64,000 nt of DNA from an uncultured Chlorobiota bacterium (GTDB lineage Bacteria; Bacteroidota; Ignavibacteria; UBA10030; UBA6906): the NCBI GenBank assembly GCA_900696645.1, contig CAADGV010000023.1, positions 84,272 through 148,271 of the forward strand. The letters are read 5' to 3'. Positions 1 through 64,000 of the stretch are shown piece after piece. The translations under genes were made by a program, and so were the position numbers. How positions within the stretch are numbered: the first letter of the stretch is position 1; each line of letters opens with the position of its first letter. Below the pieces are notes generated by a model. That model worked only from the letters and a program-made list of their open reading frames with translations. It had not been told where the DNA came from and searched no databases.

Positions 1-181
1 CTGTTCCGACACGCAACCGGATATCGAGCACGACAACATCGGGCTGTGTTCTTTCTATTGCCTCCATTGCTTCGATGGCAGAACTTGTCTTGCCCACCAT
101 CTCGACACCCTCGATTCTGCCGACTGCCTCGCTGAAGCGGGCAACAAACAGCGACGATTTATCCACGATGAATACTTTCAA
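1..181 (-). CDS. Response regulator, N-terminal part of receiver domain (runs off window edge)
   Basis: About 60 codons of a CheY-like receiver domain are present; the rest lies beyond base 1. The reading begins LKVFIVDKSS and reaches PDVVVLDIRL, where Asp53 is the expected phospho-acceptor. The usual acidic pair after beta-1 is D7-K8, so the second acidic residue is replaced by Lys. A TTG start at 181 is preferred because GGGAG lies 7 bases upstream; an in-frame GTG 18 bases further up is the alternative. The output domain cannot be seen. It lies in the same direction as the NarL-type regulator at 406-1035. Confidence 0.75.
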   Translation of the reverse strand, partial: MKVFIVDKSSLFVARFSEAVGRIEGVEMVGKTSSAIEAMEAIERTQPDVVVLDIRLRVGT

Positions 182-311
182 TCTCTCGCTCCCGACCACT
201 GAACACGTTTCGACCATTTCTACCCCGAATGTTTCTTGCTCAAGATAAACATTCCTTTGTCATGTGAATATCAATGAGGCAATCGTATTTTGGTAGGAGA
301 ATGGCAGGTCG

Positions 312-336
312 TATTATAGGCGTTTGTCCTATAACA
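312..336. repeat. Small inverted repeat between two response regulator genes
   Basis: TTATAGG (314-320) and CCTATAA (328-334) form perfect 7-bp arms around a 7-base spacer, and the flanking GT/AC extends the symmetry. It sits in the 224-bp gap between the two minus-strand regulators. It could be an operator or a weak hairpin; there is no T-tract to support a terminator. Confidence 0.35.
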
Positions 337-405
337 CGAAGCTGTGATGTGAAGATACTTCGCTGGCTGCTGTGGAAAGAGGGAGCCGGAGGGCTGCGGG
401 TTTTT

Positions 406-1035
406 CTACTCCGTCAGCTTGTGCTCAAAAACGTACTGCATAATATCGGCGTTGTTGTGCAGATTCATTTTTTCGAGAATATGTGTCCGGTGAGTGCTGA
501 TGGTCTTGACGCTGCGGTTGAGAAGTTCGGCGATTTCGCCTACCGTCTTCCCGCTTCCGATCAGCTTGAAGATCTCAAACTCACGGTCCGAAAGACGTTC
601 ATGGGGTGTTGAGACGATTCCATCATCAACAGCTTCGGCAAGTTTTTCGGCAACTGCCGCGTTGATGTATTTTCCGCCGGAGGCGATTTTACGGAGGGCA
701 TCGACGAGTTCTTTTGCCGCGCTGCTTTTTGTGAGGTAACCTGCCGCGCCGGCTTTGATAACGCGGACAGCGAACTGATCCTCGGGATACATACTCAAAA
801 TCAAAACGGGTAGCTTGGGATGTTTCACTCGAAGTTCCTTCAGTACGTCGAGCCCGCTGCGACCCGGCAGATTGATGTCCAGCACCAGAACATCCCACGG
901 CCGCATTTCAATCTGCTCGAAAATCTCCACTGCATTCTTAGCCTCGCCGATAGTGCCGATTTCCGGCGCTTCGCTCAGCATGTACTTGATTCCCTCCCGA
1001 ATCAACTGATGATCATCTGCAATAAGAACATCCAT
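406..1035 (-). CDS. NarL/FixJ-family response regulator
   Basis: A 209-residue two-domain DNA-binding response regulator. Residues 1-120 are a receiver domain with acidic pair D7-D8, phospho-acceptor Asp53 in the VLVLDINLPG strand, and the conserved Lys in GYLTKSS. Residues ~145-205 are a LuxR-type helix-turn-helix (LSDREFEIFKLIGSGKTVGEIAE, then VKTISTHRTHILEKM). It should bind DNA when phosphorylated by a sensor kinase. No full kinase gene is in the window. The ATG at 1035 has AGGAG 8 bases upstream. The epimerase gene lies 71 bp upstream on the same strand, so co-transcription is possible. The target genes cannot be inferred. Confidence 0.93.
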   Translation of the reverse strand: MDVLIADDHQLIREGIKYMLSEAPEIGTIGEAKNAVEIFEQIEMRPWDVLVLDINLPGRSGLDVLKELRVKHPKLPVLILSMYPEDQFAVRVIKAGAAGYLTKSSAAKELVDALRKIASGGKYINAAVAEKLAEAVDDGIVSTPHERLSDREFEIFKLIGSGKTVGEIAELLNRSVKTISTHRTHILEKMNLHNNADIMQYVFEHKLTE

Positions 1036-1106
1036 GACTCTTCTCCTGTGTCATGCGGAGGAGGTACGCACGATGTCGTGCAGACACGTGCATGGGAATA
1101 CAAATA

Positions 1107-2087
1107 CTACATAAGTCCTTTCATCCGATACCAGGAGTAGGCCCGGCGAACTGTGTCCTCGAAAGGTGTGATGGTGTAATGCAATTCACGCGTCGCCTTC
1201 TCGCATGAAAACCAGTTATATCTTCCGGCTCCCGAGACGAGATCTTGCGTTATAATCGGCTCTGTGCCGATGAGTTTGCTTCCCCGCTCAATAATTTTTG
1301 CCGCAAGCCGGAGTGCGGGTAGAGGGAGTTTAGCAACGGGTGAAAACCCGCCGACGATGCGTGCCGTTCGCCGGAACACTTCCTTGTGTGTGAGATTTTC
1401 TCCGGCGAGAATGTACCGCTCGCCGCTGCGTCCATTCTCGGCGGCAGCGATGTGTCCCTTCACAACATCGCCAACGTACACGACATTCATTCCACCCTCA
1501 ACATACATGAATACCTGCCACTTCTTTACCCTTCGGAGGATATCGCCGCCATGAAAGTGAATGTCGCGTTCTCCCACAATAACAGACGGGTTCACGATAA
1601 CTGCATCCAATCCCTGCTTGACGCCATTCAGAACCTCTTCTTCAGATTTATGTTTCGAATACTTGTATCCCCACGTTTTTGGCCAGTTGAACGGCGTTTC
1701 CTCCGTTGCCAGTGCGCCGTTAATCGGGTAGCCTAGTGCTGCAATCGAACTTGTGTGAACAAGTCTCTGAACTCCTGACGCAAGACAAGCGTGAACAATG
1801 TTTCGTGTTCCGCCTACGTTGATCTCGCGTTGGAGCTCAGCCTTCTCTTTTTCGAACGTCACCAGCGCAGCAGTATGGAACACAGTATCGCATCCCTTCA
1901 TCGCCTTCTTCAACGACTCGCAATCCCTGACATCTCCGATAACATGCTCAACATCTATTCCTTCAATCGCCCTCATGTCGGAACTCTCGCGACGGAGAAT
2001 CCTGACGTTGCATCCCTTTTCCAACAACGCTTCCGCAAGATTCGACCCGACAAAACCTGTTCCCCCCGTCACCAGAACGTTCTTCAT
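1107..2087 (-). CDS. NAD-dependent epimerase/dehydratase (extended SDR family)
   Basis: A 326-residue Rossmann-fold oxidoreductase of the extended short-chain dehydrogenase family. The N-terminal GGTGFVG (residues ~8-14) is the NAD(P)-binding glycine motif. A YxxxK catalytic pair is seen in YKYSK, and the Ser of HTSSIAA completes the triad. Overall it resembles the dihydroflavonol-4-reductase/HpnA-like group that acts on sugar- or terpenoid-linked substrates, but the substrate cannot be read from sequence. The start codon overlaps the stop of the upstream alpha/beta-hydrolase by ATGA, so the two are probably translationally coupled and functionally linked. Confidence 0.9.
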   Translation of the reverse strand: MKNVLVTGGTGFVGSNLAEALLEKGCNVRILRRESSDMRAIEGIDVEHVIGDVRDCESLKKAMKGCDTVFHTAALVTFEKEKAELQREINVGGTRNIVHACLASGVQRLVHTSSIAALGYPINGALATEETPFNWPKTWGYKYSKHKSEEEVLNGVKQGLDAVIVNPSVIVGERDIHFHGGDILRRVKKWQVFMYVEGGMNVVYVGDVVKGHIAAAENGRSGERYILAGENLTHKEVFRRTARIVGGFSPVAKLPLPALRLAAKIIERGSKLIGTEPIITQDLVSGAGRYNWFSCEKATRELHYTITPFEDTVRRAYSWYRMKGLM

Positions 2088-2887
2088 GACTTCCTTATGC
2101 GTTCGAGAAAAGCGAGAAGGTGACGATTGAACGCTTCCGTATTCTCGAGGTTACTCATATGTGCTGCCTTCGGGATGATATGCATCTCGGAGCCGGCGAT
2201 CTTTTCGTGCATCATGTACGATTGCGCCGGAGGCGTTGTTACATCATGTTCGCCAACCAGGATAAGTGTCGGGATTGTTATGTTCGACAGGGATGGCGTC
2301 GTGTCTGTTCGGGCTGCGAGTGCCAGCAATGTGCCCGCAATGCTGAGAGGGGGTGTTGCCGAAATAATCTTCTTGATAAATGAGATGGCATCCGGATTTG
2401 TCTTGAACGTTTCCGCGGCGAATACATTTTTGACAAACGCCTCGGCAAAAACCTCTGATCCGTGTTCACGCACACCCTTCATGCTCTCGAAACGCTTCAG
2501 CTTTCCCTCGTTCGTGTCGGCTTCGCTTTTTGTATCGCAAAGAACCGCCGCTATGAAGCGTTGGGGATTTCGCTCAAGCGCCCTGAGTGTGATGTAGCCC
2601 CCCATCGAAAGCCCGACGATGATTGTCTTCTCAATCTGAAGGTAGTCGAGCAACGCAATCAGATCATCGACGTGATGCTCAATGGTGAATTGCCCTTCGC
2701 CCACATAGCTTTTTCCATGGCCGCGAATATCATAAGCGACGGCGCGAAAATCCTTTTTCAGAAGTTCAATCTGATTCGTCCACATTTCGTGGCTGAAAGG
2801 AAATCCGTGAAGAAAAATAACGGGAGTCGGGGCATGTGATCCTTCATCAACATAGTAAAAGGGAACGCCGTTGAGGTATGCGAACAT
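2084..2887 (-). CDS. Alpha/beta-fold hydrolase
   Basis: A 267-residue soluble serine hydrolase. The oxyanion-hole HG (residues 27-28, FLHGFPFS), RGHGKS (55-60), nucleophile elbow GLSMGG with Ser94, an acid in VGEHDVTTP and a C-terminal His in AAHMSN make a complete catalytic set. The fold resembles 3-oxoadipate enol-lactonase and similar carboxylesterases, but no aromatic catabolism genes are nearby, so the substrate is unknown. The ATG at 2887 is chosen because AGGAG precedes it; an extension to 2971 is possible but would add 28 residues unlike the family. The gene overlaps the downstream epimerase by 4 bp. Confidence 0.9.
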   Translation of the reverse strand: MFAYLNGVPFYYVDEGSHAPTPVIFLHGFPFSHEMWTNQIELLKKDFRAVAYDIRGHGKSYVGEGQFTIEHHVDDLIALLDYLQIEKTIIVGLSMGGYITLRALERNPQRFIAAVLCDTKSEADTNEGKLKRFESMKGVREHGSEVFAEAFVKNVFAAETFKTNPDAISFIKKIISATPPLSIAGTLLALAARTDTTPSLSNITIPTLILVGEHDVTTPPAQSYMMHEKIAGSEMHIIPKAAHMSNLENTEAFNRHLLAFLERIRKS

Positions 2888-3203
2888 GGAAGTCTCCTGA
2901 AAGGGTACACTCAACGATATTGAAATCAAACAAGAGGCGCAAGGTGCTCGCATGTAGTCGAAAAACGACATTCAGCTGCCCGCGGAAACACAATGTCCCA
3001 CAGAGATTTCGTATAGGAATGGCGTCAAAGGCACAAGTATCAGGTTGGAATGTGACATTCATCTTGATTGTCTCTGCCCCTCTGTGCCTCCGTGGCAAAA
3101 CGAGTTGGGGTTTCCAGACCGTATGCCGATCCGTTTGCCCATCATACCAGCGTTGCGTATATTGAAACATCTTCACACACATTCTCACCAAAGGAGACCA
3201 ACA
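2888..3203. other. 316-bp divergent intergenic region
   Basis: This gap separates the minus-strand hydrolase from the plus-strand dipeptidase. It holds a plausible plus-strand promoter (3135-3163) and a 13-base symmetric GAATG-TGA-CATTC site. I see no small gene in it. Confidence 0.5.
3135..3163 (+). promoter_or_regulatory. Predicted promoter of the M20 dipeptidase gene
   Basis: TTGCCC (3135-3140) and TATATT (3158-3163) are separated by exactly 17 bp. The start codon is 41 bp after the -10 box, preceded by AAAGGAG. Confidence 0.5.
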
Positions 3204-4592
3204 ATGGAACAAGTTCTCACCTATCTCGACCAAAACAAAGAGCGCTACCTCGCTGAATTAAAAGAGTTGCTCGCCATTCCCAGTGTCAGCACGAACCCCG
3301 ACAACAAGGGCGACGTACAGCGTTGTGCAGGTTGGATTGCCGATCATATGACGAACATCGGGCTGCAAAACGTGAAAGTGATGCCGACTCCGGGCCATCC
3401 GGTGGTGTACGGCGACTGGCTGAACGCGCCCGGTAAACCGACCGTGTTGCTGTATGGCCACTATGACGTTCAACCGCCGGAGCCGCTTGAGTTGTGGACT
3501 TCGCCGCCATTCGAGGCGACGATTCGAGGGGAGAATCTCTATGCCCGCGGCTCGGCAGACGACAAGGGCCAGGTGTACATACATCTGAAAAGTATTGAAG
3601 CGTATATGAAGAATGTAGGTTCGCTGCCCGTCAACATTAAATTGCTGATTGAAGGCGAAGAGGAAATCGGCAGCGAACATCTTGTGCCGTTCGTTACGGA
3701 ACACAAGGAGATGCTGAAAGCCGACCTCGTGCTCATTTCCGACTCTTCGATGTTTGCCAAAGGCGTTCCTTCCATTTGTTATGCGTTGCGCGGACTCGCG
3801 TACATGCAGATTGACCTCGTCGGGCCGAACAAGGATTTACATTCCGGCTCGTTCGGCGGCACTGTGCACAACCCGATTCAGGCGTTGAGCGAAATCATCG
3901 CACAGTTACACGACAAGAATGGCAAGATCACAATTCCCGGTTTTTACAAAAATGTTCGTCCGCTGAGCAAAAAGGAGAGGGATGCCTTCAAGAAGCTGCC
4001 ATGGAGCGACAAGAAGTACGCGAAAGAGCTTGGCGTGGGACAGTTGTATGGCGAGAAGGGATTCTCGACGCTCGAGCGTGTGTGGGCACGGCCAACACTT
4101 GAGTGTAACGGTATTTGGGGCGGATTTACCGGCGAAGGTGCAAAGACAGTACTGCCGTCGAAAGCTTCGGCGAAAATTTCCATGCGTCTCGTTCCAGACC
4201 AGAAATCGGATAAGATTGCAAAGCTGTTTGAGAAACACATCAAGAAGATTGCCCCGAAGACGGTCAGCGTCACGGTTCGCAGTCTGCACGGCGGCGAAGC
4301 GGCGATTACCCCCATTGATTCGCCCGGCGTGATGGCCGCGGTCGCGGCACTGGAGAAGGGCTTCGGCAAGAAGCCGTTGTACCAGCGCGAGGGCGGTTCA
4401 ATTCCCATTGTTGTGCAATTCAAAGAAGTACTCGGACTGGATACTGTGTTGCTCGGCTTCGGCTTACCGGATGAGAATGCGCACGCTCCTGACGAATTTA
4501 TCAATCTTGATAATTTCTTCGGCGGTATGCGGACAAGCGCGCATTTCTTTGCAGAACTGCCGAACTACATGAACGGGAAGAAGAAGAAATAG
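3204..4592 (+). CDS. M20 family metallo-dipeptidase
   Basis: A 462-residue zinc peptidase of the ArgE/DapE/CPG2 clan. The metal and catalytic motifs are complete: GHYDVQPPEP gives the first His and Asp, RGSADDKGQ the bridging Asp, and EGEEEIGS the catalytic and metal Glu pair. A dimerisation-type insert follows, with GLAYMQIDLVGPNKDLHSG. There is no signal peptide, so it probably cleaves dipeptides in the cytoplasm for amino-acid recycling. The ATG at 3204 is preferred over upstream in-frame codons because AAAGGAG lies 7 bases ahead and family homology starts there. A strong hairpin follows the gene. Confidence 0.93.
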   Translation: MEQVLTYLDQNKERYLAELKELLAIPSVSTNPDNKGDVQRCAGWIADHMTNIGLQNVKVMPTPGHPVVYGDWLNAPGKPTVLLYGHYDVQPPEPLELWTSPPFEATIRGENLYARGSADDKGQVYIHLKSIEAYMKNVGSLPVNIKLLIEGEEEIGSEHLVPFVTEHKEMLKADLVLISDSSMFAKGVPSICYALRGLAYMQIDLVGPNKDLHSGSFGGTVHNPIQALSEIIAQLHDKNGKITIPGFYKNVRPLSKKERDAFKKLPWSDKKYAKELGVGQLYGEKGFSTLERVWARPTLECNGIWGGFTGEGAKTVLPSKASAKISMRLVPDQKSDKIAKLFEKHIKKIAPKTVSVTVRSLHGGEAAITPIDSPGVMAAVAALEKGFGKKPLYQREGGSIPIVVQFKEVLGLDTVLLGFGLPDENAHAPDEFINLDNFFGGMRTSAHFFAELPNYMNGKKKK

Positions 4593-4617
4593 GCGAGGAA
4601 ATTTTCCGGATGTTGAT

Positions 4618-4654
4618 TGTGGGGAAGGGCGTCGTTCGTTGCTTCTTCCCCACA
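4618..4654 (+). terminator. Predicted terminator after the M20 dipeptidase
   Basis: TGTGGGGAAG and CTTCCCCACA form a 10-bp perfect stem with a 17-base loop, followed by GTTTCAATATATTTT. The 3' arm overlaps the spacer of the predicted tRNA promoter. Confidence 0.6.
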
Positions 4655-4667
4655 GTTTCAATATATT
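4639..4667 (+). promoter_or_regulatory. Predicted promoter of tRNA-His
   Basis: TTGCTT (4639-4644) and TATATT (4662-4667) with 17-bp spacing lie 21 bp before the mature tRNA 5' end. The element overlaps the upstream terminator hairpin. Confidence 0.5.
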
Positions 4668-4688
4668 TTCGTGTATTTCTAAGGTATT

Positions 4689-4762
4689 GCCGACGTAGCT
4701 CAGTTGGTTAGAGCACCAGATTGTGGATCTGGGGGTCGCAGGTTCGAATCCCGCCGTCGGTA
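4689..4762 (+). tRNA. tRNA-His (anticodon GTG)
   Basis: A 74-base cloverleaf ending at discriminator base 73. The acceptor arm is GCCGACG with CGTCGGT, D arm GCTC/GAGC, anticodon stem CCAGA/TCTGG with loop TTGTGGA giving anticodon GTG, and T arm GCAGG/CCCGC with TTCGAAT. CCA is not encoded. Three points are odd. Base -1 is T rather than the G-1 that normally marks tRNA-His. The discriminator is A73 rather than C73. The first pair is G1-T72. The T stem also has an A-C mismatch. These match the alternative histidine identity known in many alphaproteobacteria; see the hisS entry. Confidence 0.93.
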
Positions 4763-4857
4763 CTGACTTCTCCCACACACGAGGATTGCAGCAGTTACAC
4801 ATGTCTAACGTTTGACCAACCGAGGATCGGACCTCCAGAGCCCCCAGAGGCCGCTCA

Positions 4858-5532
4858 ATGAAAAAAATCCGCGTCTTACTTATCGAAGATAATCGCTTGC
4901 TCCGCGAGGGCCTTGCAGCCATGCTGAGAGAGCAGCCGGATATTACCGTCGAGCCCGCGTCGGGAAACAGTGATGCCGTGCTGAAAGGGAAGCGGTTGAA
5001 GCCCGATGTAGTTCTTCTTGATGTCGGACTTCGAAGTCAAAGCAGTTTACGGGTACTCAAGCTGATTACAAAGAGAAGGCCCGACGCAAGAGTGATTGTC
5101 ATGGATCTTGCTCCCGTTCACGCCGAGTTGATCGAGTATGTGCGGGCAGGTGTTGCCGGGTTTGTTCTGAAAGACGCGACGTTTGATGACTTTCTTAGAA
5201 CAATCAGGGCTGTTGCAAAGGGAAGGAAGGTGCTTCCTCCCCTGATGACAGACTCCCTCTTCTCACAAATCATTGAACATGCCGTTGTGCAGAAGAAAAG
5301 AATTGCCTTCGCATCCGTGAAAATGACGAGCCGTGAACGCGAGGTCGTTGCGCTGATTGCAGAAGGGCTGAGCAACAAAGAAATCGCCAAACGCCTTTTT
5401 CTTGCCACAGATACCGTGAAGGGTCACGTGCACAACATTCTGGAGAAACTCGCCCTGCATACTCGCCTCGAGATCGCCTCGTACGCTCACGCAGAAAGTT
5501 CTTCCCTCAAGGCAAAAACTTCAACCCGCTAA
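4858..5532 (+). CDS. NarL/FixJ-family response regulator
   Basis: A 224-residue response regulator. The receiver domain spans residues 1-125 with acidic pair E10-D11 and phospho-acceptor Asp55 (VVLLDVGL). A linker at ~125-150 is followed by a LuxR-type helix-turn-helix (MTSREREVVALIAEGLSNKEIAKRL, then TDTVKGHVHNILEKL). It is divergent in the receiver: the usual Thr/Ser strand reads VIVMDLAPVH. A small gene just downstream (5633-5893) aligns with its receiver tail and linker. AGAGG lies 8 bases before the ATG. No partner kinase is nearby. Confidence 0.93.
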   Translation: MKKIRVLLIEDNRLLREGLAAMLREQPDITVEPASGNSDAVLKGKRLKPDVVLLDVGLRSQSSLRVLKLITKRRPDARVIVMDLAPVHAELIEYVRAGVAGFVLKDATFDDFLRTIRAVAKGRKVLPPLMTDSLFSQIIEHAVVQKKRIAFASVKMTSREREVVALIAEGLSNKEIAKRLFLATDTVKGHVHNILEKLALHTRLEIASYAHAESSSLKAKTSTR

Positions 5533-5632
5533 TCTCCACCTCTAAAGGACCAGTCCCTTTTTCCACCCTTCGGGCTATACTTCCTGATTAGCCTCCTTGT
5601 TATGTTACATCCATTCAAAAGGATGGATAATC

Positions 5633-5893
5633 TTGCCAGTCAAGCAGAGTTCCGGTCGTCATCATAAGCCGGAAAAGAAAACATCTCGTCCGAACAAAAG
5701 GAAGAGTATTGAAGATTTCGTCAAGGAAGGCGTGGAACGCTTCATTATGAGGGAATCCACAATCGAAGACTTCCTGAAAACGATGCGGTCTGCATCAGGA
5801 AAAGGGTTCGCATACACCCATCAGTTGACGCAGGAAGTCTTCTCGAAAATCGTCAAAGAGGCAATCAGAAAACGTAAGCGGCAAGGGAAGTAG
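5633..5893 (+). CDS. Small protein resembling a response-regulator receiver tail and linker
   Basis: About 86 residues from a TTG at 5633 (AAGGATGG upstream), or 98 from an ATG at 5597 that lacks a ribosome site. The first half is basic (KKTSRPNKRKS). Its centre, EGVERFIMRESTIEDFLKTM, lines up with AGVAGFVLKDATFDDFLRTI of the regulator at 4858-5532. The following LTQEVFSKIVKEAIRKRKR matches that protein's linker, MTDSLFSQIIEHAVVQKKR. It therefore contains only helix alpha-5 of a receiver plus the linker helix, with no phospho-acceptor and no DNA-binding domain. It may be a decayed duplicate or a small modulator of the regulator; I cannot tell which. Confidence 0.6.
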   Translation: MPVKQSSGRHHKPEKKTSRPNKRKSIEDFVKEGVERFIMRESTIEDFLKTMRSASGKGFAYTHQLTQEVFSKIVKEAIRKRKRQGK

Positions 5894-5919
5894 TTCATCC
5901 ACAAACAGAAGGAGCAACA

Positions 5920-7488
5920 ATGCGGAAACTGCGTATTGGTGTTATTGATTTGGTCAGCAAAGGACCGACGCGGGCGCTGTGGGCACGTGTCATGAACGCA
6001 AATCTCGCCAGCATCATGCCTCAGGCCGTTGCTCTCTGGTGCAAGGAAGAAGGCCATGACGTGACGTTTCTCTGTTACACCGGCTTCGAAAATCTTGCAG
6101 AAGAACTTCCGGCAGATGTTGATCTTGTCTTCATCGGAGCATTCACGGAAGCCGCGCAACTTGCGTACGCGTTGAGCAATCAATTTCAATCCCGGGGAGC
6201 GGTTACCGTAATCGGCGGGCCGCACGCCCGATGCTATCCGCAGGATGCGCAAAAGTACTTCGATTATGTTTTGGGCTTTACAGACAAGCGGATCATCAAG
6301 GATGTTCTTGATGATTGCTCGCACCATCGGCCGCTGGGAATCCGTCTTGCGGCGATGCAGCAGCCATCGCACATACCGGGTGTGCGTGAGAGGTGGGAAT
6401 TTATCGAGTCCACGCTTCGGAAAGCTCCGCTGATAAAAATGGTGCCGATGCTCGGCAGCATCGGGTGTCCGTACACGTGCAGCTTCTGCATTGATTCAAC
6501 AGTGCCATACCAGGCGTTGAGTTTTGATGTGATGAAGGACGATCTCCGGTTTCTTCTTACCAAATTCCGGCGTCCGCTCGTCGGGTGGCACGACCCGAAC
6601 TTCGGTGTTCGATTCGATGATTTTATGGATGTGATTGAAGAGGCAGTTCCGCCCGGCAAGATCGATTTCGTCGCGGAGAGCAGTCTCTCCCTCCTTTCGG
6701 AACCCCACATGAAGCGGCTCAAGCACAACGGGTTCAAGGCGCTTTTGCCGGGGATTGAATCGTGGTACGATCTGGGCGAAAAATCCCGGACAGGTAGGGC
6801 GCAGGGAATGGAAAAAGTGCGGCAAGTGTCCGATCACGTCAACATGATTTTGAGGTACATCCCTTACATTCAGACGAACTTTGTGCTGGGGCTCGACTCG
6901 GATGCGGGAGCAGAACCCTTTGAACTGACGAAGCGATTTGTTGATCTTACGCCAGGCGCATTTCCCGGTTACTCGCTTCTTTCGGCATTCGGACAGGCGG
7001 CCCCTCTGAATCTGGAATATCAACGTAATGACCGTGTGATTCCCTTTCCGTTTCATTTTCTCAATAACAACGGCGCCATGAATTTGAAACCGCAGAACTA
7101 TGCATGGTCCGAGTTCTACGGGCATGTGATCGATTTGACCGGATACACATTCTCGCCGAAGGCAATTTTCCGGCGTGTGAAGGCAACCAACGCATTCGTT
7201 CCCCGATGGCTCAATGTGGTCAGGGCAATCTCATCCGAAGGGTACGGGAGGATAAACCATTACACTGAAGTACGCCGAATGCTCGAGCATGATTCCAAGT
7301 TCAGGAATTTCTTCGAAAGTCAAACACATGAGATTCCGCAATTCTATTCGGACAGCGTGCGGAAAGACCTCGGCTCGATGTGGCACTGGCTTCCCGAGGG
7401 CTCGTTGTATCACGACCCCAACGCATACCTGAAATCAGAATCGGAAATCAGTACAGCGATTGTTGAAGTTGAGCGTTTGGTTGCTTGA
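5920..7488 (+). CDS. B12-binding-domain radical SAM protein
   Basis: A 522-residue radical SAM enzyme. Residues ~1-160 look like a cobalamin-binding Rossmann domain (GGPHARCYPQDA strand-loop). The [4Fe-4S] cluster motif CPYTCSFC (CxxxCxxC) is at about residues 187-194, followed by a TIM-barrel-like region with WHDPNFGVRFDDF and GIESWYDLGEKSRTG. The ~150-residue C-terminal part is not recognised. Such proteins carry out methylations or other radical rearrangements; the substrate is not apparent. AAGGAG precedes the ATG. It ends in a shared terminator with the convergent C39-like gene. Confidence 0.88.
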   Translation: MRKLRIGVIDLVSKGPTRALWARVMNANLASIMPQAVALWCKEEGHDVTFLCYTGFENLAEELPADVDLVFIGAFTEAAQLAYALSNQFQSRGAVTVIGGPHARCYPQDAQKYFDYVLGFTDKRIIKDVLDDCSHHRPLGIRLAAMQQPSHIPGVRERWEFIESTLRKAPLIKMVPMLGSIGCPYTCSFCIDSTVPYQALSFDVMKDDLRFLLTKFRRPLVGWHDPNFGVRFDDFMDVIEEAVPPGKIDFVAESSLSLLSEPHMKRLKHNGFKALLPGIESWYDLGEKSRTGRAQGMEKVRQVSDHVNMILRYIPYIQTNFVLGLDSDAGAEPFELTKRFVDLTPGAFPGYSLLSAFGQAAPLNLEYQRNDRVIPFPFHFLNNNGAMNLKPQNYAWSEFYGHVIDLTGYTFSPKAIFRRVKATNAFVPRWLNVVRAISSEGYGRINHYTEVRRMLEHDSKFRNFFESQTHEIPQFYSDSVRKDLGSMWHWLPEGSLYHDPNAYLKSESEISTAIVEVERLVA

Positions 7489-7513
7489 GTCGGGAGAAGA
7501 AGTAGCTTGCAGC

Positions 7514-7544
7514 AAAAAAAGGGCATCAGGTGGTGCCTTTTTTT
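7514..7544. terminator. Bidirectional terminator between convergent genes
   Basis: An A-tract, GGGCA, an 8-base loop, TGCC and a T7 tract form a hairpin with A and T tracts on both sides. It lies between the radical SAM gene (plus) and the C39-like gene (minus), so it can serve both strands. Confidence 0.8.
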
Positions 7545-7565
7545 GTGTCTCGTTTGTCGGAGAGA

Positions 7566-8477
7566 CTATTCGTACACGGGCGAAATGCCGTAGTTGCTCG
7601 CCGCCCACAAGGCAAGGATGGAGGTAATGCCGGCGATCGCCCGCTTCTCGTCCTCATCGTGAATTACAAGACCGTATGTATCTGCAACAAAGTGCATGTT
7701 CTGAAGAACTTTGAACGCAGCCCTTCGATTGATACTTCCGTGCCAGTAGTCCACTTGATCGAGAATCATCTGCTCGTGCCGGCGAAGAAATTCGCCCAAT
7801 GAGAACACTCGCTTGCTCAGCGAAGTACGCGGCTTCGCAATCGTCATCAAGTCGGCGAGATATTGATCCCACAGCCGCGACAACGCCCGATTCTCCGGTC
7901 GGCGCAGATACCGGGCTAATTCAAGCGAGAACTTGGCTTTCGTTTGAACCCGAAACCGCGGAACAACAGGATGCAGGTCGTAGATCTTCTCCCAATGCTT
8001 CTCGTCAAATTCATCCTGCTCGTTGTAGACCCACCGGCTTTTGAGTTCATTCCATGCAAGAATCGTGAGTACCGCCTCTTCGCGGCTGTCAAGAAGAATG
8101 AACTTGCCGCTTTCTGCTTTTACGACAGTGACCCAGTGGCTCCATTCATAAATACAAATAAGCACCGGAATGCCGCGGCGAAGAAACCGTACCAACTCTG
8201 TGCGGGCGCTTTCGGCGTCGTGCCTTCGCACCATCTCCAAATCGCAGTCGTAGAACCGAGCCGCTCGTCCGAGTTGTACTTCGTCCGTTCCGTTTGCCGA
8301 GCGGCTTCCCGCAATGCGTGTAATGGTTCCCTCTTCTGCAAATATCCCGAGTGTGATAAGTGCATGCTTCAGCGCGAAGGGTCCGCACTGCCACAAGTTC
8401 GGTTGTTGTTGTATTCCCATTGACCACTGTTGTTGGAAAAGGCTATCAAAGCTATTCAAAGTTCGCCCCATTCGCAA
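7566..8477 (-). CDS. C39-like cysteine peptidase domain protein
   Basis: A 303-residue protein whose first ~150 residues resemble the papain-like C39 fold. The expected catalytic residues are visible: Cys in QQQPNLWQCGPFALKHAL, His in YEWSHWVTVV and Asp in FILLDSR. The C-terminal ~150 residues are mainly helical, with no known domain recognised. There is no signal peptide or ABC exporter domain, so this is not a bacteriocin exporter. The longest start is a TTG at 8477; ATGs at 8471 and 8420 are alternatives, and none has a strong ribosome site. It diverges from an ATP-grasp ligase, which suggests a shared peptide-related pathway. Confidence 0.75.
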   Translation of the reverse strand: MRMGRTLNSFDSLFQQQWSMGIQQQPNLWQCGPFALKHALITLGIFAEEGTITRIAGSRSANGTDEVQLGRAARFYDCDLEMVRRHDAESARTELVRFLRRGIPVLICIYEWSHWVTVVKAESGKFILLDSREEAVLTILAWNELKSRWVYNEQDEFDEKHWEKIYDLHPVVPRFRVQTKAKFSLELARYLRRPENRALSRLWDQYLADLMTIAKPRTSLSKRVFSLGEFLRRHEQMILDQVDYWHGSINRRAAFKVLQNMHFVADTYGLVIHDEDEKRAIAGITSILALWAASNYGISPVYE

Positions 8478-8542
8478 CGGGTTCTGTTGCTTCTCCCTCG
8501 CGTATTTCAGATATTTTTTCGGGGGAAGATCGAGGAATACCA

Positions 8543-9601
8543 GTGAAAACCAAGAAAACCAGAGTTCTCGTCCTCTACAACCAGGTCGGGAAAGATGAAT
8601 ATGAAGACTTACGCAAGGTTGACCCCCTTTCCTTGGGCTTCAAGACGGAATACCCCATCCATGTGTCCACTGTCAAGGAAGAGTACAACGCCATAGTCAA
8701 AGCCTTGCGGTCCGAGGGATTCAGGGCGCGGGCGGTCAATGTCGAAGAGAACCTGCACAAGCTGGAAACCCTGCTGCATCGAAACCCGCCGGATGTTGTG
8801 TTCAACCTGATTGAGTTTTTCCACGACACATCGAGACTTGAGGGATCGGTTGCGGGGATGTACGAAATTCACCGCGTAGCCTACACCGGGGCGCCGCCGT
8901 TTGCCCTTGAATTGTGCCAGCGCAAAGGATTGACGAAGCAGGTTCTGCTGGCCAACGGCGTTCCGACTCCGCGCTTCCGACTTCTTTTCCACCCTACTGT
9001 TCCGAAACGACATGGGCTGCATTACCCGCTCATCATCAAGCCTGCGCGGGAAGATGGCAGCAGCGGCATCGACAAGGAATCTGTTGTATATGATTACTCC
9101 GGATTGACGTCACGACTCGAAAAGGTGTTCGCCACCTTTGCGCCCCCGATTATTGTAGAAGAATTCATTGAAGGGCGCGAGCTTCATGTTTCCATTTTGG
9201 GAAATGATCCTCCGGTTGTGCTTCCGATAATTGAATTTGATTTTTCGGAATTTCTACCCGACCACCCGACGATTATCAGCTACGCGGCAAAGTGGGATCC
9301 GCTTGATGAAGCATATCATCGCATGCATTCGATGTGTCCGGCCAAACTCCCGAAGCGGGTTCAGAAGAAGATTGAAGAGATTGCGTTGCGCGCATACAAA
9401 CTAACCGGATGCCGTGACTATGCCCGGCTTGACATCCGCCTCGACAAGAACAATCACCCGTTTGTTCTTGAAGTGAACCCGAATCCCGATCTGACGGAAG
9501 GCGTCTCCTTCATGGAGTCTGCGGAGAAGGCAGGGATTTCCTTTTCTGAAACGCTTAAAATGATAGTGGAATTTGCTTTGCAGCGAAAGCCGGTGAAGTA
9601 A
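8543..9601 (+). CDS. ATP-grasp ligase related to D-alanine-D-alanine ligase
   Basis: A 352-residue ligase. Residues ~1-115 form the N-terminal Rossmann-like domain typical of D-Ala-D-Ala ligases (TRVLVLYNQVG, then PPDVVFNLIE). The ATP-grasp domain follows, with the ATP lysine in LIIKPAREDGSSGID, hinge VEEFIEGRELHVS, and metal ligands in YARLDIRLD and FVLEVNPNPDL. The second half departs from Ddl proper, so a different acceptor is likely. A GTG start at 8543 is chosen: GAGGA lies 7 bases upstream and homology begins at once. It diverges from the C39-like peptidase gene over a 65-bp gap. Confidence 0.85.
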   Translation: MKTKKTRVLVLYNQVGKDEYEDLRKVDPLSLGFKTEYPIHVSTVKEEYNAIVKALRSEGFRARAVNVEENLHKLETLLHRNPPDVVFNLIEFFHDTSRLEGSVAGMYEIHRVAYTGAPPFALELCQRKGLTKQVLLANGVPTPRFRLLFHPTVPKRHGLHYPLIIKPAREDGSSGIDKESVVYDYSGLTSRLEKVFATFAPPIIVEEFIEGRELHVSILGNDPPVVLPIIEFDFSEFLPDHPTIISYAAKWDPLDEAYHRMHSMCPAKLPKRVQKKIEEIALRAYKLTGCRDYARLDIRLDKNNHPFVLEVNPNPDLTEGVSFMESAEKAGISFSETLKMIVEFALQRKPVK

Positions 9602-9603
9602 GC

Positions 9604-9936
9604 CTATTCGGCCGGTTCAAGTGTTGCAGACATTGAGCCTTTGCAGTTCGGCATCCGCCAATCTGCGCCGTACGATTCGATTTGTTGCTTCTTGTGTTCA
9701 GCCCGTTCTTTATGCGTTGTGTCAACAATGACACGCTTCTTCGCATCCACCTCACATGCCATCTCGTACGCCGTTGCCATGCTGTGACCGAAAATATCCA
9801 TCAGCATTTCGATCACATAGTCGTACGTATGATCATCATCGTCGAGCAGCACGACATGATAGCGCGGGATGAGCCGGGTAACGTCTTCCTCAGTTACCTC
9901 GACATCTTCTTTTGTGAGAACGTCTTCGTTCGCCAT
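9604..9936 (-). CDS. clpS: ClpS, adaptor for the Clp protease
   Basis: A 110-residue protein with the whole ClpS core (YHVVLLDDDDHTYDYVIEML, then MACEVDAKKRVIVDTTHKERAE). ClpS delivers N-end-rule substrates to ClpA/ClpC-ClpP. The Asp-rich strand and the helix with HSMATAY form the N-degron pocket. The ATG at 9936 is preferred; the extension to 10002 adds unlike sequence. The final ~20 residues, with MPNCKGSMSATLEPAE, are a lineage-specific tail. It is convergent with the ATP-grasp gene, with only 2 bp between stops. Confidence 0.93.
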   Translation of the reverse strand: MANEDVLTKEDVEVTEEDVTRLIPRYHVVLLDDDDHTYDYVIEMLMDIFGHSMATAYEMACEVDAKKRVIVDTTHKERAEHKKQQIESYGADWRMPNCKGSMSATLEPAE

Positions 9937-10027
9937 CGAAGTGGGTGATTTGGTAAGATAAGGTAGCAAATTTGAGTAGCAAGACGCAATTCTCCCGTTC
10001 ACATGCCCGCCGGTCGTTTTCCCGGAA

Positions 10028-10056
10028 TTGATTTAGAGCCACATTTCCGGTAGATT
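10028..10056 (+). promoter_or_regulatory. Predicted promoter of hisS
   Basis: TTGATT (10028-10033) and TAGATT (10051-10056) are spaced by 17 bp, about 100 bp before the hisS start. The palindromic repeat at 10088-10130 would lie in the leader RNA. Confidence 0.45.
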
Positions 10057-10087
10057 TAGAGGCGTGTTGATGCAAAAATGTTTGTAT

Positions 10088-10130
10088 TCCGCCTGAGGCG
10101 GACAAGCCCGCAGGTGGCGGATAAAGCCCG
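10088..10130. repeat. GC-rich palindromic intergenic repeat
   Basis: TCCGCCTGAGGCGGA (10088-10102) is a perfect hairpin. It is followed by CCCGCAGGTGGCGG and a further CCCGCCTG. The cluster of CCGCC/GGCGG blocks within 43 bp looks like a dispersed intergenic palindrome. It lies in the leader of hisS and could also affect its expression as an RNA hairpin. Confidence 0.6.
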
Positions 10131-10157
10131 CCTGTAATCCACTTTACGAGTTTCCCG

Positions 10158-11600
10158 ATGTCCGAACAACAAATTGTAGAGCCAAGATTGCTTCGCGGCT
10201 TTCGAGACTATCTTCCCGCGCAAATGAATGCGCGGCTGAGGATGATCGCCGCGATCCGGAATGTGTATGAACGATACGGATTTCAACCTCTCGACACGCC
10301 GGCTCAGGAATATCGCGTCACGCTGATGGGCTACGGCGAGGAAAACACGAAGCAGATATTCGCTTTTCAGAACCCGGAAGAAGAAGACGTTGCCCTTCGC
10401 TTTGATCTCACCGTTCCGCTTGCCCGCGTTGTAGCACAATATCCCGATCTCGTGTTGCCGTTTCGCCGCTACCAGGTCGCGCCGGTGTGGCGTGCCGACA
10501 AGCCGGACCCGGGACGGTTTCGTGAGTTCATCCAATTTGATCTGGATGCAGTAGGCACGTCATCGCTTGCAGCAGACGCAGAGATTCTCTGTGCAATGCA
10601 TGATACGTTGAAGGCATTAGGCATCGAACGCTTTAAGGTCAGATTCAGTGACAGAAAAGTGCTGAATAGCTTGTTGGACTTTGCAGGAATCTCTCACGAT
10701 TCTGCGCACAGCGTCTTCCGCATTCTCGATAAGTTGGAGAAAATCGGGATTGATGGTGTCTCCGCAGAATTGACGGAGGGGAGGATTGACGCGTCGGGAG
10801 ACAAGATTCCCGGATTGGGATTGAACAACAATCAGGTTGAGCGAATCAAGGAGTTCATTGCAGTCCCGAAAGGAAAGCGGCGTGAAGTTCTTTCCTCGCT
10901 CGAATCACTATTTACGAAAGTAGAGTCGGCGAAAGAAGCGGTTGAAGAATTGCGTTTTGTCTGTAACTCGCTTGATGCTCTTTCCATCTCTGAAGATCAC
11001 GTGCAGCTTGATCTCAGTATTGCCCGGGGACTTGACTACTACACAGGCCCCGTTTTTGAAGCGAGCCTTGACGATGCACCTGAGTTCGGCTCGGTATTCG
11101 GGGGCGGACGGTATGACGGATTGGTAGAAAGATTCCTCGGAAGAAAAATCCCCGCAGTCGGCGCCTCGATCGGTGTTGACCGGCTTTTTGCCGCAATGGA
11201 AATGCTCGGCTTGCACCGGCTTGCGCCGTCAACGGCGAAAGTCATTGTTACGGTGATGGAGCCATCACGTCTTTCTGCGTATCAGAAGCTGACACGAGAA
11301 TTGCGCGAAGCAGGCATCAACACGGAAATGTATTTGGGAGAAGAAAAGACACTCGGCAAACAATTACAATATGCCAACCGCCAGCAAATTCCTCTTGCCG
11401 TCATCATCGGCAGCGATGAGTTTGCGAAGGGTGAGGTGACAATCAAAAATCTGAAACTCGGCGGCGAGTTGCAGGATAAGAAGAAAACCGCTCAAGGCAA
11501 GGAACGCGAGGAATGGCTGAAACTTTCCCGGACAGTGCAGGTTACAGTTCCGTTAGCCGAAACAACACATCAAATTAAAAAAACACTCGAAACAATCTGA
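10158..11600 (+). CDS. hisS: Histidyl-tRNA synthetase, alphaproteobacterial/eukaryote-like type
   Basis: A 480-residue class II synthetase charging tRNA-His. Motif 2 lies in PFRRYQVAPVWRADKPDPGRFREFIQFDLDAVG. The histidine-binding motifs ARGLDYYTG and GGGRYDGL and motif 3 GVDRLF are present, and the anticodon-binding domain covers residues ~370-470. The motif 2 region and the FSDRKVL strand resemble alphaproteobacterial and eukaryotic enzymes more than E. coli HisRS, which has a different sequence there (NSLG type). This fits the tRNA-His in this window, which lacks G-1 and C73. A terminator hairpin follows. Confidence 0.95.
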   Translation: MSEQQIVEPRLLRGFRDYLPAQMNARLRMIAAIRNVYERYGFQPLDTPAQEYRVTLMGYGEENTKQIFAFQNPEEEDVALRFDLTVPLARVVAQYPDLVLPFRRYQVAPVWRADKPDPGRFREFIQFDLDAVGTSSLAADAEILCAMHDTLKALGIERFKVRFSDRKVLNSLLDFAGISHDSAHSVFRILDKLEKIGIDGVSAELTEGRIDASGDKIPGLGLNNNQVERIKEFIAVPKGKRREVLSSLESLFTKVESAKEAVEELRFVCNSLDALSISEDHVQLDLSIARGLDYYTGPVFEASLDDAPEFGSVFGGGRYDGLVERFLGRKIPAVGASIGVDRLFAAMEMLGLHRLAPSTAKVIVTVMEPSRLSAYQKLTRELREAGINTEMYLGEEKTLGKQLQYANRQQIPLAVIIGSDEFAKGEVTIKNLKLGGELQDKKKTAQGKEREEWLKLSRTVQVTVPLAETTHQIKKTLETI

Positions 11601-11617
11601 AACAACTGAACACGAGC

Positions 11618-11649
11618 CATCAGGGCGGATTGTTCAACCTGCCCTGATG
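11618..11649 (+). terminator. Predicted terminator after hisS
   Basis: CATCAGGGC and GCCCTGATG form a perfect 9-bp stem with a 14-base loop, followed by ATTTTGTT. It separates hisS from the lyase gene 26 bp further on. Confidence 0.7.
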
Positions 11650-11674
11650 ATTTTGTTAATGAAAGGACTGAAGC

Positions 11675-13198
11675 ATGTCAATAGTATTAGATGGTTCATC
11701 ACTCACAATTGAAAAACTGGTTCGTATCGCACGACACGGAGAAAAAGTCGAACTTGCCCCTGCCGCGCTCGAACGAATCAAAGTCTGCCGCGCAATGCTT
11801 GAAGATAAGCTGCGGGCTAAAGAAGTCATGTACGGCACTAACACGGGCATCGGCGAGTTTTCTGAAATTGTCTTGAATGACGAACAGGTTCGCGACTTTC
11901 AACGCTATCTGATCTATAACCACGCTGCGGGAATCGGAGACCCTGCACCAATTGAGCATATCCGCGCAGCGATGGCAAGCCGCATCAATGTGCATGCGCA
12001 TGGGAACTCCGCGTGCAGGCCGGAGATTACCATGACATATGTCGAGATGCTGAACAAAGGTGTGACACCCGTTGTGTGCCAGAAAGGATCGGTGGGTGCA
12101 TGTGGCGATCTTGCCCCAATGGCACAAGCCGCATTGTTGCTTATGGGAGAAGGTGAGGCGTTCTATAACGGCGAGCGACTTCCGGGTCGTGTTGCGATGG
12201 AACGGGCGGGAATTCCTGTTCCGGGTCTTCATGCGCGTGACGGGTTGGCGGCGATAAACGGCTCAAATTTGCTTACCGCGATGAGCGCCGTTCATTTGTA
12301 TGATATCAACCGATGGTTGAAGCAGGCGGAGATTGCGGCGGCAATGACGCTTGAGGCCTTGTTCGCCAATCTGAAACCGTATGATACGAGATTGCATGAG
12401 TTGCGCGGTTTCCCCGGCGCCGTCCGGACTGCAAAAGCGATCATGCGCTGTATTCAGGGAAGCGACCTCACAACGGGTAAGATGAAAACCAAAGTCCAGG
12501 ATGCATACTCTATGCGATCGACTCCGCAAGTGATCGGTGCAGCGCATGACGCCGTAGCGTGGGCAACGAAGCAAGTCGAAACCGAACTCAACGGCGTTGC
12601 AGACAATCCCATTTTCATTCCCGACGCGAAGCTTACTCTGACCGGAGCAAATTTTCAGGGGTCGCCCGTCTCGTTGCCGATGGATATGATTGGTGCAGCC
12701 GTGACGATGGTGTGTGTCCTTTCGGAGCGCAGACTGAATCGTCTGACAAATCCCGCCCTTAGCGTCGGGCTTCCTGCATTTTTGACCAAGGATCCGGGGT
12801 TCTTTTCGGGATTGATGTTGAGTCAGTACACGGCGGATACACTCATTACCGAGCAACGCATTCTCTCCGCTCCGGCATCGATTCTTTCTATTCCCGCGGC
12901 AGCAGATCAGGAGGATTTTGTTTCGATGGGAATGAACACTGCAATAAAGAATGGTCAGATTCTCGAGAACGCTTACGGAGTTGTCGGAATCGAATTCATG
13001 GCGGCGGCTCAAGCAATCGAGTTCCGTCAGTTTACACCGGGACTTGGCGTAAGAACGGCGAAAGATGTGATTCGCAATCATGTGAATCGTCTCGAAGAGG
13101 ATCGCCCGCTCTTTCCTGATCACAACGCGATGCAGACGCTTGTCAAGTCGTGCGAGATACTGGAAGCCGTAGAGAATACTGTAGGAAGTCTGCAGTAA
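11675..13198 (+). CDS. hutH: Histidine ammonia-lyase-like MIO enzyme with Ala-Cys-Gly cofactor triad
   Basis: A 507-residue aromatic amino acid ammonia-lyase of the HAL/PAL/TAL family. Residues known from histidine ammonia-lyase are kept at the same numbers: Tyr53 (YGTNTG), His83 (YNHAAGIG), and Glu413 in QEDFVSMG. His83 favours histidine or tyrosine over phenylalanine. The MIO prosthetic group normally forms from Ala-Ser-Gly; here residues 142-144 are Ala-Cys-Gly (GSVGACGDLAP, Cys codon TGT at 12101). A Ser-to-Cys change at this site in Pseudomonas HAL is known to still give cofactor. No hutU, hutI or hutG is nearby, so the substrate is not certain. AAAGGA precedes the ATG. Confidence 0.88.
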   Translation: MSIVLDGSSLTIEKLVRIARHGEKVELAPAALERIKVCRAMLEDKLRAKEVMYGTNTGIGEFSEIVLNDEQVRDFQRYLIYNHAAGIGDPAPIEHIRAAMASRINVHAHGNSACRPEITMTYVEMLNKGVTPVVCQKGSVGACGDLAPMAQAALLLMGEGEAFYNGERLPGRVAMERAGIPVPGLHARDGLAAINGSNLLTAMSAVHLYDINRWLKQAEIAAAMTLEALFANLKPYDTRLHELRGFPGAVRTAKAIMRCIQGSDLTTGKMKTKVQDAYSMRSTPQVIGAAHDAVAWATKQVETELNGVADNPIFIPDAKLTLTGANFQGSPVSLPMDMIGAAVTMVCVLSERRLNRLTNPALSVGLPAFLTKDPGFFSGLMLSQYTADTLITEQRILSAPASILSIPAAADQEDFVSMGMNTAIKNGQILENAYGVVGIEFMAAAQAIEFRQFTPGLGVRTAKDVIRNHVNRLEEDRPLFPDHNAMQTLVKSCEILEAVENTVGSLQ

Positions 13199-13330
13199 GC
13201 TTCTGCGTTTAGTTCTCAACTAATCGAAGATTGTGTTGCATCGTTAGCGCATCTTGAATTCTCTTCCGAAGATCTCTCACGGATTGCCCATGTGATATTC
13301 CCCTATTCCTTCACATCTACGGAGCCTCTC

Positions 13331-13894
13331 ATGGCAAAAAAATCCCTGGTCAAAGTGCCAACCATCGGCGAGCGGATTCTCACAATTCGTGGCCAGCGCG
13401 TAATGCTGGATCGTGACCTTGCCGAGTTGTACGGCGTCGAAACCAAATATCTGAACCGTCAAGTGAAACGGAATCGGAAACGTTTTCCGACGCAATTTGT
13501 GTTTCAGCTTTCCCGAAAAGAGACCAAGGAACTGGTGACAAATTGGCACCGGTTCGAGCCGCTGAAGCATTCGTCGACGATGCCGTACGTGTTCACCGAA
13601 CACGGCGTTGCGATGCTTGCGTCGGTGCTCAATAGTGCAAGGGCGGTCGAAATCAGCATTTTCATCGTGCAAACATTCGTGAAGTTGAGAAAGATGATGC
13701 ACTCGCACAAGGAATTGTCAGCGCAGCTTTCGCTGCTCAAGATGCGGGTAGATCGTCATGATGAAGAACTTCACAGCATTGTTGAAGCAATTCAACAACT
13801 CATTACCCCTCCCGATCCTCCCCCGAAACGGCGAATCGGGTTTGGTGTTGAAGAACCCAAAGCGGAATATAAAGTCTCGAGAAAAGCTACATAA
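13331..13894 (+). CDS. ORF6N domain protein
   Basis: A 187-residue protein with an N-terminal ORF6N DNA-binding domain (residues ~10-95): ILTIRGQRVMLDRDLAELYG, then RNRKRFPTQFVFQLS, TMPYVFTEHGVAMLASVLNS. A coiled-coil-like stretch (residues ~115-150, SAQLSLLKMRVDRHDEELHSI) and a basic, Pro-rich tail follow. The family is named from phage and virus proteins but is common as single chromosomal genes in Bacteroidota. Its role is generally unknown. The ATG at 13331 has GGAG 7 bases upstream. No other phage genes are nearby. Confidence 0.88.
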   Translation: MAKKSLVKVPTIGERILTIRGQRVMLDRDLAELYGVETKYLNRQVKRNRKRFPTQFVFQLSRKETKELVTNWHRFEPLKHSSTMPYVFTEHGVAMLASVLNSARAVEISIFIVQTFVKLRKMMHSHKELSAQLSLLKMRVDRHDEELHSIVEAIQQLITPPDPPPKRRIGFGVEEPKAEYKVSRKAT

Positions 13895-14011
13895 CAATTC
13901 GGTCGGCCTGATTGCGGAGACTATGATATGAGAGCAATCACAAGGTTTTTGGTTTGCGTGGTGACAGTTCCGGTTTGTCAGGCATTTTCCCGGTTCAACG
14001 AAGGTGGACTC

Positions 14012-14389
14012 ATGCAACATCCCAATTCAGAATTCCAGGCTACGCTTGATGCGGTTCGCCGGTTCAATGATGCATTCAATCGCCATGATGTTGACGGAGT
14101 GATGGCATTGATGACAGATGATTGCGTGTTTGAGAACACCAATCCGCCGCCCGACGGCGCAACATATCGGGGACAGGACGAAGTCCGTGCCGTGTGGGAG
14201 AAGTTCTTTGCAGCGAATCCTGATGCAGTATTTGAGGTTGAAGAGATGTTCGATTCAGGCGATCGATGCGTTGTCAGGTGGATATACAGGAAAACGAAAG
14301 AAGGAAAACCGTGGCATCTCCGGGGAGTCGATATTTTCGAAGTGCGGGATGGCAAGATTGCCGGGAAACGTTCGTACGTAAAGGGGTAA
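14012..14389 (+). CDS. SnoaL-like / NTF2-fold protein
   Basis: A 125-residue single-domain protein with the NTF2-like cone fold pattern: FNDAFNRHDVDGVMALMTDDCVFE, YRGQDEVRAVWEKFF, CVVRWIYRKTKEGKPWHLRGVDIFEVRDGKI. Relatives include polyketide cyclases, isomerases and orphan ligand-binding proteins, so no reaction can be given. The ATG at 14012 fits usual family length. An ATG at 13928 (GGAG upstream) would add 28 residues resembling a signal peptide (FLVCVVTVPVCQAFS), so export is possible. One base separates it from the pabB-pabC gene, suggesting an operon. Confidence 0.8.
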   Translation: MQHPNSEFQATLDAVRRFNDAFNRHDVDGVMALMTDDCVFENTNPPPDGATYRGQDEVRAVWEKFFAANPDAVFEVEEMFDSGDRCVVRWIYRKTKEGKPWHLRGVDIFEVRDGKIAGKRSYVKG

Positions 14390-14390
14390 G

Positions 14391-16121
14391 ATGATCAACG
14401 TTATCATCGTTGATTCGGCTTCGGGTGAATGGAGGCAATTCACTGAACCGAAAGAAATCGTTGTTGTGCATGACATACGCGGGATTATTCCTTCGTTGAG
14501 GAACGTTGAACATCGCGTCAACAATGAACAATTGTACGCGGCAGGATTCATCAGTTATGAGGCATCTCCGGCATTTGACAAGGCACTGCGTGTGCGACTT
14601 CACGATTACGCCTTCCCGCTCATGTGGTTCGGATTGTTTGAAAAATCGGCCGTCATCCGGTTGCAGGGAGCGGGCCTGTGTCCCCGACTCGAATGGAGGC
14701 CGACGATCTCCCGCCAATCGTACAACGATGCCATCGCGCTCATCAAGAATCATATCGCCGCAGGCGATACGTACCAGGTGAACTTCAGTTTTCGGATGAC
14801 GGCTTCATGTGATGCAGCCCCGTATGATCTCTTCCTGCAACTCACACGAGCACAGCCTTCTCGTAATGCAGCATTTATCGAGACGGACGACTTTGCAATC
14901 TGCTCTGCATCGCCGGAACTCTTCTTTTCGATCGATGGCGAGAATGTCCTCGCCCGACCGATGAAGGGAACAGCTCCTCGATGTCCCACACTCAAGCACG
15001 ACACATCACAAGCAGAATTCCTGCGATCATCCGAAAAGAACCGTGCCGAGAATGTGATGATCGTTGATATGATGCGGAACGACATCGGCCGTATCGCTAA
15101 AGTCGGCACGGTCGAAGTGCCCTCGCTCTTTGACGTGGAGAAGTACCCGACCGTCTGGCAAATGACGTCGGCAGTTGCTGCGAAGTCAAGCGCTTCAATC
15201 CTCGAAATCCTGGAGGCGCTGTTTCCGTGCGCCTCGGTTACCGGTGCCCCGAAGGCCAGCACGATGGGAATTATTGCTGAACTTGAATCTACACCCAGGA
15301 AGATCTACACAGGCGCAATCGGCTTCATTGCGCCGGATCGCAAAGCACAGTTCAATGTCGCAATTAGAACTGTTCTTATTGACAAACGATCAAAGGTTGC
15401 CGAATACGGTGTCGGAGGAGGGGTTGTATGGGATTCAACACCCGAAGGTGAGTATGATGAATGCCTGACGAAGGCGCGGATTCTCACCGAGGTTCGCCCG
15501 CAGTTCAATTTGTTTGAGACCCTCTTGTACACGAACGAGGATGGTTATTTTTTGCTGGATGAACATCTTACCCGCCTCAGGAATTCGTGCGAGTATTTCG
15601 GGCTTGCGTTTGACAAGAACGTTGTACTGAAGATCTTGCACAAAGCAGAGCAGCAGTTCTCACACGGTTCGTTCCGTGTAAAGGTGGAACTGCATCCCAA
15701 CGGGCTCCCCGCGCTTGAAACGAAACCGATTGATGCCGCAGTGCTGAGCATACCGGTTCGTGTACGTCTTGCGTCTGCTCCGGTTGACTCGAACAATCTC
15801 TTTCTCTATCATAAAACTACTAATCGCACAATGTACGACGATGCGCTTGCTTCCGTTTCCGATTGCGACGATGTGATTCTCTGGAATGAACGCGGCGAGA
15901 TTACCGAATCAACCATCGCGAATGTAGTTGTTGAAATCGACGGGGAGTTGGTTACGCCGCCGGTTGAATGCGGGTTGCTGGCGGGAACGTATCGTGCACA
16001 GTTGTTGTACGAAGGCAAGATCAAAGAACGCATAATCGCCAAAGATGAATTCATGAACGCAAAACGGGCATTCCTCATCAACTCGGTCCGTAAATGGCGC
16101 GAACTAAGGATTGTGACGTAG
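14391..16121 (+). CDS. pabBC: Aminodeoxychorismate synthase component I fused to aminodeoxychorismate lyase
   Basis: A 576-residue fusion for 4-aminobenzoate synthesis in the folate pathway. Residues ~1-365 are a chorismate-binding PabB domain with DTYQVNFSFRM, PMKGTAPRCP, NRAENVMIVDMMRND, SVTGAPKASTM and EYGVGGGVVWDSTPEGEYDE. Residues ~375-576 are a class IV aminotransferase-fold lyase (PabC) starting ETLLYTNEDGYFLLDEHL, with the PLP lysine expected in YHKTTNR and the E-I-T-E-S strand GEITESTIANVV. The amidotransferase subunit PabA is not nearby. The gene sits tightly between the SnoaL-like gene and DUF456 gene, with 1 bp on each side. Confidence 0.93.
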   Translation: MINVIIVDSASGEWRQFTEPKEIVVVHDIRGIIPSLRNVEHRVNNEQLYAAGFISYEASPAFDKALRVRLHDYAFPLMWFGLFEKSAVIRLQGAGLCPRLEWRPTISRQSYNDAIALIKNHIAAGDTYQVNFSFRMTASCDAAPYDLFLQLTRAQPSRNAAFIETDDFAICSASPELFFSIDGENVLARPMKGTAPRCPTLKHDTSQAEFLRSSEKNRAENVMIVDMMRNDIGRIAKVGTVEVPSLFDVEKYPTVWQMTSAVAAKSSASILEILEALFPCASVTGAPKASTMGIIAELESTPRKIYTGAIGFIAPDRKAQFNVAIRTVLIDKRSKVAEYGVGGGVVWDSTPEGEYDECLTKARILTEVRPQFNLFETLLYTNEDGYFLLDEHLTRLRNSCEYFGLAFDKNVVLKILHKAEQQFSHGSFRVKVELHPNGLPALETKPIDAAVLSIPVRVRLASAPVDSNNLFLYHKTTNRTMYDDALASVSDCDDVILWNERGEITESTIANVVVEIDGELVTPPVECGLLAGTYRAQLLYEGKIKERIIAKDEFMNAKRAFLINSVRKWRELRIVT

Positions 16122-16122
16122 A

Positions 16123-16602
16123 ATGTCAGTATTCCTTTGGGTTGTTGCAGTTATCCTGGTTATTACCGGCATAGTCGGTGTCGTTGTTCCGGTTCTTCCC
16201 GGAACCTCGCTTGTTTTTGTCGGACTTCTCATTGCGGCTTGGGCGGATGGCTTCGTGAAAGTAAGCTGGTTCACGATAGGAATCCTGGGCTTACTTGCCG
16301 TAACGTCATTCGGAATAGATTTCTACCTGGCGAGTTTCGGCGTGAAAAGGTTCGGGGCAAGCAAACTGGCGATGTTTGGCGCAACAGCAGGCATGCTCGT
16401 TGGTATGTTCTTCGGGATTGTGGGACTGCTTGTGGGCCCGTTTGTCGGAGCATTCCTCGGCGAGTTGGTCATGAGGAAGGATCTCAAGCAAGCCGGTAAG
16501 GCCGGCGGGGGCGCATGGCTCGGACTTGCAATCGGCATAGCAGCCAAGATTGCGTTGGTGTTTACGATGATCGGGATTTTTGTTCTGGCATACATTTTCT
16601 GA
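16123..16602 (+). CDS. DUF456 family membrane protein
   Basis: A 159-residue integral membrane protein with about four hydrophobic segments and many glycines: VVAVILVITGIVGVVVPVLPG, then MLVGMFFGIVGLLVGPFVGAFLGE. The PVLPGTSLVF motif and the GPFVGAFLGEL segment are the DUF456 signature. The function of the family is unknown. It starts 1 bp after pabBC, so it is co-transcribed, though a functional tie to folate synthesis is not implied. Confidence 0.9.
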   Translation: MSVFLWVVAVILVITGIVGVVVPVLPGTSLVFVGLLIAAWADGFVKVSWFTIGILGLLAVTSFGIDFYLASFGVKRFGASKLAMFGATAGMLVGMFFGIVGLLVGPFVGAFLGELVMRKDLKQAGKAGGGAWLGLAIGIAAKIALVFTMIGIFVLAYIF

Positions 16603-16678
16603 GTTGATGATTTACCAGTCTTTGAACGAGTCAGAATTATGGTTTCTTTAAGAATGGCGAACGAAATGAGATATCGGA

Positions 16679-16707
16679 TTGTTACTTCAAGGCACAAACT
16701 CTAAACT
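16679..16707 (+). promoter_or_regulatory. Predicted promoter of the OsmC-family gene
   Basis: TTGTTA (16679-16684) and TAAACT (16702-16707) have 17-bp spacing; the ATG follows 34 bp after the -10 box with AAAGGA ahead of it. Confidence 0.45.
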
Positions 16708-16741
16708 TCACAATCATTTACGCAGAAAGGAAACACACATC

Positions 16742-17155
16742 ATGAAACGATCAGCAACAGCAGTATGGAACGGCTCCGGCAAAGAAGGCAAGGGTGTCGT
16801 TTCGGTGCAAAGCGGTTTCATCAAGAACCAGGCTTATACGTATGCCTCGCGCTTCGAAAATGCCGTCGGAACCAATCCCGAAGAACTGGTTGCAGCGGCA
16901 CACGCCGGATGCTTCGCCATGAAGCTGAGTTTTGTTCTCGGTGCGGCAGGCTTCACACCGGACGCCCTCAACGTGACATGCACTGTGAACCTCGAACAGG
17001 GCGCAATCATTGAGAGTCATCTTGAATTGAAGGCAAAAGTTCCCAGTATTTCCGCGGAGAAATTTGCGGAATGCGCAAACGAAGCAAAGGCTACTTGCCC
17101 CATCTCGAAATCGTTGACTGCAAAAATCACGCTTGATGCGAAGTTGGAAGGATGA
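16742..17155 (+). CDS. OsmC family peroxiredoxin-like protein
   Basis: A 137-residue OsmC/Ohr fold protein that reduces organic hydroperoxides through a pair of cysteines. The peroxidatic Cys lies in [10 protein letters not shown] and the resolving Cys in [10 protein letters not shown]. The N-terminal [19 protein letters not shown] and [16 protein letters not shown] match OsmC rather than Ohr. The ATG at 16742 is set by AAAGGA and family length. It has its own predicted promoter, and a small cupin gene follows 66 bp later. Confidence 0.93.
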
Positions 17156-17221
17156 AGAAACCATAACGGGGTTCGGGTGTCAAAGCCCGGTCCCCGATCA
17201 GCTTCCGGTGAATGAAGGAAC

Positions 17222-17584
17222 ATGATGGAGAAAGTCAATCTCAGCGAGAAATTCAGTCTGTTCAGCGAACACTGGCAGCCGAAGATTGTTGCGGAACTGA
17301 ATGGGCAGGCCGTGAAGCTTGCAAAGGTGAAGGGTGAGTTCGTGTGGCATCATCACGATGCGGAAGACGAGTTGTTTTTCGTTGTGAAAGGGACCCTTAC
17401 CATCAAGTTTCGCGACAAGGACATTGTGTTGAACGAGGGCGAAATGATAGTGGTGCCGAAGGGCGTTGAACACAAACCCGTTGCCGAAAACGAAGTATGG
17501 TTGATGTTGTTTGAGCCGATACAGACGTTGAATACGGGCAACGTGGAAAATGAACGGACAGTAGAAAGTCCCGAGAGGATATAG
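17222..17584 (+). CDS. Cupin domain protein
   Basis: A 120-residue single-cupin protein. Motif 1 is WHHHDAEDELFFVVKGTLTI, giving two or three His and a Glu as metal ligands, and motif 2 is GEMIVVPKGVEHKPVA with the last His. It resembles mannose-6-phosphate-isomerase-like small cupins, often of unknown substrate. AAGGA precedes the ATG pair at 17222/17225. It lies between osmC and galT, both with their own spacing, so operon membership is uncertain. Confidence 0.9.
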   Translation: MMEKVNLSEKFSLFSEHWQPKIVAELNGQAVKLAKVKGEFVWHHHDAEDELFFVVKGTLTIKFRDKDIVLNEGEMIVVPKGVEHKPVAENEVWLMLFEPIQTLNTGNVENERTVESPERI

Positions 17585-17643
17585 ATCCGTAAAGATATCA
17601 TCGTATAATTCAGTTCCTCGAATATTCCGGGGAGAATTGAGAG

Positions 17644-18648
17644 ATGGAAGAGATTCGGCAAAACATTATTACGCGTGATTGGGTGATCATTTCCAAGACG
17701 CGTGCCGGAAGACCCAACGAATTTGCCGGAAAGAAAAAAGAGCGGCAAGTACTGCCTGCGTACGATTCCCGCTGCCCCTTCTGCGCGGGGAACGAGCACG
17801 AAACGCTGGATGAGTCCTTCGCCATTCGCGGCAACGATGGATGGAGAGTCCGTGTCGTCCCGAACAAATTTGCCGCTCTTTCACCTCATGGCCAGCGCAA
17901 CCGCCGTGTTGCGGGAGTCTTTCGATCCATGCCGGCAGTTGGCATTCAAGAGGTTGTCATCGAGCATCCGCGGCACGACACGACCTTGGCGCTGATGCCG
18001 GAGGCACATGTTGCAGATGTCATTCGTGCTTACCGGCAGCGCTATGAGCATGTCCGCAAGGATGAACGCATCGAAGCCATCATTATATTCAAAAATCATG
18101 GTGAAGCCGCAGGTACCAGCCTTCAGCACCCGCACTCGCAGCTTGTCGCAACCCCTATTGTCCCGAACCAGTTTCGGGTCCGCATAGACGAATCGATCCG
18201 CTACTTTGATGATATGGGCGAATGCGTCTATTGCCGGACGATTGCCGAGGAACTTGCCTCACGCGAGCGTGTGATTGAGGAAAACGAGCACTTTGTTGCG
18301 TTCATTCCTTATGCGGCCTTGTCTCCGTATCATATGTGGATTTTCCCCAAACGGCATGCTTCCTCGTTTGATGATATCACTGATGCCGAGGTCATGAGTC
18401 TTGCGCCGATTCTCAAATCTGTTCTCGCTCGACTCTATGTTGCGCTCGACGACCCGGATTACAACTATTCAATTCGTTCTCTCCCGACGGCCGGGTTACG
18501 CACAGAATATTTCCACTGGTATGTCACTATTATTCCGAGGATCACAAAGACCGCCGGGTTTGAGTTTGGAAGCGGAATGTTCATCAATACTTCTGTCCCT
18601 GAGGAAAGTGCTGCCGTGCTCCGCGATGTAGAGGTTGACCGGCTTTAA
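17644..18648 (+). CDS. galT: Galactose-1-phosphate uridylyltransferase
   Basis: A 334-residue HIT-superfamily nucleotidyltransferase of the Leloir pathway. The active-site HPHSQ lies near residues 160-165, with the middle His the uridylylated nucleophile. Zinc ligands are CPFC (near residue 40) plus a second CVYC pair in the C-terminal half, and NKFAALSP and HMWIFPKRH match the family. No galK, galE or galM is in the window, so the enzyme may work with other sugar-1-phosphates. A TATAAT box at 17604-17609 lies upstream but has no good -35. Confidence 0.92.
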
Positions 18649-18746
18649 GTGCGAATCGGAACAATTGTACTTGTGCGAGAACCTTTTCGGTTCATTCGTT
18701 GTATTACTTGATGTGGAGAAATCAAAGAAAACAGGAGAAGATAGGA

Positions 18747-19259
18747 ATGACCGAACGCATTATTGTCCTTGGAGTTGTGATGGTGTTGGGAGTGGCCACA
18801 CTCTACTCTGCCGGACCAAAACTCAAGATATACTCTCTGGAGAAGAAAGGGTACCTTATGCTTGACAAGGTTGTCAAATCCGACGAGGAGTGGAAGAAAC
18901 AACTCACTCCTCTTCAATACGAAATTACTCGCAAGAAAGGAACGCAGCGTGCATTCACCTGCGAGTATTGGGACAACAAGGAGAAAGGATTATACAAGTG
19001 TGTCTGTTGCGACATTGATTTGTTCACTTCCGATGCAAAGTATCAGTCCAATACAGGCTGGCCGAGTTTCTGGAAGCCTGTTGCGGATGAGAATGTGAAA
19101 GAGGAACGTGATACCAGCCATGGTATGATACGCACCGAAATTCTCTGTGCACGGTGTGATGCACATCTCGGCCATGTATTTGACGATGGGCCGGAGCCGA
19201 CGGGAAAGAGATACTGCCTCAATTCCGCTGCACTCAGATTCATCAAAAGCGGGAAATAG
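18747..19259 (+). CDS. msrB: Exported methionine-R-sulfoxide reductase
   Basis: A 170-residue MsrB that reduces methionine-R-sulfoxide in proteins. The zinc site is complete (CVCC and CARC), and the catalytic Cys is in [19 protein letters not shown] and [18 protein letters not shown] are family motifs. The first ~22 residues ([22 protein letters not shown]) form a hydrophobic signal or anchor, so the enzyme probably acts in the periplasm. A start at 18699 would bury this signal; the ATG at 18747 with TAGGA ahead is preferred. A terminator follows. Confidence 0.93.
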
Positions 19260-19294
19260 AACCTGAAATAATTGAAAAATAGTCTCGTTTCTTT

Positions 19295-19327
19295 GAACGC
19301 CACTCCGTATCTTGCGGGGTGGCGTTC
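19295..19327 (+). terminator. Predicted terminator after msrB
   Basis: GAACGCCAC and GTGGCGTTC form a perfect 9-bp stem, followed by GTTTTTCC. Confidence 0.75.
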
Positions 19328-19391
19328 GTTTTTCCGATGGCTCAGGCGAGCGCAATTTCGCCACAATCACTTGTGCACTCACACCAATTGA

Positions 19392-22300
19392 ATGGATATT
19401 TCTCTCAGACTTATTGACACGCTTGCTTCACCCGAAGTTGTTGCACGCGGCCGTGCGTACTTCCATGACGGGCGTGTCCACCTCGACCATATTACCGACA
19501 CCTTTGCTCGCGCAATGGTGGATGGTTCCGATCTGTATACGGTTGAGATACACGGCGATGCCTCCGGCATCGAAGCAAGCTGCACGTGTCCCTTCCAATG
19601 GGAGGGGAAATGCAAACATATCGTGGCGGCGATGTTTGCAGTTTTATATAGCAACGCGAAAGTCGACTATGACCCGCGTCAACTTGAGTTAAAGAAGCGT
19701 GAAGATCAGGCCACAACGTGGGTGCAGAATGTCCGCCCGTTTCTTGCTCCATCCATAAATGACCCGGCCGAGGGAAAGGCGGATACGTCATGGCGGCTTG
19801 TGTACAGCCTGAAAATCAACGGCAGGCGCCGTCATCTGTACCCCATCAAACTCAAGCTTTCCAAAGAAGGCTTTGACGGGCAGGGAACATTGCTGAGACG
19901 TTACGATCTCTTTGGCGATCCTCATTTCGATTTTGTTGACCGGGTGATCCTGGAGCGTATCGAAAAGGACTTCTGCACAATCGTGCCGGATCAAGCGGCT
20001 ACCGGGCTGTCCGATCACATGGATGACGACCATTCGTGGTCGATGAATGATATCATCATGGGCGATCTGTTCAACTTGCTTGTGAACAAAGAATTGTACC
20101 TCACTCATCAAACACACTATACCTTTCGAAGGCTTCATGTGAGTGCCGAGCCCGCTCGCGTGAACCTCAACGTGAGCGAGACAAACGGAGGAAGCATCGC
20201 AATTCTACCGGAACTGGAATGGCGGGGAATGGTACATCCGTTCCCCGAAGATGCGGAGATTCTCTCAATTGACACTCCGTGGATTCTCTTCGGCAACAAC
20301 GTTGTGAGGCTGGCCGGTACCAACGCGGCAGGATTCCAGACAATGCAGATGTTGAGAGACAAAGTAGTCGTGCCGCCTGCCGACCATGATGAATTCATGG
20401 ACGAAATTCTTCCGCGGTTGGTAAGACGGTTCAGAGTCCGCTCCGAATTATCGACCATCAAGACAATCGAAACCGACCCCACTTTCAGAATCTATCTGAG
20501 TGAGTACAATGACAAGCTGAATATCCAGTTACGTTTTGCCTATCACAACGTGGAAGTCACCGAAGGTCAGGCAAATGAATCTGAGTACAACGCAATGTCG
20601 CAGGAATTGCTTGTTGAGCAAGGGAAGTTCGTCTATGTTCATAGAAGTCCGGACATGGAATCTCGAGCAGTCAAGAAGTTGATGGATTCATCCCTGACTC
20701 CCTATACACGGCACGACGGCTCGAAGCATTATTTCCCGGTGATGGATCCGCTTGAGTGGCTGCTAAAGAAGCTTCCGGTTCTTGCCGGAAACGGATTTGA
20801 AATCTTCGGTCAGGAAAATCTGAAAAAGCACCGGTTGCGCGCCGAACGCCCGAAATTCGGTATCCGGGTGTCATCGGGGATTGACTGGTTTGACCTTCGG
20901 GTTGATGTGCAGTTCGAGGAGAGTTCTATTCCATTTCAGTCGTTTGTGGAAGCAATCCGAAGAAACGAACAATTTGTCAAGCTCGATGACGGAACATTTG
21001 GCGTCATGCCGGAACAGTGGGTGAAGAAATTCGGACGGGTCGTTGCGCTGGGGGCCGCGGGGGACAATCTGCTGAAACTTCCCCGGACACACATCGGCCT
21101 GCTTGCCGAACTTTCCGATGGAGCCGATGAGTTCGAGAGTGATGAACAATTTGAGCAAATGCGGCAGCGCCTGCAATCATTTACCTCAATCGATACTTGC
21201 GAACTCCCCGGTTCGTTTCACGGCGAGTTGCGTCCCTATCAGAAAGCAGGTTTTGACTGGCTGCATTTCCTTCGTGAGTTTGGCGTTGGAGGAATTCTCG
21301 CGGATGACATGGGGCTTGGCAAGACGGTGCAGACACTTGCTTTGTTGCAACATGTGTATGACAATGGAGAGAGTCTTCCCAGCTTGATCGTTGTGCCGAC
21401 ATCTCCGCTGTTCAATTGGCAGAAGGAGATTGAACGATTCACGCCGCAACTGCGCACGCTGCTCTATACAGGATCCGATCGCAAACAGCATCTTGAATTG
21501 TTTGACAAGTATCATCTGATTGTAACAAGCTACGGTATTCTCAGGCGTGATGTTGACATATTGAAGCAGAAGAAATTTCTGTATGTTGTTCTCGACGAAT
21601 CTCAGAACATCAAGAATCCGGTGTCGATCAACGCACAGGCAACGCGAGCCCTGAGGGCACGACACAGGTTGGCGCTTTCGGGAACGCCCGTTGAAAATAA
21701 CCTGAACGAACTCTGGTCGCAGTTTGCGTTTCTCAATCCGGGAATGTTGGGCTCCGAGCGTGTGTTTTCGGAACAATTCGCGAAGCCAATCGAGAAGTTT
21801 GCCGACGAACAGGCCTCAACAGCCTTGAAGCAGCTCATTTTTCCTTTCATCCTTCGACGCACGAAAGATCTTGTGGCCACCGAACTTCCCCCGAAAGTCG
21901 AGTCGGTGGTGTATTGTGAGATGGATGCTGAACAGAAGCGGCACTACGAGTACTGGCGCCGGTACTACCGTGAATCCATCTTGAACAGTATTGAAACGGT
22001 CGGGTTTCAGAAAAGCAAAATCAAAGTCCTTGAAGGATTGATGCGATTGCGGCAGGTGTGCTGTCATCCCCGGCTGGTAGAAGTCGGCTATGGCGGAACG
22101 TCCGGCAAGTTCGATGTCTTCAGCGAAATGCTCGAGGACATTCTCGCCGAGGGCCACAAGGTATTGGTCTTTTCGCAATTCGTGAAAATGCTGACCGTGC
22201 TGCGTGAGTATTGTGATCAGAACAAGATTGTGTACGAGTACCTCGACGGCAGCACAACCAACCGGAAGGAACGAGTGGAGAGATTCCAATCTGATGATCA

Positions 22301-22607
22301 TGTAAGGCTGTTTCTCATCAGCCTGAAAGCGGGAGGCACGGGTTTGAATCTGACTGCCGCCGACTACGTCATCCACTACGATCCATGGTGGAACCCTGCT
22401 GTAGAAATGCAAGCTACAGACCGAACGCATCGCATCGGGCAGACGAAACAAGTGTTCTCCTACAAACTCATTACCCGGGAAAGTGTTGAAGAGAAGATTC
22501 TTGCACTGCAGGAAAAGAAGAAAACCCTGGTAACGAGTATCATCACAACGGATAGCGGCTTCATGAAAACACTGACGAAGCAAGATGTGGAGGCGTTGTT
22601 CAGTTAA
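19392..22607 (+). CDS. SWIM zinc-finger and SNF2 family helicase-like ATPase
   Basis: A 1071-residue DNA translocase. A SWIM zinc finger (CTCPFQWEGKCKHI, residues ~60-75) opens the protein, followed by a ~500-residue SNF2-associated region. The SNF2 ATPase core begins near residue 610: motif I DDMGLGKT, motif II VVLDESQNIKNP, motif III ALSGTPVENNLNELWS, and in the second lobe VFSQFVKML, LISLKAGGTGLNLT and DRTHRIGQTKQV. Motif II is DESQ rather than DEAH, which is common in bacterial SNF2 proteins. It is likely to remodel or clear proteins on DNA. No ribosome site is evident. Confidence 0.93.
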   Translation: MDISLRLIDTLASPEVVARGRAYFHDGRVHLDHITDTFARAMVDGSDLYTVEIHGDASGIEASCTCPFQWEGKCKHIVAAMFAVLYSNAKVDYDPRQLELKKREDQATTWVQNVRPFLAPSINDPAEGKADTSWRLVYSLKINGRRRHLYPIKLKLSKEGFDGQGTLLRRYDLFGDPHFDFVDRVILERIEKDFCTIVPDQAATGLSDHMDDDHSWSMNDIIMGDLFNLLVNKELYLTHQTHYTFRRLHVSAEPARVNLNVSETNGGSIAILPELEWRGMVHPFPEDAEILSIDTPWILFGNNVVRLAGTNAAGFQTMQMLRDKVVVPPADHDEFMDEILPRLVRRFRVRSELSTIKTIETDPTFRIYLSEYNDKLNIQLRFAYHNVEVTEGQANESEYNAMSQELLVEQGKFVYVHRSPDMESRAVKKLMDSSLTPYTRHDGSKHYFPVMDPLEWLLKKLPVLAGNGFEIFGQENLKKHRLRAERPKFGIRVSSGIDWFDLRVDVQFEESSIPFQSFVEAIRRNEQFVKLDDGTFGVMPEQWVKKFGRVVALGAAGDNLLKLPRTHIGLLAELSDGADEFESDEQFEQMRQRLQSFTSIDTCELPGSFHGELRPYQKAGFDWLHFLREFGVGGILADDMGLGKTVQTLALLQHVYDNGESLPSLIVVPTSPLFNWQKEIERFTPQLRTLLYTGSDRKQHLELFDKYHLIVTSYGILRRDVDILKQKKFLYVVLDESQNIKNPVSINAQATRALRARHRLALSGTPVENNLNELWSQFAFLNPGMLGSERVFSEQFAKPIEKFADEQASTALKQLIFPFILRRTKDLVATELPPKVESVVYCEMDAEQKRHYEYWRRYYRESILNSIETVGFQKSKIKVLEGLMRLRQVCCHPRLVEVGYGGTSGKFDVFSEMLEDILAEGHKVLVFSQFVKMLTVLREYCDQNKIVYEYLDGSTTNRKERVERFQSDDHVRLFLISLKAGGTGLNLTAADYVIHYDPWWNPAVEMQATDRTHRIGQTKQVFSYKLITRESVEEKILALQEKKKTLVTSIITTDSGFMKTLTKQDVEALFS

Positions 22608-22700
22608 GCTCGTCTTGCCGGATCAATTCGTATTCGGCAGCCTCGTTGCTTGTCAGGGGGTGAATGCCTAAATTCCGACACAGATTTGCGAACTATACCA

Positions 22701-23243
22701 TTGAAAATCTACACCAAAACCGGCGACAAAGGTGATACCTCACTCTTCGGCGGACAGCGCGTTCCCAAAGACGCACTACGTATTGAAGCGTACGGCACCG
22801 TCGACGAATTGAATTCCGTTCTCGGTATTGTGCGTGCCGACAACACGGATGCAGAAATTGATGCGGTTCTCGACAGAGTTCAGAATGATCTGTTTGAACT
22901 TGGGGCAGACCTTGCAACACCGAGATCCGCTGCAACGAAGCAGGTCAAGCGTATCGAACCTAAAGATTCCAAACATCTTGAAAAGAGCATTGATTCGTTC
23001 GAGATGCATCTCAAGCCGTTGCGCTCGTTTATTCTCCCGGGCGGATCACCGGTTGCATCGCGGCTTCACTTTGCCCGAACCGTGTGCCGCCGCGCAGAAC
23101 GGACGGTTGTTCGCCTGTCACGTAACGAGGATATCGGAGACGGAATTACGATCTTTCTTAACAGACTTTCGGACTTGCTGTTTGTGATGGCGCGGTATGC
23201 GAATCACGTTGCCAATATCCCTGAAACAAAGTGGAAATCGTAA
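22701..23243 (+). CDS. PduO-type cob(I)alamin adenosyltransferase
   Basis: A 180-residue ATP:cob(I)alamin adenosyltransferase of the PduO/MMAB type, making adenosylcobalamin in the cytoplasm. It starts KIYTKTGDKGDTSLFGG, the ATP-binding N-terminal motif, and has AYGTVDELNS and RTVCRRAERTVVRL, which carry the conserved Arg and Glu. A TTG start at 22701 is preferred, since homology begins there; a TTG at 22650 is possible. The next gene begins 1 bp after its stop or overlaps it. No B12-dependent mutase is nearby to say which enzyme it serves. Confidence 0.9.
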   Translation: MKIYTKTGDKGDTSLFGGQRVPKDALRIEAYGTVDELNSVLGIVRADNTDAEIDAVLDRVQNDLFELGADLATPRSAATKQVKRIEPKDSKHLEKSIDSFEMHLKPLRSFILPGGSPVASRLHFARTVCRRAERTVVRLSRNEDIGDGITIFLNRLSDLLFVMARYANHVANIPETKWKS

Positions 23244-23244
23244 C

Positions 23245-25557
23245 TTGCTCACAAAACTCACCCTTCTTCTCCCGCTTCTTGTTCTCTTCTTCTCCGATTC
23301 TTTTTCACAAAAGACAGAATTCTCCCAAGAGAATGCCATCCCCATTCTGAAGACTCTCGTGCTGGATATCGGCCCCCGCCCGATGGGCTCGCCTGCCGAA
23401 CAACGTGCGCTGAATTTTGCCGCCGGGAAGTTCAAGGAATACGGCTGCGACACAAGTTACGTTCTGCCGATGACGGTTGCCGCGGGAGTCAACACGAGAA
23501 GCGGCGTGGCTGTCGGCGTGAAGAAGGGGAAGACCAACCGCATTATTGTTATTGGCGGGCATATCGATTCTTCCGGACCGGAAATACCCGGCGCAAACGA
23601 CGATGGCTCCGGAACCGCATGTGTGATTGAACTTGCGCGTGTGATCTGCAGGCGCGAAACCGAATCAACTGTGTACTTCTGCTGTTGGGGCGGTGAAGAA
23701 CAGGGTTTACGCGGCTCCACATTCTTTGTGAATAATTTCGAGCATCTCGACAGCGTGGTTCTCATGTTGCAACTCGACATGGCCGACGGCTCAAGCCATC
23801 TTATCGCTGATCCGGATGGCAGCAATGCAAGTGCTCCGTCGTGGCTGGTGAAATCGGCGTTCGATATTTTCTATCACGACTTGGAAAAATCCGGACTGGT
23901 ATATCACACCGCCTCGTCAACGCTGAATCTTGCCGCGGGTGGCGCATTCGGTTCAGATCATATTCCGTTCATCGACAAGGGAATTCCCGCAATCGACTTC
24001 ACGAGCGATGTTACGTTCCCGATTCACACGCCGCAGGATAATTGGGAGAACTTCACCCCATCGGGACTGAAGCGATCGGGCGATCTTGTGCTGAAGTTGT
24101 TCGAGAAGTATGACGGCGGCGTGCCTTCACGAACAACGGAACAATATCAGATGATTCAATTCGGGTCACAGGTGTTCTTCATCTCATATCCGGTCATTTG
24201 GGTGTTTATCGGAATTTCTCTCGCGGTTGCAGTTGTTGCATTTGTCCGTGCCCGCAAGAACCGGATTGTTCCTGACCCGGAAAAGAAAATCAAATGGTCA
24301 CGATTCAAACTCATTGGTGCTGCACTCGTTCTTCAACTATTTGTCTGGAGTTCAGAAACAGTTGTCGGACTGATCGGGGGATATCGTTTTCCGTGGGTGA
24401 ACAATGAAACAGGATTTCTCATTCTCGGCGTGCTGTGCGGACTGATAGGGTTGTGGTTTGTTCTGCAGGCTGTCGGACGATACAGATTGAGTGAGGATGC
24501 GTATGTGTTCGTCCGTCCTGCGTTGGTTTCTCTTTTTGTCATGACGCTGCTTTCAACGTATCTCACTCACGAACTTGGAATGTATCTGGCTGCTTCGCTG
24601 TTATGCATGTCCTTGGCGACATTTGTCAAGAAACCCGCGGCGAAGCTTGTTTTTTTCGCTGCTGCATTTCTCGTGATGTACAAACTTATCTTTTTTGACG
24701 GATTAGGATTGTTCCAGCGCGGCCTCGCGCAGAATCAAGTTTCCGTTTTCTGGCAGAAGGGCTTGTTTCATCTTGGCTACGTTGTCGTCTTTACGGGATT
24801 GTCGCTCCCGTTTGTGTACGGCTTTGCCGCCATGTACCGGGGCTCGGGAGTTGACTTGTTCTGGTTAAGAAGATTGAGAAAGGGAAGCGGGCTTCTTGTG
24901 ATATCACTCGCCGCTGTCAGTGTTGCCACATATCTTCTCGCGCAACCTGTGTACGACAATCTGTGGTTCAACAACGTTCGGGTTGCTCATCAGTATCAAA
25001 TCGGCGCCGATACAAGTTCGTTGACCATCAAAAGTTCAGAGTACTTTGAAGGATTAACCGGCACAATCAATGGACGCGACACCACATTGACCGGAAGGCA
25101 GAATTATGCAGCGGTTCAGGAAGCGAAGGGGTTCTCAGTGAATTGGGTCGGCGTGTCACAATCAGTTGATGAACCGGCGAAAATCTCCGACTCGACCTGG
25201 CGAATCGAGCGTGTGCTTGAACTTCACTCTCAATTCAGGCCGTTGTCGGTAAGTGTGGTGTATGAAAGCGATCAACCCTTCGAAGTACAATCACAATGGG
25301 CGCACGGACCGCAAGTCCGGGATCGCAGATTGCGGGAAACAGAGATGCGGAAAGTGTTCCGGTGGTATTCCTTTCCCGATACATTGTTGAGGATTCCGGT
25401 GACCTTCACGCTGCGCGATACGCAACGCGTAACCGAACGTGTTGAAGTGGTGTTTGACTCTGTCGCGTTTCCAATCAGGTTGCAGCGTGAGTTTACCAAT
25501 ATCGAATACCGGACAACCATCTCCGCCGTTGATTCATTTGCAATTGCGAAGCGATGA
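23245..25557 (+). CDS. M28 family metallopeptidase with C-terminal membrane region
   Basis: About 770 residues. An N-terminal signal (LTLLLPLLVLFFSDSFSQ) leads to an M28 aminopeptidase domain with zinc and catalytic residues in GGHIDSSGPE, GANDDGSG, GGEEQGLRGS, DMADG and SDHIPF. About eight membrane segments span residues ~320-580, and a ~180-residue extracytoplasmic domain ends the protein. The layout is like the ER-type M28 peptidases (Fxna group). A TTG at 23245, just after the previous stop, is chosen; an ATG at 23197 gives a 47-bp overlap. Its stop overlaps the methyltransferase start by 4 bp. Confidence 0.88.
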   Translation: MLTKLTLLLPLLVLFFSDSFSQKTEFSQENAIPILKTLVLDIGPRPMGSPAEQRALNFAAGKFKEYGCDTSYVLPMTVAAGVNTRSGVAVGVKKGKTNRIIVIGGHIDSSGPEIPGANDDGSGTACVIELARVICRRETESTVYFCCWGGEEQGLRGSTFFVNNFEHLDSVVLMLQLDMADGSSHLIADPDGSNASAPSWLVKSAFDIFYHDLEKSGLVYHTASSTLNLAAGGAFGSDHIPFIDKGIPAIDFTSDVTFPIHTPQDNWENFTPSGLKRSGDLVLKLFEKYDGGVPSRTTEQYQMIQFGSQVFFISYPVIWVFIGISLAVAVVAFVRARKNRIVPDPEKKIKWSRFKLIGAALVLQLFVWSSETVVGLIGGYRFPWVNNETGFLILGVLCGLIGLWFVLQAVGRYRLSEDAYVFVRPALVSLFVMTLLSTYLTHELGMYLAASLLCMSLATFVKKPAAKLVFFAAAFLVMYKLIFFDGLGLFQRGLAQNQVSVFWQKGLFHLGYVVVFTGLSLPFVYGFAAMYRGSGVDLFWLRRLRKGSGLLVISLAAVSVATYLLAQPVYDNLWFNNVRVAHQYQIGADTSSLTIKSSEYFEGLTGTINGRDTTLTGRQNYAAVQEAKGFSVNWVGVSQSVDEPAKISDSTWRIERVLELHSQFRPLSVSVVYESDQPFEVQSQWAHGPQVRDRRLRETEMRKVFRWYSFPDTLLRIPVTFTLRDTQRVTERVEVVFDSVAFPIRLQREFTNIEYRTTISAVDSFAIAKR

Positions 25558-26456
25558 AAGGGAAGAAAAAATACAATCGTACGGCGACGGCAACAAGCGC
25601 ATTCGGAACAGCGGGCCGCATCGGCCACGATGCTTCGAAATTCTACGCAAGCAAACTGTACGATGGGTTGCGGTCAGAAGAGAACGGAGCGCAAGACGAA
25701 AACCCGGTCCCGCCTGCGTTGCGTGATACAATTATTTGTGCAAGCAGCGAGAGGATGGATCTTCCCGATAATTCCATCCACGTGATGATCACCTCTCCTC
25801 CCTACAACGTTACGAAAGAATACGATGACGATCTTACGCTGGATGAGTATCGTCTGTTGCTGAAGAGAGTCTTTGCCGAAACCTACCGCGTGTTGGTAGA
25901 TGGAGGAAGAGCCTGCGTCAATGTTGCGAATCTCGGACGCAAGCCGTACATCCCGCTGCACGCCTACATTATTCATGATATGCAGGAAATTGGATACAAG
26001 ATGAGGGGGGAGATTATCTGGGACAAAGCATCGAGCGCAAGTCCCTCGACAGCGTGGGGAAGCTGGCAATCCGCCAGCAATCCGACGCTGCGCGACATTC
26101 ACGAATACATACTCATCTTCTCAAAAGGCAACTACTCCCGATCAAAAGGGGAGAAGAAGAACACAATCAAGAAAGAGGAATTCCTCGAATTCACAAAAAG
26201 TGTCTGGCGATTTCCCGCAGAACGGGCGAAGCGTGTCGGGCATCCCGCGCCGTTTCCTGTCGAGTTGCCGCGCCGCCTGATTGAGCTGTACACTTTTGCA
26301 GGCGACGTTGTGCTTGATCCGTTCTGCGGCAGCGGCACAACATGTCTGGCGGCAAAGAAATGCGGCCGTTCATACGTGGGATACGATGTGAGTGAGAAGT
26401 ATGTCAAGCTTTCTCAGCGTCGCCTTGAGTTGGATAGTTCTTTGGAATTGAAATAG
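25554..26456 (+). CDS. Orphan site-specific DNA methyltransferase (N4-cytosine/N6-adenine, beta class)
   Basis: A 300-residue amino-methyltransferase. Catalytic motif IV TSPPYN is at residues 80-85 and SAM-binding motif I DPFCGSGTT at 255-263; this IV-before-I order marks the beta class. The SPPY form is commoner for N4-cytosine enzymes but also occurs in N6-adenine ones. The N-terminal AFGTAGRIGHDASKFYASKLY is typical of a family often seen as solitary methylases. No restriction endonuclease, S or R subunit is nearby. It overlaps the M28 gene by ATGA and leads into an ABC transporter pair, so it appears to sit in a four-gene operon. Confidence 0.92.
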   Translation: MKGKKKYNRTATATSAFGTAGRIGHDASKFYASKLYDGLRSEENGAQDENPVPPALRDTIICASSERMDLPDNSIHVMITSPPYNVTKEYDDDLTLDEYRLLLKRVFAETYRVLVDGGRACVNVANLGRKPYIPLHAYIIHDMQEIGYKMRGEIIWDKASSASPSTAWGSWQSASNPTLRDIHEYILIFSKGNYSRSKGEKKNTIKKEEFLEFTKSVWRFPAERAKRVGHPAPFPVELPRRLIELYTFAGDVVLDPFCGSGTTCLAAKKCGRSYVGYDVSEKYVKLSQRRLELDSSLELK

Positions 26457-26460
26457 GTTG

Positions 26461-27219
26461 ATGGAAACTGTTCTCAACGTTCAGAATCTCTCCAAGCGCT
26501 ACAACGGCCTTATCGCCGTTGACGGCGTCAGCTTTGATGTCTTCTCGCGGGAAATCTTCGGAATTCTCGGCCCGAATGGCGCGGGTAAAACCAGCACGCT
26601 CGAAATGATTGAAACACTCAGGCCAATCGACGGCGGTGAAATCATACTCAGCGGCCTCGACGTCAGAACCCGGCCGCAGCAGGTGAAACGCATCATCGGT
26701 GTACAGCTGCAATCGTCTTCGTTCTTCGACAAGCTGAATCTGAAGGAACTCCTGGAGTTGTTTGGAGAGATGTACGGGCGTCGCGTAGATCCGATGCGGT
26801 TGCTTGCAGAAGTGGAACTTGAGGATAAGGCGAAGTCTCAAGTGGTACATCTTTCGGGCGGACAGAAGCAACGATTCTCGATTGCGGCGGCACTCGTGAA
26901 CGACCCGGTTGTTCTCTTTCTGGATGAACCAACAACAGGCCTTGACCCGCAATCACGAAGACACCTCTGGGGTGTTATCAAGCGCATCCGCTCGGAGGGG
27001 AAAACTATTGTTATCACAACACATTACATGGAAGAAGCGGAAGAACTTTGCGACCGGGTTGCCATCATGGATAAAGGGAAGATCATTGCGCTCGATAAGC
27101 CGCAAGTGCTGATCAGCAAACTCGTCTCTGGCGGATTCAAGAAGGAACGGGTCGAGCGGCTCGCCAATCTCGAGGATGTGTTCCTGAGTTTGACAGGGCA
27201 TTTGTTGAGGGAGGATTAG
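26461..27219 (+). CDS. ABC transporter ATP-binding protein (ABC-2 type)
   Basis: A 252-residue ABC ATPase. Walker A is GPNGAGKTS, the Q-loop is at QLQSSSFF, the signature is LSGGQKQR, Walker B is [13 protein letters not shown] and the H-loop is TTHYMEEAEEL. It pairs with the permease 5 bp downstream to form an exporter of the CcmA/DrrA class. The ATG at 26461 is chosen over a TTG at 26458. The transported molecule is unknown. Confidence 0.94.
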   Translation: METVLNVQNLSKRYNGLIAVDGVSFDVFSREIFGILGPNGAGKTSTLEMIETLRPIDGGEIILSGLDVRTRPQQVKRIIGVQLQSSSFFDKLNLKELLELFGEMYGRRVDPMRLLAEVELEDKAKSQVVHLSGGQKQRFSIAAALVNDPVVLFLDEPTTGLDPQSRRHLWGVIKRIRSEGKTIVITTHYMEEAEELCDRVAIMDKGKIIALDKPQVLISKLVSGGFKKERVERLANLEDVFLSLTGHLLRED

Positions 27220-27224
27220 CTCTG

Positions 27225-28292
27225 ATGCGTCTCAAATGGAAATTGTTCATCGCGTCAATGAAGATGCTTCTGCGTCAAAGGGAGGCGATTCTCTGGTCGC
27301 TTATCCTGCCGTTGTTCATGATACTGCTTTTTAGTTTTGTTCGTTTCGACGGCATCGGGCGTGTGGAATTAGGCATTGTCAATGAAGCCGGTGTGCACGC
27401 GTCAGGACTGCTGACCGCCTTGAGAGAGGTTAAGACGCTGAAGATGTTTGAGGGCGAGAGAGAATCCGAGCTTCAGTTGTTGAAGAAGGGGGAACGGGCC
27501 GTCGTACTTATTGTGCCGCCGGACTACCAACCCGGTTACGCACTTGAGATGGCAGCCTTCACTAATGACGCGAAGCCACAGGAATCACAACTCGGCCTGT
27601 TGATTCTACAACGTGTGCTGGATGAGATTACGTTTGCCGAACGCGGCGAATCCGGACGCATCAAACTGAATGCGCAGATGGTAGAAAGCCGCAACCTCAC
27701 GTACTTCGATTTCGTTGCCCCCGGCATCCTTTCAATGTCGATTATGCAGCTTGGTATTTTCGGTGTTGCGTTCGGCTTCGTGTCGATGAAGAAACGGGGG
27801 ATTCTCCGCCGCTTGTTCGTCACGCCCATCAACCCGAACGATTTCATTATATCATCTGTTGCAATGCGTCTTGTTCTTGTCATGACGCAAATCGTGATCA
27901 TGACGCTTGTTCCATACTTCTTTCTCGATCTGCATTTCATCGGGAGTTTCTGGAGGATGTTCGTTGTCGGCATGTTCGGTGCAATTGTGTTCCTTGCGCT
28001 TGGCTTCGCCATTGCGGGTACGAGCAAGAGCGAAGATCAGGTCGCGCCGCTTGCCAATATTATTGCGATGCCCATGATGCTGCTGTCGGGGATCTTCTTC
28101 AGCCGCGACTCGCTGCCGGGGTTTATCCGCTCTGTTGTGGATCTTCTTCCGCTTTCATATTTGGCCGATGCAATGCGTTCCATTGCAATCGATGATGCAA
28201 CTCTTACGCAGATTTTGCCGCAACTCGGCGGGTTGGGTGTATGGTCTGTCATTTCAATTATTATTGCGGTGAAGATGTTTCGGTGGGAGTGA
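27225..28292 (+). CDS. ABC-2 type transporter permease
   Basis: A 355-residue membrane protein with the ABC-2 plan: one N-terminal membrane helix (LWSLILPLFMILLFSFV), a ~150-residue extracytoplasmic loop, then five helices at residues ~165-350 including the conserved PMMLLSGIFFSRDSLPGFI segment. It works with the adjacent ATPase. GGAGG lies 11 bases before the ATG. The gap to the nuo operon is 163 bp and contains a strong promoter, so the transcription units are separate. Confidence 0.93.
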   Translation: MRLKWKLFIASMKMLLRQREAILWSLILPLFMILLFSFVRFDGIGRVELGIVNEAGVHASGLLTALREVKTLKMFEGERESELQLLKKGERAVVLIVPPDYQPGYALEMAAFTNDAKPQESQLGLLILQRVLDEITFAERGESGRIKLNAQMVESRNLTYFDFVAPGILSMSIMQLGIFGVAFGFVSMKKRGILRRLFVTPINPNDFIISSVAMRLVLVMTQIVIMTLVPYFFLDLHFIGSFWRMFVVGMFGAIVFLALGFAIAGTSKSEDQVAPLANIIAMPMMLLSGIFFSRDSLPGFIRSVVDLLPLSYLADAMRSIAIDDATLTQILPQLGGLGVWSVISIIIAVKMFRWE

Positions 28293-28332
28293 GCGTTGTA
28301 TGTATCAGAGAAGGGCGGCAACGAAACTTTTC

Positions 28333-28361
28333 TTGACTCTTCTCCACCTTCTTTGTATTAT
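28333..28361 (+). promoter_or_regulatory. Predicted promoter of the nuo operon
   Basis: TTGACT (28333-28338) and TATTAT (28356-28361) are 17 bp apart and close to the sigma-70 consensus. The nuoA start is 95 bp downstream of the -10 box, leaving a leader of about 85 bases. Confidence 0.7.
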
Positions 28362-28455
28362 TATTCGGGTTAACTTTCTCTCCGTTCATATGTCGTTTGT
28401 ACTTGGTCAACGACACACAACACGCATCACCTGATTCTCAGGAGACACCTACTTC

Positions 28456-28893
28456 ATGCTCACCGAATTTGGACGGGTATTTCTGTTTTTCCTCGTAGGG
28501 TTGGTATTTGTTGCAGGCGGTTTGATTTTTGCCTGGTTGTTGCGCCCCAACAGACCCTATCCGAGCAAACTCACCACATACGAATGTGGCGAGTCGCCCA
28601 TTGGTGACACTCGAGTCCGCTTCAATATCCGCTTCTACGTTATTGCCCTCATCTTTATCATCTTCGATGTTGAAGTCGTATTCTTGTTCCCTTGGGCTAC
28701 TGTTTTCAAAGAGTTGGGCTGGTTTGCGTTTATTGAGATGTTCGTGTTTCTCACCATTCTGTTCGTCGGGTACGCATACGTATGGCGCAACGGCGACCTT
28801 GACTGGGACAAGCCGGAGCCGAAAATTCCGAAGTACGAGAAGGGAGTAGGCGTGAGAGAAACGCATTTAATGGAAGAAGAAGTTGTTGCATGA
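28456..28893 (+). CDS. nuoA: Complex I subunit NuoA
   Basis: A 145-residue membrane subunit with three helices. The loop between helices 1 and 2 has [21 protein letters not shown], the conserved quinone-site loop, and helix 2 carries [13 protein letters not shown]. It opens the 11-gene operon. AGGAG lies 12 bases upstream of the ATG. Confidence 0.96.
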
Positions 28894-28915
28894 CCTCATA
28901 GACTGAAGAGGAATT

Positions 28916-29410
28916 ATGGGTCTTTTAGACCAGAAATTTGAGAACAGTAACGTCATCATCACCTCGATGGACAATCTCCTGAACTGGGCACGATTGTCGT
29001 CGATGTGGGGCATGCAATTCGGACTTGCGTGTTGTGCAATTGAAATGATGGCCACGGGCGCTTCGCATTACGATACCGATCGTTTTGGCATCTTCTTCAG
29101 GGGAACACCGCGCCAATCCGACGTGATGATTGTTGCGGGAACCGTAACACTCAAAATGGCGTCTCGCATCAAAACGCTGTACGATCAAATGTCCGAGCCG
29201 CGCTATGTGCTTTCGATGGGTAGTTGCGCAAACTGCGGCGGCCCGTATTGGGAGCACGGGTATCACGTGCTCAAAGGAGTTGACAGGGTAATTCCTGTTG
29301 ATGTATACGTTCCGGGATGCCCTCCTCGACCCGAAGCGCTGATCGAAGGGCTGATGAAACTGCAGGAAAAAATCCGCAACGAAAGCCTCGCAAAACGAAA
29401 GTCAGCCTGA
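28916..29410 (+). CDS. nuoB: Complex I subunit NuoB
   Basis: A 164-residue iron-sulphur subunit that binds cluster N2, the last electron carrier before quinone. All four cysteines are present: the tandem pair in [10 protein letters not shown], one in MGSCANCGG and one in [14 protein letters not shown] precedes the ATG 22 bp after nuoA. Confidence 0.97.
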
Positions 29411-29450
29411 TGCCCGTCCCTCCATCACCAACAAGAAACTATCGATCTGC

Positions 29451-29930
29451 ATGATCCCCCAGGAAATCCACGACAACATCAAAACACGGTTTGGTGACGC
29501 AGTCGTCGAAGCGAAGATCGACGGCGTTATTGATCCGTGGGTGAAGATTGCGCCGGATAAAATCAAAGAAGTCGCTTTGTTCCTGCGTGACGATGAAGCT
29601 CTCGCATTCGACTCGCTCATGTGTCTTAGCGGAATCGATTACACCGGCGGGAAGTTAGGCGTCGTCTATCATCTACACTCGATCAAGTGGAATCACAAGA
29701 TTACACTCAAGGTAGATGTTACTGTCGAAAATCCGCATTGCGTGTCGGTTGAATCCGTTTGGAAAACTGCCAACTGGCATGAGCGCGAAGCGTTTGATAT
29801 GTACGGGATTATTTTCGATGAACATCCCGACCTGCGTCGGATTTTGATGCCGTATGATTGGGAGGGACATCCTTTACGCAAAGACTATCAAGTGCCTGAG
29901 TTTTACAATGGCATGAAGGTGCCGTATTAA
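29451..29930 (+). CDS. nuoC: Complex I subunit NuoC
   Basis: A 159-residue 30-kDa-type peripheral subunit. The signature WHEREAFDMYGIIFDEHPDLRRILMPYDWEGHPLRKDY ends the protein. It is separate from NuoD, unlike the fused NuoCD of E. coli. Its stop overlaps the nuoD start as TAATG. The start at 29451 has no clear ribosome site. Confidence 0.95.
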   Translation: MIPQEIHDNIKTRFGDAVVEAKIDGVIDPWVKIAPDKIKEVALFLRDDEALAFDSLMCLSGIDYTGGKLGVVYHLHSIKWNHKITLKVDVTVENPHCVSVESVWKTANWHEREAFDMYGIIFDEHPDLRRILMPYDWEGHPLRKDYQVPEFYNGMKVPY

Positions 29931-31105
29931 TGGAAACACTTGAAGAGAAAATTGATGCACGTCCGATGACGATTCCCGGTTTCGGCAGGGCATTGCGCTC
30001 CGAGGAAATGGTCATCAACATGGGGCCCCAACATCCGTCCACACACGGTGTCTTGCGGTTGGAATTGATTGTTGACGGCGAGATTGTTGTTGACGCAATT
30101 CCGCACATCGGCTATCTGCACCGGTGCTTCGAGAAGCATGCCGAACACATGACGAATTACCAGCAGGTGATTCCATACTGTGACCGGATGGACTATGTCG
30201 CCGCGATGAATGCGGAGTTCGGCTATGTTGTTGCGTGCGAGAAGTTGCTCAACATCAAAGTACCCGAGCGGGTTGAGTACATCCGTGTTATCATGGCGGA
30301 ATTTCAGCGTATCGCAAGCCACCTGATTGCGATCGGAACGTACGGCATGGATATCGGAGCGTTCACGCCGTTCCTGTTCTGTATGCGGGATCGTGAGGCA
30401 ATTCTCGACATTTTCGAACAGACATGCGGCGCCCGTCTTCTTTACAACTACATGTGGATCGGCGGATTGTCGCACGATGTGCCGGCGGATTTTGCGGAGA
30501 AGGTGAAGCGATTCTGCAAGATGTTTCGCGGTACCATCAAGGAGCTCAACAATCTTCTCTCGTACAACAAGATTTTTGTTGAGCGTACCGCAAATGTCGG
30601 CGTGTTGCCTGCCGATGTTGCTATCAACTACGGCGCAAGCGGCCCGGTGCTGCGCGGTTCGGGCGTGAAGTTCGATTTGCGGAAGAACGATCCCTACTCG
30701 GTGTACGACAAACTCGAGTTCGAAATCCCCACAGGAAAAGGATTAAAAGGAACCACCGGCGACTGCTGGGATCGATATATGGTTCGCGTTGATGAGATGG
30801 AACAGAGCGTCAACATTATCGAACAGGCCGTTGACAAGCTGCCTCCGGGCGATGTGCAATCCGCAATCCCCAAGCGGATTCGCCCGGATGCCGGCGAAGT
30901 GTATGTTCGCACCGAAACGCCGAAAGGCGAAATCGGCTACTACGTTGTTGCCGACGGCACAGCAAGTCCGTTCAGAGTGAAAGTCCGGCCACCTTGTTTC
31001 GTCAACCTCGCGGTCTTGCCGGCGATAAGTCGCGGAGCCATGATTTCGGATGTGATTGCGATCCTCGGCAGCGTCGATATTGTGCTGGGCGAGGTGGACA
31101 GGTAA
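29930..31105 (+). CDS. nuoD: Complex I subunit NuoD
   Basis: A 391-residue 49-kDa-type subunit that lines the quinone pocket with NuoB. It has MGPQHPSTHGVLRLEL near the start, HIGYLHRCFEKHAE, and the C-terminal end SRGAMISDVIAILGSVDIVLGEVDR. It is descended from the hydrogenase large subunit but has no nickel ligands. It is coupled to nuoC by TAATG. Confidence 0.97.
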   Translation: METLEEKIDARPMTIPGFGRALRSEEMVINMGPQHPSTHGVLRLELIVDGEIVVDAIPHIGYLHRCFEKHAEHMTNYQQVIPYCDRMDYVAAMNAEFGYVVACEKLLNIKVPERVEYIRVIMAEFQRIASHLIAIGTYGMDIGAFTPFLFCMRDREAILDIFEQTCGARLLYNYMWIGGLSHDVPADFAEKVKRFCKMFRGTIKELNNLLSYNKIFVERTANVGVLPADVAINYGASGPVLRGSGVKFDLRKNDPYSVYDKLEFEIPTGKGLKGTTGDCWDRYMVRVDEMEQSVNIIEQAVDKLPPGDVQSAIPKRIRPDAGEVYVRTETPKGEIGYYVVADGTASPFRVKVRPPCFVNLAVLPAISRGAMISDVIAILGSVDIVLGEVDR

Positions 31106-31136
31106 TCATCACGCATGACGATGTATTGAAACGCCT

Positions 31137-32162
31137 ATGAAAGAATTCCTCATCGACATACTTCAAAACGAAATTCTTGTGTACGTGCTGATGGCTGCTG
31201 TTCCGTTGGTGTGGATCATCCCGTTCGCATTGTTTGCGGTGTGGTGGGAGCGCAAAATCTCCGCCCACATGCAGGATCGACTCGGCCCGATGCGTACAGG
31301 GGGCTGGCACGGTTGGGCACAGACGATTGCCGATATTCTGAAACTCATACAGAAAGAGGATATTATTCCAGCTGCTGCGGACAGGAAACTCTTCAATCTT
31401 GCGCCGTACGTTGTGTTCGTCGGTTCCTTCGCGGCCTATGCCGCCATCCCGTTCAGTGCAGCCTATGTTGGCAGCGAAATCAACATCGGGCTGTTCTACA
31501 TTCTTGCAGTCTCGTCATTTGTTGTTGTCGGATTGTTGATGGCCGGATGGGCATCTAACAACAAATGGTCGTTGTTCGGTGCAATGCGTGCTGCGGCACA
31601 AATTGTCAGCTACGAAATTCCGGTTGCGCTTTCGTTGCTTGCCGTTGTCATGATCGTCGGCACGTTCGACTTGCAGGAAATCAACCGGGCACAATCGGGG
31701 TATTTCTGGAACTGGTTCGTCTTTCAGAAATTTCCTCTTCTCTTCGTCGCCGCAACCATTTACTTTGTTGCATCACTTGCGGAAGTCAACAGAACGCCGT
31801 TCGACATTCCTGAAGCGGAATCCGAGCTTGTCGCGGGCTATCACACGGAATACGGCGGGATGAAGTTTGCGCTTCTTTTTCTCGCGGAGTATGCCAACAT
31901 GTTTGCCGTTTCAGCAATTGCCGCGACAGTGTTCTTCGGCGGCTGGAACTCGCCTTTCGGCGATTTCATGTCCGGACCGGTTTGGGGACTCTTCTGGTTC
32001 ATCAGCAAAGGTATGGCCTTCATCTTCGTCCACATGTGGCTTCGGTGGACGTTGCCTCGCCTGCGTGTCGATCAATTGATGTATGTGGGATGGAAGGTGT
32101 TGATTCCGTTTTCGTTTGTGATTGTGCTCGGAGTCGGGTTCTGGGTGATGCTCGCCCGTTGA
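31137..32162 (+). CDS. nuoH: Complex I subunit NuoH
   Basis: A 341-residue membrane subunit joining the peripheral arm to the proton-pumping arm. About eight helices are seen, with [20 protein letters not shown] in the first loop, the acidic [24 protein letters not shown] loop, and [14 protein letters not shown] near the end. nuoG, which sits upstream of nuoH in 14-gene operons, is absent here. Confidence 0.97.
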
Positions 32163-32184
32163 GTTGAGACAAAAGGGAAAGTTC

Positions 32185-32838
32185 ATGGGTACATATTTCA
32201 AGAATATCTGGGAAGGGATCTGGACGGTTCTCGTCGGGATGAAAATCACCTGGTCGCATTTGTTCACGCCTGCGGTGACAATTCAGTACCCCGACGTAAA
32301 GCTGAAACTTCCGGAACGGGCGCGCAACCGGCTGTATGTCAACATGGATGATTGCATCGGCTGCGATCAATGTGCAATGGCGTGTCCGGTTGATTGCATC
32401 ACGATCGAAACACTCAAGTCAACTCCCGATGTTGATCTTGGCCTGACTTCCGTCGGAACGAAAAAGCGGCTGTACGTTCCGCGCTTCGATATCGATATTG
32501 CAAAATGCTGTTACTGCGGTTTGTGTGTTCCTCCGTGTCCGACCGAGTGTATCAAGATGACGGACGTATACGAGTTCTCGGAATACGAACGCAACAATCT
32601 GATTTACCGGTACGCTACCATGACTCCGGCAGAGATTGACGCGGCAAAAACGAAACTGGCCGCGTACGAAAAAGAGCAGGCGGAAAAGAAAGCCGCTGCT
32701 CCGCCGAAACCGGCGGCCCCGGCACCTGCCCGCGTTCCGGTCGGCGCAAAGCCGGCAGGTGTGCCCGCTGCCAAACCTGTTTCATCACCTGCCCCGGCAC
32801 CTGTTGATCCGCCGGAGAATCCTGAAAATAAATCGTAG
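32185..32838 (+). CDS. nuoI: Complex I subunit NuoI with proline/alanine-rich tail
   Basis: A 217-residue ferredoxin-like subunit with two [4Fe-4S] sites, CIGCDQCAMACPVDC and CCYCGLCVPPCPTEC (clusters N6a and N6b). The ATG at 32185 has AAGGGA ahead; the upstream TTG is less likely. The last ~60 residues, after the family normally ends, are low complexity: a Lys/Glu stretch and then repeated Ala-Pro-Val runs. The tail is not present in typical NuoI and its role is unknown. Confidence 0.95.
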   Translation: MGTYFKNIWEGIWTVLVGMKITWSHLFTPAVTIQYPDVKLKLPERARNRLYVNMDDCIGCDQCAMACPVDCITIETLKSTPDVDLGLTSVGTKKRLYVPRFDIDIAKCCYCGLCVPPCPTECIKMTDVYEFSEYERNNLIYRYATMTPAEIDAAKTKLAAYEKEQAEKKAAAPPKPAAPAPARVPVGAKPAGVPAAKPVSSPAPAPVDPPENPENKS

Positions 32839-32842
32839 CGCT

Positions 32843-33349
32843 ATGGAATTGTTTGATATTGCCTTCTTCGTTTTTGCCTTCATCACCGTCGTCTCGGCAT
32901 TCATCGTCGTCTTCTCGAAGAGCGTTATCTACTCTGCTTTTTCGCTGCTCTTTACCTTCTTCGGCGTTGCGGCATTATACGTTTTGCTTCACGCCGATTT
33001 TATTGCCGTAACGCAAGTGCTGATTTATGTCGGCGGAATTCTTGTTCTGATGCTGTTCGGCGTGATGCTGACGAACAAGATCGTGAACGTTGAGTTGAAG
33101 ACCGGAACATTGCATACTATTCCGGCTCTTCTTCTCGTATCCGTCGTTGCCGGTACGCTCGGCGGTTTGTTCTATTCAACGTGGAAAGGCGATGTTGCGC
33201 CGCCGCCGCCGCCGTTCGAGTCAACAACGAAAACGCTCGGCGAGATGCTCATGACGAGCTATCTCTTGCCGTTTGAAATAGCATCGGTTCTCCTGCTTGT
33301 TGCCCTGATGGGGGCAGCGATGTTTGCCCGAAGACGAACGAAAACGTAA
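32843..33349 (+). CDS. nuoJ: Complex I subunit NuoJ
   Basis: A 168-residue membrane subunit with five helices. AALYVLLHADFIAVTQVLIYVGGILVLMLFGVML contains the conserved helix-3 region with its pi-bulge. The ATG at 32843 lies 4 bp after the nuoI stop. Confidence 0.95.
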   Translation: MELFDIAFFVFAFITVVSAFIVVFSKSVIYSAFSLLFTFFGVAALYVLLHADFIAVTQVLIYVGGILVLMLFGVMLTNKIVNVELKTGTLHTIPALLLVSVVAGTLGGLFYSTWKGDVAPPPPPFESTTKTLGEMLMTSYLLPFEIASVLLLVALMGAAMFARRRTKT

Positions 33350-33360
33350 CACAACGAATT

Positions 33361-33705
33361 ATGGAAACCTTTTTCGCTGAATTCATCCGCTGGCTGCCGA
33401 AGGTCGGGCTTTCCCACTTCCTGATTGTCAGCGCTATTCTCTTTGCTCTCGGCATCTACGGCATTTCGACACGCCGCAACGCAATTATGGTGTTGATGGG
33501 TGTTGAACTGGTGTTGAATGCCGCGAACATCAACTTCGTTGCATTCTCGCGCTACGGAGGAGTGAATTTTGACGGACAGGTGGCCGCCATTTTCGTCATT
33601 ATCCTTGCGGCGGCCGAGGCTGCGGTTGCTCTGGCAATTGTTCTTAATATTTACCAGCGCTTCCAGACCGTGAACGTGGATGAAATCAGCACGATGAAGG
33701 AATAA
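33361..33705 (+). CDS. nuoK: Complex I subunit NuoK
   Basis: A 114-residue membrane subunit with three helices and the two conserved buried glutamates: one in MVLMGVELVLNAANINFV and one in ILAAAEAAVALAIVLNIYQRF. These form part of a proton channel related to MrpC. Confidence 0.96.
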   Translation: METFFAEFIRWLPKVGLSHFLIVSAILFALGIYGISTRRNAIMVLMGVELVLNAANINFVAFSRYGGVNFDGQVAAIFVIILAAAEAAVALAIVLNIYQRFQTVNVDEISTMKE

Positions 33706-33747
33706 AGGAATGTTGACCCCGAACATTGTTCAATTAGAATTGACTGT

Positions 33748-35823
33748 GTGATGTCTCAAGAATTGTTGATGTATCTCTCTGTTGCGATCCTTCTGTTGCC
33801 GTTGATCGGTTTCGTGAAGGTGATCTTCTTCGGGAAGAGGTTGCCCCGTCAGGGTGATTGGCTGGAAACGCTCGCCATTTCGGTTGCCCTTCTGCTCTCG
33901 CTTCTTGTTCTTTACCAGAAACTGACGCTGTATCATGCGGAAACACTTTCGCTCAACTTTACGTGGATAGATTTTCATGATGTGCCCGGCATCGGGCCGC
34001 TCAAGATTATCCTGGGCTTCTCGATCGACAATCTTGCCGCTATTATGCTTGTTGTCGTGACGCTGATCAGCACGCTCGTGCATTTCTTCTCGATCGGCTA
34101 TATGCAAGGCGACGTCCGTTACTCGCGCTACTTTGCATTTCTCGGCATCTTCTCGTTCTCGATGCTGATGATCGTTCTTGCGAACAACCTGTTTCTCCTG
34201 TACGTCGGTTGGGAGTTGGTCGGTTTGAGTTCGTACCTTCTCATTGGACATTGGTATGAAAAGAAGAGTGCATCGGATGCGGGCATGAAGGCATTCATCA
34301 CCAACCGTATCGGCGACGTTGGTTTCTTTGTCGGCATCATGATTCTCTTCGGGACATTCCACACGTTTGGCTTGACGGAGATTTTCGAGCAGGTGAAAGC
34401 CGGCAATCTTCCCTTCGGCAGTGAATGGTGGTTGACTGCCGCGGGCGTGCTGATTTTCTGCGGGGCGATCGGCAAATCGGCACAATTTCCGCTGCACGTC
34501 TGGTTGCCCGACGCAATGGAAGGTCCGACTCCCGTCAGTGCCTTGATTCATGCCGCAACGATGGTAGCGGCAGGCGTATACTTGGTTGCACGAACGTTCC
34601 CGCTGATGACGGCTGATGCATTGATGGTGATTACCTACATTGGAGCAACTACAGCGTTCATTTCTGCAACGATAGCGGTTGCGCAGAATGACATCAAGAA
34701 AGTTCTTGCTTACTCTACAATCAGCCAGCTTGGGTATATGGTGATGGGTCTCGGTGTCGGGGCGTATTCAGCCGGCTTCTTCCATCTTGTAACGCATGCA
34801 ATGTTCAAGGCAGGTCTCTTCCTCGGCTCCGGGTCGGTGATTCACGCGATGCATCATGCTCTCCACCATCAGCATGACCATCACACCGACCCGCAGGATA
34901 TTCGCAACATGGGGGGATTAAAGGCAAAGATGCCGGTGACATTCTGGACATTCCTTATATTCACGCTTGCGATTTCGGGCGTTCCCCTTACATCCGGTTT
35001 CCTGAGCAAGGACTCGATTCTTGCAGGCACTCTTGCGTTCGGCAACCTGACGGGACACATTCTTATCCCCATTGTAGGATTCTTTGTTGCCGGACTGACT
35101 GCTTTCTATATGTTTCGAATTGTCATCCTGACATTCTTGGGCGAACACAAAAGTCCTGAGCGTTTCAGTCTCATTCATGAATCACCGAAGGTGATGACGG
35201 TGCCGTTGATGATTCTTGCCGCGCTCTCGTTCTTCTTCTTCTACAGTATGAACCCGTTGGATGGAGCAGAGGGCTGGATTTCCCAGGCTACCCAAAGGCC
35301 GGAAACGGTTGTGCCGGCTTCGGTAGCGGCAGCATCAACGGAAGTGTTTGAAGAAGCACATCATCATGCCCATTACACGGCAATGTTCCTTTCGCTGGCG
35401 GTTGCCGGACTCGGAATCCTCATCGCCTTCGCCACATATCACTGGAAGAAAATCAGCGCCGACAAAGTCGCTGAGAACTTCAGCGGGCTTCACAAGTTCC
35501 TGCTGAACAAATGGTATTTCGATGAACTGTATGGTGTCATTGCTATTGGTGCGTCGCTTCGGCTGACGGAAATCCTGAAATGGTTTGACAATACAATTAT
35601 CGACGGCATTGTGAACGGGTCCGGATGGATAACGAAGGTCACTTCCGCGATCAGCGGCTGGTTTGACAATTGGGTGATTGATGGAGCGGTGAATGCCGTT
35701 GCGTATATCTCGGGCTTTTTTGGAATTGCGTTGAAGAAAACCCAGACCGGGAAAGTGCAAACCTACGTGGCGCTTGCCGTGTTTGGCGTTATGGTGTTTT
35801 ATTTTGCGATGCGGTTACTGTAA
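33748..35823 (+). CDS. nuoL: Complex I subunit NuoL
   Basis: A 691-residue antiporter-like proton-pumping subunit with the long C-terminal lateral helix. Key residues are in NNLFLLYVGWELVGLSSYLLIG, GKSAQFPLHVWLPDAMEGPTPVSALIHAATMV and DIKKVLAYSTISQLGYM. A His-rich stretch (HAMHHALHHQHDHHTD) sits before QDIRNMGGLKAKMP, and a second His cluster (EEAHHHAHY) lies near residue 535. The C-terminal part includes NKWYFDELYG, the conserved end of NuoL. Confidence 0.97.
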   Translation: MMSQELLMYLSVAILLLPLIGFVKVIFFGKRLPRQGDWLETLAISVALLLSLLVLYQKLTLYHAETLSLNFTWIDFHDVPGIGPLKIILGFSIDNLAAIMLVVVTLISTLVHFFSIGYMQGDVRYSRYFAFLGIFSFSMLMIVLANNLFLLYVGWELVGLSSYLLIGHWYEKKSASDAGMKAFITNRIGDVGFFVGIMILFGTFHTFGLTEIFEQVKAGNLPFGSEWWLTAAGVLIFCGAIGKSAQFPLHVWLPDAMEGPTPVSALIHAATMVAAGVYLVARTFPLMTADALMVITYIGATTAFISATIAVAQNDIKKVLAYSTISQLGYMVMGLGVGAYSAGFFHLVTHAMFKAGLFLGSGSVIHAMHHALHHQHDHHTDPQDIRNMGGLKAKMPVTFWTFLIFTLAISGVPLTSGFLSKDSILAGTLAFGNLTGHILIPIVGFFVAGLTAFYMFRIVILTFLGEHKSPERFSLIHESPKVMTVPLMILAALSFFFFYSMNPLDGAEGWISQATQRPETVVPASVAAASTEVFEEAHHHAHYTAMFLSLAVAGLGILIAFATYHWKKISADKVAENFSGLHKFLLNKWYFDELYGVIAIGASLRLTEILKWFDNTIIDGIVNGSGWITKVTSAISGWFDNWVIDGAVNAVAYISGFFGIALKKTQTGKVQTYVALAVFGVMVFYFAMRLL

Positions 35824-35858
35824 TTCGATTCTGAATTTTCTCACATAGGTATGGAAAT

Positions 35859-37514
35859 ATGGAATTCTCAATTCTCGGTGTAGGCGCCCTCACGTGGGTG
35901 ACGTTTCTGCCGGTCGTCGGTATGATCATCGTTCTGATGATCCCCAAGGAGCAGCGCAATGCCATCAAGTGGTCGTCGCTGGCCTTCGTGGGACTTCAAC
36001 TGATTGTCGCCTTCGCGCTGGTAATGAAATTCGACAAGGGATTGGCGGGCATCAACACGCAGGAAGGGATGCAGTTTGTTGAAAAGGCGACATGGATTGA
36101 TATCAAAAGTGTTGCGTGGTTCGGCAGAATTCACATTGAGTATTTGCTCGGCGTCGACGGATTGAGCATTACGATGGTGTTGTTGACAGCTCTCATCAGC
36201 TTTGTTGCCGTCATTTCATCGTGGACGATAGACAAATCACTCAAGGGCTACTTTGCTCTGCTTCTCTTGCTCGACACCGGAATGATGGGTGTGTTTGTGT
36301 CGCTCGATTTCTTCCTGTTCTATGTATTCTGGGAAGTGATGCTGCTTCCGATGTATTTTCTGATCGGCATTTGGGGAGGCCCGCGTAGGGAATATGCGGC
36401 AATCAAGTTCTTCCTCTACACACTCTTCGGCTCCGTTCTTATGCTGCTCGTGATGATCGCCCTCTACTTCAGCGTGAACGTGTACATCGATGCAAACGGC
36501 GTAATGTATTCTGTAACTGAAGCGATGCAGAGAGGTACAGAGGGTCTTGAAAAAATCTACACCTTCAATATGCTGCAAATGATGAATCCGGGGAATTTTG
36601 TGCCCGATTCGCTGCTCGCCGGTCTCGATACGTCGTGGCGCTATCTTGCATTTGTCGGATTGTTTATAGGCTTTGCGATTAAGATACCGAGTTTTCCGTT
36701 CCACACATGGTTGCCGGATGCACACGTGGAGGCGCCCACGCCTATCAGCGTTATTCTGGCGGGCGTTCTCCTGAAGCTTGGCACTTACGGCATTATGCGT
36801 ATCAGCATTCCGATTTTCCCCGATGCGATGATTCACTACGCATGGTGGATTGCGTTGCTCGGCGTGATCAGTATGGTGTACGGGGCGTTGGTGGCAATGG
36901 CGCAGACGGATTTCAAGAAGTTGATTGCATACTCGAGTATCAGCCACATGGGTGTTGTTACGCTCGGCATGGCGTCGATGAATACCCAGGGCATGACGGG
37001 CGCCGTGTTCCAGATGTTCAACCACGGAACCATCACGGCAATGCTCTTCTTGATAGTGGGCGTGATTTATGACCGTGCCCACACTCGCGGGTTGAATGAG
37101 TTCGGCGGACTCATGAACAAAATGCCGAAATACGCGGCAATAATGTCTATTGCGTTCTTTGCGGCCCTTGGCTTGCCGGGACTAAGCGGATTCATCAGTG
37201 AGGCCTTTTCGCTGCTCGGTGCATTTCAGACATTCCGGACTCTGACGATCATCGGCGCGATTACTATTGTCTTCACAGCAGGCTATATGTTGTGGACTTT
37301 GCAGCGTGTGTTCCTTGGTACGTTGCCGGAGAAGTGGAAGGACTTGACCGATATGGATGGTCGGGAGATGGTGATGCTTGTGCCTCTTGCTGTCATTATC
37401 ATCTTCCTCGGCATTTATCCTTCACCTGTCCTTGATTTGATGAATACGTCGCTGAATCATCTTGCGGAATTGCTGCATACCGCTCAAGGCGCCGTGATGA
37501 TGGGCGCACGTTAA
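35859..37514 (+). CDS. nuoM: Complex I subunit NuoM
   Basis: A 551-residue antiporter-like proton-pumping subunit with about 14 helices. Diagnostic segments are FFLFYVFWEVMLLPMYFLIGIWGG, FPFHTWLPDAHVEAPTPISVILAGVLLKLGTYG and DFKKLIAYSSISHMGVV. The protein is a paralogue of NuoL and NuoN. Confidence 0.97.
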   Translation: MEFSILGVGALTWVTFLPVVGMIIVLMIPKEQRNAIKWSSLAFVGLQLIVAFALVMKFDKGLAGINTQEGMQFVEKATWIDIKSVAWFGRIHIEYLLGVDGLSITMVLLTALISFVAVISSWTIDKSLKGYFALLLLLDTGMMGVFVSLDFFLFYVFWEVMLLPMYFLIGIWGGPRREYAAIKFFLYTLFGSVLMLLVMIALYFSVNVYIDANGVMYSVTEAMQRGTEGLEKIYTFNMLQMMNPGNFVPDSLLAGLDTSWRYLAFVGLFIGFAIKIPSFPFHTWLPDAHVEAPTPISVILAGVLLKLGTYGIMRISIPIFPDAMIHYAWWIALLGVISMVYGALVAMAQTDFKKLIAYSSISHMGVVTLGMASMNTQGMTGAVFQMFNHGTITAMLFLIVGVIYDRAHTRGLNEFGGLMNKMPKYAAIMSIAFFAALGLPGLSGFISEAFSLLGAFQTFRTLTIIGAITIVFTAGYMLWTLQRVFLGTLPEKWKDLTDMDGREMVMLVPLAVIIIFLGIYPSPVLDLMNTSLNHLAELLHTAQGAVMMGAR

Positions 37515-37548
37515 TGCGTTTGTACGATTTGCTAACTCTGATCTGAAT

Positions 37549-39048
37549 ATGACGGAACAAATTCTTCACGACTTACGCTTGTTTTATCCCGAGACAGCCC
37601 TTGTACTTGCTTTCCTCGCGGCGATTATCGCAGATCTGATTTTCCGGCGATCAACCAAGGTAGTCGCCTTTGTTGCTCTGGCGGGTCTTGCAGTGACGGG
37701 CGTTCTTGTTCTTGGACAATCGACGATGCATGCATCAATCTTCAGCAACATGATAGCCGTCGATTCGTTTGCGTTCTTCTTCAAACTGCTCATTGTCTTT
37801 TCGGCGGTTCTGATTGTTGTGTTCTCCTTGAGTTCTGCCGAGCTGAATTCCGCCGGAAGGAGACTCGGGGAATACTACTCGTTGCTCCTTGCGCTGACGT
37901 TGGGTATGATGTTGATGGCCGGGGCAAGCAATCTGCTGATGATGTATCTTGCGCTCGAACTTTCTTCCATCACCTCTTACATCCTTTCGGGCTATACTCG
38001 TGAGGCACAGGATTCCAGTGAGGCGTCGCTCAAGTACGTTATCTATGGCTCGCTTTCGTCGGGATTGATGTTGTATGGCATTTCGATCATTTACGGAATG
38101 ACAGGCTCTCTTGATCTCTACACAATCAACCAGGTGCTTGCAGGCGGAGAGGTGAACAGTCTCGCGTTACTCATTGCCGGGATTCTTGTGATTGCAGGCT
38201 TCGGCTACAAGATTTCGGCTGTGCCGTTCCACTTCTGGACGCCCGATGTGTACGAGGGCGCCCCGATTACAATCACAGCATTTCTCTCCGTAGCCTCGAA
38301 GGCAGGCGGCTTTGCAATGATGATTCGCTTCTTCAAGGTCACGTTCTTCGATTCAAGCATTTTGACTTTGCCGGAGGGCGCATGGGAAAGTGTTCAAGGA
38401 TTTGACTGGGTCGCGGTGATCGTTGCCCTGTCCGTGTTAACGATGACATTCGGGAATCTTGTCGCAATCTGGCAGAACAATCTCAAACGTATGCTGGCGT
38501 ACTCCAGTATTGCACACGCCGGCTATATGTTGATGGGTATTGTGGTTCTGAACAACGAAGGTTTGGCGGCAATCATGCTCTACTTTGTTGTGTACTTGTT
38601 TATGAACCTCGGTGCCTTCTACATTGTGATGCTGGTTGCGAACAAAATAGGCAGCGAGGATATCGACGACTACAGGGGTATCGGACCGAAGGCGCCTTTG
38701 GCGATGGTGGCACTCTCCATCTTTCTCGTATCGCTGACGGGTTTGCCTCCGACTGCAGGGTTCATCGGAAAACTCTATTTATTTGCGGCATTGCTGAATA
38801 GCGGATGGGTTTGGTTGGCAGTGGTTGGGGCGCTGAACAGTGTAGTTTCGCTATACTACTACGTGCGGGTGTTCAGGAATATGTATTTGCGGTCGGATGA
38901 GCGCCACTCGAACGTTTCCCTCGATTTCAGTTTTGCCCAGAAACTCGTCATCATGTTTCTGCTTGTCCCGACGTTGTTGTTCGGCCTCTACTTCACCCCG
39001 CTTGTGCAACTGGCTCAGGCGTCGGTGAAGATATTCGGAACACCCTGA
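37549..39048 (+). CDS. nuoN: Complex I subunit NuoN
   Basis: A 499-residue antiporter-like proton-pumping subunit. LLMMYLALELSSITSYILSGY, VPFHFWTPDVYEGAPITITAFLS and NLKRMLAYSSIAHAGYMLMG are family markers. It closes the operon, which ends in a strong bidirectional terminator. Confidence 0.97.
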   Translation: MTEQILHDLRLFYPETALVLAFLAAIIADLIFRRSTKVVAFVALAGLAVTGVLVLGQSTMHASIFSNMIAVDSFAFFFKLLIVFSAVLIVVFSLSSAELNSAGRRLGEYYSLLLALTLGMMLMAGASNLLMMYLALELSSITSYILSGYTREAQDSSEASLKYVIYGSLSSGLMLYGISIIYGMTGSLDLYTINQVLAGGEVNSLALLIAGILVIAGFGYKISAVPFHFWTPDVYEGAPITITAFLSVASKAGGFAMMIRFFKVTFFDSSILTLPEGAWESVQGFDWVAVIVALSVLTMTFGNLVAIWQNNLKRMLAYSSIAHAGYMLMGIVVLNNEGLAAIMLYFVVYLFMNLGAFYIVMLVANKIGSEDIDDYRGIGPKAPLAMVALSIFLVSLTGLPPTAGFIGKLYLFAALLNSGWVWLAVVGALNSVVSLYYYVRVFRNMYLRSDERHSNVSLDFSFAQKLVIMFLLVPTLLFGLYFTPLVQLAQASVKIFGTP

Positions 39049-39071
39049 ATTCTCACATCACCACCACCCGA

Positions 39072-39106
39072 AAAGCAAACAAGCCCCACATGGGGCTTTT
39101 TGCTTT
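39072..39106. terminator. Bidirectional terminator between nuoN and coaX
   Basis: AAAGCAAACA-AGCCCCACATGGGGCT-TTTTGCTTT: a GC-rich stem flanked by A and T tracts lies between two convergent genes. The minus-strand coaX stop falls within its edge. Confidence 0.85.
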
Positions 39107-39881
39107 AAGAAGGCCTTTGTTTCACCCGTTCATGAATCAGTTTGATACCCTCGAGCACAAGTGCCGGCTCGCAGGCATCGATAATGGTTGTGTACTTGCC
39201 AATCAATGTTGAGAGGCCTCCTGTTGCCACTACTCTGGCATCAATTCCCAATTCCTTCTTGAATCGTTGTATCATTCCTTCTACTGCATCGATCGTGCTG
39301 AACATAACTCCCGCCTGAATTGCGGAGCGCGTGTCTGTGCAGATTGCAGAGGCTGGCGGGTGAAGCTCGATTGAGGGAAGTTGTGCGGTTCTCTTCGAAA
39401 GGGCATCGGCCGTTGATTTCACGCCCAGGGAGATTGCCCCGCCAAGGAAATCGCCATTCTCTGCCACGACGCCATACGTTGTTGCAGTGCCGAAATCAAC
39501 AATGATGAGCGGCCCGCCGAATTTCTTGTACCCGGCAACGGCGCTGCAAATCCTGTCGGACCCGAGGGAGGAGGGATCAGTGTAGCGGATAGTGATGCCA
39601 AGGTCCAATGTACTGTTGACGACTACAGGCTCAATGTTGAGGCGTTCTCTTGCCAAAGTGCTGAAGAGAGAGGTAAGAAATGGAACGACAGAAGATATCC
39701 CGAAACCCGTAATGCTGTCCGAAGCGACGTTGTGTTCTGACAGAAAGGCCCGAATCACACCCCATGTTTCTTCTGTGCTGCGCTGAACCGTGCTGGAAAC
39801 GCTGAGGCTTCCCGCCTGCTTTTCGCCATCGAACAGGGCGCAGCTTATCGTAGAATTTCCGATATCGAGTGCAAGAAGCAT
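39105..39881 (-). CDS. coaX: Type III pantothenate kinase
   Basis: A 258-residue ASKHA-fold kinase that carries out the first step of coenzyme A synthesis. The phosphate-binding LLALDIGNSTISCALF, the substrate loop GSDRICSAVAG, the catalytic IIVDFGTATTYGVV and the GGAISLGV motif are complete. It starts within the birA stop (TGATG), so the two vitamin-cofactor genes are translationally coupled. Confidence 0.95.
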   Translation of the reverse strand: MLLALDIGNSTISCALFDGEKQAGSLSVSSTVQRSTEETWGVIRAFLSEHNVASDSITGFGISSVVPFLTSLFSTLARERLNIEPVVVNSTLDLGITIRYTDPSSLGSDRICSAVAGYKKFGGPLIIVDFGTATTYGVVAENGDFLGGAISLGVKSTADALSKRTAQLPSIELHPPASAICTDTRSAIQAGVMFSTIDAVEGMIQRFKKELGIDARVVATGGLSTLIGKYTTIIDACEPALVLEGIKLIHERVKQRPS

Positions 39882-40723
39882 CAGGGGTTTGTGACTGCGA
39901 ACGCGGCAACCGGTTCATTCTTGAGGGCAGCGATCTGGTCGGCCGCATCTCCCACTATCGTCACATCTCCCGCAAACAACGTTTTTTCTGATCCGTTCGT
40001 TTGCAGTACAATTCCCCCATCCTTACTCAGTCCCTTGACAACGCCATTGATGATGTTGCCCTGTTGGGATACGACAATGGGCTTGTTGAGCATTGTGGAG
40101 CGGGTTAGCCATGTGGGAATTGTTGACTCGAAACCGTTCCGGAGAGAATTCGTATAGGATGATTCAAAAGACGAGAGAATATGTCTGAATAGTTGAACTC
40201 TGTCAATTTCCTGACCGGTCTCCAATTTGAGCGAAGTCGCCTTTTGCATTAAATCCGAAGGGAATTTGGTTTGGTTCACATTGATGCCTAATCCCACCAC
40301 TACATACTCCAAAATACCCTGTTGAATCGAGCCTTCGATGAGAATACCGGCCACTTTCCTCTTGCCGATGAGCAAGTCGTTGGGCCACTTGCATTCTACT
40401 TTGAGAGCGGTTGCACGCTCAATTGCCTGCGCAACGGCGACTGCCACATAGAGCGGTAAAAGGTTTACGGCTTCCGGTGAGATTTTTGGTCGAAGAACGA
40501 TAGAGAATGTAAGATTCTCCTCAGGATTGGCCTGCCAACTTCTTCCGAGGCGTCCTTTTCCGGCTGTCTGCTCTTCGGCAATAACCACGACACCTTCAGC
40601 GGCGCCGATATTTGCAACTGCCTTTGCACAGTTGTTTGTTGAATCGATGGACTGAAATGTGAAAATCTTGTTGCCGAACGTCTTCGTTTTCAAGCCCTTG
40701 CGAAGTACACGCTCTGTAAACAT
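39881..40723 (-). CDS. birA: Biotin--[acetyl-CoA-carboxylase] ligase
   Basis: A 280-residue biotin protein ligase. The catalytic domain has STNNCAKAV, AEEQTAGKGRLGRSW (the biotinyl-AMP loop), KWPNDLLIGKRKVAGILIEG and VVVGLGINVNQ. The C-terminal SH3-like domain covers residues ~225-270. There is no N-terminal DNA-binding domain, so it is class I and not a biotin operon repressor. It is upstream of coaX and has its own predicted promoter. Confidence 0.95.
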   Translation of the reverse strand: MFTERVLRKGLKTKTFGNKIFTFQSIDSTNNCAKAVANIGAAEGVVVIAEEQTAGKGRLGRSWQANPEENLTFSIVLRPKISPEAVNLLPLYVAVAVAQAIERATALKVECKWPNDLLIGKRKVAGILIEGSIQQGILEYVVVGLGINVNQTKFPSDLMQKATSLKLETGQEIDRVQLFRHILSSFESSYTNSLRNGFESTIPTWLTRSTMLNKPIVVSQQGNIINGVVKGLSKDGGIVLQTNGSEKTLFAGDVTIVGDAADQIAALKNEPVAAFAVTNP

Positions 40724-41123
40724 GTATCACCTTGGCGAAAATTCTTGTTCTTGACTGAATGAGCGGAGGAATTATGTGAACCAACCCGGGACGAGGCAGA
40801 GAAGCGACACGAGGCTGAGGTTCTTCAATCTGCACCACTCAGAATAGTACAAACAAAATGGAAAGTCAAGTTAATAATTTGAGCAGCAATTCTGTCACAA
40901 AATTGGCCATAGGCTGACAAGATGCGTCTTTCATTGTGTCAGCATGACAAACAACCTGACGCACGGCAGAATATTCGCGGATGTAAGAGTCGCTATAACT
41001 AATTGATATGTCAAGACTTACAAAGAATTTCACATATCGCAATGTTCTGGCACAACGTTGGGTATTGTAGAAGCAGATTAGTGTATCAATTTCAATTCTA
41101 CCTTTCAAACGAAGGAGTTTTCT
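40724..41123. promoter_or_regulatory. 400-bp birA-dnaK divergent control region
   Basis: The region holds the birA promoter (40841-40869, minus) and a 13-base palindrome TGTCA-GCA-TGACA (40937-40949), with further TGTCA and CTGACA half-sites at ~40893, ~40914 and ~40959. No CIRCE element (TTAGCACTC-N9-GAGTGCTAA) is present ahead of dnaK, even though hrcA is in the window. I could not assign the dnaK promoter with confidence. No small gene is seen. Confidence 0.45.
40841..40869 (-). promoter_or_regulatory. Predicted promoter of birA-coaX
   Basis: On the minus strand TTGACT (40869-40864) and TATTCT (40846-40841) are 17 bp apart, about 118 bp before the birA start. Confidence 0.6.
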
Positions 41124-43052
41124 ATGGGAAAAATCATCGGCATTGACCTCGGAACGACCAACTCGGTTGTTGCCGTGATGGAAGGCAGCGATCCGGTTGT
41201 TATTGCAAATTCAGAAGGAGGGCGCACAACCCCTTCGGTGGTTGCTTTTGCGAAGAACGGCGAGCGCCTCGTAGGCCAGGCTGCTAAACGTCAGGCAGTG
41301 ACGAACTCGCAGAACACGGTATTCTCCATCAAGCGATTCATGGGACGTTTCCACAATGAAGTGAACGAAGAAATGACGCTTGTACCCTACAAAGTGGTGA
41401 AGGGCGAAAACAATACGGCACGCATCGAGGTGGGGGATCGTGTGTACTCGCCGCCGGAAATCAGCGCGATGATTCTTCAGAAGATGAAACAAACTGCTGA
41501 GGATTATCTCGGCCAGAAGGTGACGGAGGCAGTAATCACGGTTCCGGCGTACTTCAATGACGCGCAGCGTCAAGCCACCAAAGAAGCGGGCGAGATTGCC
41601 GGCCTGAACGTTCGGCGGATCATCAACGAGCCCACAGCCGCGGCGCTCGCATACGGACTCGACAAGCGGAACAAGGAAGTCAAAGTCGCAATCTACGATC
41701 TCGGTGGCGGAACATTCGATATTTCGATCCTCGAGTTGGGCGAGGGTGTGTTCGAAGTGAAGTCCACCAACGGCGACACTCACCTTGGCGGCGACAACTT
41801 CGACCAGCGTCTTGTCGATTTCATGGCAGATGAATTCAAGAAGCAGGAAGGCATCGATCTCCGCAAAGACCCGATGGCGTTGCAGCGCTTGCGTGAAGCA
41901 GCCGAGAAAGCAAAAATGGAGCTTTCCCAGTTAATGCAAACGGAAGTGAACCTGCCGTTCATTACCGCAACTGCTGACGGGCCAAAGCACTTGAACATGA
42001 ACATCACCCGCGCAAAATTCGAACAGCTTGTTGATGATTTGATTCAGCGGACATTCGGACCGACAGAGCAGGCGTTGAAAGATGCGGGTCTTCGTCCCAC
42101 CGACATTGATGAAGTCATTCTTGTCGGCGGTATGACACGTGTTCCGAAAGTGCAGGCTCTGGTGAAGGAGATTTTCGGACGTGAGCCGCACAAAGGCGTC
42201 AATCCCGACGAAGTGGTTGCCGTCGGAGCTGCAATTCAGGGTGGCGTACTCGCGGGGGATGTAACGGACGTGTTGTTGCTCGACGTGACTCCGCTTGCTC
42301 TCGGAATTGAAACACTCGGCGGTGTCATGACGAAGCTGATCGAAGCGAATACAACGATCCCGACAAAGCGAAGTGAAATTTTTTCAACAGCGTCAGACAA
42401 TCAACCTTCAGTCGAGATTCACGTGTTACAAGGCGAGCGTCCGATGGCGGTGGATAACCGCACACTCGGCAAATTCCATCTTGATGGAATACCGCCTGCG
42501 CCCCGCGGCGTACCGCAGATTGAAGTGACGTTCGATATCGATGCAAACGGAATTCTTCACGTTGCAGCGAAAGACAAGGGAACCGGCAAGGAACAGTCGA
42601 TTCGCATCACATCTTCCAGCGGGCTGAGCAAGGAAGAGGTGGAAAAGATGAAAGCTGATGCCCAATCGCATGCAGCAGAAGACCGGAAACGCAAGGAAGA
42701 AATCGATATCAAGAACCAGGCGGATAACCTTGTATTCCAGACCGAGAAGCAATTGAAGGAATTCGGCGACAAAGTCAGCACATCCGGGAAGGCAAAAGTC
42801 GAGAATGCCAACAATGCACTTAAGGAGGCACTCAAGGGCGGCAACATTGGTGCAATCAAGGCTGCCATTGAGGAACTCAACGCCGCATGGAACGAAGCCT
42901 CTGCCCAGATGTATCAGCAGGCTACCGGAGGGCAGGCTGGGCCGCAACCGGGTCAGGCTGGGCCTTCCGCCGGTCCCGAGCCGTCAAAGACTGAGGAAAA
43001 GAAGGTCGAGGATGCACAGTACGAAGTGGTTGACGAGGAAAAGAAGAAGTAG
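41124..43052 (+). CDS. dnaK: Chaperone DnaK (Hsp70)
   Basis: A 642-residue Hsp70. The ATPase domain opens with [16 protein letters not shown] and has [16 protein letters not shown] and [14 protein letters not shown]. The peptide-binding domain includes [23 protein letters not shown]. The lid ends in a Gly/Gln/Pro-rich linker and an acidic [19 protein letters not shown] tail. It works with DnaJ and GrpE, encoded 15 kb away. AAGGAG lies 8 bases before the ATG. Transcription ends at a hairpin 30 bp downstream. Confidence 0.98.
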
Positions 43053-43081
43053 CCGCATCCATCGATATGTTGTCGGACACG

Positions 43082-43104
43082 AAGGCGAGGGTAATCCTCG
43101 CCTT
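43082..43104 (+). terminator. Predicted terminator after dnaK
   Basis: AAGGCGAGG and CCTCGCCTT make a perfect 9-bp stem with a GTAAT loop, followed by TTG. It lies 30 bp after the dnaK stop and separates it from clpB. Confidence 0.75.
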
Positions 43105-43186
43105 TTGTGCAGAAAGGGAAAGCAGTTTGAACAAACCAACGAAGAAGGTGACAGAACATCGTTAGAGAAAGAGAAACGGGACGAAG

Positions 43187-45829
43187 ATGAACTTCAATAA
43201 GTTTACGATCAAATCACAAGAAGCGATACAGAATGCCCAGGAAATTGCTTCGAGCTACGGTAATCAATTGATCGAGCCGGAGCATGTGTTGGCAGCACTT
43301 GTGCAGGATTCGGGCGGAACGGTGGTTCCGATTCTTCAGAAAATCGGCGCTAACATCGGCTTCGTGAAAATCAAAGTGAACGAAGTGCTTGAACGGCTGC
43401 CCAAGGTAAGCGGAGCGGGTGTCTCAAACCAATCCATCTCACAGAATCTCGGACGCCTTTTTGAAAGAGCGAGCAAGCAAGCCGCAAACTTGAAGGACGA
43501 GTTTGTCAGTACGGAGCATCTCCTGCTTGGCATGGTTGAAACGAAAGACACCAACGCAGGAAAATTGTTGCTTGAACAGGGTGTTACCGTTGATGCGATC
43601 CTGAAGGTACTGAAGGAGATTCGCGGTACGCAACGCGTGACCGATCAATCCCCCGAAGACAAATATCAGGCACTTCAGCGCTACGGCCGCGATCTCAATG
43701 AGCTTGTCCGGAAGGGAAAAATGGACCCGGTAATCGGGCGCGACGAGGAAATCCGTCGTGTGTTGCAGGTTCTTTCGCGCAGGACGAAGAATAATCCCGT
43801 TCTCATCGGCGAACCGGGTGTCGGCAAGACTGCAATTGCGGAGGGGATAGCGTACAGAATCGTGCAGGGCGATGTTCCCGAAATGCTGAAGACAAAGCGC
43901 ATTGTTGCGCTGGATATGGGGTCGCTCGTGGCCGGGACGAGTTTTCGAGGGCAGTTCGAGGAACGGTTGAAGGCTCTCTTGAAAGAAGTCGAAGAATCTC
44001 AAGGTGAGATCATTCTCTTCATCGATGAGTTGCACACGCTCGTTGGTGCAGGGGCAGCTCAAGGGTCGGTCGATGCGGCCAATATGCTGAAGCCCGCACT
44101 TGCAAAGGGTGAACTTCGTGCAATCGGGGCAACAACGATTGATGAGTACCGCAAGTATGTCGAGAAAGACCCGGCGCTTGAGCGGCGTTTCCAACCCGTG
44201 ATGGTGGATGAGCCGAGCGTCGAGGATACGATCTCAATCCTTCGGGGCTTGAAGGAACGCTACGAGTTGCATCACGGCGTTCGCATTACCGACGGCGCAA
44301 TTGTTGCCGCGGCACAGTTGAGTCACCGGTATATCTCCGACCGGTTCCTTCCCGACAAGGCAATTGATCTTGTCGATGAAGCGGCATCGAAGCTGCGAAT
44401 CGAGATCGACTCGATGCCCGAAGAACTCGATGCCGTTGAACGCAAGATCAAGCAACTGGAGATTGAACGCGAAGCAATCCGCCGCGAAAAAGATGAGGCA
44501 TCGCAAGATCGGCTTGCCGAGGTTGAACGCGATATTGCCGAGCAATCCCAGCTTCGAACCGAACTGAAAGCTCATTGGCAGGTAGAGAAGGAACTCATTC
44601 AGTCCATCCGAAAAATGAAGGAGGAAATCGAGAACGCCAGGCTTGAAGCGGAACAGAAAGAGAGGGTTGGTGATCTCGGTCGGGTCGCGGAGTTGCGGTA
44701 TGGTGTTATCGCGGAGCGGGAGAAGATGATTCGGGACGCTTCAGCGAAGCTGCAGAGTTTCCAGCGGGAGCGGAGGATGTTGAAGGAAGAAGTCGATGCC
44801 GAAGATATAGCCGAGATTGTGGCGCGTTGGACCGGGATTCCGGTGACGAGAATGCTGGAAAGCGACAGGCAGAAGCTGCTGCATCTTGAAGAACGCTTGC
44901 AGCAACGAGTCGTTGCGCAGGAAGAGGCCGTCAAGGCCGTCAGCGACGCTATCCGGCGTTCCCGTGCCGGCTTGCAGGACGAGAAACGGCCGATCGGTTC
45001 GTTCATCTTTCTCGGAAGTACGGGAGTCGGGAAAACCGAGCTTGCGCGGGCGCTTGCCGAGTTCCTCTTCAACGATGAAAGCGCCATGGTTCGTATCGAC
45101 ATGAGTGAGTATATGGAGAAGTTTTCCGTTTCCCGCCTCATCGGCGCGCCGCCCGGATATGTCGGGTATGATGAAGGCGGGCAACTGACGGAAGCTGTTC
45201 GGCGCAAGCCGTACTCAGTCGTGTTGTTGGATGAGATTGAGAAAGCCCATCCCGAAGTATTCAACGTCCTCCTGCAAGTGTTAGATGAAGGCAGATTGAC
45301 GGATAGCAAGGGCCGGACAGTTGATTTCAAGAACACGATCATCATCATGACATCGAATCTCGGTTCACATTTGATCAGTGAACGGGTCGGGGCAGGATTC
45401 GAGAAACACAGCGATTGGGATGAAGAATTCAGCACTCTGAAACAGGAACTACTTTCCTTGCTGAAAAAGAATATCCGTCCCGAGTTTCTCAACCGGATTG
45501 ACGAAGTGATCGTCTTCAAACCGCTTGCTCAGGCAGATATCCGGGCAATTGTAACATTGCAGCTGAAGCACGTTGAGCAGTTGTTGAGTGAGAAGGGAAT
45601 CACCCTTGATGTTACCGATGATGCGAAAGATTGGCTTGCGAAGCTGGGGTATGACCCGATGTACGGAGCTCGTCCCCTGAAGCGGGTCATCCAAAAACAT
45701 ATAGTGAATGTCATGTCTGAGAGAATACTGAGGGGGGATTTCAATGATGGGGACACCGTTGAAGTCGGGCTCGATAGTCACGGACTTATTGAAATGGTGA
45801 CGAAGGTGCATGCAGAAGCCGCGAACTGA
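43187..45829 (+). CDS. clpB: Disaggregase ClpB (Hsp100)
   Basis: An 880-residue AAA+ disaggregase that rescues aggregated proteins with DnaK. It has an N-terminal Clp repeat domain (1-145), a first ATPase module (Walker A GEPGVGKT, Walker [11 protein letters not shown]), a coiled-coil middle domain at ~410-530 with [18 protein letters not shown] ahead of it, and a second module ([24 protein letters not shown]). The pore loops YVG are present. There is no P-loop tripeptide for ClpP docking. It sits next to dnaK, its partner. Confidence 0.98.
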
Positions 45830-45996
45830 ACAGTCATCGGTACCCTGATGCGACAGTCATAACGTGAACTCTGTGGAAGGTGACAATGGGGTTAGCGACT
45901 GTCACAGCCGGATGTTCGTCGTTGTTTTCGATATCGGGGTGTAGTACATTGCTTACGCCCCGATTTCCTTTTCGTACTCTTCATCTAGGATACTTC

Positions 45997-46905
45997 ATGA
46001 TAGCCCTTGTAGTCCATGGCGGCGCTTGGGATATTCCCGACGACATGGCTGATGCACACCGGCACGGCGTCCAGAAAGCCCTCATGATAGGCTTTGCAGT
46101 ACTGAGCGATGGCGGCAGCGCCGTTGATGCCGTGGAAGCCGCAATTACAATTCTCGAAGATGATGAAACATTTGATGCCGGTACCGGTTCGTTCCTCAAC
46201 TTGGCCGGCGAGGTTGAACTCGACGCAAGCATCATGGATGGCAGAAATCTCCGGGCCGGAGCCGTTGCTTCCGTTCAGAACATCAAAAACCCCATATCAC
46301 TTGCCCGCAGGATTATGGAGGAAAGCGACCATATTCTCCTGACGGGAAAGGGCGCCCTCCGGTTTGCGAAAGAACACGGCATGAAGTCATGCAGGCAGGA
46401 TGATCTGATTACCGAGCGGGAGATTCTCCGTTGGCGCGAGTGGCAGAAGAAAAAGAACATGAGTGTTCAAGAAGCATTCCGGAAGAAGAAAGTCCCCTTG
46501 GATACTGTTGGCGCTGTAGTGCTTGATAAGGCCGGCAATATCGCCTCCGGCACATCAACAGGAGGTACGCCGAACAAATTTCCCGGCCGGGTTGGCGACT
46601 CTCCCATCATAGGAGCCGGAACGTATGCCGACAATTCCGTTGGCGGCGTTTCCTCAACCGGCTGGGGCGAGGCGTTAATCAAAGTTGTGATGGCAAAGTC
46701 GGTGCTGGATTTCATGGAACGCAACGGTGGCAATCCGTCGAAGGCTGCGCTCGAAGGGGTGAACATGCTTGAGCGGAAAGTGCAGGGATATGGCGGCGTC
46801 ATTGCGCTGAATATGGAGGGGGAGATTGGAATGGCGTATAACACGCCCCGCATGGCGCGAGGGTATATGACGTCCGAAATGAATCAACCGTGGGTTGCAG
46901 TTTGA
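45997..46905 (+). CDS. Isoaspartyl peptidase / plant-type L-asparaginase
   Basis: A 302-residue Ntn-hydrolase that is made as a precursor and self-cleaved. The nucleophile is Thr170 in PLDTVGAVVLD, exposed after cleavage. Other family motifs are VVHGGAWDIP at the start, FDAGTGSFLN, ELDASIMDG, GTSTGGTPNKFPGRVGDSPIIGAG and STGWGEALIK. It splits isoaspartyl dipeptides or asparagine. The ATG at 45997 has AGGA ahead; a longer start at 45880 would add unlike residues. Confidence 0.94.
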   Translation: MIALVVHGGAWDIPDDMADAHRHGVQKALMIGFAVLSDGGSAVDAVEAAITILEDDETFDAGTGSFLNLAGEVELDASIMDGRNLRAGAVASVQNIKNPISLARRIMEESDHILLTGKGALRFAKEHGMKSCRQDDLITEREILRWREWQKKKNMSVQEAFRKKKVPLDTVGAVVLDKAGNIASGTSTGGTPNKFPGRVGDSPIIGAGTYADNSVGGVSSTGWGEALIKVVMAKSVLDFMERNGGNPSKAALEGVNMLERKVQGYGGVIALNMEGEIGMAYNTPRMARGYMTSEMNQPWVAV

Positions 46906-46973
46906 TTTTCTTTGTAAGAGTTCAGTATAGCCTCATATCCGTTGAATAAGGCCCCCCTCTCTCACAAAGTCAA

Positions 46974-48308
46974 ATGAAGAAATCCTCCCTCATCGGCCAC
47001 GTCTGTGAACTTCTCGACCTTGTTCGTCCGCTCAAGCAACCGGCCGATATTATCGTCAAGGATTTCTTTCGTACGCGGCACTATCTCGGCTCGAAAGATC
47101 GTCGGTTCATTTCTGAAACACTGTACGATATTCTAAGAAATTATCGGCTTGCCCGGTTCCACGCCGAAGCCGGTATGAAGCAAGCCGGCATCTCTGCTCC
47201 GCATGTTCCATCACTTCTCATCTACATCTCCTATGTACTGAAAATCAGAAAAGAGGAACCTGCTGCAATTCTTCCAGACTTTCAGGGAATGTGGCGTATC
47301 TCTTTTCCGAAAGTTGAATGTGAAGTAGTGTTGAACGCAATCGTTTCTTCTTCGTTTCCAATCGAAATTGAGAACAACTCAATCCGCAAGCTCGGCCTTC
47401 TCTACTCAATTCCCGATTTCATTGTAGAAGAGTGGGTCGGGAGATTTGGCGAAGCAGAAACCGTGCAGATATGCGAATCAATGAACCGGTCTGCTCCGAT
47501 CACAACTCGTGTCAACACGCTGAAAGCAACTGTTGAGGCATGTCAGGAGAGATTGGCGGGGGAAGGCATTGCGTCGAAACGAACCCCGCTGTCACCGTTC
47601 GGGTTGATTCTTGAGAAGCGCATCAACTCACAAGCGCTTCAGTCATTCAAGGACGGGTGGTTCGAGATGCAGGATGAAGGAAGCCAGATGCTTTCAATGC
47701 TTCTGGAACCGAAGCAGGGAAGTCTCGTTGTCGATGCGTGTGCAGGAGGAGGAGGCAAGACGCTGCACATTGCGGCGTTGATGAGTAATGAAGGGGAGAT
47801 CCATTCCATTGACGTTGATGAAAAGAGACTGTTCAATATTCAAGTCCGCCTGCAACGGGCGGGAATCACGATTGCCAGGCTTCATCATCAGAGGAAAGTC
47901 GGCAACGATATAGCTGTCTTGAAGAACAGTGCGGACGGCGTTTTAGTTGATGCCCCCTGTTCGGGGGTAGGCACGTTTCGGCGCAATCCGGCAGCAAAGC
48001 TGGGTATTAACGAAGATTATGTTCGTCAGATGGCAGCTACGCAGCAATCGATTCTCGACACGTATTCAGAACTGGTGAAACCCGGCGGACGGCTGGTCTA
48101 CACTACATGCACGCTTCTGCGAATCGAGAATGAAGATGTGGTAGAGAAGTTTCTTTCATCTCATCCTGAGTTCGATCTTGTGTCGGCTCCGGGCATTCTG
48201 AAGTCGCAGAATGTTCCGGTTGAGACATCGGCCCCCTTTCTCACACTCTTTCCTCAGAACGCGGGAACGGATGGCTTCTTCGCTGCTGTAATGTGTCGGA
48301 AGACCTGA
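46974..48308 (+). CDS. rsmB: 16S rRNA (cytosine-C5) methyltransferase, RsmB family
   Basis: A 444-residue RNA m5C methyltransferase. Residues ~1-140 form a NusB-like RNA-binding domain. The catalytic domain has the SAM site VVDACAGGGGKTLHIA, the general PCS cysteine in VDAPCSGVGTFRRNPAAK, and the nucleophilic cysteine in VYTTCTLLRIENE. PCSGVGTFRRNP is typical of RsmB/Sun. No rRNA operon is near. Confidence 0.9.
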   Translation: MKKSSLIGHVCELLDLVRPLKQPADIIVKDFFRTRHYLGSKDRRFISETLYDILRNYRLARFHAEAGMKQAGISAPHVPSLLIYISYVLKIRKEEPAAILPDFQGMWRISFPKVECEVVLNAIVSSSFPIEIENNSIRKLGLLYSIPDFIVEEWVGRFGEAETVQICESMNRSAPITTRVNTLKATVEACQERLAGEGIASKRTPLSPFGLILEKRINSQALQSFKDGWFEMQDEGSQMLSMLLEPKQGSLVVDACAGGGGKTLHIAALMSNEGEIHSIDVDEKRLFNIQVRLQRAGITIARLHHQRKVGNDIAVLKNSADGVLVDAPCSGVGTFRRNPAAKLGINEDYVRQMAATQQSILDTYSELVKPGGRLVYTTCTLLRIENEDVVEKFLSSHPEFDLVSAPGILKSQNVPVETSAPFLTLFPQNAGTDGFFAAVMCRKT

Positions 48309-48321
48309 TCGCCAACTTCCG

Positions 48322-48350
48322 TTGCTTCTCGCTCCATATTTTTCTAATTT
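48322..48350 (+). promoter_or_regulatory. Predicted promoter of the TPR lipoprotein gene
   Basis: TTGCTT (48322-48327) and TAATTT (48345-48350) are 17 bp apart; the ATG follows 37 bp later with GAGGAG upstream. Confidence 0.45.
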
Positions 48351-48387
48351 CATCAAGAATCAGATCATTTCAAGAGGAGACTGAGGC

Positions 48388-48918
48388 ATGAAACCCGGCA
48401 TTTCCATCCTGCTGTTTTCAATCATATTTCTTGCGGGTTGCGGCAAACCTGCTCCGGAAGAGTATGTCGGCAAGGCGACGCTAGCAATCAACGAAAAGAA
48501 TTTTGCGCTCGCCCTTGAGGAATTCGAGAAGCTCATCAACGCTCATCCGGATTCCCCGCAAGCGGAAGAGGCAATGTTCACGATAGCGAAGATCCAGAGT
48601 GACGAGTTAAAGGATTTTCCGAAAGCTATTGCCGCATACAAGCGGTACATGGAAAAATACCCGAACGGCCCCCAAGCGCCGCTCGCTTTGTTTATGACCG
48701 GTTATATCTTTCACAATGAACTTCATGATCTCGATAATGCGAGATCAACATTCGAGACGTACTTGTCAAAATATCCCGACCACGAAATGGTACCGTCCGC
48801 CCGATTCGAGTTGGAGAATCTCGGGAGGCCGCCCGAGGAAATTCTGCCCAACCTTCAGGAAAAGGTGCCTGTAACTGCCGCGCAGACTGCATCAAAGCCA
48901 TCGGCAAAGAAGAACTAA
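48388..48918 (+). CDS. Tetratricopeptide-repeat lipoprotein
   Basis: A 176-residue lipoprotein. A lipobox (LAGC, modified Cys at residue 18) follows a hydrophobic signal. The mature part has three TPR-like helix pairs of the BamD/YbgF type: FALALEEFEKLINAHPDSPQA, FPKAIAAYKRYMEKYPNGPQA and LDNARSTFETYLSKYPDHEM. It may act in outer-membrane assembly, but at this length it is shorter than BamD. The DUF58 gene starts directly after its stop codon. Confidence 0.88.
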   Translation: MKPGISILLFSIIFLAGCGKPAPEEYVGKATLAINEKNFALALEEFEKLINAHPDSPQAEEAMFTIAKIQSDELKDFPKAIAAYKRYMEKYPNGPQAPLALFMTGYIFHNELHDLDNARSTFETYLSKYPDHEMVPSARFELENLGRPPEEILPNLQEKVPVTAAQTASKPSAKKN

Positions 48919-49818
48919 GTGCCCGACGATTACCGCCAATACTTGCAGCCGCAGGTCGTTTCCAAGCTTGCCAACATGGAGCTTCGGGCGCGACTGGTGG
49001 TCGAAGGGTTCATCACCGGCTTGCATAAAAGTCCGTATCACGGATTCAGCGTCGAGTTTGCCGAGCATCGGCAGTACATGCCCGGTGATGAAATCAAGCA
49101 TATTGACTGGAAGATTTACGGCAAGACTGACCGGTACTACATCAAGCAGTACGAAGAGGAGACAAATCTCAAATCGTACATCGTGCTGGATGCAAGCCGT
49201 TCAATGGATTATGCCTCTCCCGGAAACATCAGGAAGCTGGAATACGCAGCCTACCTCGCCGCATCACTTTCTTACATGATGATCAAGCAACAGGATGCGG
49301 TAGGTCTCGCGGTGTTTGACGAACAGGTATCTTCCTATCTTCCTCCTCATGCCACAAAGGGCTACCTCAGGCAGATTCTCATCGAGTTGCAGAAGCTGAA
49401 AGCCGGTAACAAAACCGGAGCGGGCAAATCGCTGCACAATGTTGCTGATCGCATCAGGCGTCGCGGGCTTGTTATCATCATCAGTGATTTGTTCGACAAT
49501 CCCGATGAAGTGATAGCTGCTTTGAAACATTTCCGGCACAAGAAGAACGAAGTTATAGTCATGCACGTGCTCGACCCGCTGGAGCGGAGTTTCGCTTTCG
49601 GCAGCGATGCCATGTTCAAGGACATGGAAACCTCCGAGCAACTAATGACACAACCTTGGCAAATTCAAAAAGCTTACCAGCGCGAAATGCATACCTTTCT
49701 CGAACGGTACAAGAAAGAATGCCGGGAGAATTACGTTGATTACGTGCTGATGGACACCGCGACGCCGTTTGATGTGGCGTTGACGCAGTACCTTCACAAG
49801 CGGGAACAATTGGGGTAA
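48919..49818 (+). CDS. DUF58 domain protein (von Willebrand-like fold)
   Basis: A 299-residue cytoplasmic protein. DUF58 hallmarks are GFSVEFAEHRQYMPGDEIKHIDWKIYGKTDRYYIKQYEEE and the MIDAS-like LDASRSMDY. It usually works with a MoxR-type AAA+ ATPase; none is seen here, so the partner is elsewhere. It starts with GTG immediately after the TPR lipoprotein stop. Confidence 0.92.
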   Translation: MPDDYRQYLQPQVVSKLANMELRARLVVEGFITGLHKSPYHGFSVEFAEHRQYMPGDEIKHIDWKIYGKTDRYYIKQYEEETNLKSYIVLDASRSMDYASPGNIRKLEYAAYLAASLSYMMIKQQDAVGLAVFDEQVSSYLPPHATKGYLRQILIELQKLKAGNKTGAGKSLHNVADRIRRRGLVIIISDLFDNPDEVIAALKHFRHKKNEVIVMHVLDPLERSFAFGSDAMFKDMETSEQLMTQPWQIQKAYQREMHTFLERYKKECRENYVDYVLMDTATPFDVALTQYLHKREQLG

Positions 49819-49822
49819 AAAA

Positions 49823-49852
49823 GGAGTGCTCGCAACAACGCGAACACTTCCC
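49823..49852. terminator. Possible bidirectional terminator after the DUF58 gene
   Basis: GGAGTG-C-TCGC and GCGA-A-CACTTCC form an imperfect hairpin preceded by AAAAAA. It lies between two convergent genes. Confidence 0.4.
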
Positions 49853-49877
49853 GTGACTCTCACTGCCCTCCGACTTC

Positions 49878-50372
49878 TTACTGCCGTGTCATTCTCGTTA
49901 CGACAAGATTTCCGTCTGAAATGGTTTTCGTAGCGCCGCCTCCCGGTTGTTGCCCGACAAAGTTGAATGTCCCCTCGAACCGTCCGGCCGTTGTGTCACA
50001 AGTTGTAAGAGTAAGTGTGCCGGATTGTGAATGGTACAAGAGGCCGCCGGTTTCGTACGTGAGCCATGCTTGGTTGAAATTCTGGGCGGCAGTTTGGGCA
50101 CCCGTCCGTGGAAGAATATGAAACTCCAGCACTTCCACACCGCCGGCGTACGCAAACACATCGATTTCCCTGTTGTTTGGAGGGATGCCGAGCGTGTACA
50201 GCACGGCATGGGCGGAATCCACGGTGACGGCAGTACCGTCCACTTTGAATGTGAATGATCCGGTTGTCGGCGGCGGCGTGTTGCCGGTGGGATTGTTTTC
50301 GTCTTTCTTGCATGCACTTATGAGAATCGATGCGCACAGCACGGCAACGACGAAGGCTGTTCGAGTTGTCAT
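49878..50372 (-). CDS. Putative lipoprotein of unknown function
   Basis: A 164-residue secreted protein. A lipobox (ISAC, Cys at residue 21) is followed by a KKDENNPTGNTPPPTTG spacer and then FTFKVDGTAVTVDSAHAVLY, a beta-rich domain. The C-terminal LTLTTCDTTAGRFEGTFNFVGQ and KTISDGNLVVTRMTRQ resemble the DUF6252-like small lipoproteins common in Bacteroidota. AAGGA precedes the ATG. Confidence 0.8.
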   Translation of the reverse strand: MTTRTAFVVAVLCASILISACKKDENNPTGNTPPPTTGSFTFKVDGTAVTVDSAHAVLYTLGIPPNNREIDVFAYAGGVEVLEFHILPRTGAQTAAQNFNQAWLTYETGGLLYHSQSGTLTLTTCDTTAGRFEGTFNFVGQQPGGGATKTISDGNLVVTRMTRQ

Positions 50373-50501
50373 ACACTTCCTTTTTGGAGGTTGTTGGTTA
50401 ATAGTTGATTAGTGTGAATCAACACCAAGATGAAATTTCGTGCTTCAGTCTCAATACCTCCTTTGGGTGATTCTTCAAGCATTCGTTGCATGCGGCAAGA
50501 A

Positions 50502-50530
50502 TTGAATTCCTCCCCCAATTCCTTTATCAT
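50502..50530 (+). promoter_or_regulatory. Predicted promoter of uvrA
   Basis: TTGAAT (50502-50507) and TATCAT (50525-50530) are 17 bp apart. The uvrA ATG is 33 bp after the -10 box, giving a short leader. No LexA-like palindrome is seen. Confidence 0.6.
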
Positions 50531-50562
50531 AATGGACAAACAGTCGCTCATTTTTGTTCATT

Positions 50563-53559
50563 ATGCCCAAACGTACTGCCGCGCAACCGACTCTCGATTT
50601 CACACCGAACGGACAAGAGAATATTGTCATCCGTGGCGCCCGCGTTCATAATCTCAAGAACATCGATGTAGATATTCCCCGCGACAAACTTGTTGTTATT
50701 ACCGGCCTCTCCGGTTCCGGCAAATCGAGTCTCGCTTTCGATACGATTTATGCCGAGGGTCAGCGCCGATACGTCGAGAGTCTTTCCGCGTATGCCCGCC
50801 AGTTTCTCGATGTGATGGAACGTCCCGACGTTGATTACATTGAAGGACTCAGTCCGGCAATTTCCATTGAACAAAAAACCGTCAGCAATAATCCACGCTC
50901 AACTGTCGGAACGGTAACGGAAATTTATGACTATCTTCGTCTTCTCTTTGCACGCTGCGGTACGCAATACTGCTACAACTGCGGACGCAGGGTTACGAAG
51001 CAGACTACCGATCAGATCATCGACAGCATCATGAAACTGCCGGAAGGCACGAAGGTCCAGATCCTTGCGCCGGTTGTAAAAGGAAGAAAAGGCCACTATC
51101 GTGAGTTGTTTGAAGAGATTCTGAAGGATGGCTTTCTGCGCGTCCGGATCGACGGTGTCGTGAAGGAAATATCGAAGGGCCTGCAAGCCGACCGGTACAA
51201 AGTCCACAACATTGAGATTGTTGTTGATAGAATTGTTGTAAAGAAAGAAGCCCGCTCGCGCATCGCCGACTCGGTGGAAGTGGCTCTTCGCTTCGGTGCG
51301 GGTGTCGCAATTGCCAACGTTGACCGGAATGGCGCGGCCGAGCAGCCGAAAGTCCTCACGAAAAGCCTCTCGAAAAAGAAATCCGCGCAGCCAAAACAAG
51401 CCGGCGAGGATATTCTCTTCAGCAGACATCTCTCATGTGGATTCTGCAACATCAGTTATGAAGACCCTGCTCCGAACTCGTTTTCGTTCAACTCGCCCTA
51501 CGGCTCATGCCCGACGTGTGACGGGTTGGGAGAGATCAAGGAACTCGACCTTGATCTCATCATTCCCGACGCGTCGCTTACAATCAATCAGGAAGGGCTG
51601 GCTCCGCTCGGCAAACCGAGGCAGACATGGGCATGGAGTCAGGTGCGTGCAGTTGCCAAACGCTACAAGTTCGATTTCGATACCCCGATAGGCAAAATTC
51701 CGAAAAAAGCGAAAGACATATTGCTGTACGGCGCGGGTGACGAAAAATTTGAGATCGAATACCGCTATCAGAGCGGCCGAACGGTAATGTACAAGCATCG
51801 CTTCGGCGGATTGTTGGATGTGCTGAAGCATTACTATGACGAAGCCAGCTCGAACAACATCCGCGAGTGGGTGGAAGCCTACATGAACACAAAACCCTGC
51901 CCGGATTGCAAAGGCGGGCGCCTCAAGAAGGAAAGTTTAGCGATCAAGCTGGAAGACGCGGCAACGAAGAAGCAGTTCAATATTCAGGATGTCGTTTCGT
52001 TGTCGGTTGAAGAGGGGGCGGAGTTCTTCAAGAACCTGAAGCTCACCGACAGGCAAATGTTAATAGCCACACAAATTCTGAAAGAAATCCGGCAACGATT
52101 GGAATTTCTTCACAACGTAGGACTCGACTACCTGACGCTCGACCGCTCTGCCCGGTCTCTTTCCGGCGGTGAAGGGCAGCGCATCCGGCTTGCAACACAA
52201 ATCGGTTCGCAGCTTGTCGGCGTGCTGTATATTCTCGACGAGCCGAGCATTGGCTTGCACCAGCGGGATAACATCAAGCTCATTGATTCTCTCAAATCGT
52301 TGAGAGATTTGGGTAACACCGTCGTCGTCGTCGAACACGACAAGGAAATGATTGAGAGCGCCGACTATGTGCTTGACCTCGGTCCGGGTGCCGGCGAGCA
52401 CGGGGGTTATGTGGTGACTTCAGGGCATCCGTCAAAACTTGAGTTGAGGAATGACACTATCCACACGAATGGCGACAGTGTGTTTGATTCTGTTTCGTAC
52501 ACAGCCCAGTATCTCTTCGGAAAAAGAAAGATTGAAATTCCGAAGGAGCGGAGAAACGGCAACGGCAAGTTCGTCACGCTCGAGGGGGCACGCGGGAACA
52601 ATCTCCGGAGTGTGACTCTGAAAGTGCCTCTTGGTACCCTCGTGTGTGTTACAGGCGTAAGCGGATCGGGCAAATCTTCCCTTATTGGTGAAACACTGTA
52701 CCCGATTCTGTCGCGAAAATTCTATCAGGCGAAGCTCGTTCCTCTTCCCTACAAAAAGATCGACGGGCTCGAACATATTGACAAAGTTGTCGATATCGAT
52801 CAATCACCAATCGGTAGAACACCCCGGTCAAATCCTGCCACGTACACGGGAGCGTTCGGGCTGATACGCGATCTGTTCACGCAACTTCCTGAAGCGAAGA
52901 TACGCGGGTATAAGCCGGGACGCTTCAGCTTCAATGTTGCCGGCGGCAGATGCGAAAACTGCGAAGGCGACGGGGTGAAGAAGATAGAAATGAACTTCCT
53001 GCCTGATGTGTACGTTTTGTGCGACGTCTGCAAGGGAAAGCGTTACAACCGTGAGACGCTGCAGGTTTTGTACAAAGGCAAGTCCATTGCTGACATTCTC
53101 GAAATGACGGTTTCGGAAGCGGTGGGATTTTTCAGCGAGATTCCGGGTCTTCAGCGAAAACTCTCAACACTGAACGATGTCGGCCTCGGCTACATCCGGC
53201 TTGGACAGCAGGCAACGACGTTGAGCGGGGGAGAGGCGCAGCGCGTGAAACTCTCAACCGAGTTATCGAAAATCGGAACCGGAAACACGCTGTACATTCT
53301 CGACGAGCCGACAACGGGTCTGCATTTTGAGGACATCCGCATGTTGCTGAATGTCCTGAATCGGCTTGTTGAAAAAGGCAACACCGTGGTTGTGATTGAA
53401 CATAACCTCGATGTCATCAAGACTGCCGACTGGGTGATTGATCTCGGTCCGGGCGGGGGCAAGTCGGGTGGGAATATTGTCGCTGAAGGAACGCCTGAAG
53501 CTGTGGCAAAGGCAAGCAGTTCGGTGACAGGGGAATTTCTGCGAGCAGAGCTGGATTGA
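50563..53559 (+). CDS. uvrA: Excinuclease ABC subunit A
   Basis: A 998-residue damage-recognition ATPase of nucleotide excision repair. It has two ABC modules with Walker [10 protein letters not shown] and GVSGSGKSS, signatures [12 protein letters not shown] and [11 protein letters not shown], and Walker [11 protein letters not shown] and [10 protein letters not shown]. The zinc modules are CGFC..CPTC and CENC..CDVC. A Lys/Ser-rich insert ([15 protein letters not shown]) lies near residue 270. The ATG at 50563 is chosen over a TTG at 50554. No ribosome site is obvious. Confidence 0.98.
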
Positions 53560-53582
53560 GTTGTTGGTAGTGTTTCATTCGC

Positions 53583-53611
53583 TTGCTCTTTCTTCCGAAT
53601 CTGAATAGATT
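53583..53611 (+). promoter_or_regulatory. Predicted promoter of the LVIVD-repeat T9SS cargo gene
   Basis: TTGCTC (53583-53588) and TAGATT (53606-53611) with 17-bp spacing lie 45 bp upstream of the start codon. Confidence 0.4.
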
Positions 53612-53656
53612 GTTCGCCAATAAAACTGTTCTTTGCTTTTCGATAAAGGGGAATTC

Positions 53657-55627
53657 ATGAAAGCTCTGTGGATGTGTGCAGTTGGATTTTTCCTATTTCA
53701 TTCTCTTGCTGTTGCTCAACCTGCCTCGGTAACACTTCTCGGCACCATTAAACCCAATCGCGGAACAACTGGCGGCGTTTCATTCGCCGGGTGTTGGGGC
53801 TACACCGCTCCCGACGGACGTGAGTACGCCATTCTCGGAACAGCCACGGGAACCTCAATCATCGATATCACCAATGCCTCATCTCCGGTTGAGGTTGGAC
53901 ACATTACCGGCGCAACATCGCTGTGGAAAGAGGTGAAGTCATACAGTCACTACGCCTATGCCGTAGCTGATGTGAATGGAAGTCAGGGCCTGCAGATTAT
54001 CAATCTTGCCGATCTCCCGAACAGCATCTCGCTTGACACAACAATACTAAGCCTTGGCGGCTTCAGTATTCTCCAATCTCACACAATCTCCATACACGAC
54101 GGATACCTGTATCTGAACGGCACCGCCAGCGGCATGATCATCGCAAGCTTGGCAAATCCCCGTCGTCCCCAGTATCTCGGCAGATGGACAACGCGCTACG
54201 TTCACGATTCGTACATTCGTAACGACACAATTTTTGCGGCAGCCATCAACAACGGCCGGCTCGATATTATCGATGGCCGGAACAAAGCAACTCCTTCTTT
54301 GATTGCAAGCATTGCCTACACAGGCGGCGGCACTCATAACGTGTGGACAACAAAAGACCGCAGATACGCGATAACGACTGACGAGGTCGGCTCGACGGCG
54401 AAGAACCTGAAAGTATGGGATATGCAGAATCTGCCGACGGTATCAACAACTCCTGTTGCGACCTTCACGCCCAACCCCGCGGATATTGTGCACAATGTGT
54501 TTATCCGGGGAGACTACGCTTATGTGGCATGGTACACTGCGGGCTTGCGCGTGGTTGACATTGCCAACCCGACGAGTCCTGCCGATGCCGGAGGCTATGA
54601 TACATCTACCCAGCCACCCGGTTCTTACAATGGTATGTGGGCGTGTTATCCCTATTTTCCGTCAGGAAAGATTATCGGTTCCGACATGCAGAACGGTTTG
54701 TATATTTTCAGTTTTTCCAACCTTGCGCCGAGGCAGAACACGACATTGCTCGAACCGGCAGACAACTCAACTCTGGTCGGCGTTGCCGATGTCCATTTCA
54801 AGTGGACAAGAGCCGCCGACCTCAACAAGGACCCGCATTACTATCTTGTAAGAATAACCGGAACGAGTCTCGATACAACGCTCCGGGCAAGCGACACGAC
54901 ATTGATTTACGGAGTAGAGGGTGGAATCGTGAGCGGGCATTCGTACACCTGGAATGTCACAACGAAAGACGAATTCAACACCACCCTCAGCGAACAGACC
55001 TTTCAGTTCTCTTACAGCAGCACGCCGGTTCCCATCGTTCTGGCATCATTTACGGCCACAGCAACAGGGAATGGAGTCGTTCGGCTGAATTGGAGAACGC
55101 TTTCCGAGTTCCAAAACTACGGCTTTGAAGTGCAGAGAAGCCAAGGAATTCCCACTCACTTCTTAACACTCCCTAATAGTTTTGTCCCCGGGCAGGGGAC
55201 AACCAACATCCCGCACGATTACGTATTCTTCGATAGTACGGCAACTCCGGGACTCTGGTACTACAGGCTGAAACAAATCAACCTTGACAGCACATTCACT
55301 TTTGTGGACCCTGTTGCGGTCAATGTTCTGACATCCGTCGGAAGAAATACAGCAGCGCCTTCATACTCGTTGAATCAGAATTATCCGAATCCGTTCAATC
55401 CTTCCACGAAGATCGAGTTTACACTCAAGAGCGGAGGGTTCACAACATTGAAAGTGTACAACCTCCTGGGACAAGAAGTTGCGACATTGGTAAACGGAAC
55501 GTTGAACGCGGGACGCCATTCGCTCGGGCTTGATATCAACAACATGCAGTTGACATCGGGCATTTATTTTTATAAACTTGTGTCAGGAGGTTTCAGCGAA
55601 ACGATGAAGATGATTGTTGCAAAGTAA
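53657..55627 (+). CDS. Secreted choice-of-anchor B / LVIVD-repeat protein with T9SS sorting domain
   Basis: A 656-residue secreted protein. A signal peptide (ALWMCAVGFFLFHSLAVAQ) leads to a beta-propeller-like region of LVIVD repeats (residues ~25-360; GTSIIDITNASSPVEVGHI, LRVVDIANPTSPADAGGY). A fibronectin-like segment follows at ~370-450. A ~100-residue domain at ~457-555 (NYGFEVQRS, WYYRLKQINLD) is shared with the metallophosphoesterase at 61854. The end is a type A T9SS sorting domain (NQNYPNPFNPSTKIEF, GIYFYKLV). The ATG at 53657 has AAGGGG ahead. It is likely displayed on or released from the cell surface. Confidence 0.92.
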   Translation: MKALWMCAVGFFLFHSLAVAQPASVTLLGTIKPNRGTTGGVSFAGCWGYTAPDGREYAILGTATGTSIIDITNASSPVEVGHITGATSLWKEVKSYSHYAYAVADVNGSQGLQIINLADLPNSISLDTTILSLGGFSILQSHTISIHDGYLYLNGTASGMIIASLANPRRPQYLGRWTTRYVHDSYIRNDTIFAAAINNGRLDIIDGRNKATPSLIASIAYTGGGTHNVWTTKDRRYAITTDEVGSTAKNLKVWDMQNLPTVSTTPVATFTPNPADIVHNVFIRGDYAYVAWYTAGLRVVDIANPTSPADAGGYDTSTQPPGSYNGMWACYPYFPSGKIIGSDMQNGLYIFSFSNLAPRQNTTLLEPADNSTLVGVADVHFKWTRAADLNKDPHYYLVRITGTSLDTTLRASDTTLIYGVEGGIVSGHSYTWNVTTKDEFNTTLSEQTFQFSYSSTPVPIVLASFTATATGNGVVRLNWRTLSEFQNYGFEVQRSQGIPTHFLTLPNSFVPGQGTTNIPHDYVFFDSTATPGLWYYRLKQINLDSTFTFVDPVAVNVLTSVGRNTAAPSYSLNQNYPNPFNPSTKIEFTLKSGGFTTLKVYNLLGQEVATLVNGTLNAGRHSLGLDINNMQLTSGIYFYKLVSGGFSETMKMIVAK

Positions 55628-55680
55628 CGTCAGTCTTATTCAGCTCCACTGAGACGGAGTTCAGGGGAGTGCATGATGTT

Positions 55681-55708
55681 CGCCCGCGTAAACTTGTTTG
55701 CGCGGGCG
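55681..55708. terminator. Bidirectional terminator between convergent genes
   Basis: CGCCCGCG and CGCGGGCG form a perfect 8-bp GC stem with a 12-base loop, followed by ATTGCATTT. It lies between the T9SS cargo gene and the DUF2279 gene. Confidence 0.6.
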
Positions 55709-55721
55709 ATTGCATTTCCAA

Positions 55722-56579
55722 TCAGTTCTTGTGGAACAGGTAGTAACGGGGGCTTTTCCGTTCGGTGAATTTGATCGCGGGGGCAGGAACGTGAAGCTTG
55801 TCGACGGTTTTTGTGAGAAGCAGAAGTTCCTGATTGTTTGGCTGGAAGAGTGATTCAAGACTGATGTCGAACCCGATGACAAACTCGCGTTTCGTCCATC
55901 CGTCATCGACCCCCATCCCGACTGCCAGCTGAAGCCAGTCAGGCCAATAGGGTTCAATAGAAGAAGGGAGGAGGTTGTTGATATCGCATGTCAGCCAGTA
56001 CGTATGGTCGTCGTAATGTTCAACGAGGCGGATGGGAAATCTGTAACCGTCGTTTGGCACATAACTCCATTTGAAGTTGAAGTTTTTCAAGAAGGGAATT
56101 TTCGTTTGCATGTAACCGTAGGCGACGCCTGCAAGATTAAACGTCAGGTCCTGATAGTCGAATCCGTATTGCGGTGTAAGCCCGTCCCCGATTTCCACTG
56201 CAAGTGCAAAAAACGTAGCGCTTCCCAGTGCCCACCAATCTGCCGTTGAGCTTTCATATCCACCCCACAGCATGATGTTCCGGAACATGTGGAAGTAGAA
56301 GTACGATGTGTAGAGATGCCCGATCTTGTCAATGCCGCGCGCATAGCCGTTCAACCAATTCTCAGTTACAAAATGAAAGCCGCCGCCCGCGTTTCTCCAC
56401 CAGCTATCGTAACACCAATACAATGAGAGGCCCAACAGTCCGCCGACTGCGCCCGTTGCAACGATCTTGCGGCCTGTGAAATCAGGATTGTACCGGAATC
56501 CGTCGGTGAGTTGGAGGGTGTCCTGAGCATGGCTGAGCGATGAACATGCCAGCAGGAGAACAAGGATGGCTTTCTTCAT
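55722..56579 (-). CDS. DUF2279 family envelope protein
   Basis: A 285-residue secreted protein with a signal peptide (AILVLLLACSSLSHAQ). The central FHFVTENWLNGYARGIDKIGHLYTSYFYFHMFRN, ADWWALGSATFFALAVEIGDGLTP and FDYQDLTFNLAGVAYGYMQ match the DUF2279 (YfiM-like) pattern, with several hydrophobic stretches. The family function is unknown. It is followed upstream by a second envelope gene 6 bp away on the same strand, so the pair is probably one unit. Confidence 0.82.
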   Translation of the reverse strand: MKKAILVLLLACSSLSHAQDTLQLTDGFRYNPDFTGRKIVATGAVGGLLGLSLYWCYDSWWRNAGGGFHFVTENWLNGYARGIDKIGHLYTSYFYFHMFRNIMLWGGYESSTADWWALGSATFFALAVEIGDGLTPQYGFDYQDLTFNLAGVAYGYMQTKIPFLKNFNFKWSYVPNDGYRFPIRLVEHYDDHTYWLTCDINNLLPSSIEPYWPDWLQLAVGMGVDDGWTKREFVIGFDISLESLFQPNNQELLLLTKTVDKLHVPAPAIKFTERKSPRYYLFHKN

Positions 56580-56585
56580 TTCCCC

Positions 56586-57476
56586 CTAAAAATCAATGTA
56601 TGCCGATATGAGATTGTTGGTGGCTTTCGTCATGTAGAACTGCCCTCTCTCCTCAAATCCTGCCCGCAAAGTGTACGCAAGCCGGAGGCCGTAGTTCAAT
56701 CGAGGGAAAAGTCTCACTCCAACTTGAAAACTGCGGATGCTTCCCCAGCCGACTTCTTCCTTTACTTTCACATCAAACGCGCCGTACAGCGTTATTTCGT
56801 CGTGCAAGGCGATGTTGCCAACGTGTGCCCCGATCTGAAAAAGCCAGGGCTTGTGTTGAATTGGCTGCGTGCCGAAGCTGTAATTGAATCCTCCGTACAC
56901 ATACCCGCCGATGACGGGAAGATCGTATGCTGCATTCAGCGTGATGTAATCGTTAACATGCTGAATGGAGTTCTTACCGTATAACTCAATGGCATCATCG
57001 GCAAAGTGACAGCTAATGTGGCCCAACGCGATCCGCAACGCAAGTTCCGACAAACGGATGTCAACGGGAAAATCCACCTTATAGTCAACCGTGTACACTT
57101 CAAGGTGCCCGGGTCTCTTGACCAATCTGTTGAAGATTGTCACTGCGACACTGCCCTGAAGGGTTATGTTCTTGGCATTTACCTGTACCAACGGAATTGA
57201 ACCGCCCACGGCTCCGATCCAATCCCTGTTTTCTGTGACGCGTGAAAGCGAAAGCTGGTGTGCAAGGCCGTCGGCGGTGAACACCGGAAAGATTTTCTTG
57301 CCGGGAAAGACTTGCAGATGTGAAAGGGAGTCCCGATTCTCTTGTTCGGGCAGGGCTGTGCCCGTGAGCAGCAAAAGAAGAATGCCAACCGTGGTTTTGC
57401 TGCGTGAAGTTCTTTGTACCAATGTCGTGATCCGGTGAATGATAGTGGTGTGAACAAGAACGAGGCAGGCTCTCAA
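56586..57476 (-). CDS. Putative outer-membrane protein, DUF1207-like
   Basis: A protein of up to 296 residues with an N-terminal signal (TTVGILLLLLTGTALPEQ). LQVFPGKKIFPVFTADGLAHQLSLSRV and GAVGGSIPLVQV resemble the DUF1207 family. The remainder alternates short beta-strands (YVYGGFNYSFGTQP, QVGVRLFPRLNYGLRLAYTLRAGFEERGQFY) as in outer-membrane barrels. The TTG at 57476 follows directly on the comEA-like stop; a TTG at 57422 is an alternative start. It is adjacent to the DUF2279 gene. Confidence 0.7.
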   Translation of the reverse strand: MRACLVLVHTTIIHRITTLVQRTSRSKTTVGILLLLLTGTALPEQENRDSLSHLQVFPGKKIFPVFTADGLAHQLSLSRVTENRDWIGAVGGSIPLVQVNAKNITLQGSVAVTIFNRLVKRPGHLEVYTVDYKVDFPVDIRLSELALRIALGHISCHFADDAIELYGKNSIQHVNDYITLNAAYDLPVIGGYVYGGFNYSFGTQPIQHKPWLFQIGAHVGNIALHDEITLYGAFDVKVKEEVGWGSIRSFQVGVRLFPRLNYGLRLAYTLRAGFEERGQFYMTKATNNLISAYIDF

Positions 57477-57944
57477 TTACTGCACTCTGGCAAGCGGTCG
57501 GATTTTCTCGAGTTTCTTCGTCCCGATCCCTTTCACTTTGAGGAGTTCTTCGACCGAATTGAATCTCCCGTTTGCATTCCTGTACTCGATAATGCGCTCG
57601 GCATACGTTTCCCCGACTCCGGGCAGGCTCATGAGTTGTGTTTTGCCGGCAGTATTGATGTTAACAACAGCGGTGCGCGGCGTTTTGTGTGACAATGCTT
57701 CCGCAGGTTTTGCGGAATCAACTGAAGCCGTCGCTAACTGCGCGTGTTTTCGAGCGGCCTCGGCATACAGGCTGTCCTGTCTGGTATAGTCGAACTGCTG
57801 CGTGCTATCAGCCTCTGGATTCTCTTTCGGCTGCAACCATCGAATGCCGGTTCCGACAAGAAAAACCGTCGAAAGCGTGAGGATGGAAACCGCCTCTTTG
57901 CGAGTGAATCCGACTGTATCCTGAATCCTCTTGAGGACCCTCAT
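57477..57944 (-). CDS. ComEA-like helix-hairpin-helix protein
   Basis: A 155-residue membrane-anchored DNA-binding protein. An N-terminal helix (AVSILTLSTVFLVGTGIRWL) anchors it. The ComEA helix-hairpin-helix domain is at ~95-155: VNINTAGKTQLMSLPGVGETYAERIIEYR and FNSVEELLKVKGIGTKKLEKI. In ComEA this domain binds incoming DNA during natural transformation. GGAGGTG lies ahead of the ATG. No other competence gene is here. Confidence 0.9.
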   Translation of the reverse strand: MRVLKRIQDTVGFTRKEAVSILTLSTVFLVGTGIRWLQPKENPEADSTQQFDYTRQDSLYAEAARKHAQLATASVDSAKPAEALSHKTPRTAVVNINTAGKTQLMSLPGVGETYAERIIEYRNANGRFNSVEELLKVKGIGTKKLEKIRPLARVQ

Positions 57945-57975
57945 TGTTCACCTCCGGAAGTTCGCAGCGTGCATG

Positions 57976-57997
57976 AAAACGGGCAGCCTTCCGCCCG
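57976..57997 (-). terminator. Predicted terminator after dnaJ
   Basis: On the minus strand CGGGC and GCCCG pair around an 8-base loop, followed by TTTTC. It lies 35 bp after the dnaJ stop. Confidence 0.5.
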
Positions 57998-58031
57998 GCA
58001 CGCTTGTCAGCCAAGAGTGTAATGGAATGAA

Positions 58032-59213
58032 CTATGTGAACGCCTTTTTTACCCGCTCGAAGAAACTCTTATCCGAGTGAGCGGATTTATCCCCCTCTTT
58101 TGGATTAATGTTTTCGAAATGTGACAGCTGCTTGAGTGCAGCCCGTTCTTCGCTGTTAAGTTTTGTCGGAACCCAGACATTAACACGGACAAGCTGGTCG
58201 CCTCGCCCGTAGCTATTCAGATGCGGAATGCCTTTGTCGCGCATGCGCAACACGCGGCCCGATTGCGTTCCGGGCTCGATTTTAAGTTTTGCCCTCCCTG
58301 TCAAGGTCGGGACTTCGACATCGGCGCCAAGCGCCGCTTCAGGGAAACTGACCAGGAGATCGAGCACAACATCATCATTGTTGCGTGTAAACACTTCATG
58401 CGGTTCAACTTCAATCATCACAATCACGTCGCCCGGCTGTCCGCCCCGCATTCCTGCATTTCCTTCTCCACGTAAAGAGATATAGTTGCCCTCACTTACT
58501 CCTGCCGGAATAGTGACTTTGACTGTGGCCTCACCCTGCACGCGGCCATCGCCGCGGCACGTCAAGCACGGGTCTTTGATGATTTTCCCTTCGCCGCCGC
58601 AGTTGTTGCAGGTTGAGATGTTGACGAATTGACCGAACACTGAACGTGAAACCTGCCGCAGTTCACCCGTTCCGCTGCATACCGGACAGGTTATTCGGGA
58701 GCTTGAAGATTTTGCTCCGCTGCCGTGACACGTTCCACATACAATGGACTTCTTGATTTTCAGCTTCTTCTCGACGCCCGTTGCAATCTCTTCAAGCGTG
58801 AGCTTGAGCCGGACCTTCAGATCGGAACCGGGTTGGCCAACGGGCTTCTGGCGTTGTCGCTGGTGTCCGCCGCCCCGCCCTCCGAACATCTCATCGAATA
58901 CGGAACCGCCAAACCCCGATTGTCCGAAAATGTCGCCGAACGTGCTGAAAATATCATCAACATTGGTAAACGGCCGGAAATCCGTTCCCCGCATTCCATC
59001 GTGCCCGAACTGGTCGTAGCGTCGCCGCTTGTCGGGATCGCTGAGCGCCTCGTAGGCCTCGGCCGCTTCTTTGAACTTCTCTTCCGCTTGCTTGTTGTTC
59101 GGGTTTCTGTCCGGGTGGAATTGAAGGGCAAGCTTGCGATATGCCTTCTTTATCTCGTCCTGCGAAGCGTTTCGCTGGACGCCCAGAATTTCATAGAAAT
59201 CTCGTTTTGCCAT
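58032..59213 (-). CDS. dnaJ: Chaperone DnaJ (Hsp40)
   Basis: A 393-residue type I Hsp40. The J domain (residues 1-70) has HPD in [14 protein letters not shown] Gly/Phe region follows, then four zinc-binding CxxCxGxG repeats ([32 protein letters not shown]) and the C-terminal substrate domains. It stimulates the DnaK ATPase. The ATG overlaps the grpE stop as TAATG. Confidence 0.98.
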
Positions 59214-59824
59214 TACGCCTTCACTTCTTTATTGTTCGCAGCCGATTCTTCCACCTGTGAAGGTGCCGAGACTATCACTTTTGCGTGCCGCAGCACTTTA
59301 TCGTTGAGCTTGTAGCCGCGTTCCACTTCTTCAATTACTGTGTGGGGCGGAACTCCCTCCTTGGGCATCTGCAGAAGGGCATCATGATATTCAACATCGA
59401 ATGGCTTTCCGACCGAATCAAACGGTACAAGCCCCTGCATTTCGAGAATTTTTGAGAATTTGTTATGGATGAGTTCAACGCCCTTGTAGAACGCATCATA
59501 ATCCTTGTTCTCAGCTCCCGCCTTCAGCGATCTGACAAAATCATTCAGAATAGGGAGAAGGGAAATGATGAGCCCTTCGTTCGCATTCTTGATGAGATTG
59601 ATGGAATCGGCTTCTGTGCGCCGCTTGTAGTTCTCGAACTCAGCCGCCTTGCGGAGAAATTGATCTTTGAACGAATCGACCTGCACCTGCAATTCTTGAA
59701 TTGTCTGCTTCAGTTGGTCGAGTTCCGAGGGGGGCGGAGTACCCTCCGTTGGAACCCCGTTGCCGGGTTCTGTTTCTTGTGATGTGTTTTCTTTGGTTTC
59801 GTCTTGTGTGAAATCTTCTGCCAT
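59213..59824 (-). CDS. grpE: Nucleotide exchange factor GrpE
   Basis: A 203-residue GrpE. A long helix ([37 protein letters not shown]) forms the dimeric coiled coil, and the C-terminal beta-domain includes [48 protein letters not shown]. The Gln/Glu-rich N-terminus is disordered. Coupled to hrcA and dnaJ by TAATG junctions. Confidence 0.97.
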
Positions 59825-60867
59825 TATGATTTGTATGTGTTTGAAAACATTTCTGAGATTGCCCGTGCTACATAATCAACGAGCGGAATTGTGCGGGCAT
59901 AGTCCATTCGTTTTGGCCCGATGACGCCGATGGAGCCTGTGACGCCACCGAGGGAGTACGTGGAAGTGATAACGCTGTACTCTTTCAATTTCTCGTCTTC
60001 ATTTTCCTGCCCGATCGTTACACGTGTTCCCTCGGGAACGGAGCTTTTCTCAAGTACATGAATAATAATCTCTTCGTTGCTTATCAGTTCAATCACGCCC
60101 CGGAAATTCTTGGGGTTTTCGAATTCGGGCTGCTCAACAATTGATTCAGTTCCTGCGATATGCAGCTTTTCGGTTTTGTTCGGAACAAAGAGTTTATCAA
60201 CGGATTCAATAAACAGCCTGACAAGCCCGCTGTTTTCATCCTGAACGTCTCTTACGCGGTCGGCGAACGATTCCCTTATCTGGTCAAGTGACAGTCCCGA
60301 GAGCCGCTCGTTGAGGAACCGTGCCAGATCATCCAGCTTCTCCCGCGGGATCTCGCTGGCGACTTCCATCATCATGGTCCGAACCAGCCCCATCTGCAGC
60401 GAAATAATCACCATCAGCCGGGTTGTGCTGAGTTGAACAAGTTCCATCCTCTCGAAAACCCCACGCCGCAAGTAGGGCGAAGTCACCACGCACAGTTGCT
60501 GCGAGATTTTGCTCAGGAGTTTTGAAGATTGTCTGAAAACTTCTTCCTCCTCTTCGGCAGAATTCAGGTTTTCCCTGATGGCTCTCATGTTTGATTCGGA
60601 AACGGCTTCCTGTTTCATCAGTGAATCGAGGTAGAAGCGGTAGCCCAAATCGGTTGGCACCCTGCCTGCCGATGTGTGCGGATGATTGATGTACCCCAAA
60701 TACTCGAGGTCGGACATGACATTCCGGATGGATGCGGCGCTCAGGCCCAACTCGTCTTCATGCCTTTTCGATATGTAGCGAGAGCCGATTGGTACTGCCG
60801 TTTCAATGAAATCGTGCACAACGTAGCGAAGAACAGTCCGCTCGCGCTCGCTTAACACACTCGCCAT
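59824..60867 (-). CDS. hrcA: Heat-inducible transcription repressor HrcA
   Basis: A 347-residue repressor. The winged-helix N-terminus has SERERTVLRYVVHDFIETAVPIGSRYISKRHEDELGLSAASIRNVMSDLEYLGYINHPHTSAGRVPTDLGYRFYLD, and the C-terminal dimer domain ends GVIGPKRMDYARTIPLVDYVARAISEMF. It normally binds CIRCE operators and needs GroEL. No CIRCE is seen here; a different inverted repeat overlaps its own promoter. The ATG at 60867 is preferred over a TTG at 60897. Confidence 0.96.
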   Translation of the reverse strand: MASVLSERERTVLRYVVHDFIETAVPIGSRYISKRHEDELGLSAASIRNVMSDLEYLGYINHPHTSAGRVPTDLGYRFYLDSLMKQEAVSESNMRAIRENLNSAEEEEEVFRQSSKLLSKISQQLCVVTSPYLRRGVFERMELVQLSTTRLMVIISLQMGLVRTMMMEVASEIPREKLDDLARFLNERLSGLSLDQIRESFADRVRDVQDENSGLVRLFIESVDKLFVPNKTEKLHIAGTESIVEQPEFENPKNFRGVIELISNEEIIIHVLEKSSVPEGTRVTIGQENEDEKLKEYSVITSTYSLGGVTGSIGVIGPKRMDYARTIPLVDYVARAISEMFSNTYKS

Positions 60868-60907
60868 CTTCTTTATCAACTCACAAAAACATGCCAAAAT
60901 TCAGTAA

Positions 60908-60936
60908 AAAATAACCAATCTGGCGTCGTTTGTCAA
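60908..60936 (-). promoter_or_regulatory. Predicted promoter of hrcA-grpE-dnaJ
   Basis: On the minus strand TTGACA (60936-60931), a perfect -35 box, and TATTTT (60913-60908) are 17 bp apart, about 40 bp before the hrcA ATG. Confidence 0.7.
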
Positions 60937-60957
60937 GGTGACGAAAATCGCCAGATT
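60917..60957. promoter_or_regulatory. Inverted repeat overlapping the hrcA promoter, candidate operator
   Basis: AATCTGGCG (60917-60925) and CGCCAGATT (60949-60957) are perfect 9-bp arms with a 23-base spacer. The arms are 32 bp apart centre to centre, near three helical turns. One arm lies between the -35 and -10 boxes and the other just upstream of the -35. The arms do not match CIRCE. Confidence 0.5.
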
Positions 60958-60965
60958 TCCGGCTG
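60947..60965 (+). repeat. 19-bp direct repeat, copy 1
   Basis: ATCGCCAGATTTCCGGCTG occurs here and again at 61121-61139, flanking the 155-bp element. This copy overlaps the right arm of the hrcA promoter inverted repeat. Confidence 0.85.
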
Positions 60966-61120
60966 TAATAGCCCAGTAAGAATGTCAGGGTTTGCGTCCA
61001 ATAGAAATGTCAGGTTAGTTTGGGGTTTTGCACAAAGAAAGGACCCCCGACATTGACAGACACCATAACCCTGACATTCCTACTGAGCGTAAAACCATGA
61101 CATTTCTATTGGGCTTCTAC
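60966..61120. mobile_element. Small repeat element with four related 19-base units (MITE-like or solo IS ends)
   Basis: Two forward units, CAGTAAGAATGTCAGGGTT (60974-60992) and CCAATAGAAATGTCAGGTT (60998-61016), are matched by two inverted copies at 61067-61085 and 61093-61112, in the order A, B, A', B'. A and A' differ by one base; B and B' by one inserted base. The element has no transposase gene. Its arrangement and flanking direct repeats suggest a non-autonomous insertion. It also could be a regulatory array; no homologue is seen elsewhere in the window. Confidence 0.5.
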
Positions 61121-61139
61121 ATCGCCAGATTTCCGGCTG
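61121..61139 (+). repeat. 19-bp direct repeat, copy 2
   Basis: A perfect second copy of ATCGCCAGATTTCCGGCTG, 174 bp from the first. At 19 bp it is longer than most target-site duplications. Confidence 0.85.
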
Positions 61140-61349
61140 CAACTTGCTTGAATTGAAATCGGCTGAATTTTTCGGCTTTTCTTTTTACCTTGAATCAGGA
61201 GATTTGGGCAGAGTTTAGCAGGAATTTTCCTACAGTACAGCCCTCGATCTTCCGGAAAGTACGCCCTCTGACAACCTACGGACTTGTTCATCAATGAAAC
61301 GGTCGTAGGCCTGCCTCATACCAGACCCGCTTCCGTTTTAGGAGAACGA

Positions 61350-61820
61350 ATGAGATTGTTTCCACGGAAGCTCTGGCTGCAACTGATACTTCCGCTGATG
61401 ATCCTTGTCATGCTTACGGGTATCATAGCAGCCTTTGTCCACATGAAAACCCAGGAAGCGCAACTGCTCGATGCCATGATTACCGGCGCCGATCAACTGT
61501 CGGGGAGCATTGTGAGCGCCACATGGCATGCTATGCTTGCAGACCAGCGGGAGTCGGCGTATGAAATCATGGAGACTATTGCCACAAAGCAGGGAATCAA
61601 TCGTATTCGCATTTTCAACAAAGAAGGTCGGGTGATGTTTTCGACTGCTGCGAACGATACCGGCCAGGTGAATATTATTAAAAAATACTCAGGTTTTTCA
61701 TCGCAATCAAACACTCATCAACATCAGTGTGTGGGGAAGCCTCTTGTCACCTGTCACCTGGCAGGGACTCCACTTTTTGAGTTGAACTATCGAACCGAAC
61801 AGATTATCTTGCAGCAGTAA
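61350..61820 (+). pseudogene. Truncated sensor protein: periplasmic sensor part of a histidine kinase
   Basis: About 156 residues from an ATG with AGGAG 6 bases upstream. A membrane helix (LQLILPLMILVMLTGIIAAFV) is followed by a sensor region (GSIVSATWHAMLADQRESAYEIMETI, then INRIRIFNKEGRVMFSTAANDTGQ) typical of histidine kinases that go on to a haem-binding CxxCH motif, HAMP, dimerisation and ATPase domains. After Gln ~108 the reading frame continues with about 50 residues unlike the family and then stops. No kinase core follows. It is probably a gene cut short by a deletion or rearrangement, next to a repeat element. Confidence 0.6.
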
Positions 61821-61853
61821 ACTCTTCCCTGCTTTCCTGACATACCAATCGCC

Positions 61854-63881
61854 ATGGTGCTTATTTCTATGAAAAGATATAAATGCCTCATTGCACTTGA
61901 GAGACTCTTGGTCTTTTTCACAATCCTGTTGGTGTCGTCCGCGGCTCTGGGCCAGCAGTCAATCCGGTTTGCGGCAGTTGGAGACTTTCCGTCGGATTCC
62001 AATGCGCAAGCCGTTGCTAACATGATTTCAAGCTGGAATCCGGATTTCATTATCACGGTTGGCGATAACAACTATGTGGATTACGACACGAGCATTGTTA
62101 CTTGGGACAACGAGGTGGGACAGTTTTACGGTCAGTTCGTTTGTTATCCGCAGGGAAGTCCCAGTGTGTATGCACCGGGCTCACCGGTAAACAGATTTTT
62201 TCCCACGTTGGGAAATCACGATTGGCGAGCAGGTGTTGAAGGTTGGTACAATTACTTCGAACTGCCCGGAAATGAGCGATACTACAGTTTTGTGAAGGGA
62301 CCTGTGCACTTTTTTGCAGTTGACAGCGACAGCGCCGAACCGGACGGGATTACAAGTACCTCATCGCAAGCTCTCTGGCTCCAACAAGAGCTTGCAACAT
62401 CCGCTGCAAAATGGAAAGCAGTGTACTTCCACCATCCTCCCTACACATCATCGGTTCGGCCTCCCGATGTTCGGCTGCGCTGGCCGTTCAAAGAGTGGGG
62501 CGCGCACGTGGTACTCGCAGGGCATGAGCATCATTACGAGCGAATCGTCTATCCGGACTTTCCGTATTTCGTGAATGGAAGCGGCGGGCGGCAACTGAAG
62601 GATTTCATCGGCAACCCGATTGTCGGGAGCATGGTCAGGTACAATGCCAATCACGGTGCAATGCTGATCACCGCCGACCAGGACAGCATGGTGTTTGAGT
62701 TCTACTCCATCGAGGGCGGAAGCACACTCATTGATCGTTATCGAATCCGAGCAAATGAGATTACTCCGGTTCCTGTCGGATCTGTGTGGAAGTATCTTGA
62801 TGATAACTCCGATCAGGGTACGGCGTGGCGAATGCCTGAATTCAATGACGCATCATGGGCATCCGGTCCGGCACGGCTCGGCTTCGGTGACGACGGAGAG
62901 ATTACCGTAATCAACGGAGGCCCGCCGGGCGACCGTTACATCACCACATACTTTCGCCATGCCTTCGATATTTCCGATCCATCCGTAGTTCTCGATATGG
63001 TGGTTGATGTGTTGAGAGATGATGGCGCTGTCGTGTATCTGAACGGCACAGAAGTATTCCGCACGAACATGCCTGCCGGAACGATATTGCACTCGACTCT
63101 TGCCCTCGGCATCGTGAGTGGTGATGACGAAAACGTATTCTACTCAACACCAGTCAGCCCGTCACTGTTGGTTACAGGAAGAAATGTGCTGGCGGTGGAA
63201 ATACATCAGGAAAATGTGACCGGCAACGACCTCGGCTTCGATCTCCGGCTTGTGGCTTTGCTGAATCACAATCCTGTCCCAGTCCAGCTCGGGAGTTTCT
63301 TGGCCGGCGTTATTGAGCCGGGAATGGTTCACTTGGAATGGACAACGCTCTCGGAAACGAACAACTACGGTTTTGAAATTCAGAAGTCACCCGAATCTCC
63401 AACTGGCTATTCTACGATTCCTAACAGCTTCACACCCGGTCACGGGACGACGCTCGAACCGCGATTCTACCAATTCACCGATCACTCTACTCAGGAGGGT
63501 ACGTGGTACTATCGCTTGAAGCAAATTGATCTTGATGGCAGAACACAGTACTTCGAAGGCGTCAGGATTGATCTCGTTACGACGGTGCAGGAGAGCCGCC
63601 CGTCGTCATTCTCGCTGGATCAGAATTATCCGAATCCATTCAATCCGGAGACAAGAATTGCGTTTGAGATTCCGGGACGAGAGCATGTAACACTCCGCGT
63701 GTTCAATACGCTGGGTCAGGAAGTTCGGACATTGCTTGAAGAAGATCTCCCGCCGGGCAGTCATGACGTTTTGTGGGATGGTCGGGACCAAAACGGACTG
63801 GCAGTCCCGAGCGGCGTGTACTTCTACAGGCTCAACACGGGAAATCACTTTGCAGTGAAGAAGATGAGTATCGTTCGATAG
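61854..63881 (+). CDS. Secreted metallophosphoesterase with T9SS sorting domain
   Basis: A 675-residue secreted enzyme. A signal peptide (LLVFFTILLVSSAALGQ) leads to a calcineurin-like phosphoesterase domain (~35-300) with metal ligands in AVGDFPSD, VGDNNYVD, LGNHDWR, FHHPPY and AGHEHHYER. The arrangement resembles purple acid phosphatase-type enzymes. A jelly-roll-like domain (~310-465; DDGAVVYLNGTEVFR) follows, then the ~100-residue domain shared with the protein at 53657 (NYGFEIQKS, WYYRLKQIDLD), then the T9SS tail (DQNYPNPFNPETRI, GVYFYRL). It probably releases phosphate outside the cell. The start may be 61854 or the ATG at 61869. Confidence 0.92.
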   Translation: MVLISMKRYKCLIALERLLVFFTILLVSSAALGQQSIRFAAVGDFPSDSNAQAVANMISSWNPDFIITVGDNNYVDYDTSIVTWDNEVGQFYGQFVCYPQGSPSVYAPGSPVNRFFPTLGNHDWRAGVEGWYNYFELPGNERYYSFVKGPVHFFAVDSDSAEPDGITSTSSQALWLQQELATSAAKWKAVYFHHPPYTSSVRPPDVRLRWPFKEWGAHVVLAGHEHHYERIVYPDFPYFVNGSGGRQLKDFIGNPIVGSMVRYNANHGAMLITADQDSMVFEFYSIEGGSTLIDRYRIRANEITPVPVGSVWKYLDDNSDQGTAWRMPEFNDASWASGPARLGFGDDGEITVINGGPPGDRYITTYFRHAFDISDPSVVLDMVVDVLRDDGAVVYLNGTEVFRTNMPAGTILHSTLALGIVSGDDENVFYSTPVSPSLLVTGRNVLAVEIHQENVTGNDLGFDLRLVALLNHNPVPVQLGSFLAGVIEPGMVHLEWTTLSETNNYGFEIQKSPESPTGYSTIPNSFTPGHGTTLEPRFYQFTDHSTQEGTWYYRLKQIDLDGRTQYFEGVRIDLVTTVQESRPSSFSLDQNYPNPFNPETRIAFEIPGREHVTLRVFNTLGQEVRTLLEEDLPPGSHDVLWDGRDQNGLAVPSGVYFYRLNTGNHFAVKKMSIVR

Positions 63882-63931
63882 GTTCAAATGACCACTGGTG
63901 ACAAAAGTAGACAGGTTTTTTGAGGCATATT

Positions 63932-63992
63932 CCACAGGAATGGAGGTCGAAAGCGGAGTCCCAAGTGGTTGGGACTCCGCCATTCCCGTGGG
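63932..63992. repeat. Two-tier palindrome at the window end
   Basis: GCGGAGTCCCAA and TTGGGACTCCGC (63953-63980) are perfect 12-bp arms around GTGG. Outside them CCACAGGAATGG and CATTCCCGTGG pair with one mismatch. There is no T-tract after it, so a plain terminator is not the best reading; an intergenic repeat or IS end is possible. The gene upstream ends at 63881. Confidence 0.55.
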
Positions 63993-64000
63993 TCCGGCTA

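Follow-up and report, generated by a model that had tools for sequence, protein, structure and literature searches.

In almost all bacteria, tRNA-His is labeled for histidine by an encoded extra guanosine, G-1, that pairs with C73; the enzyme that adds a G-1 is Thg1. A G-1-less system occurs in alphaproteobacteria—Rhodobacteraceae, Rhizobiales, Caulobacterales, Hyphomonadaceae, and most SAR11—and has been studied in Caulobacter crescentus. Histidyl-tRNA synthetase (HisRS) of E. coli reads C73 with Q118 and G-1 with R123 (PMC10100707), and the alphaproteobacterial enzyme is reported to read G1:U72 and A73 without G-1 (PMC7590224, PMC9976931). The G-1-less A73 tRNA-His has been called unique, with a single likely origin among bacteria, has been used to place SAR11, and has been ascribed in its origin to a eukaryote-derived HisRS (PMC3937112). 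That alphaproteobacteria came to their eukaryote-like identity by convergence has also been suggested (PMC5370408), and the protists Trypanosoma brucei and Acanthamoeba castellanii histidylate their tRNA without G-1 (PMC6471195). Alphaproteobacteria are the only bacteria named with such a tRNA-His in these papers (PMC9976931, PMC3937112, PMC5370408, PMC6471195), and our literature search, which covered the primary alphaproteobacterial studies through later papers, found no earlier report from other bacteria.

Here, we describe a tRNA-His of this form and its HisRS in the window, i.e., the whole stretch of 64,000 nucleotides from an Ignavibacteria genome that we analyzed (Table 1), and follow both genes through other bacteria. 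The mechanism is already known from alphaproteobacteria; its wide spread and the linkage of the two genes are the new part and appear unreported.

Table 1. Location of the tRNA-His and hisS features in the window.
Feature	Position	Strand	Details and basis
Position -1 of tRNA-His	4688..4688	+	T in place of the usual encoded G-1; direct reading
tRNA-His(GUG)	4689..4762	+	74 nt; G1-U72, C2-G71, A73; anticodon 4723-4725; direct reading, ARAGORN, Rfam
hisS, A73-type HisRS, 480 aa	10158..11600	+	TIGR00442, 387 bits; clade membership
Motif-2 loop KPDPGRFR, codons 115-122 of hisS	10500..10523	+	Alignment; E. coli RPQKGRYR
C-terminal extra segment of about 20 residues, codons 438-459 of hisS	11469..11534	+	Alignment; in the anticodon-binding domain

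The tRNA-His and HisRS of the window

The initial annotation had read a T at position -1, a G1-U72 pair, and A73 in this tRNA-His, and all three hold up in direct reading. ARAGORN calls the gene tRNA-His(gtg), and it matches the Rfam family RF00005 with 70.4 bits. The two strands of the acceptor stem, GCCGACG and CGTCGGT, form the G1-U72 pair, and A73 is directly followed by CTG, so no CCA is encoded. By its fold and Rfam score, this is a sound tRNA. A tRNA search over the whole genome, as the initial annotation had proposed, found no second, standard tRNA-His: the gene is the only one for histidine among the 44 tRNAs detected in the assembly (4.2 Mb, 100% complete), which is not gap-free for tRNAs since tRNA-Ile(GAU) and tRNA-Ala(UGC), usually at home in rRNA operons, are missing. 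The proposed comparison with related Ignavibacteria showed that A73 and U72 recur in 2 genomes of the same genus (G001, with a tRNA-His identical to that of the window over the matched 3' part, and G002) and in 12 others of the families f1 and f4, which rules out a sequence error.

The missing G-1 is not a matter of chance, because G stands at -1 in all 116 distinct C73 tRNA-His genes (112 by script and 4 by eye) while 43 A73 tRNA-His genes are mixed (29 T, 8 C, 5 G, and 1 A). A selected U-1 was considered and rejected, as the -1 bases of A73 tRNA-His genes resemble those of the other tRNAs of the genome (23 T, 12 C, 5 G, and 4 A among all 44). Later addition of a G-1 is unlikely because Thg1 (PF04446) is absent from all 98 genomes of the order that were searched, with a control match in Methanosarcina acetivorans.

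The sole HisRS gene of the genome (a single match in G000) lies 5.4 kb downstream of the tRNA-His on the same strand and contig. By sequence, its product belongs to the archaeal/eukaryotic-like type, with HisRS of Elizabethkingia, Nostoc, and human rather than E. coli as nearest solved relatives, and its structure model has a confident HisRS fold (pLDDT 90.5). In the aligned motif 2, Asp117 stands where E. coli has Gln118, and the counterpart of E. coli R123 is still an arginine. The C-terminal extra segment has the pattern ..DRxxWxxxR.xQ.. and is predicted in the model to be helical (residues 432-444 and 448-457); it is present in the complete A73-clade HisRS compared, except that of locus L184 (see below), and absent from the C73 enzymes compared. 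Directly downstream of hisS, the window holds a histidine ammonia-lyase-like gene of the hutH family (11675-13198).

Distribution in Ignavibacteria and other phyla

Most of the genomes that we compared are metagenome-assembled. All 15 typed genomes of f1 and f4 combine the A73/U72 tRNA-His with a window-type HisRS, and all 52 typed genomes of the families f2, f3, f5, and f6 have C73, G-1, and an ordinary HisRS, with no window-type enzyme. Identity to the window HisRS is 85-92% within the genus and 52-63% in the sister family. One genome of the same family (G004:C104:1725-2944, locus L233) has its A73-type hisS split over three overlapping frames, probably by sequencing frameshifts. Across Bacteroidota, a pattern search (with a pattern that excluded G at position 76) found C73 tRNA-His. 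A single acquisition common to the order of the window and f10, from another order of the same class, is not rejected (AU p 0.17), and transfers within the phylum are therefore not counted here.

Scanning named genomes with the window HisRS yielded 80 loci, though some record titles may belong to misassigned metagenome-assembled genomes. These loci come from Ignavibacteria, Acidobacteriota, Zixibacteria, Coatesbacteria, Kryptoniota-like Bacteroidota, Planctomycetota (Phycisphaerae), Hydrogenedentota, Omnitrophota, Verrucomicrobiota, Abditibacteriota, Nitrospirota, Cloacimonadota, Marinimicrobia, Patescibacteria, and Hyphomicrobiaceae. Outside the order of the window, a genuine tRNA-His match without C73 accompanies the A73-type HisRS in 35 of 35 genomes, a count from which a 36th match (G511) was left out as not tRNA-like; A stands at base 73 in all but one, which has T, and base 72 is a T except in four Phycisphaerae with C. 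The occurrence of the A73 system in about ten other phyla is patchy: of the 149 genomes in each evenly drawn sample, approximately 12 from Planctomycetota and 5 from Acidobacteriota have A73. Our alphaproteobacterial sample comprises 11 A73 and 62 C73 genomes, and all 11 of the former have an A73-type HisRS. The initial annotation had pointed to alphaproteobacteria as the known exception: they do share the form, but this frame is too narrow, given the other phyla and the position of alphaproteobacteria as one nested branch (see below).

Several individual genomes stand out. The Zixibacteria genome G491 (locus L120) pairs a T73 tRNA-His with an A73-type HisRS that has the loop KPDPGR, and judging by these sequences the discriminator may drift in the A73-type system. 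Genome G617 of the alphaproteobacterial sample has two A73-type HisRS genes (C51:219954-221354 and C24:209589-211028). The Acidobacteriota genome G798 holds both a C73 and an A73 tRNA-His, on contigs C19 and C72, which makes it either a genome in transition or a mixed bin. In six Planctomycetota (G757, G668, G725, G741, G707, and G643), the tRNA-His 3' end reads ..GCCGC or similar, which implies G72 and thus an unusual first pair, C1-G72, together with C73.

Phylogeny of HisRS and covariation with tRNA-His

In a HisRS tree built from an alignment stripped of the motif-2 loop and the insertion, with one eukaryotic (human) and no archaeal sequence, all A73-type enzymes including that of the window form one clade (support 99/97). 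Its membership also draws on a quick tree of 95 rows. Branching order within this clade is weakly supported. The alphaproteobacterial A73 enzymes sit inside it, on a branch (100/100) shared with those of Cloacimonadota, Marinimicrobia, Coatesbacteria, and one enzyme from Phycisphaerales, and the group of the window stands elsewhere in the clade, apart from this branch. Human HisRS, the one eukaryotic sequence used, falls outside. Topology tests reject a vertical history (p 2e-69), which would group the alphaproteobacterial A73 enzymes with C73 enzymes of the same broad type from alphaproteobacteria. With the same single eukaryotic sequence, they also reject a grouping with human HisRS for the alphaproteobacterial A73 enzymes (p 6e-8) and for those of Phycisphaerae (p 9e-5).

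Along the alignment, A73 mostly goes with a KP[GD]xGR motif-2 loop and C73 mostly with R[PA]QxGR. Since the HisRS tree shows the A73 state arising only once, independent origins do not replicate this covariation of loop and tRNA. There are departures on both sides. L270 combines the loop RPGKGR with a C73 tRNA, and the Gln is likewise missing from a few further C73 enzymes. Phycisphaerae with a C72/A73 tRNA-His have a longer, eukaryote-like loop, NPYEKRGR: in L134, L135, L136, L139, and L142, the A73-clade HisRS has a loop two residues longer (NPYEKRGRFREF; compare human NPAMTRGRYREF), which looks convergent because the grouping of Phycisphaerae with human is rejected. At L184 (6649-8080), a HisRS with the loop KPQAGR and no extra segment lies upstream of a nearby tRNA-His whose combination of A73, G1-C72, and a G encoded at -1 is eukaryote-like.

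The sister of the A73 clade (support 90/86) is the HisRS of locus L155 (460-1798; Patescibacteria CR_Bin_021), which has a Gln loop (KPQKGR), no extra segment, and a G-1/C73 tRNA-His 18 bp upstream. This locus possibly pictures the state before the change of identity, and it means that HisRS kinship alone is no proof of the identity rule.

Linkage of tRNA-His and hisS

A tRNA-His lies 25-215 bp upstream of hisS on the same strand at loci of Zixibacteria, Coatesbacteria, Marinimicrobia, Hydrogenedentota, Verrucomicrobiota, Abditibacteriota, and Planctomycetota, and 67-180 bp upstream in four genomes of the order of the window. Within this order, the two genes are at most 10 kb apart in 11 of 15 A73 genomes, in two of which (G001 and G005) their orientation is opposite. 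Around the ordinary hisS genes surveyed, there was no tRNA-His within approximately 1.5 kb. Given the close pairs in relatives and other phyla, the gap of 5.4 kb in the window suggests that later insertions have driven the two genes of an original pair apart.

Discussion

We consider it very probable that the tRNA-His and HisRS of the window are a matched, G-1-independent system that an ancestor of f1 and f4 received laterally, the two genes most likely arriving together as a linked pair. RNase P would trim the 5' leader of the tRNA to G1, and no G would be added, Thg1 being absent. The altered HisRS, whose motif-2 loop no longer has the C73-reading Gln, would select its tRNA by G1-U72, A73, and the GUG anticodon instead of G-1:C73. 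This pair would have replaced the ordinary G-1/C73 tRNA-His and HisRS of the ancestor, and the alphaproteobacterial A73 system would be another branch of its spread between phyla. The initial annotation had left lateral transfer and independent origin side by side; of these, transfer is favored, since the window enzyme shares a clade with the alphaproteobacterial A73 enzymes and is unlike the HisRS of the order's other families, and an independent origin is disfavored. The broader reading, to which we lean with some reserve, is that tRNA-His and hisS are a portable and self-sufficient cassette of single origin from an L155-like G-1/C73 ancestor that repeatedly entered other phyla and displaced the resident identity.

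An unlikely but serious alternative is that the HisRS gene traveled alone and that the resident tRNA-His then mutated to G1-U72 and A73 and lost its G-1. The tRNA body (positions 3 to 70) of the window would fit this, being up to 88% identical to C73 tRNAs of its own phylum and up to 83% to A73 tRNAs of other phyla; as it is no closer to the latter, body similarity does not decide between cotransfer and conversion in this lineage. In the Planctomycetota and most Acidobacteriota compared, however, the A73 tRNA bodies are closer to A73 tRNAs of other phyla and, on this similarity, look foreign. The adjacency of the two genes in many phyla and in the order itself, set against the ordinary hisS genes surveyed, also speaks against a lone transfer, and a foreign HisRS arriving by itself would at first have had to charge a C73 tRNA. 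That Ignavibacteria and alphaproteobacteria changed tRNA and enzyme convergently is very improbable. Convergence has a precedent in what was suggested for alphaproteobacteria, and the different, longer loop and C72/A73 of Phycisphaerae show that details can change, but the A73-type enzymes form one clade even without the motif-2 loop and insertion columns and have the insertion in the anticodon-binding domain in common.

We give still less credence to a HisRS taken up from eukaryotes, the origin proposed for that of alphaproteobacteria. A73 is the eukaryotic histidine discriminator and the window enzyme is archaeal/eukaryotic-like by sequence, yet the one eukaryotic sequence used falls outside the A73 clade, and grouping with it is rejected in tests on the alphaproteobacterial and Phycisphaerae enzymes. 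Least probable of all is that an assembly error or contamination brought in both genes from another organism while the assembly failed to retain the normal pair. The related genomes are mostly metagenome-assembled, G798 with its two types of tRNA-His may be a mixed bin, and the assembly of the window lacks a few tRNAs; but tRNA-His and hisS share one contig, and the feature recurs in 15 genomes from many genera of the order, with HisRS identities that grade from genus to sister family.

To the eukaryotic and convergent origins suggested previously, a matched pair in many phyla, often adjacent, adds a third, a single origin within bacteria with subsequent transfers from one phylum to another. 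This weakens the trait as a marker of vertical descent. It also offers a natural example of what seems to be the transfer of an identity rule along with its enzyme, as well as many natural HisRS/tRNA pairs, possibly orthogonal to E. coli. If the cassette reading is true, the alphaproteobacterial case—called a once-only synapomorphy and a eukaryotic transfer—is that of one recipient.

Comparison with known systems

Canonical bacteria (E. coli, Elizabethkingia with HisRS structure 6nhi, and the order's other families) share with the window the HisRS fold, the catalytic motifs, the GUG anticodon, and the equivalent of R123, but they have a G-1/C73 tRNA and a Gln loop (RPQxGR), neither of which the window has, and no extra segment. 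Eukaryotic tRNA-His, with A73 and a G-1 added by Thg1, resembles that of the window in its discriminator, and Phycisphaerae members approach eukaryotes in their longer motif-2 loop and C72; the difference lies in the absence of Thg1 from the order of the window and the position of human HisRS outside the clade. Protist tRNA-His without G-1 is alike in this respect but eukaryotic, and Trypanosoma HisRS matches the window enzyme more poorly in sequence than human HisRS does. The alphaproteobacterial system differs by a Gly in the loop (KPGPGR versus KPDPGR with Asp in the window), by its separate branch of the clade, and by gene order, with no tRNA-His within approximately 1.5 kb of the alphaproteobacterial hisS genes sampled whereas the two genes are linked in the order of the window. 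Nevertheless, it shares with the window a tRNA-His with G1-U72 and A73 but no encoded G-1, the KPxPGR loop, the C-terminal extra segment, and membership of the same HisRS clade.
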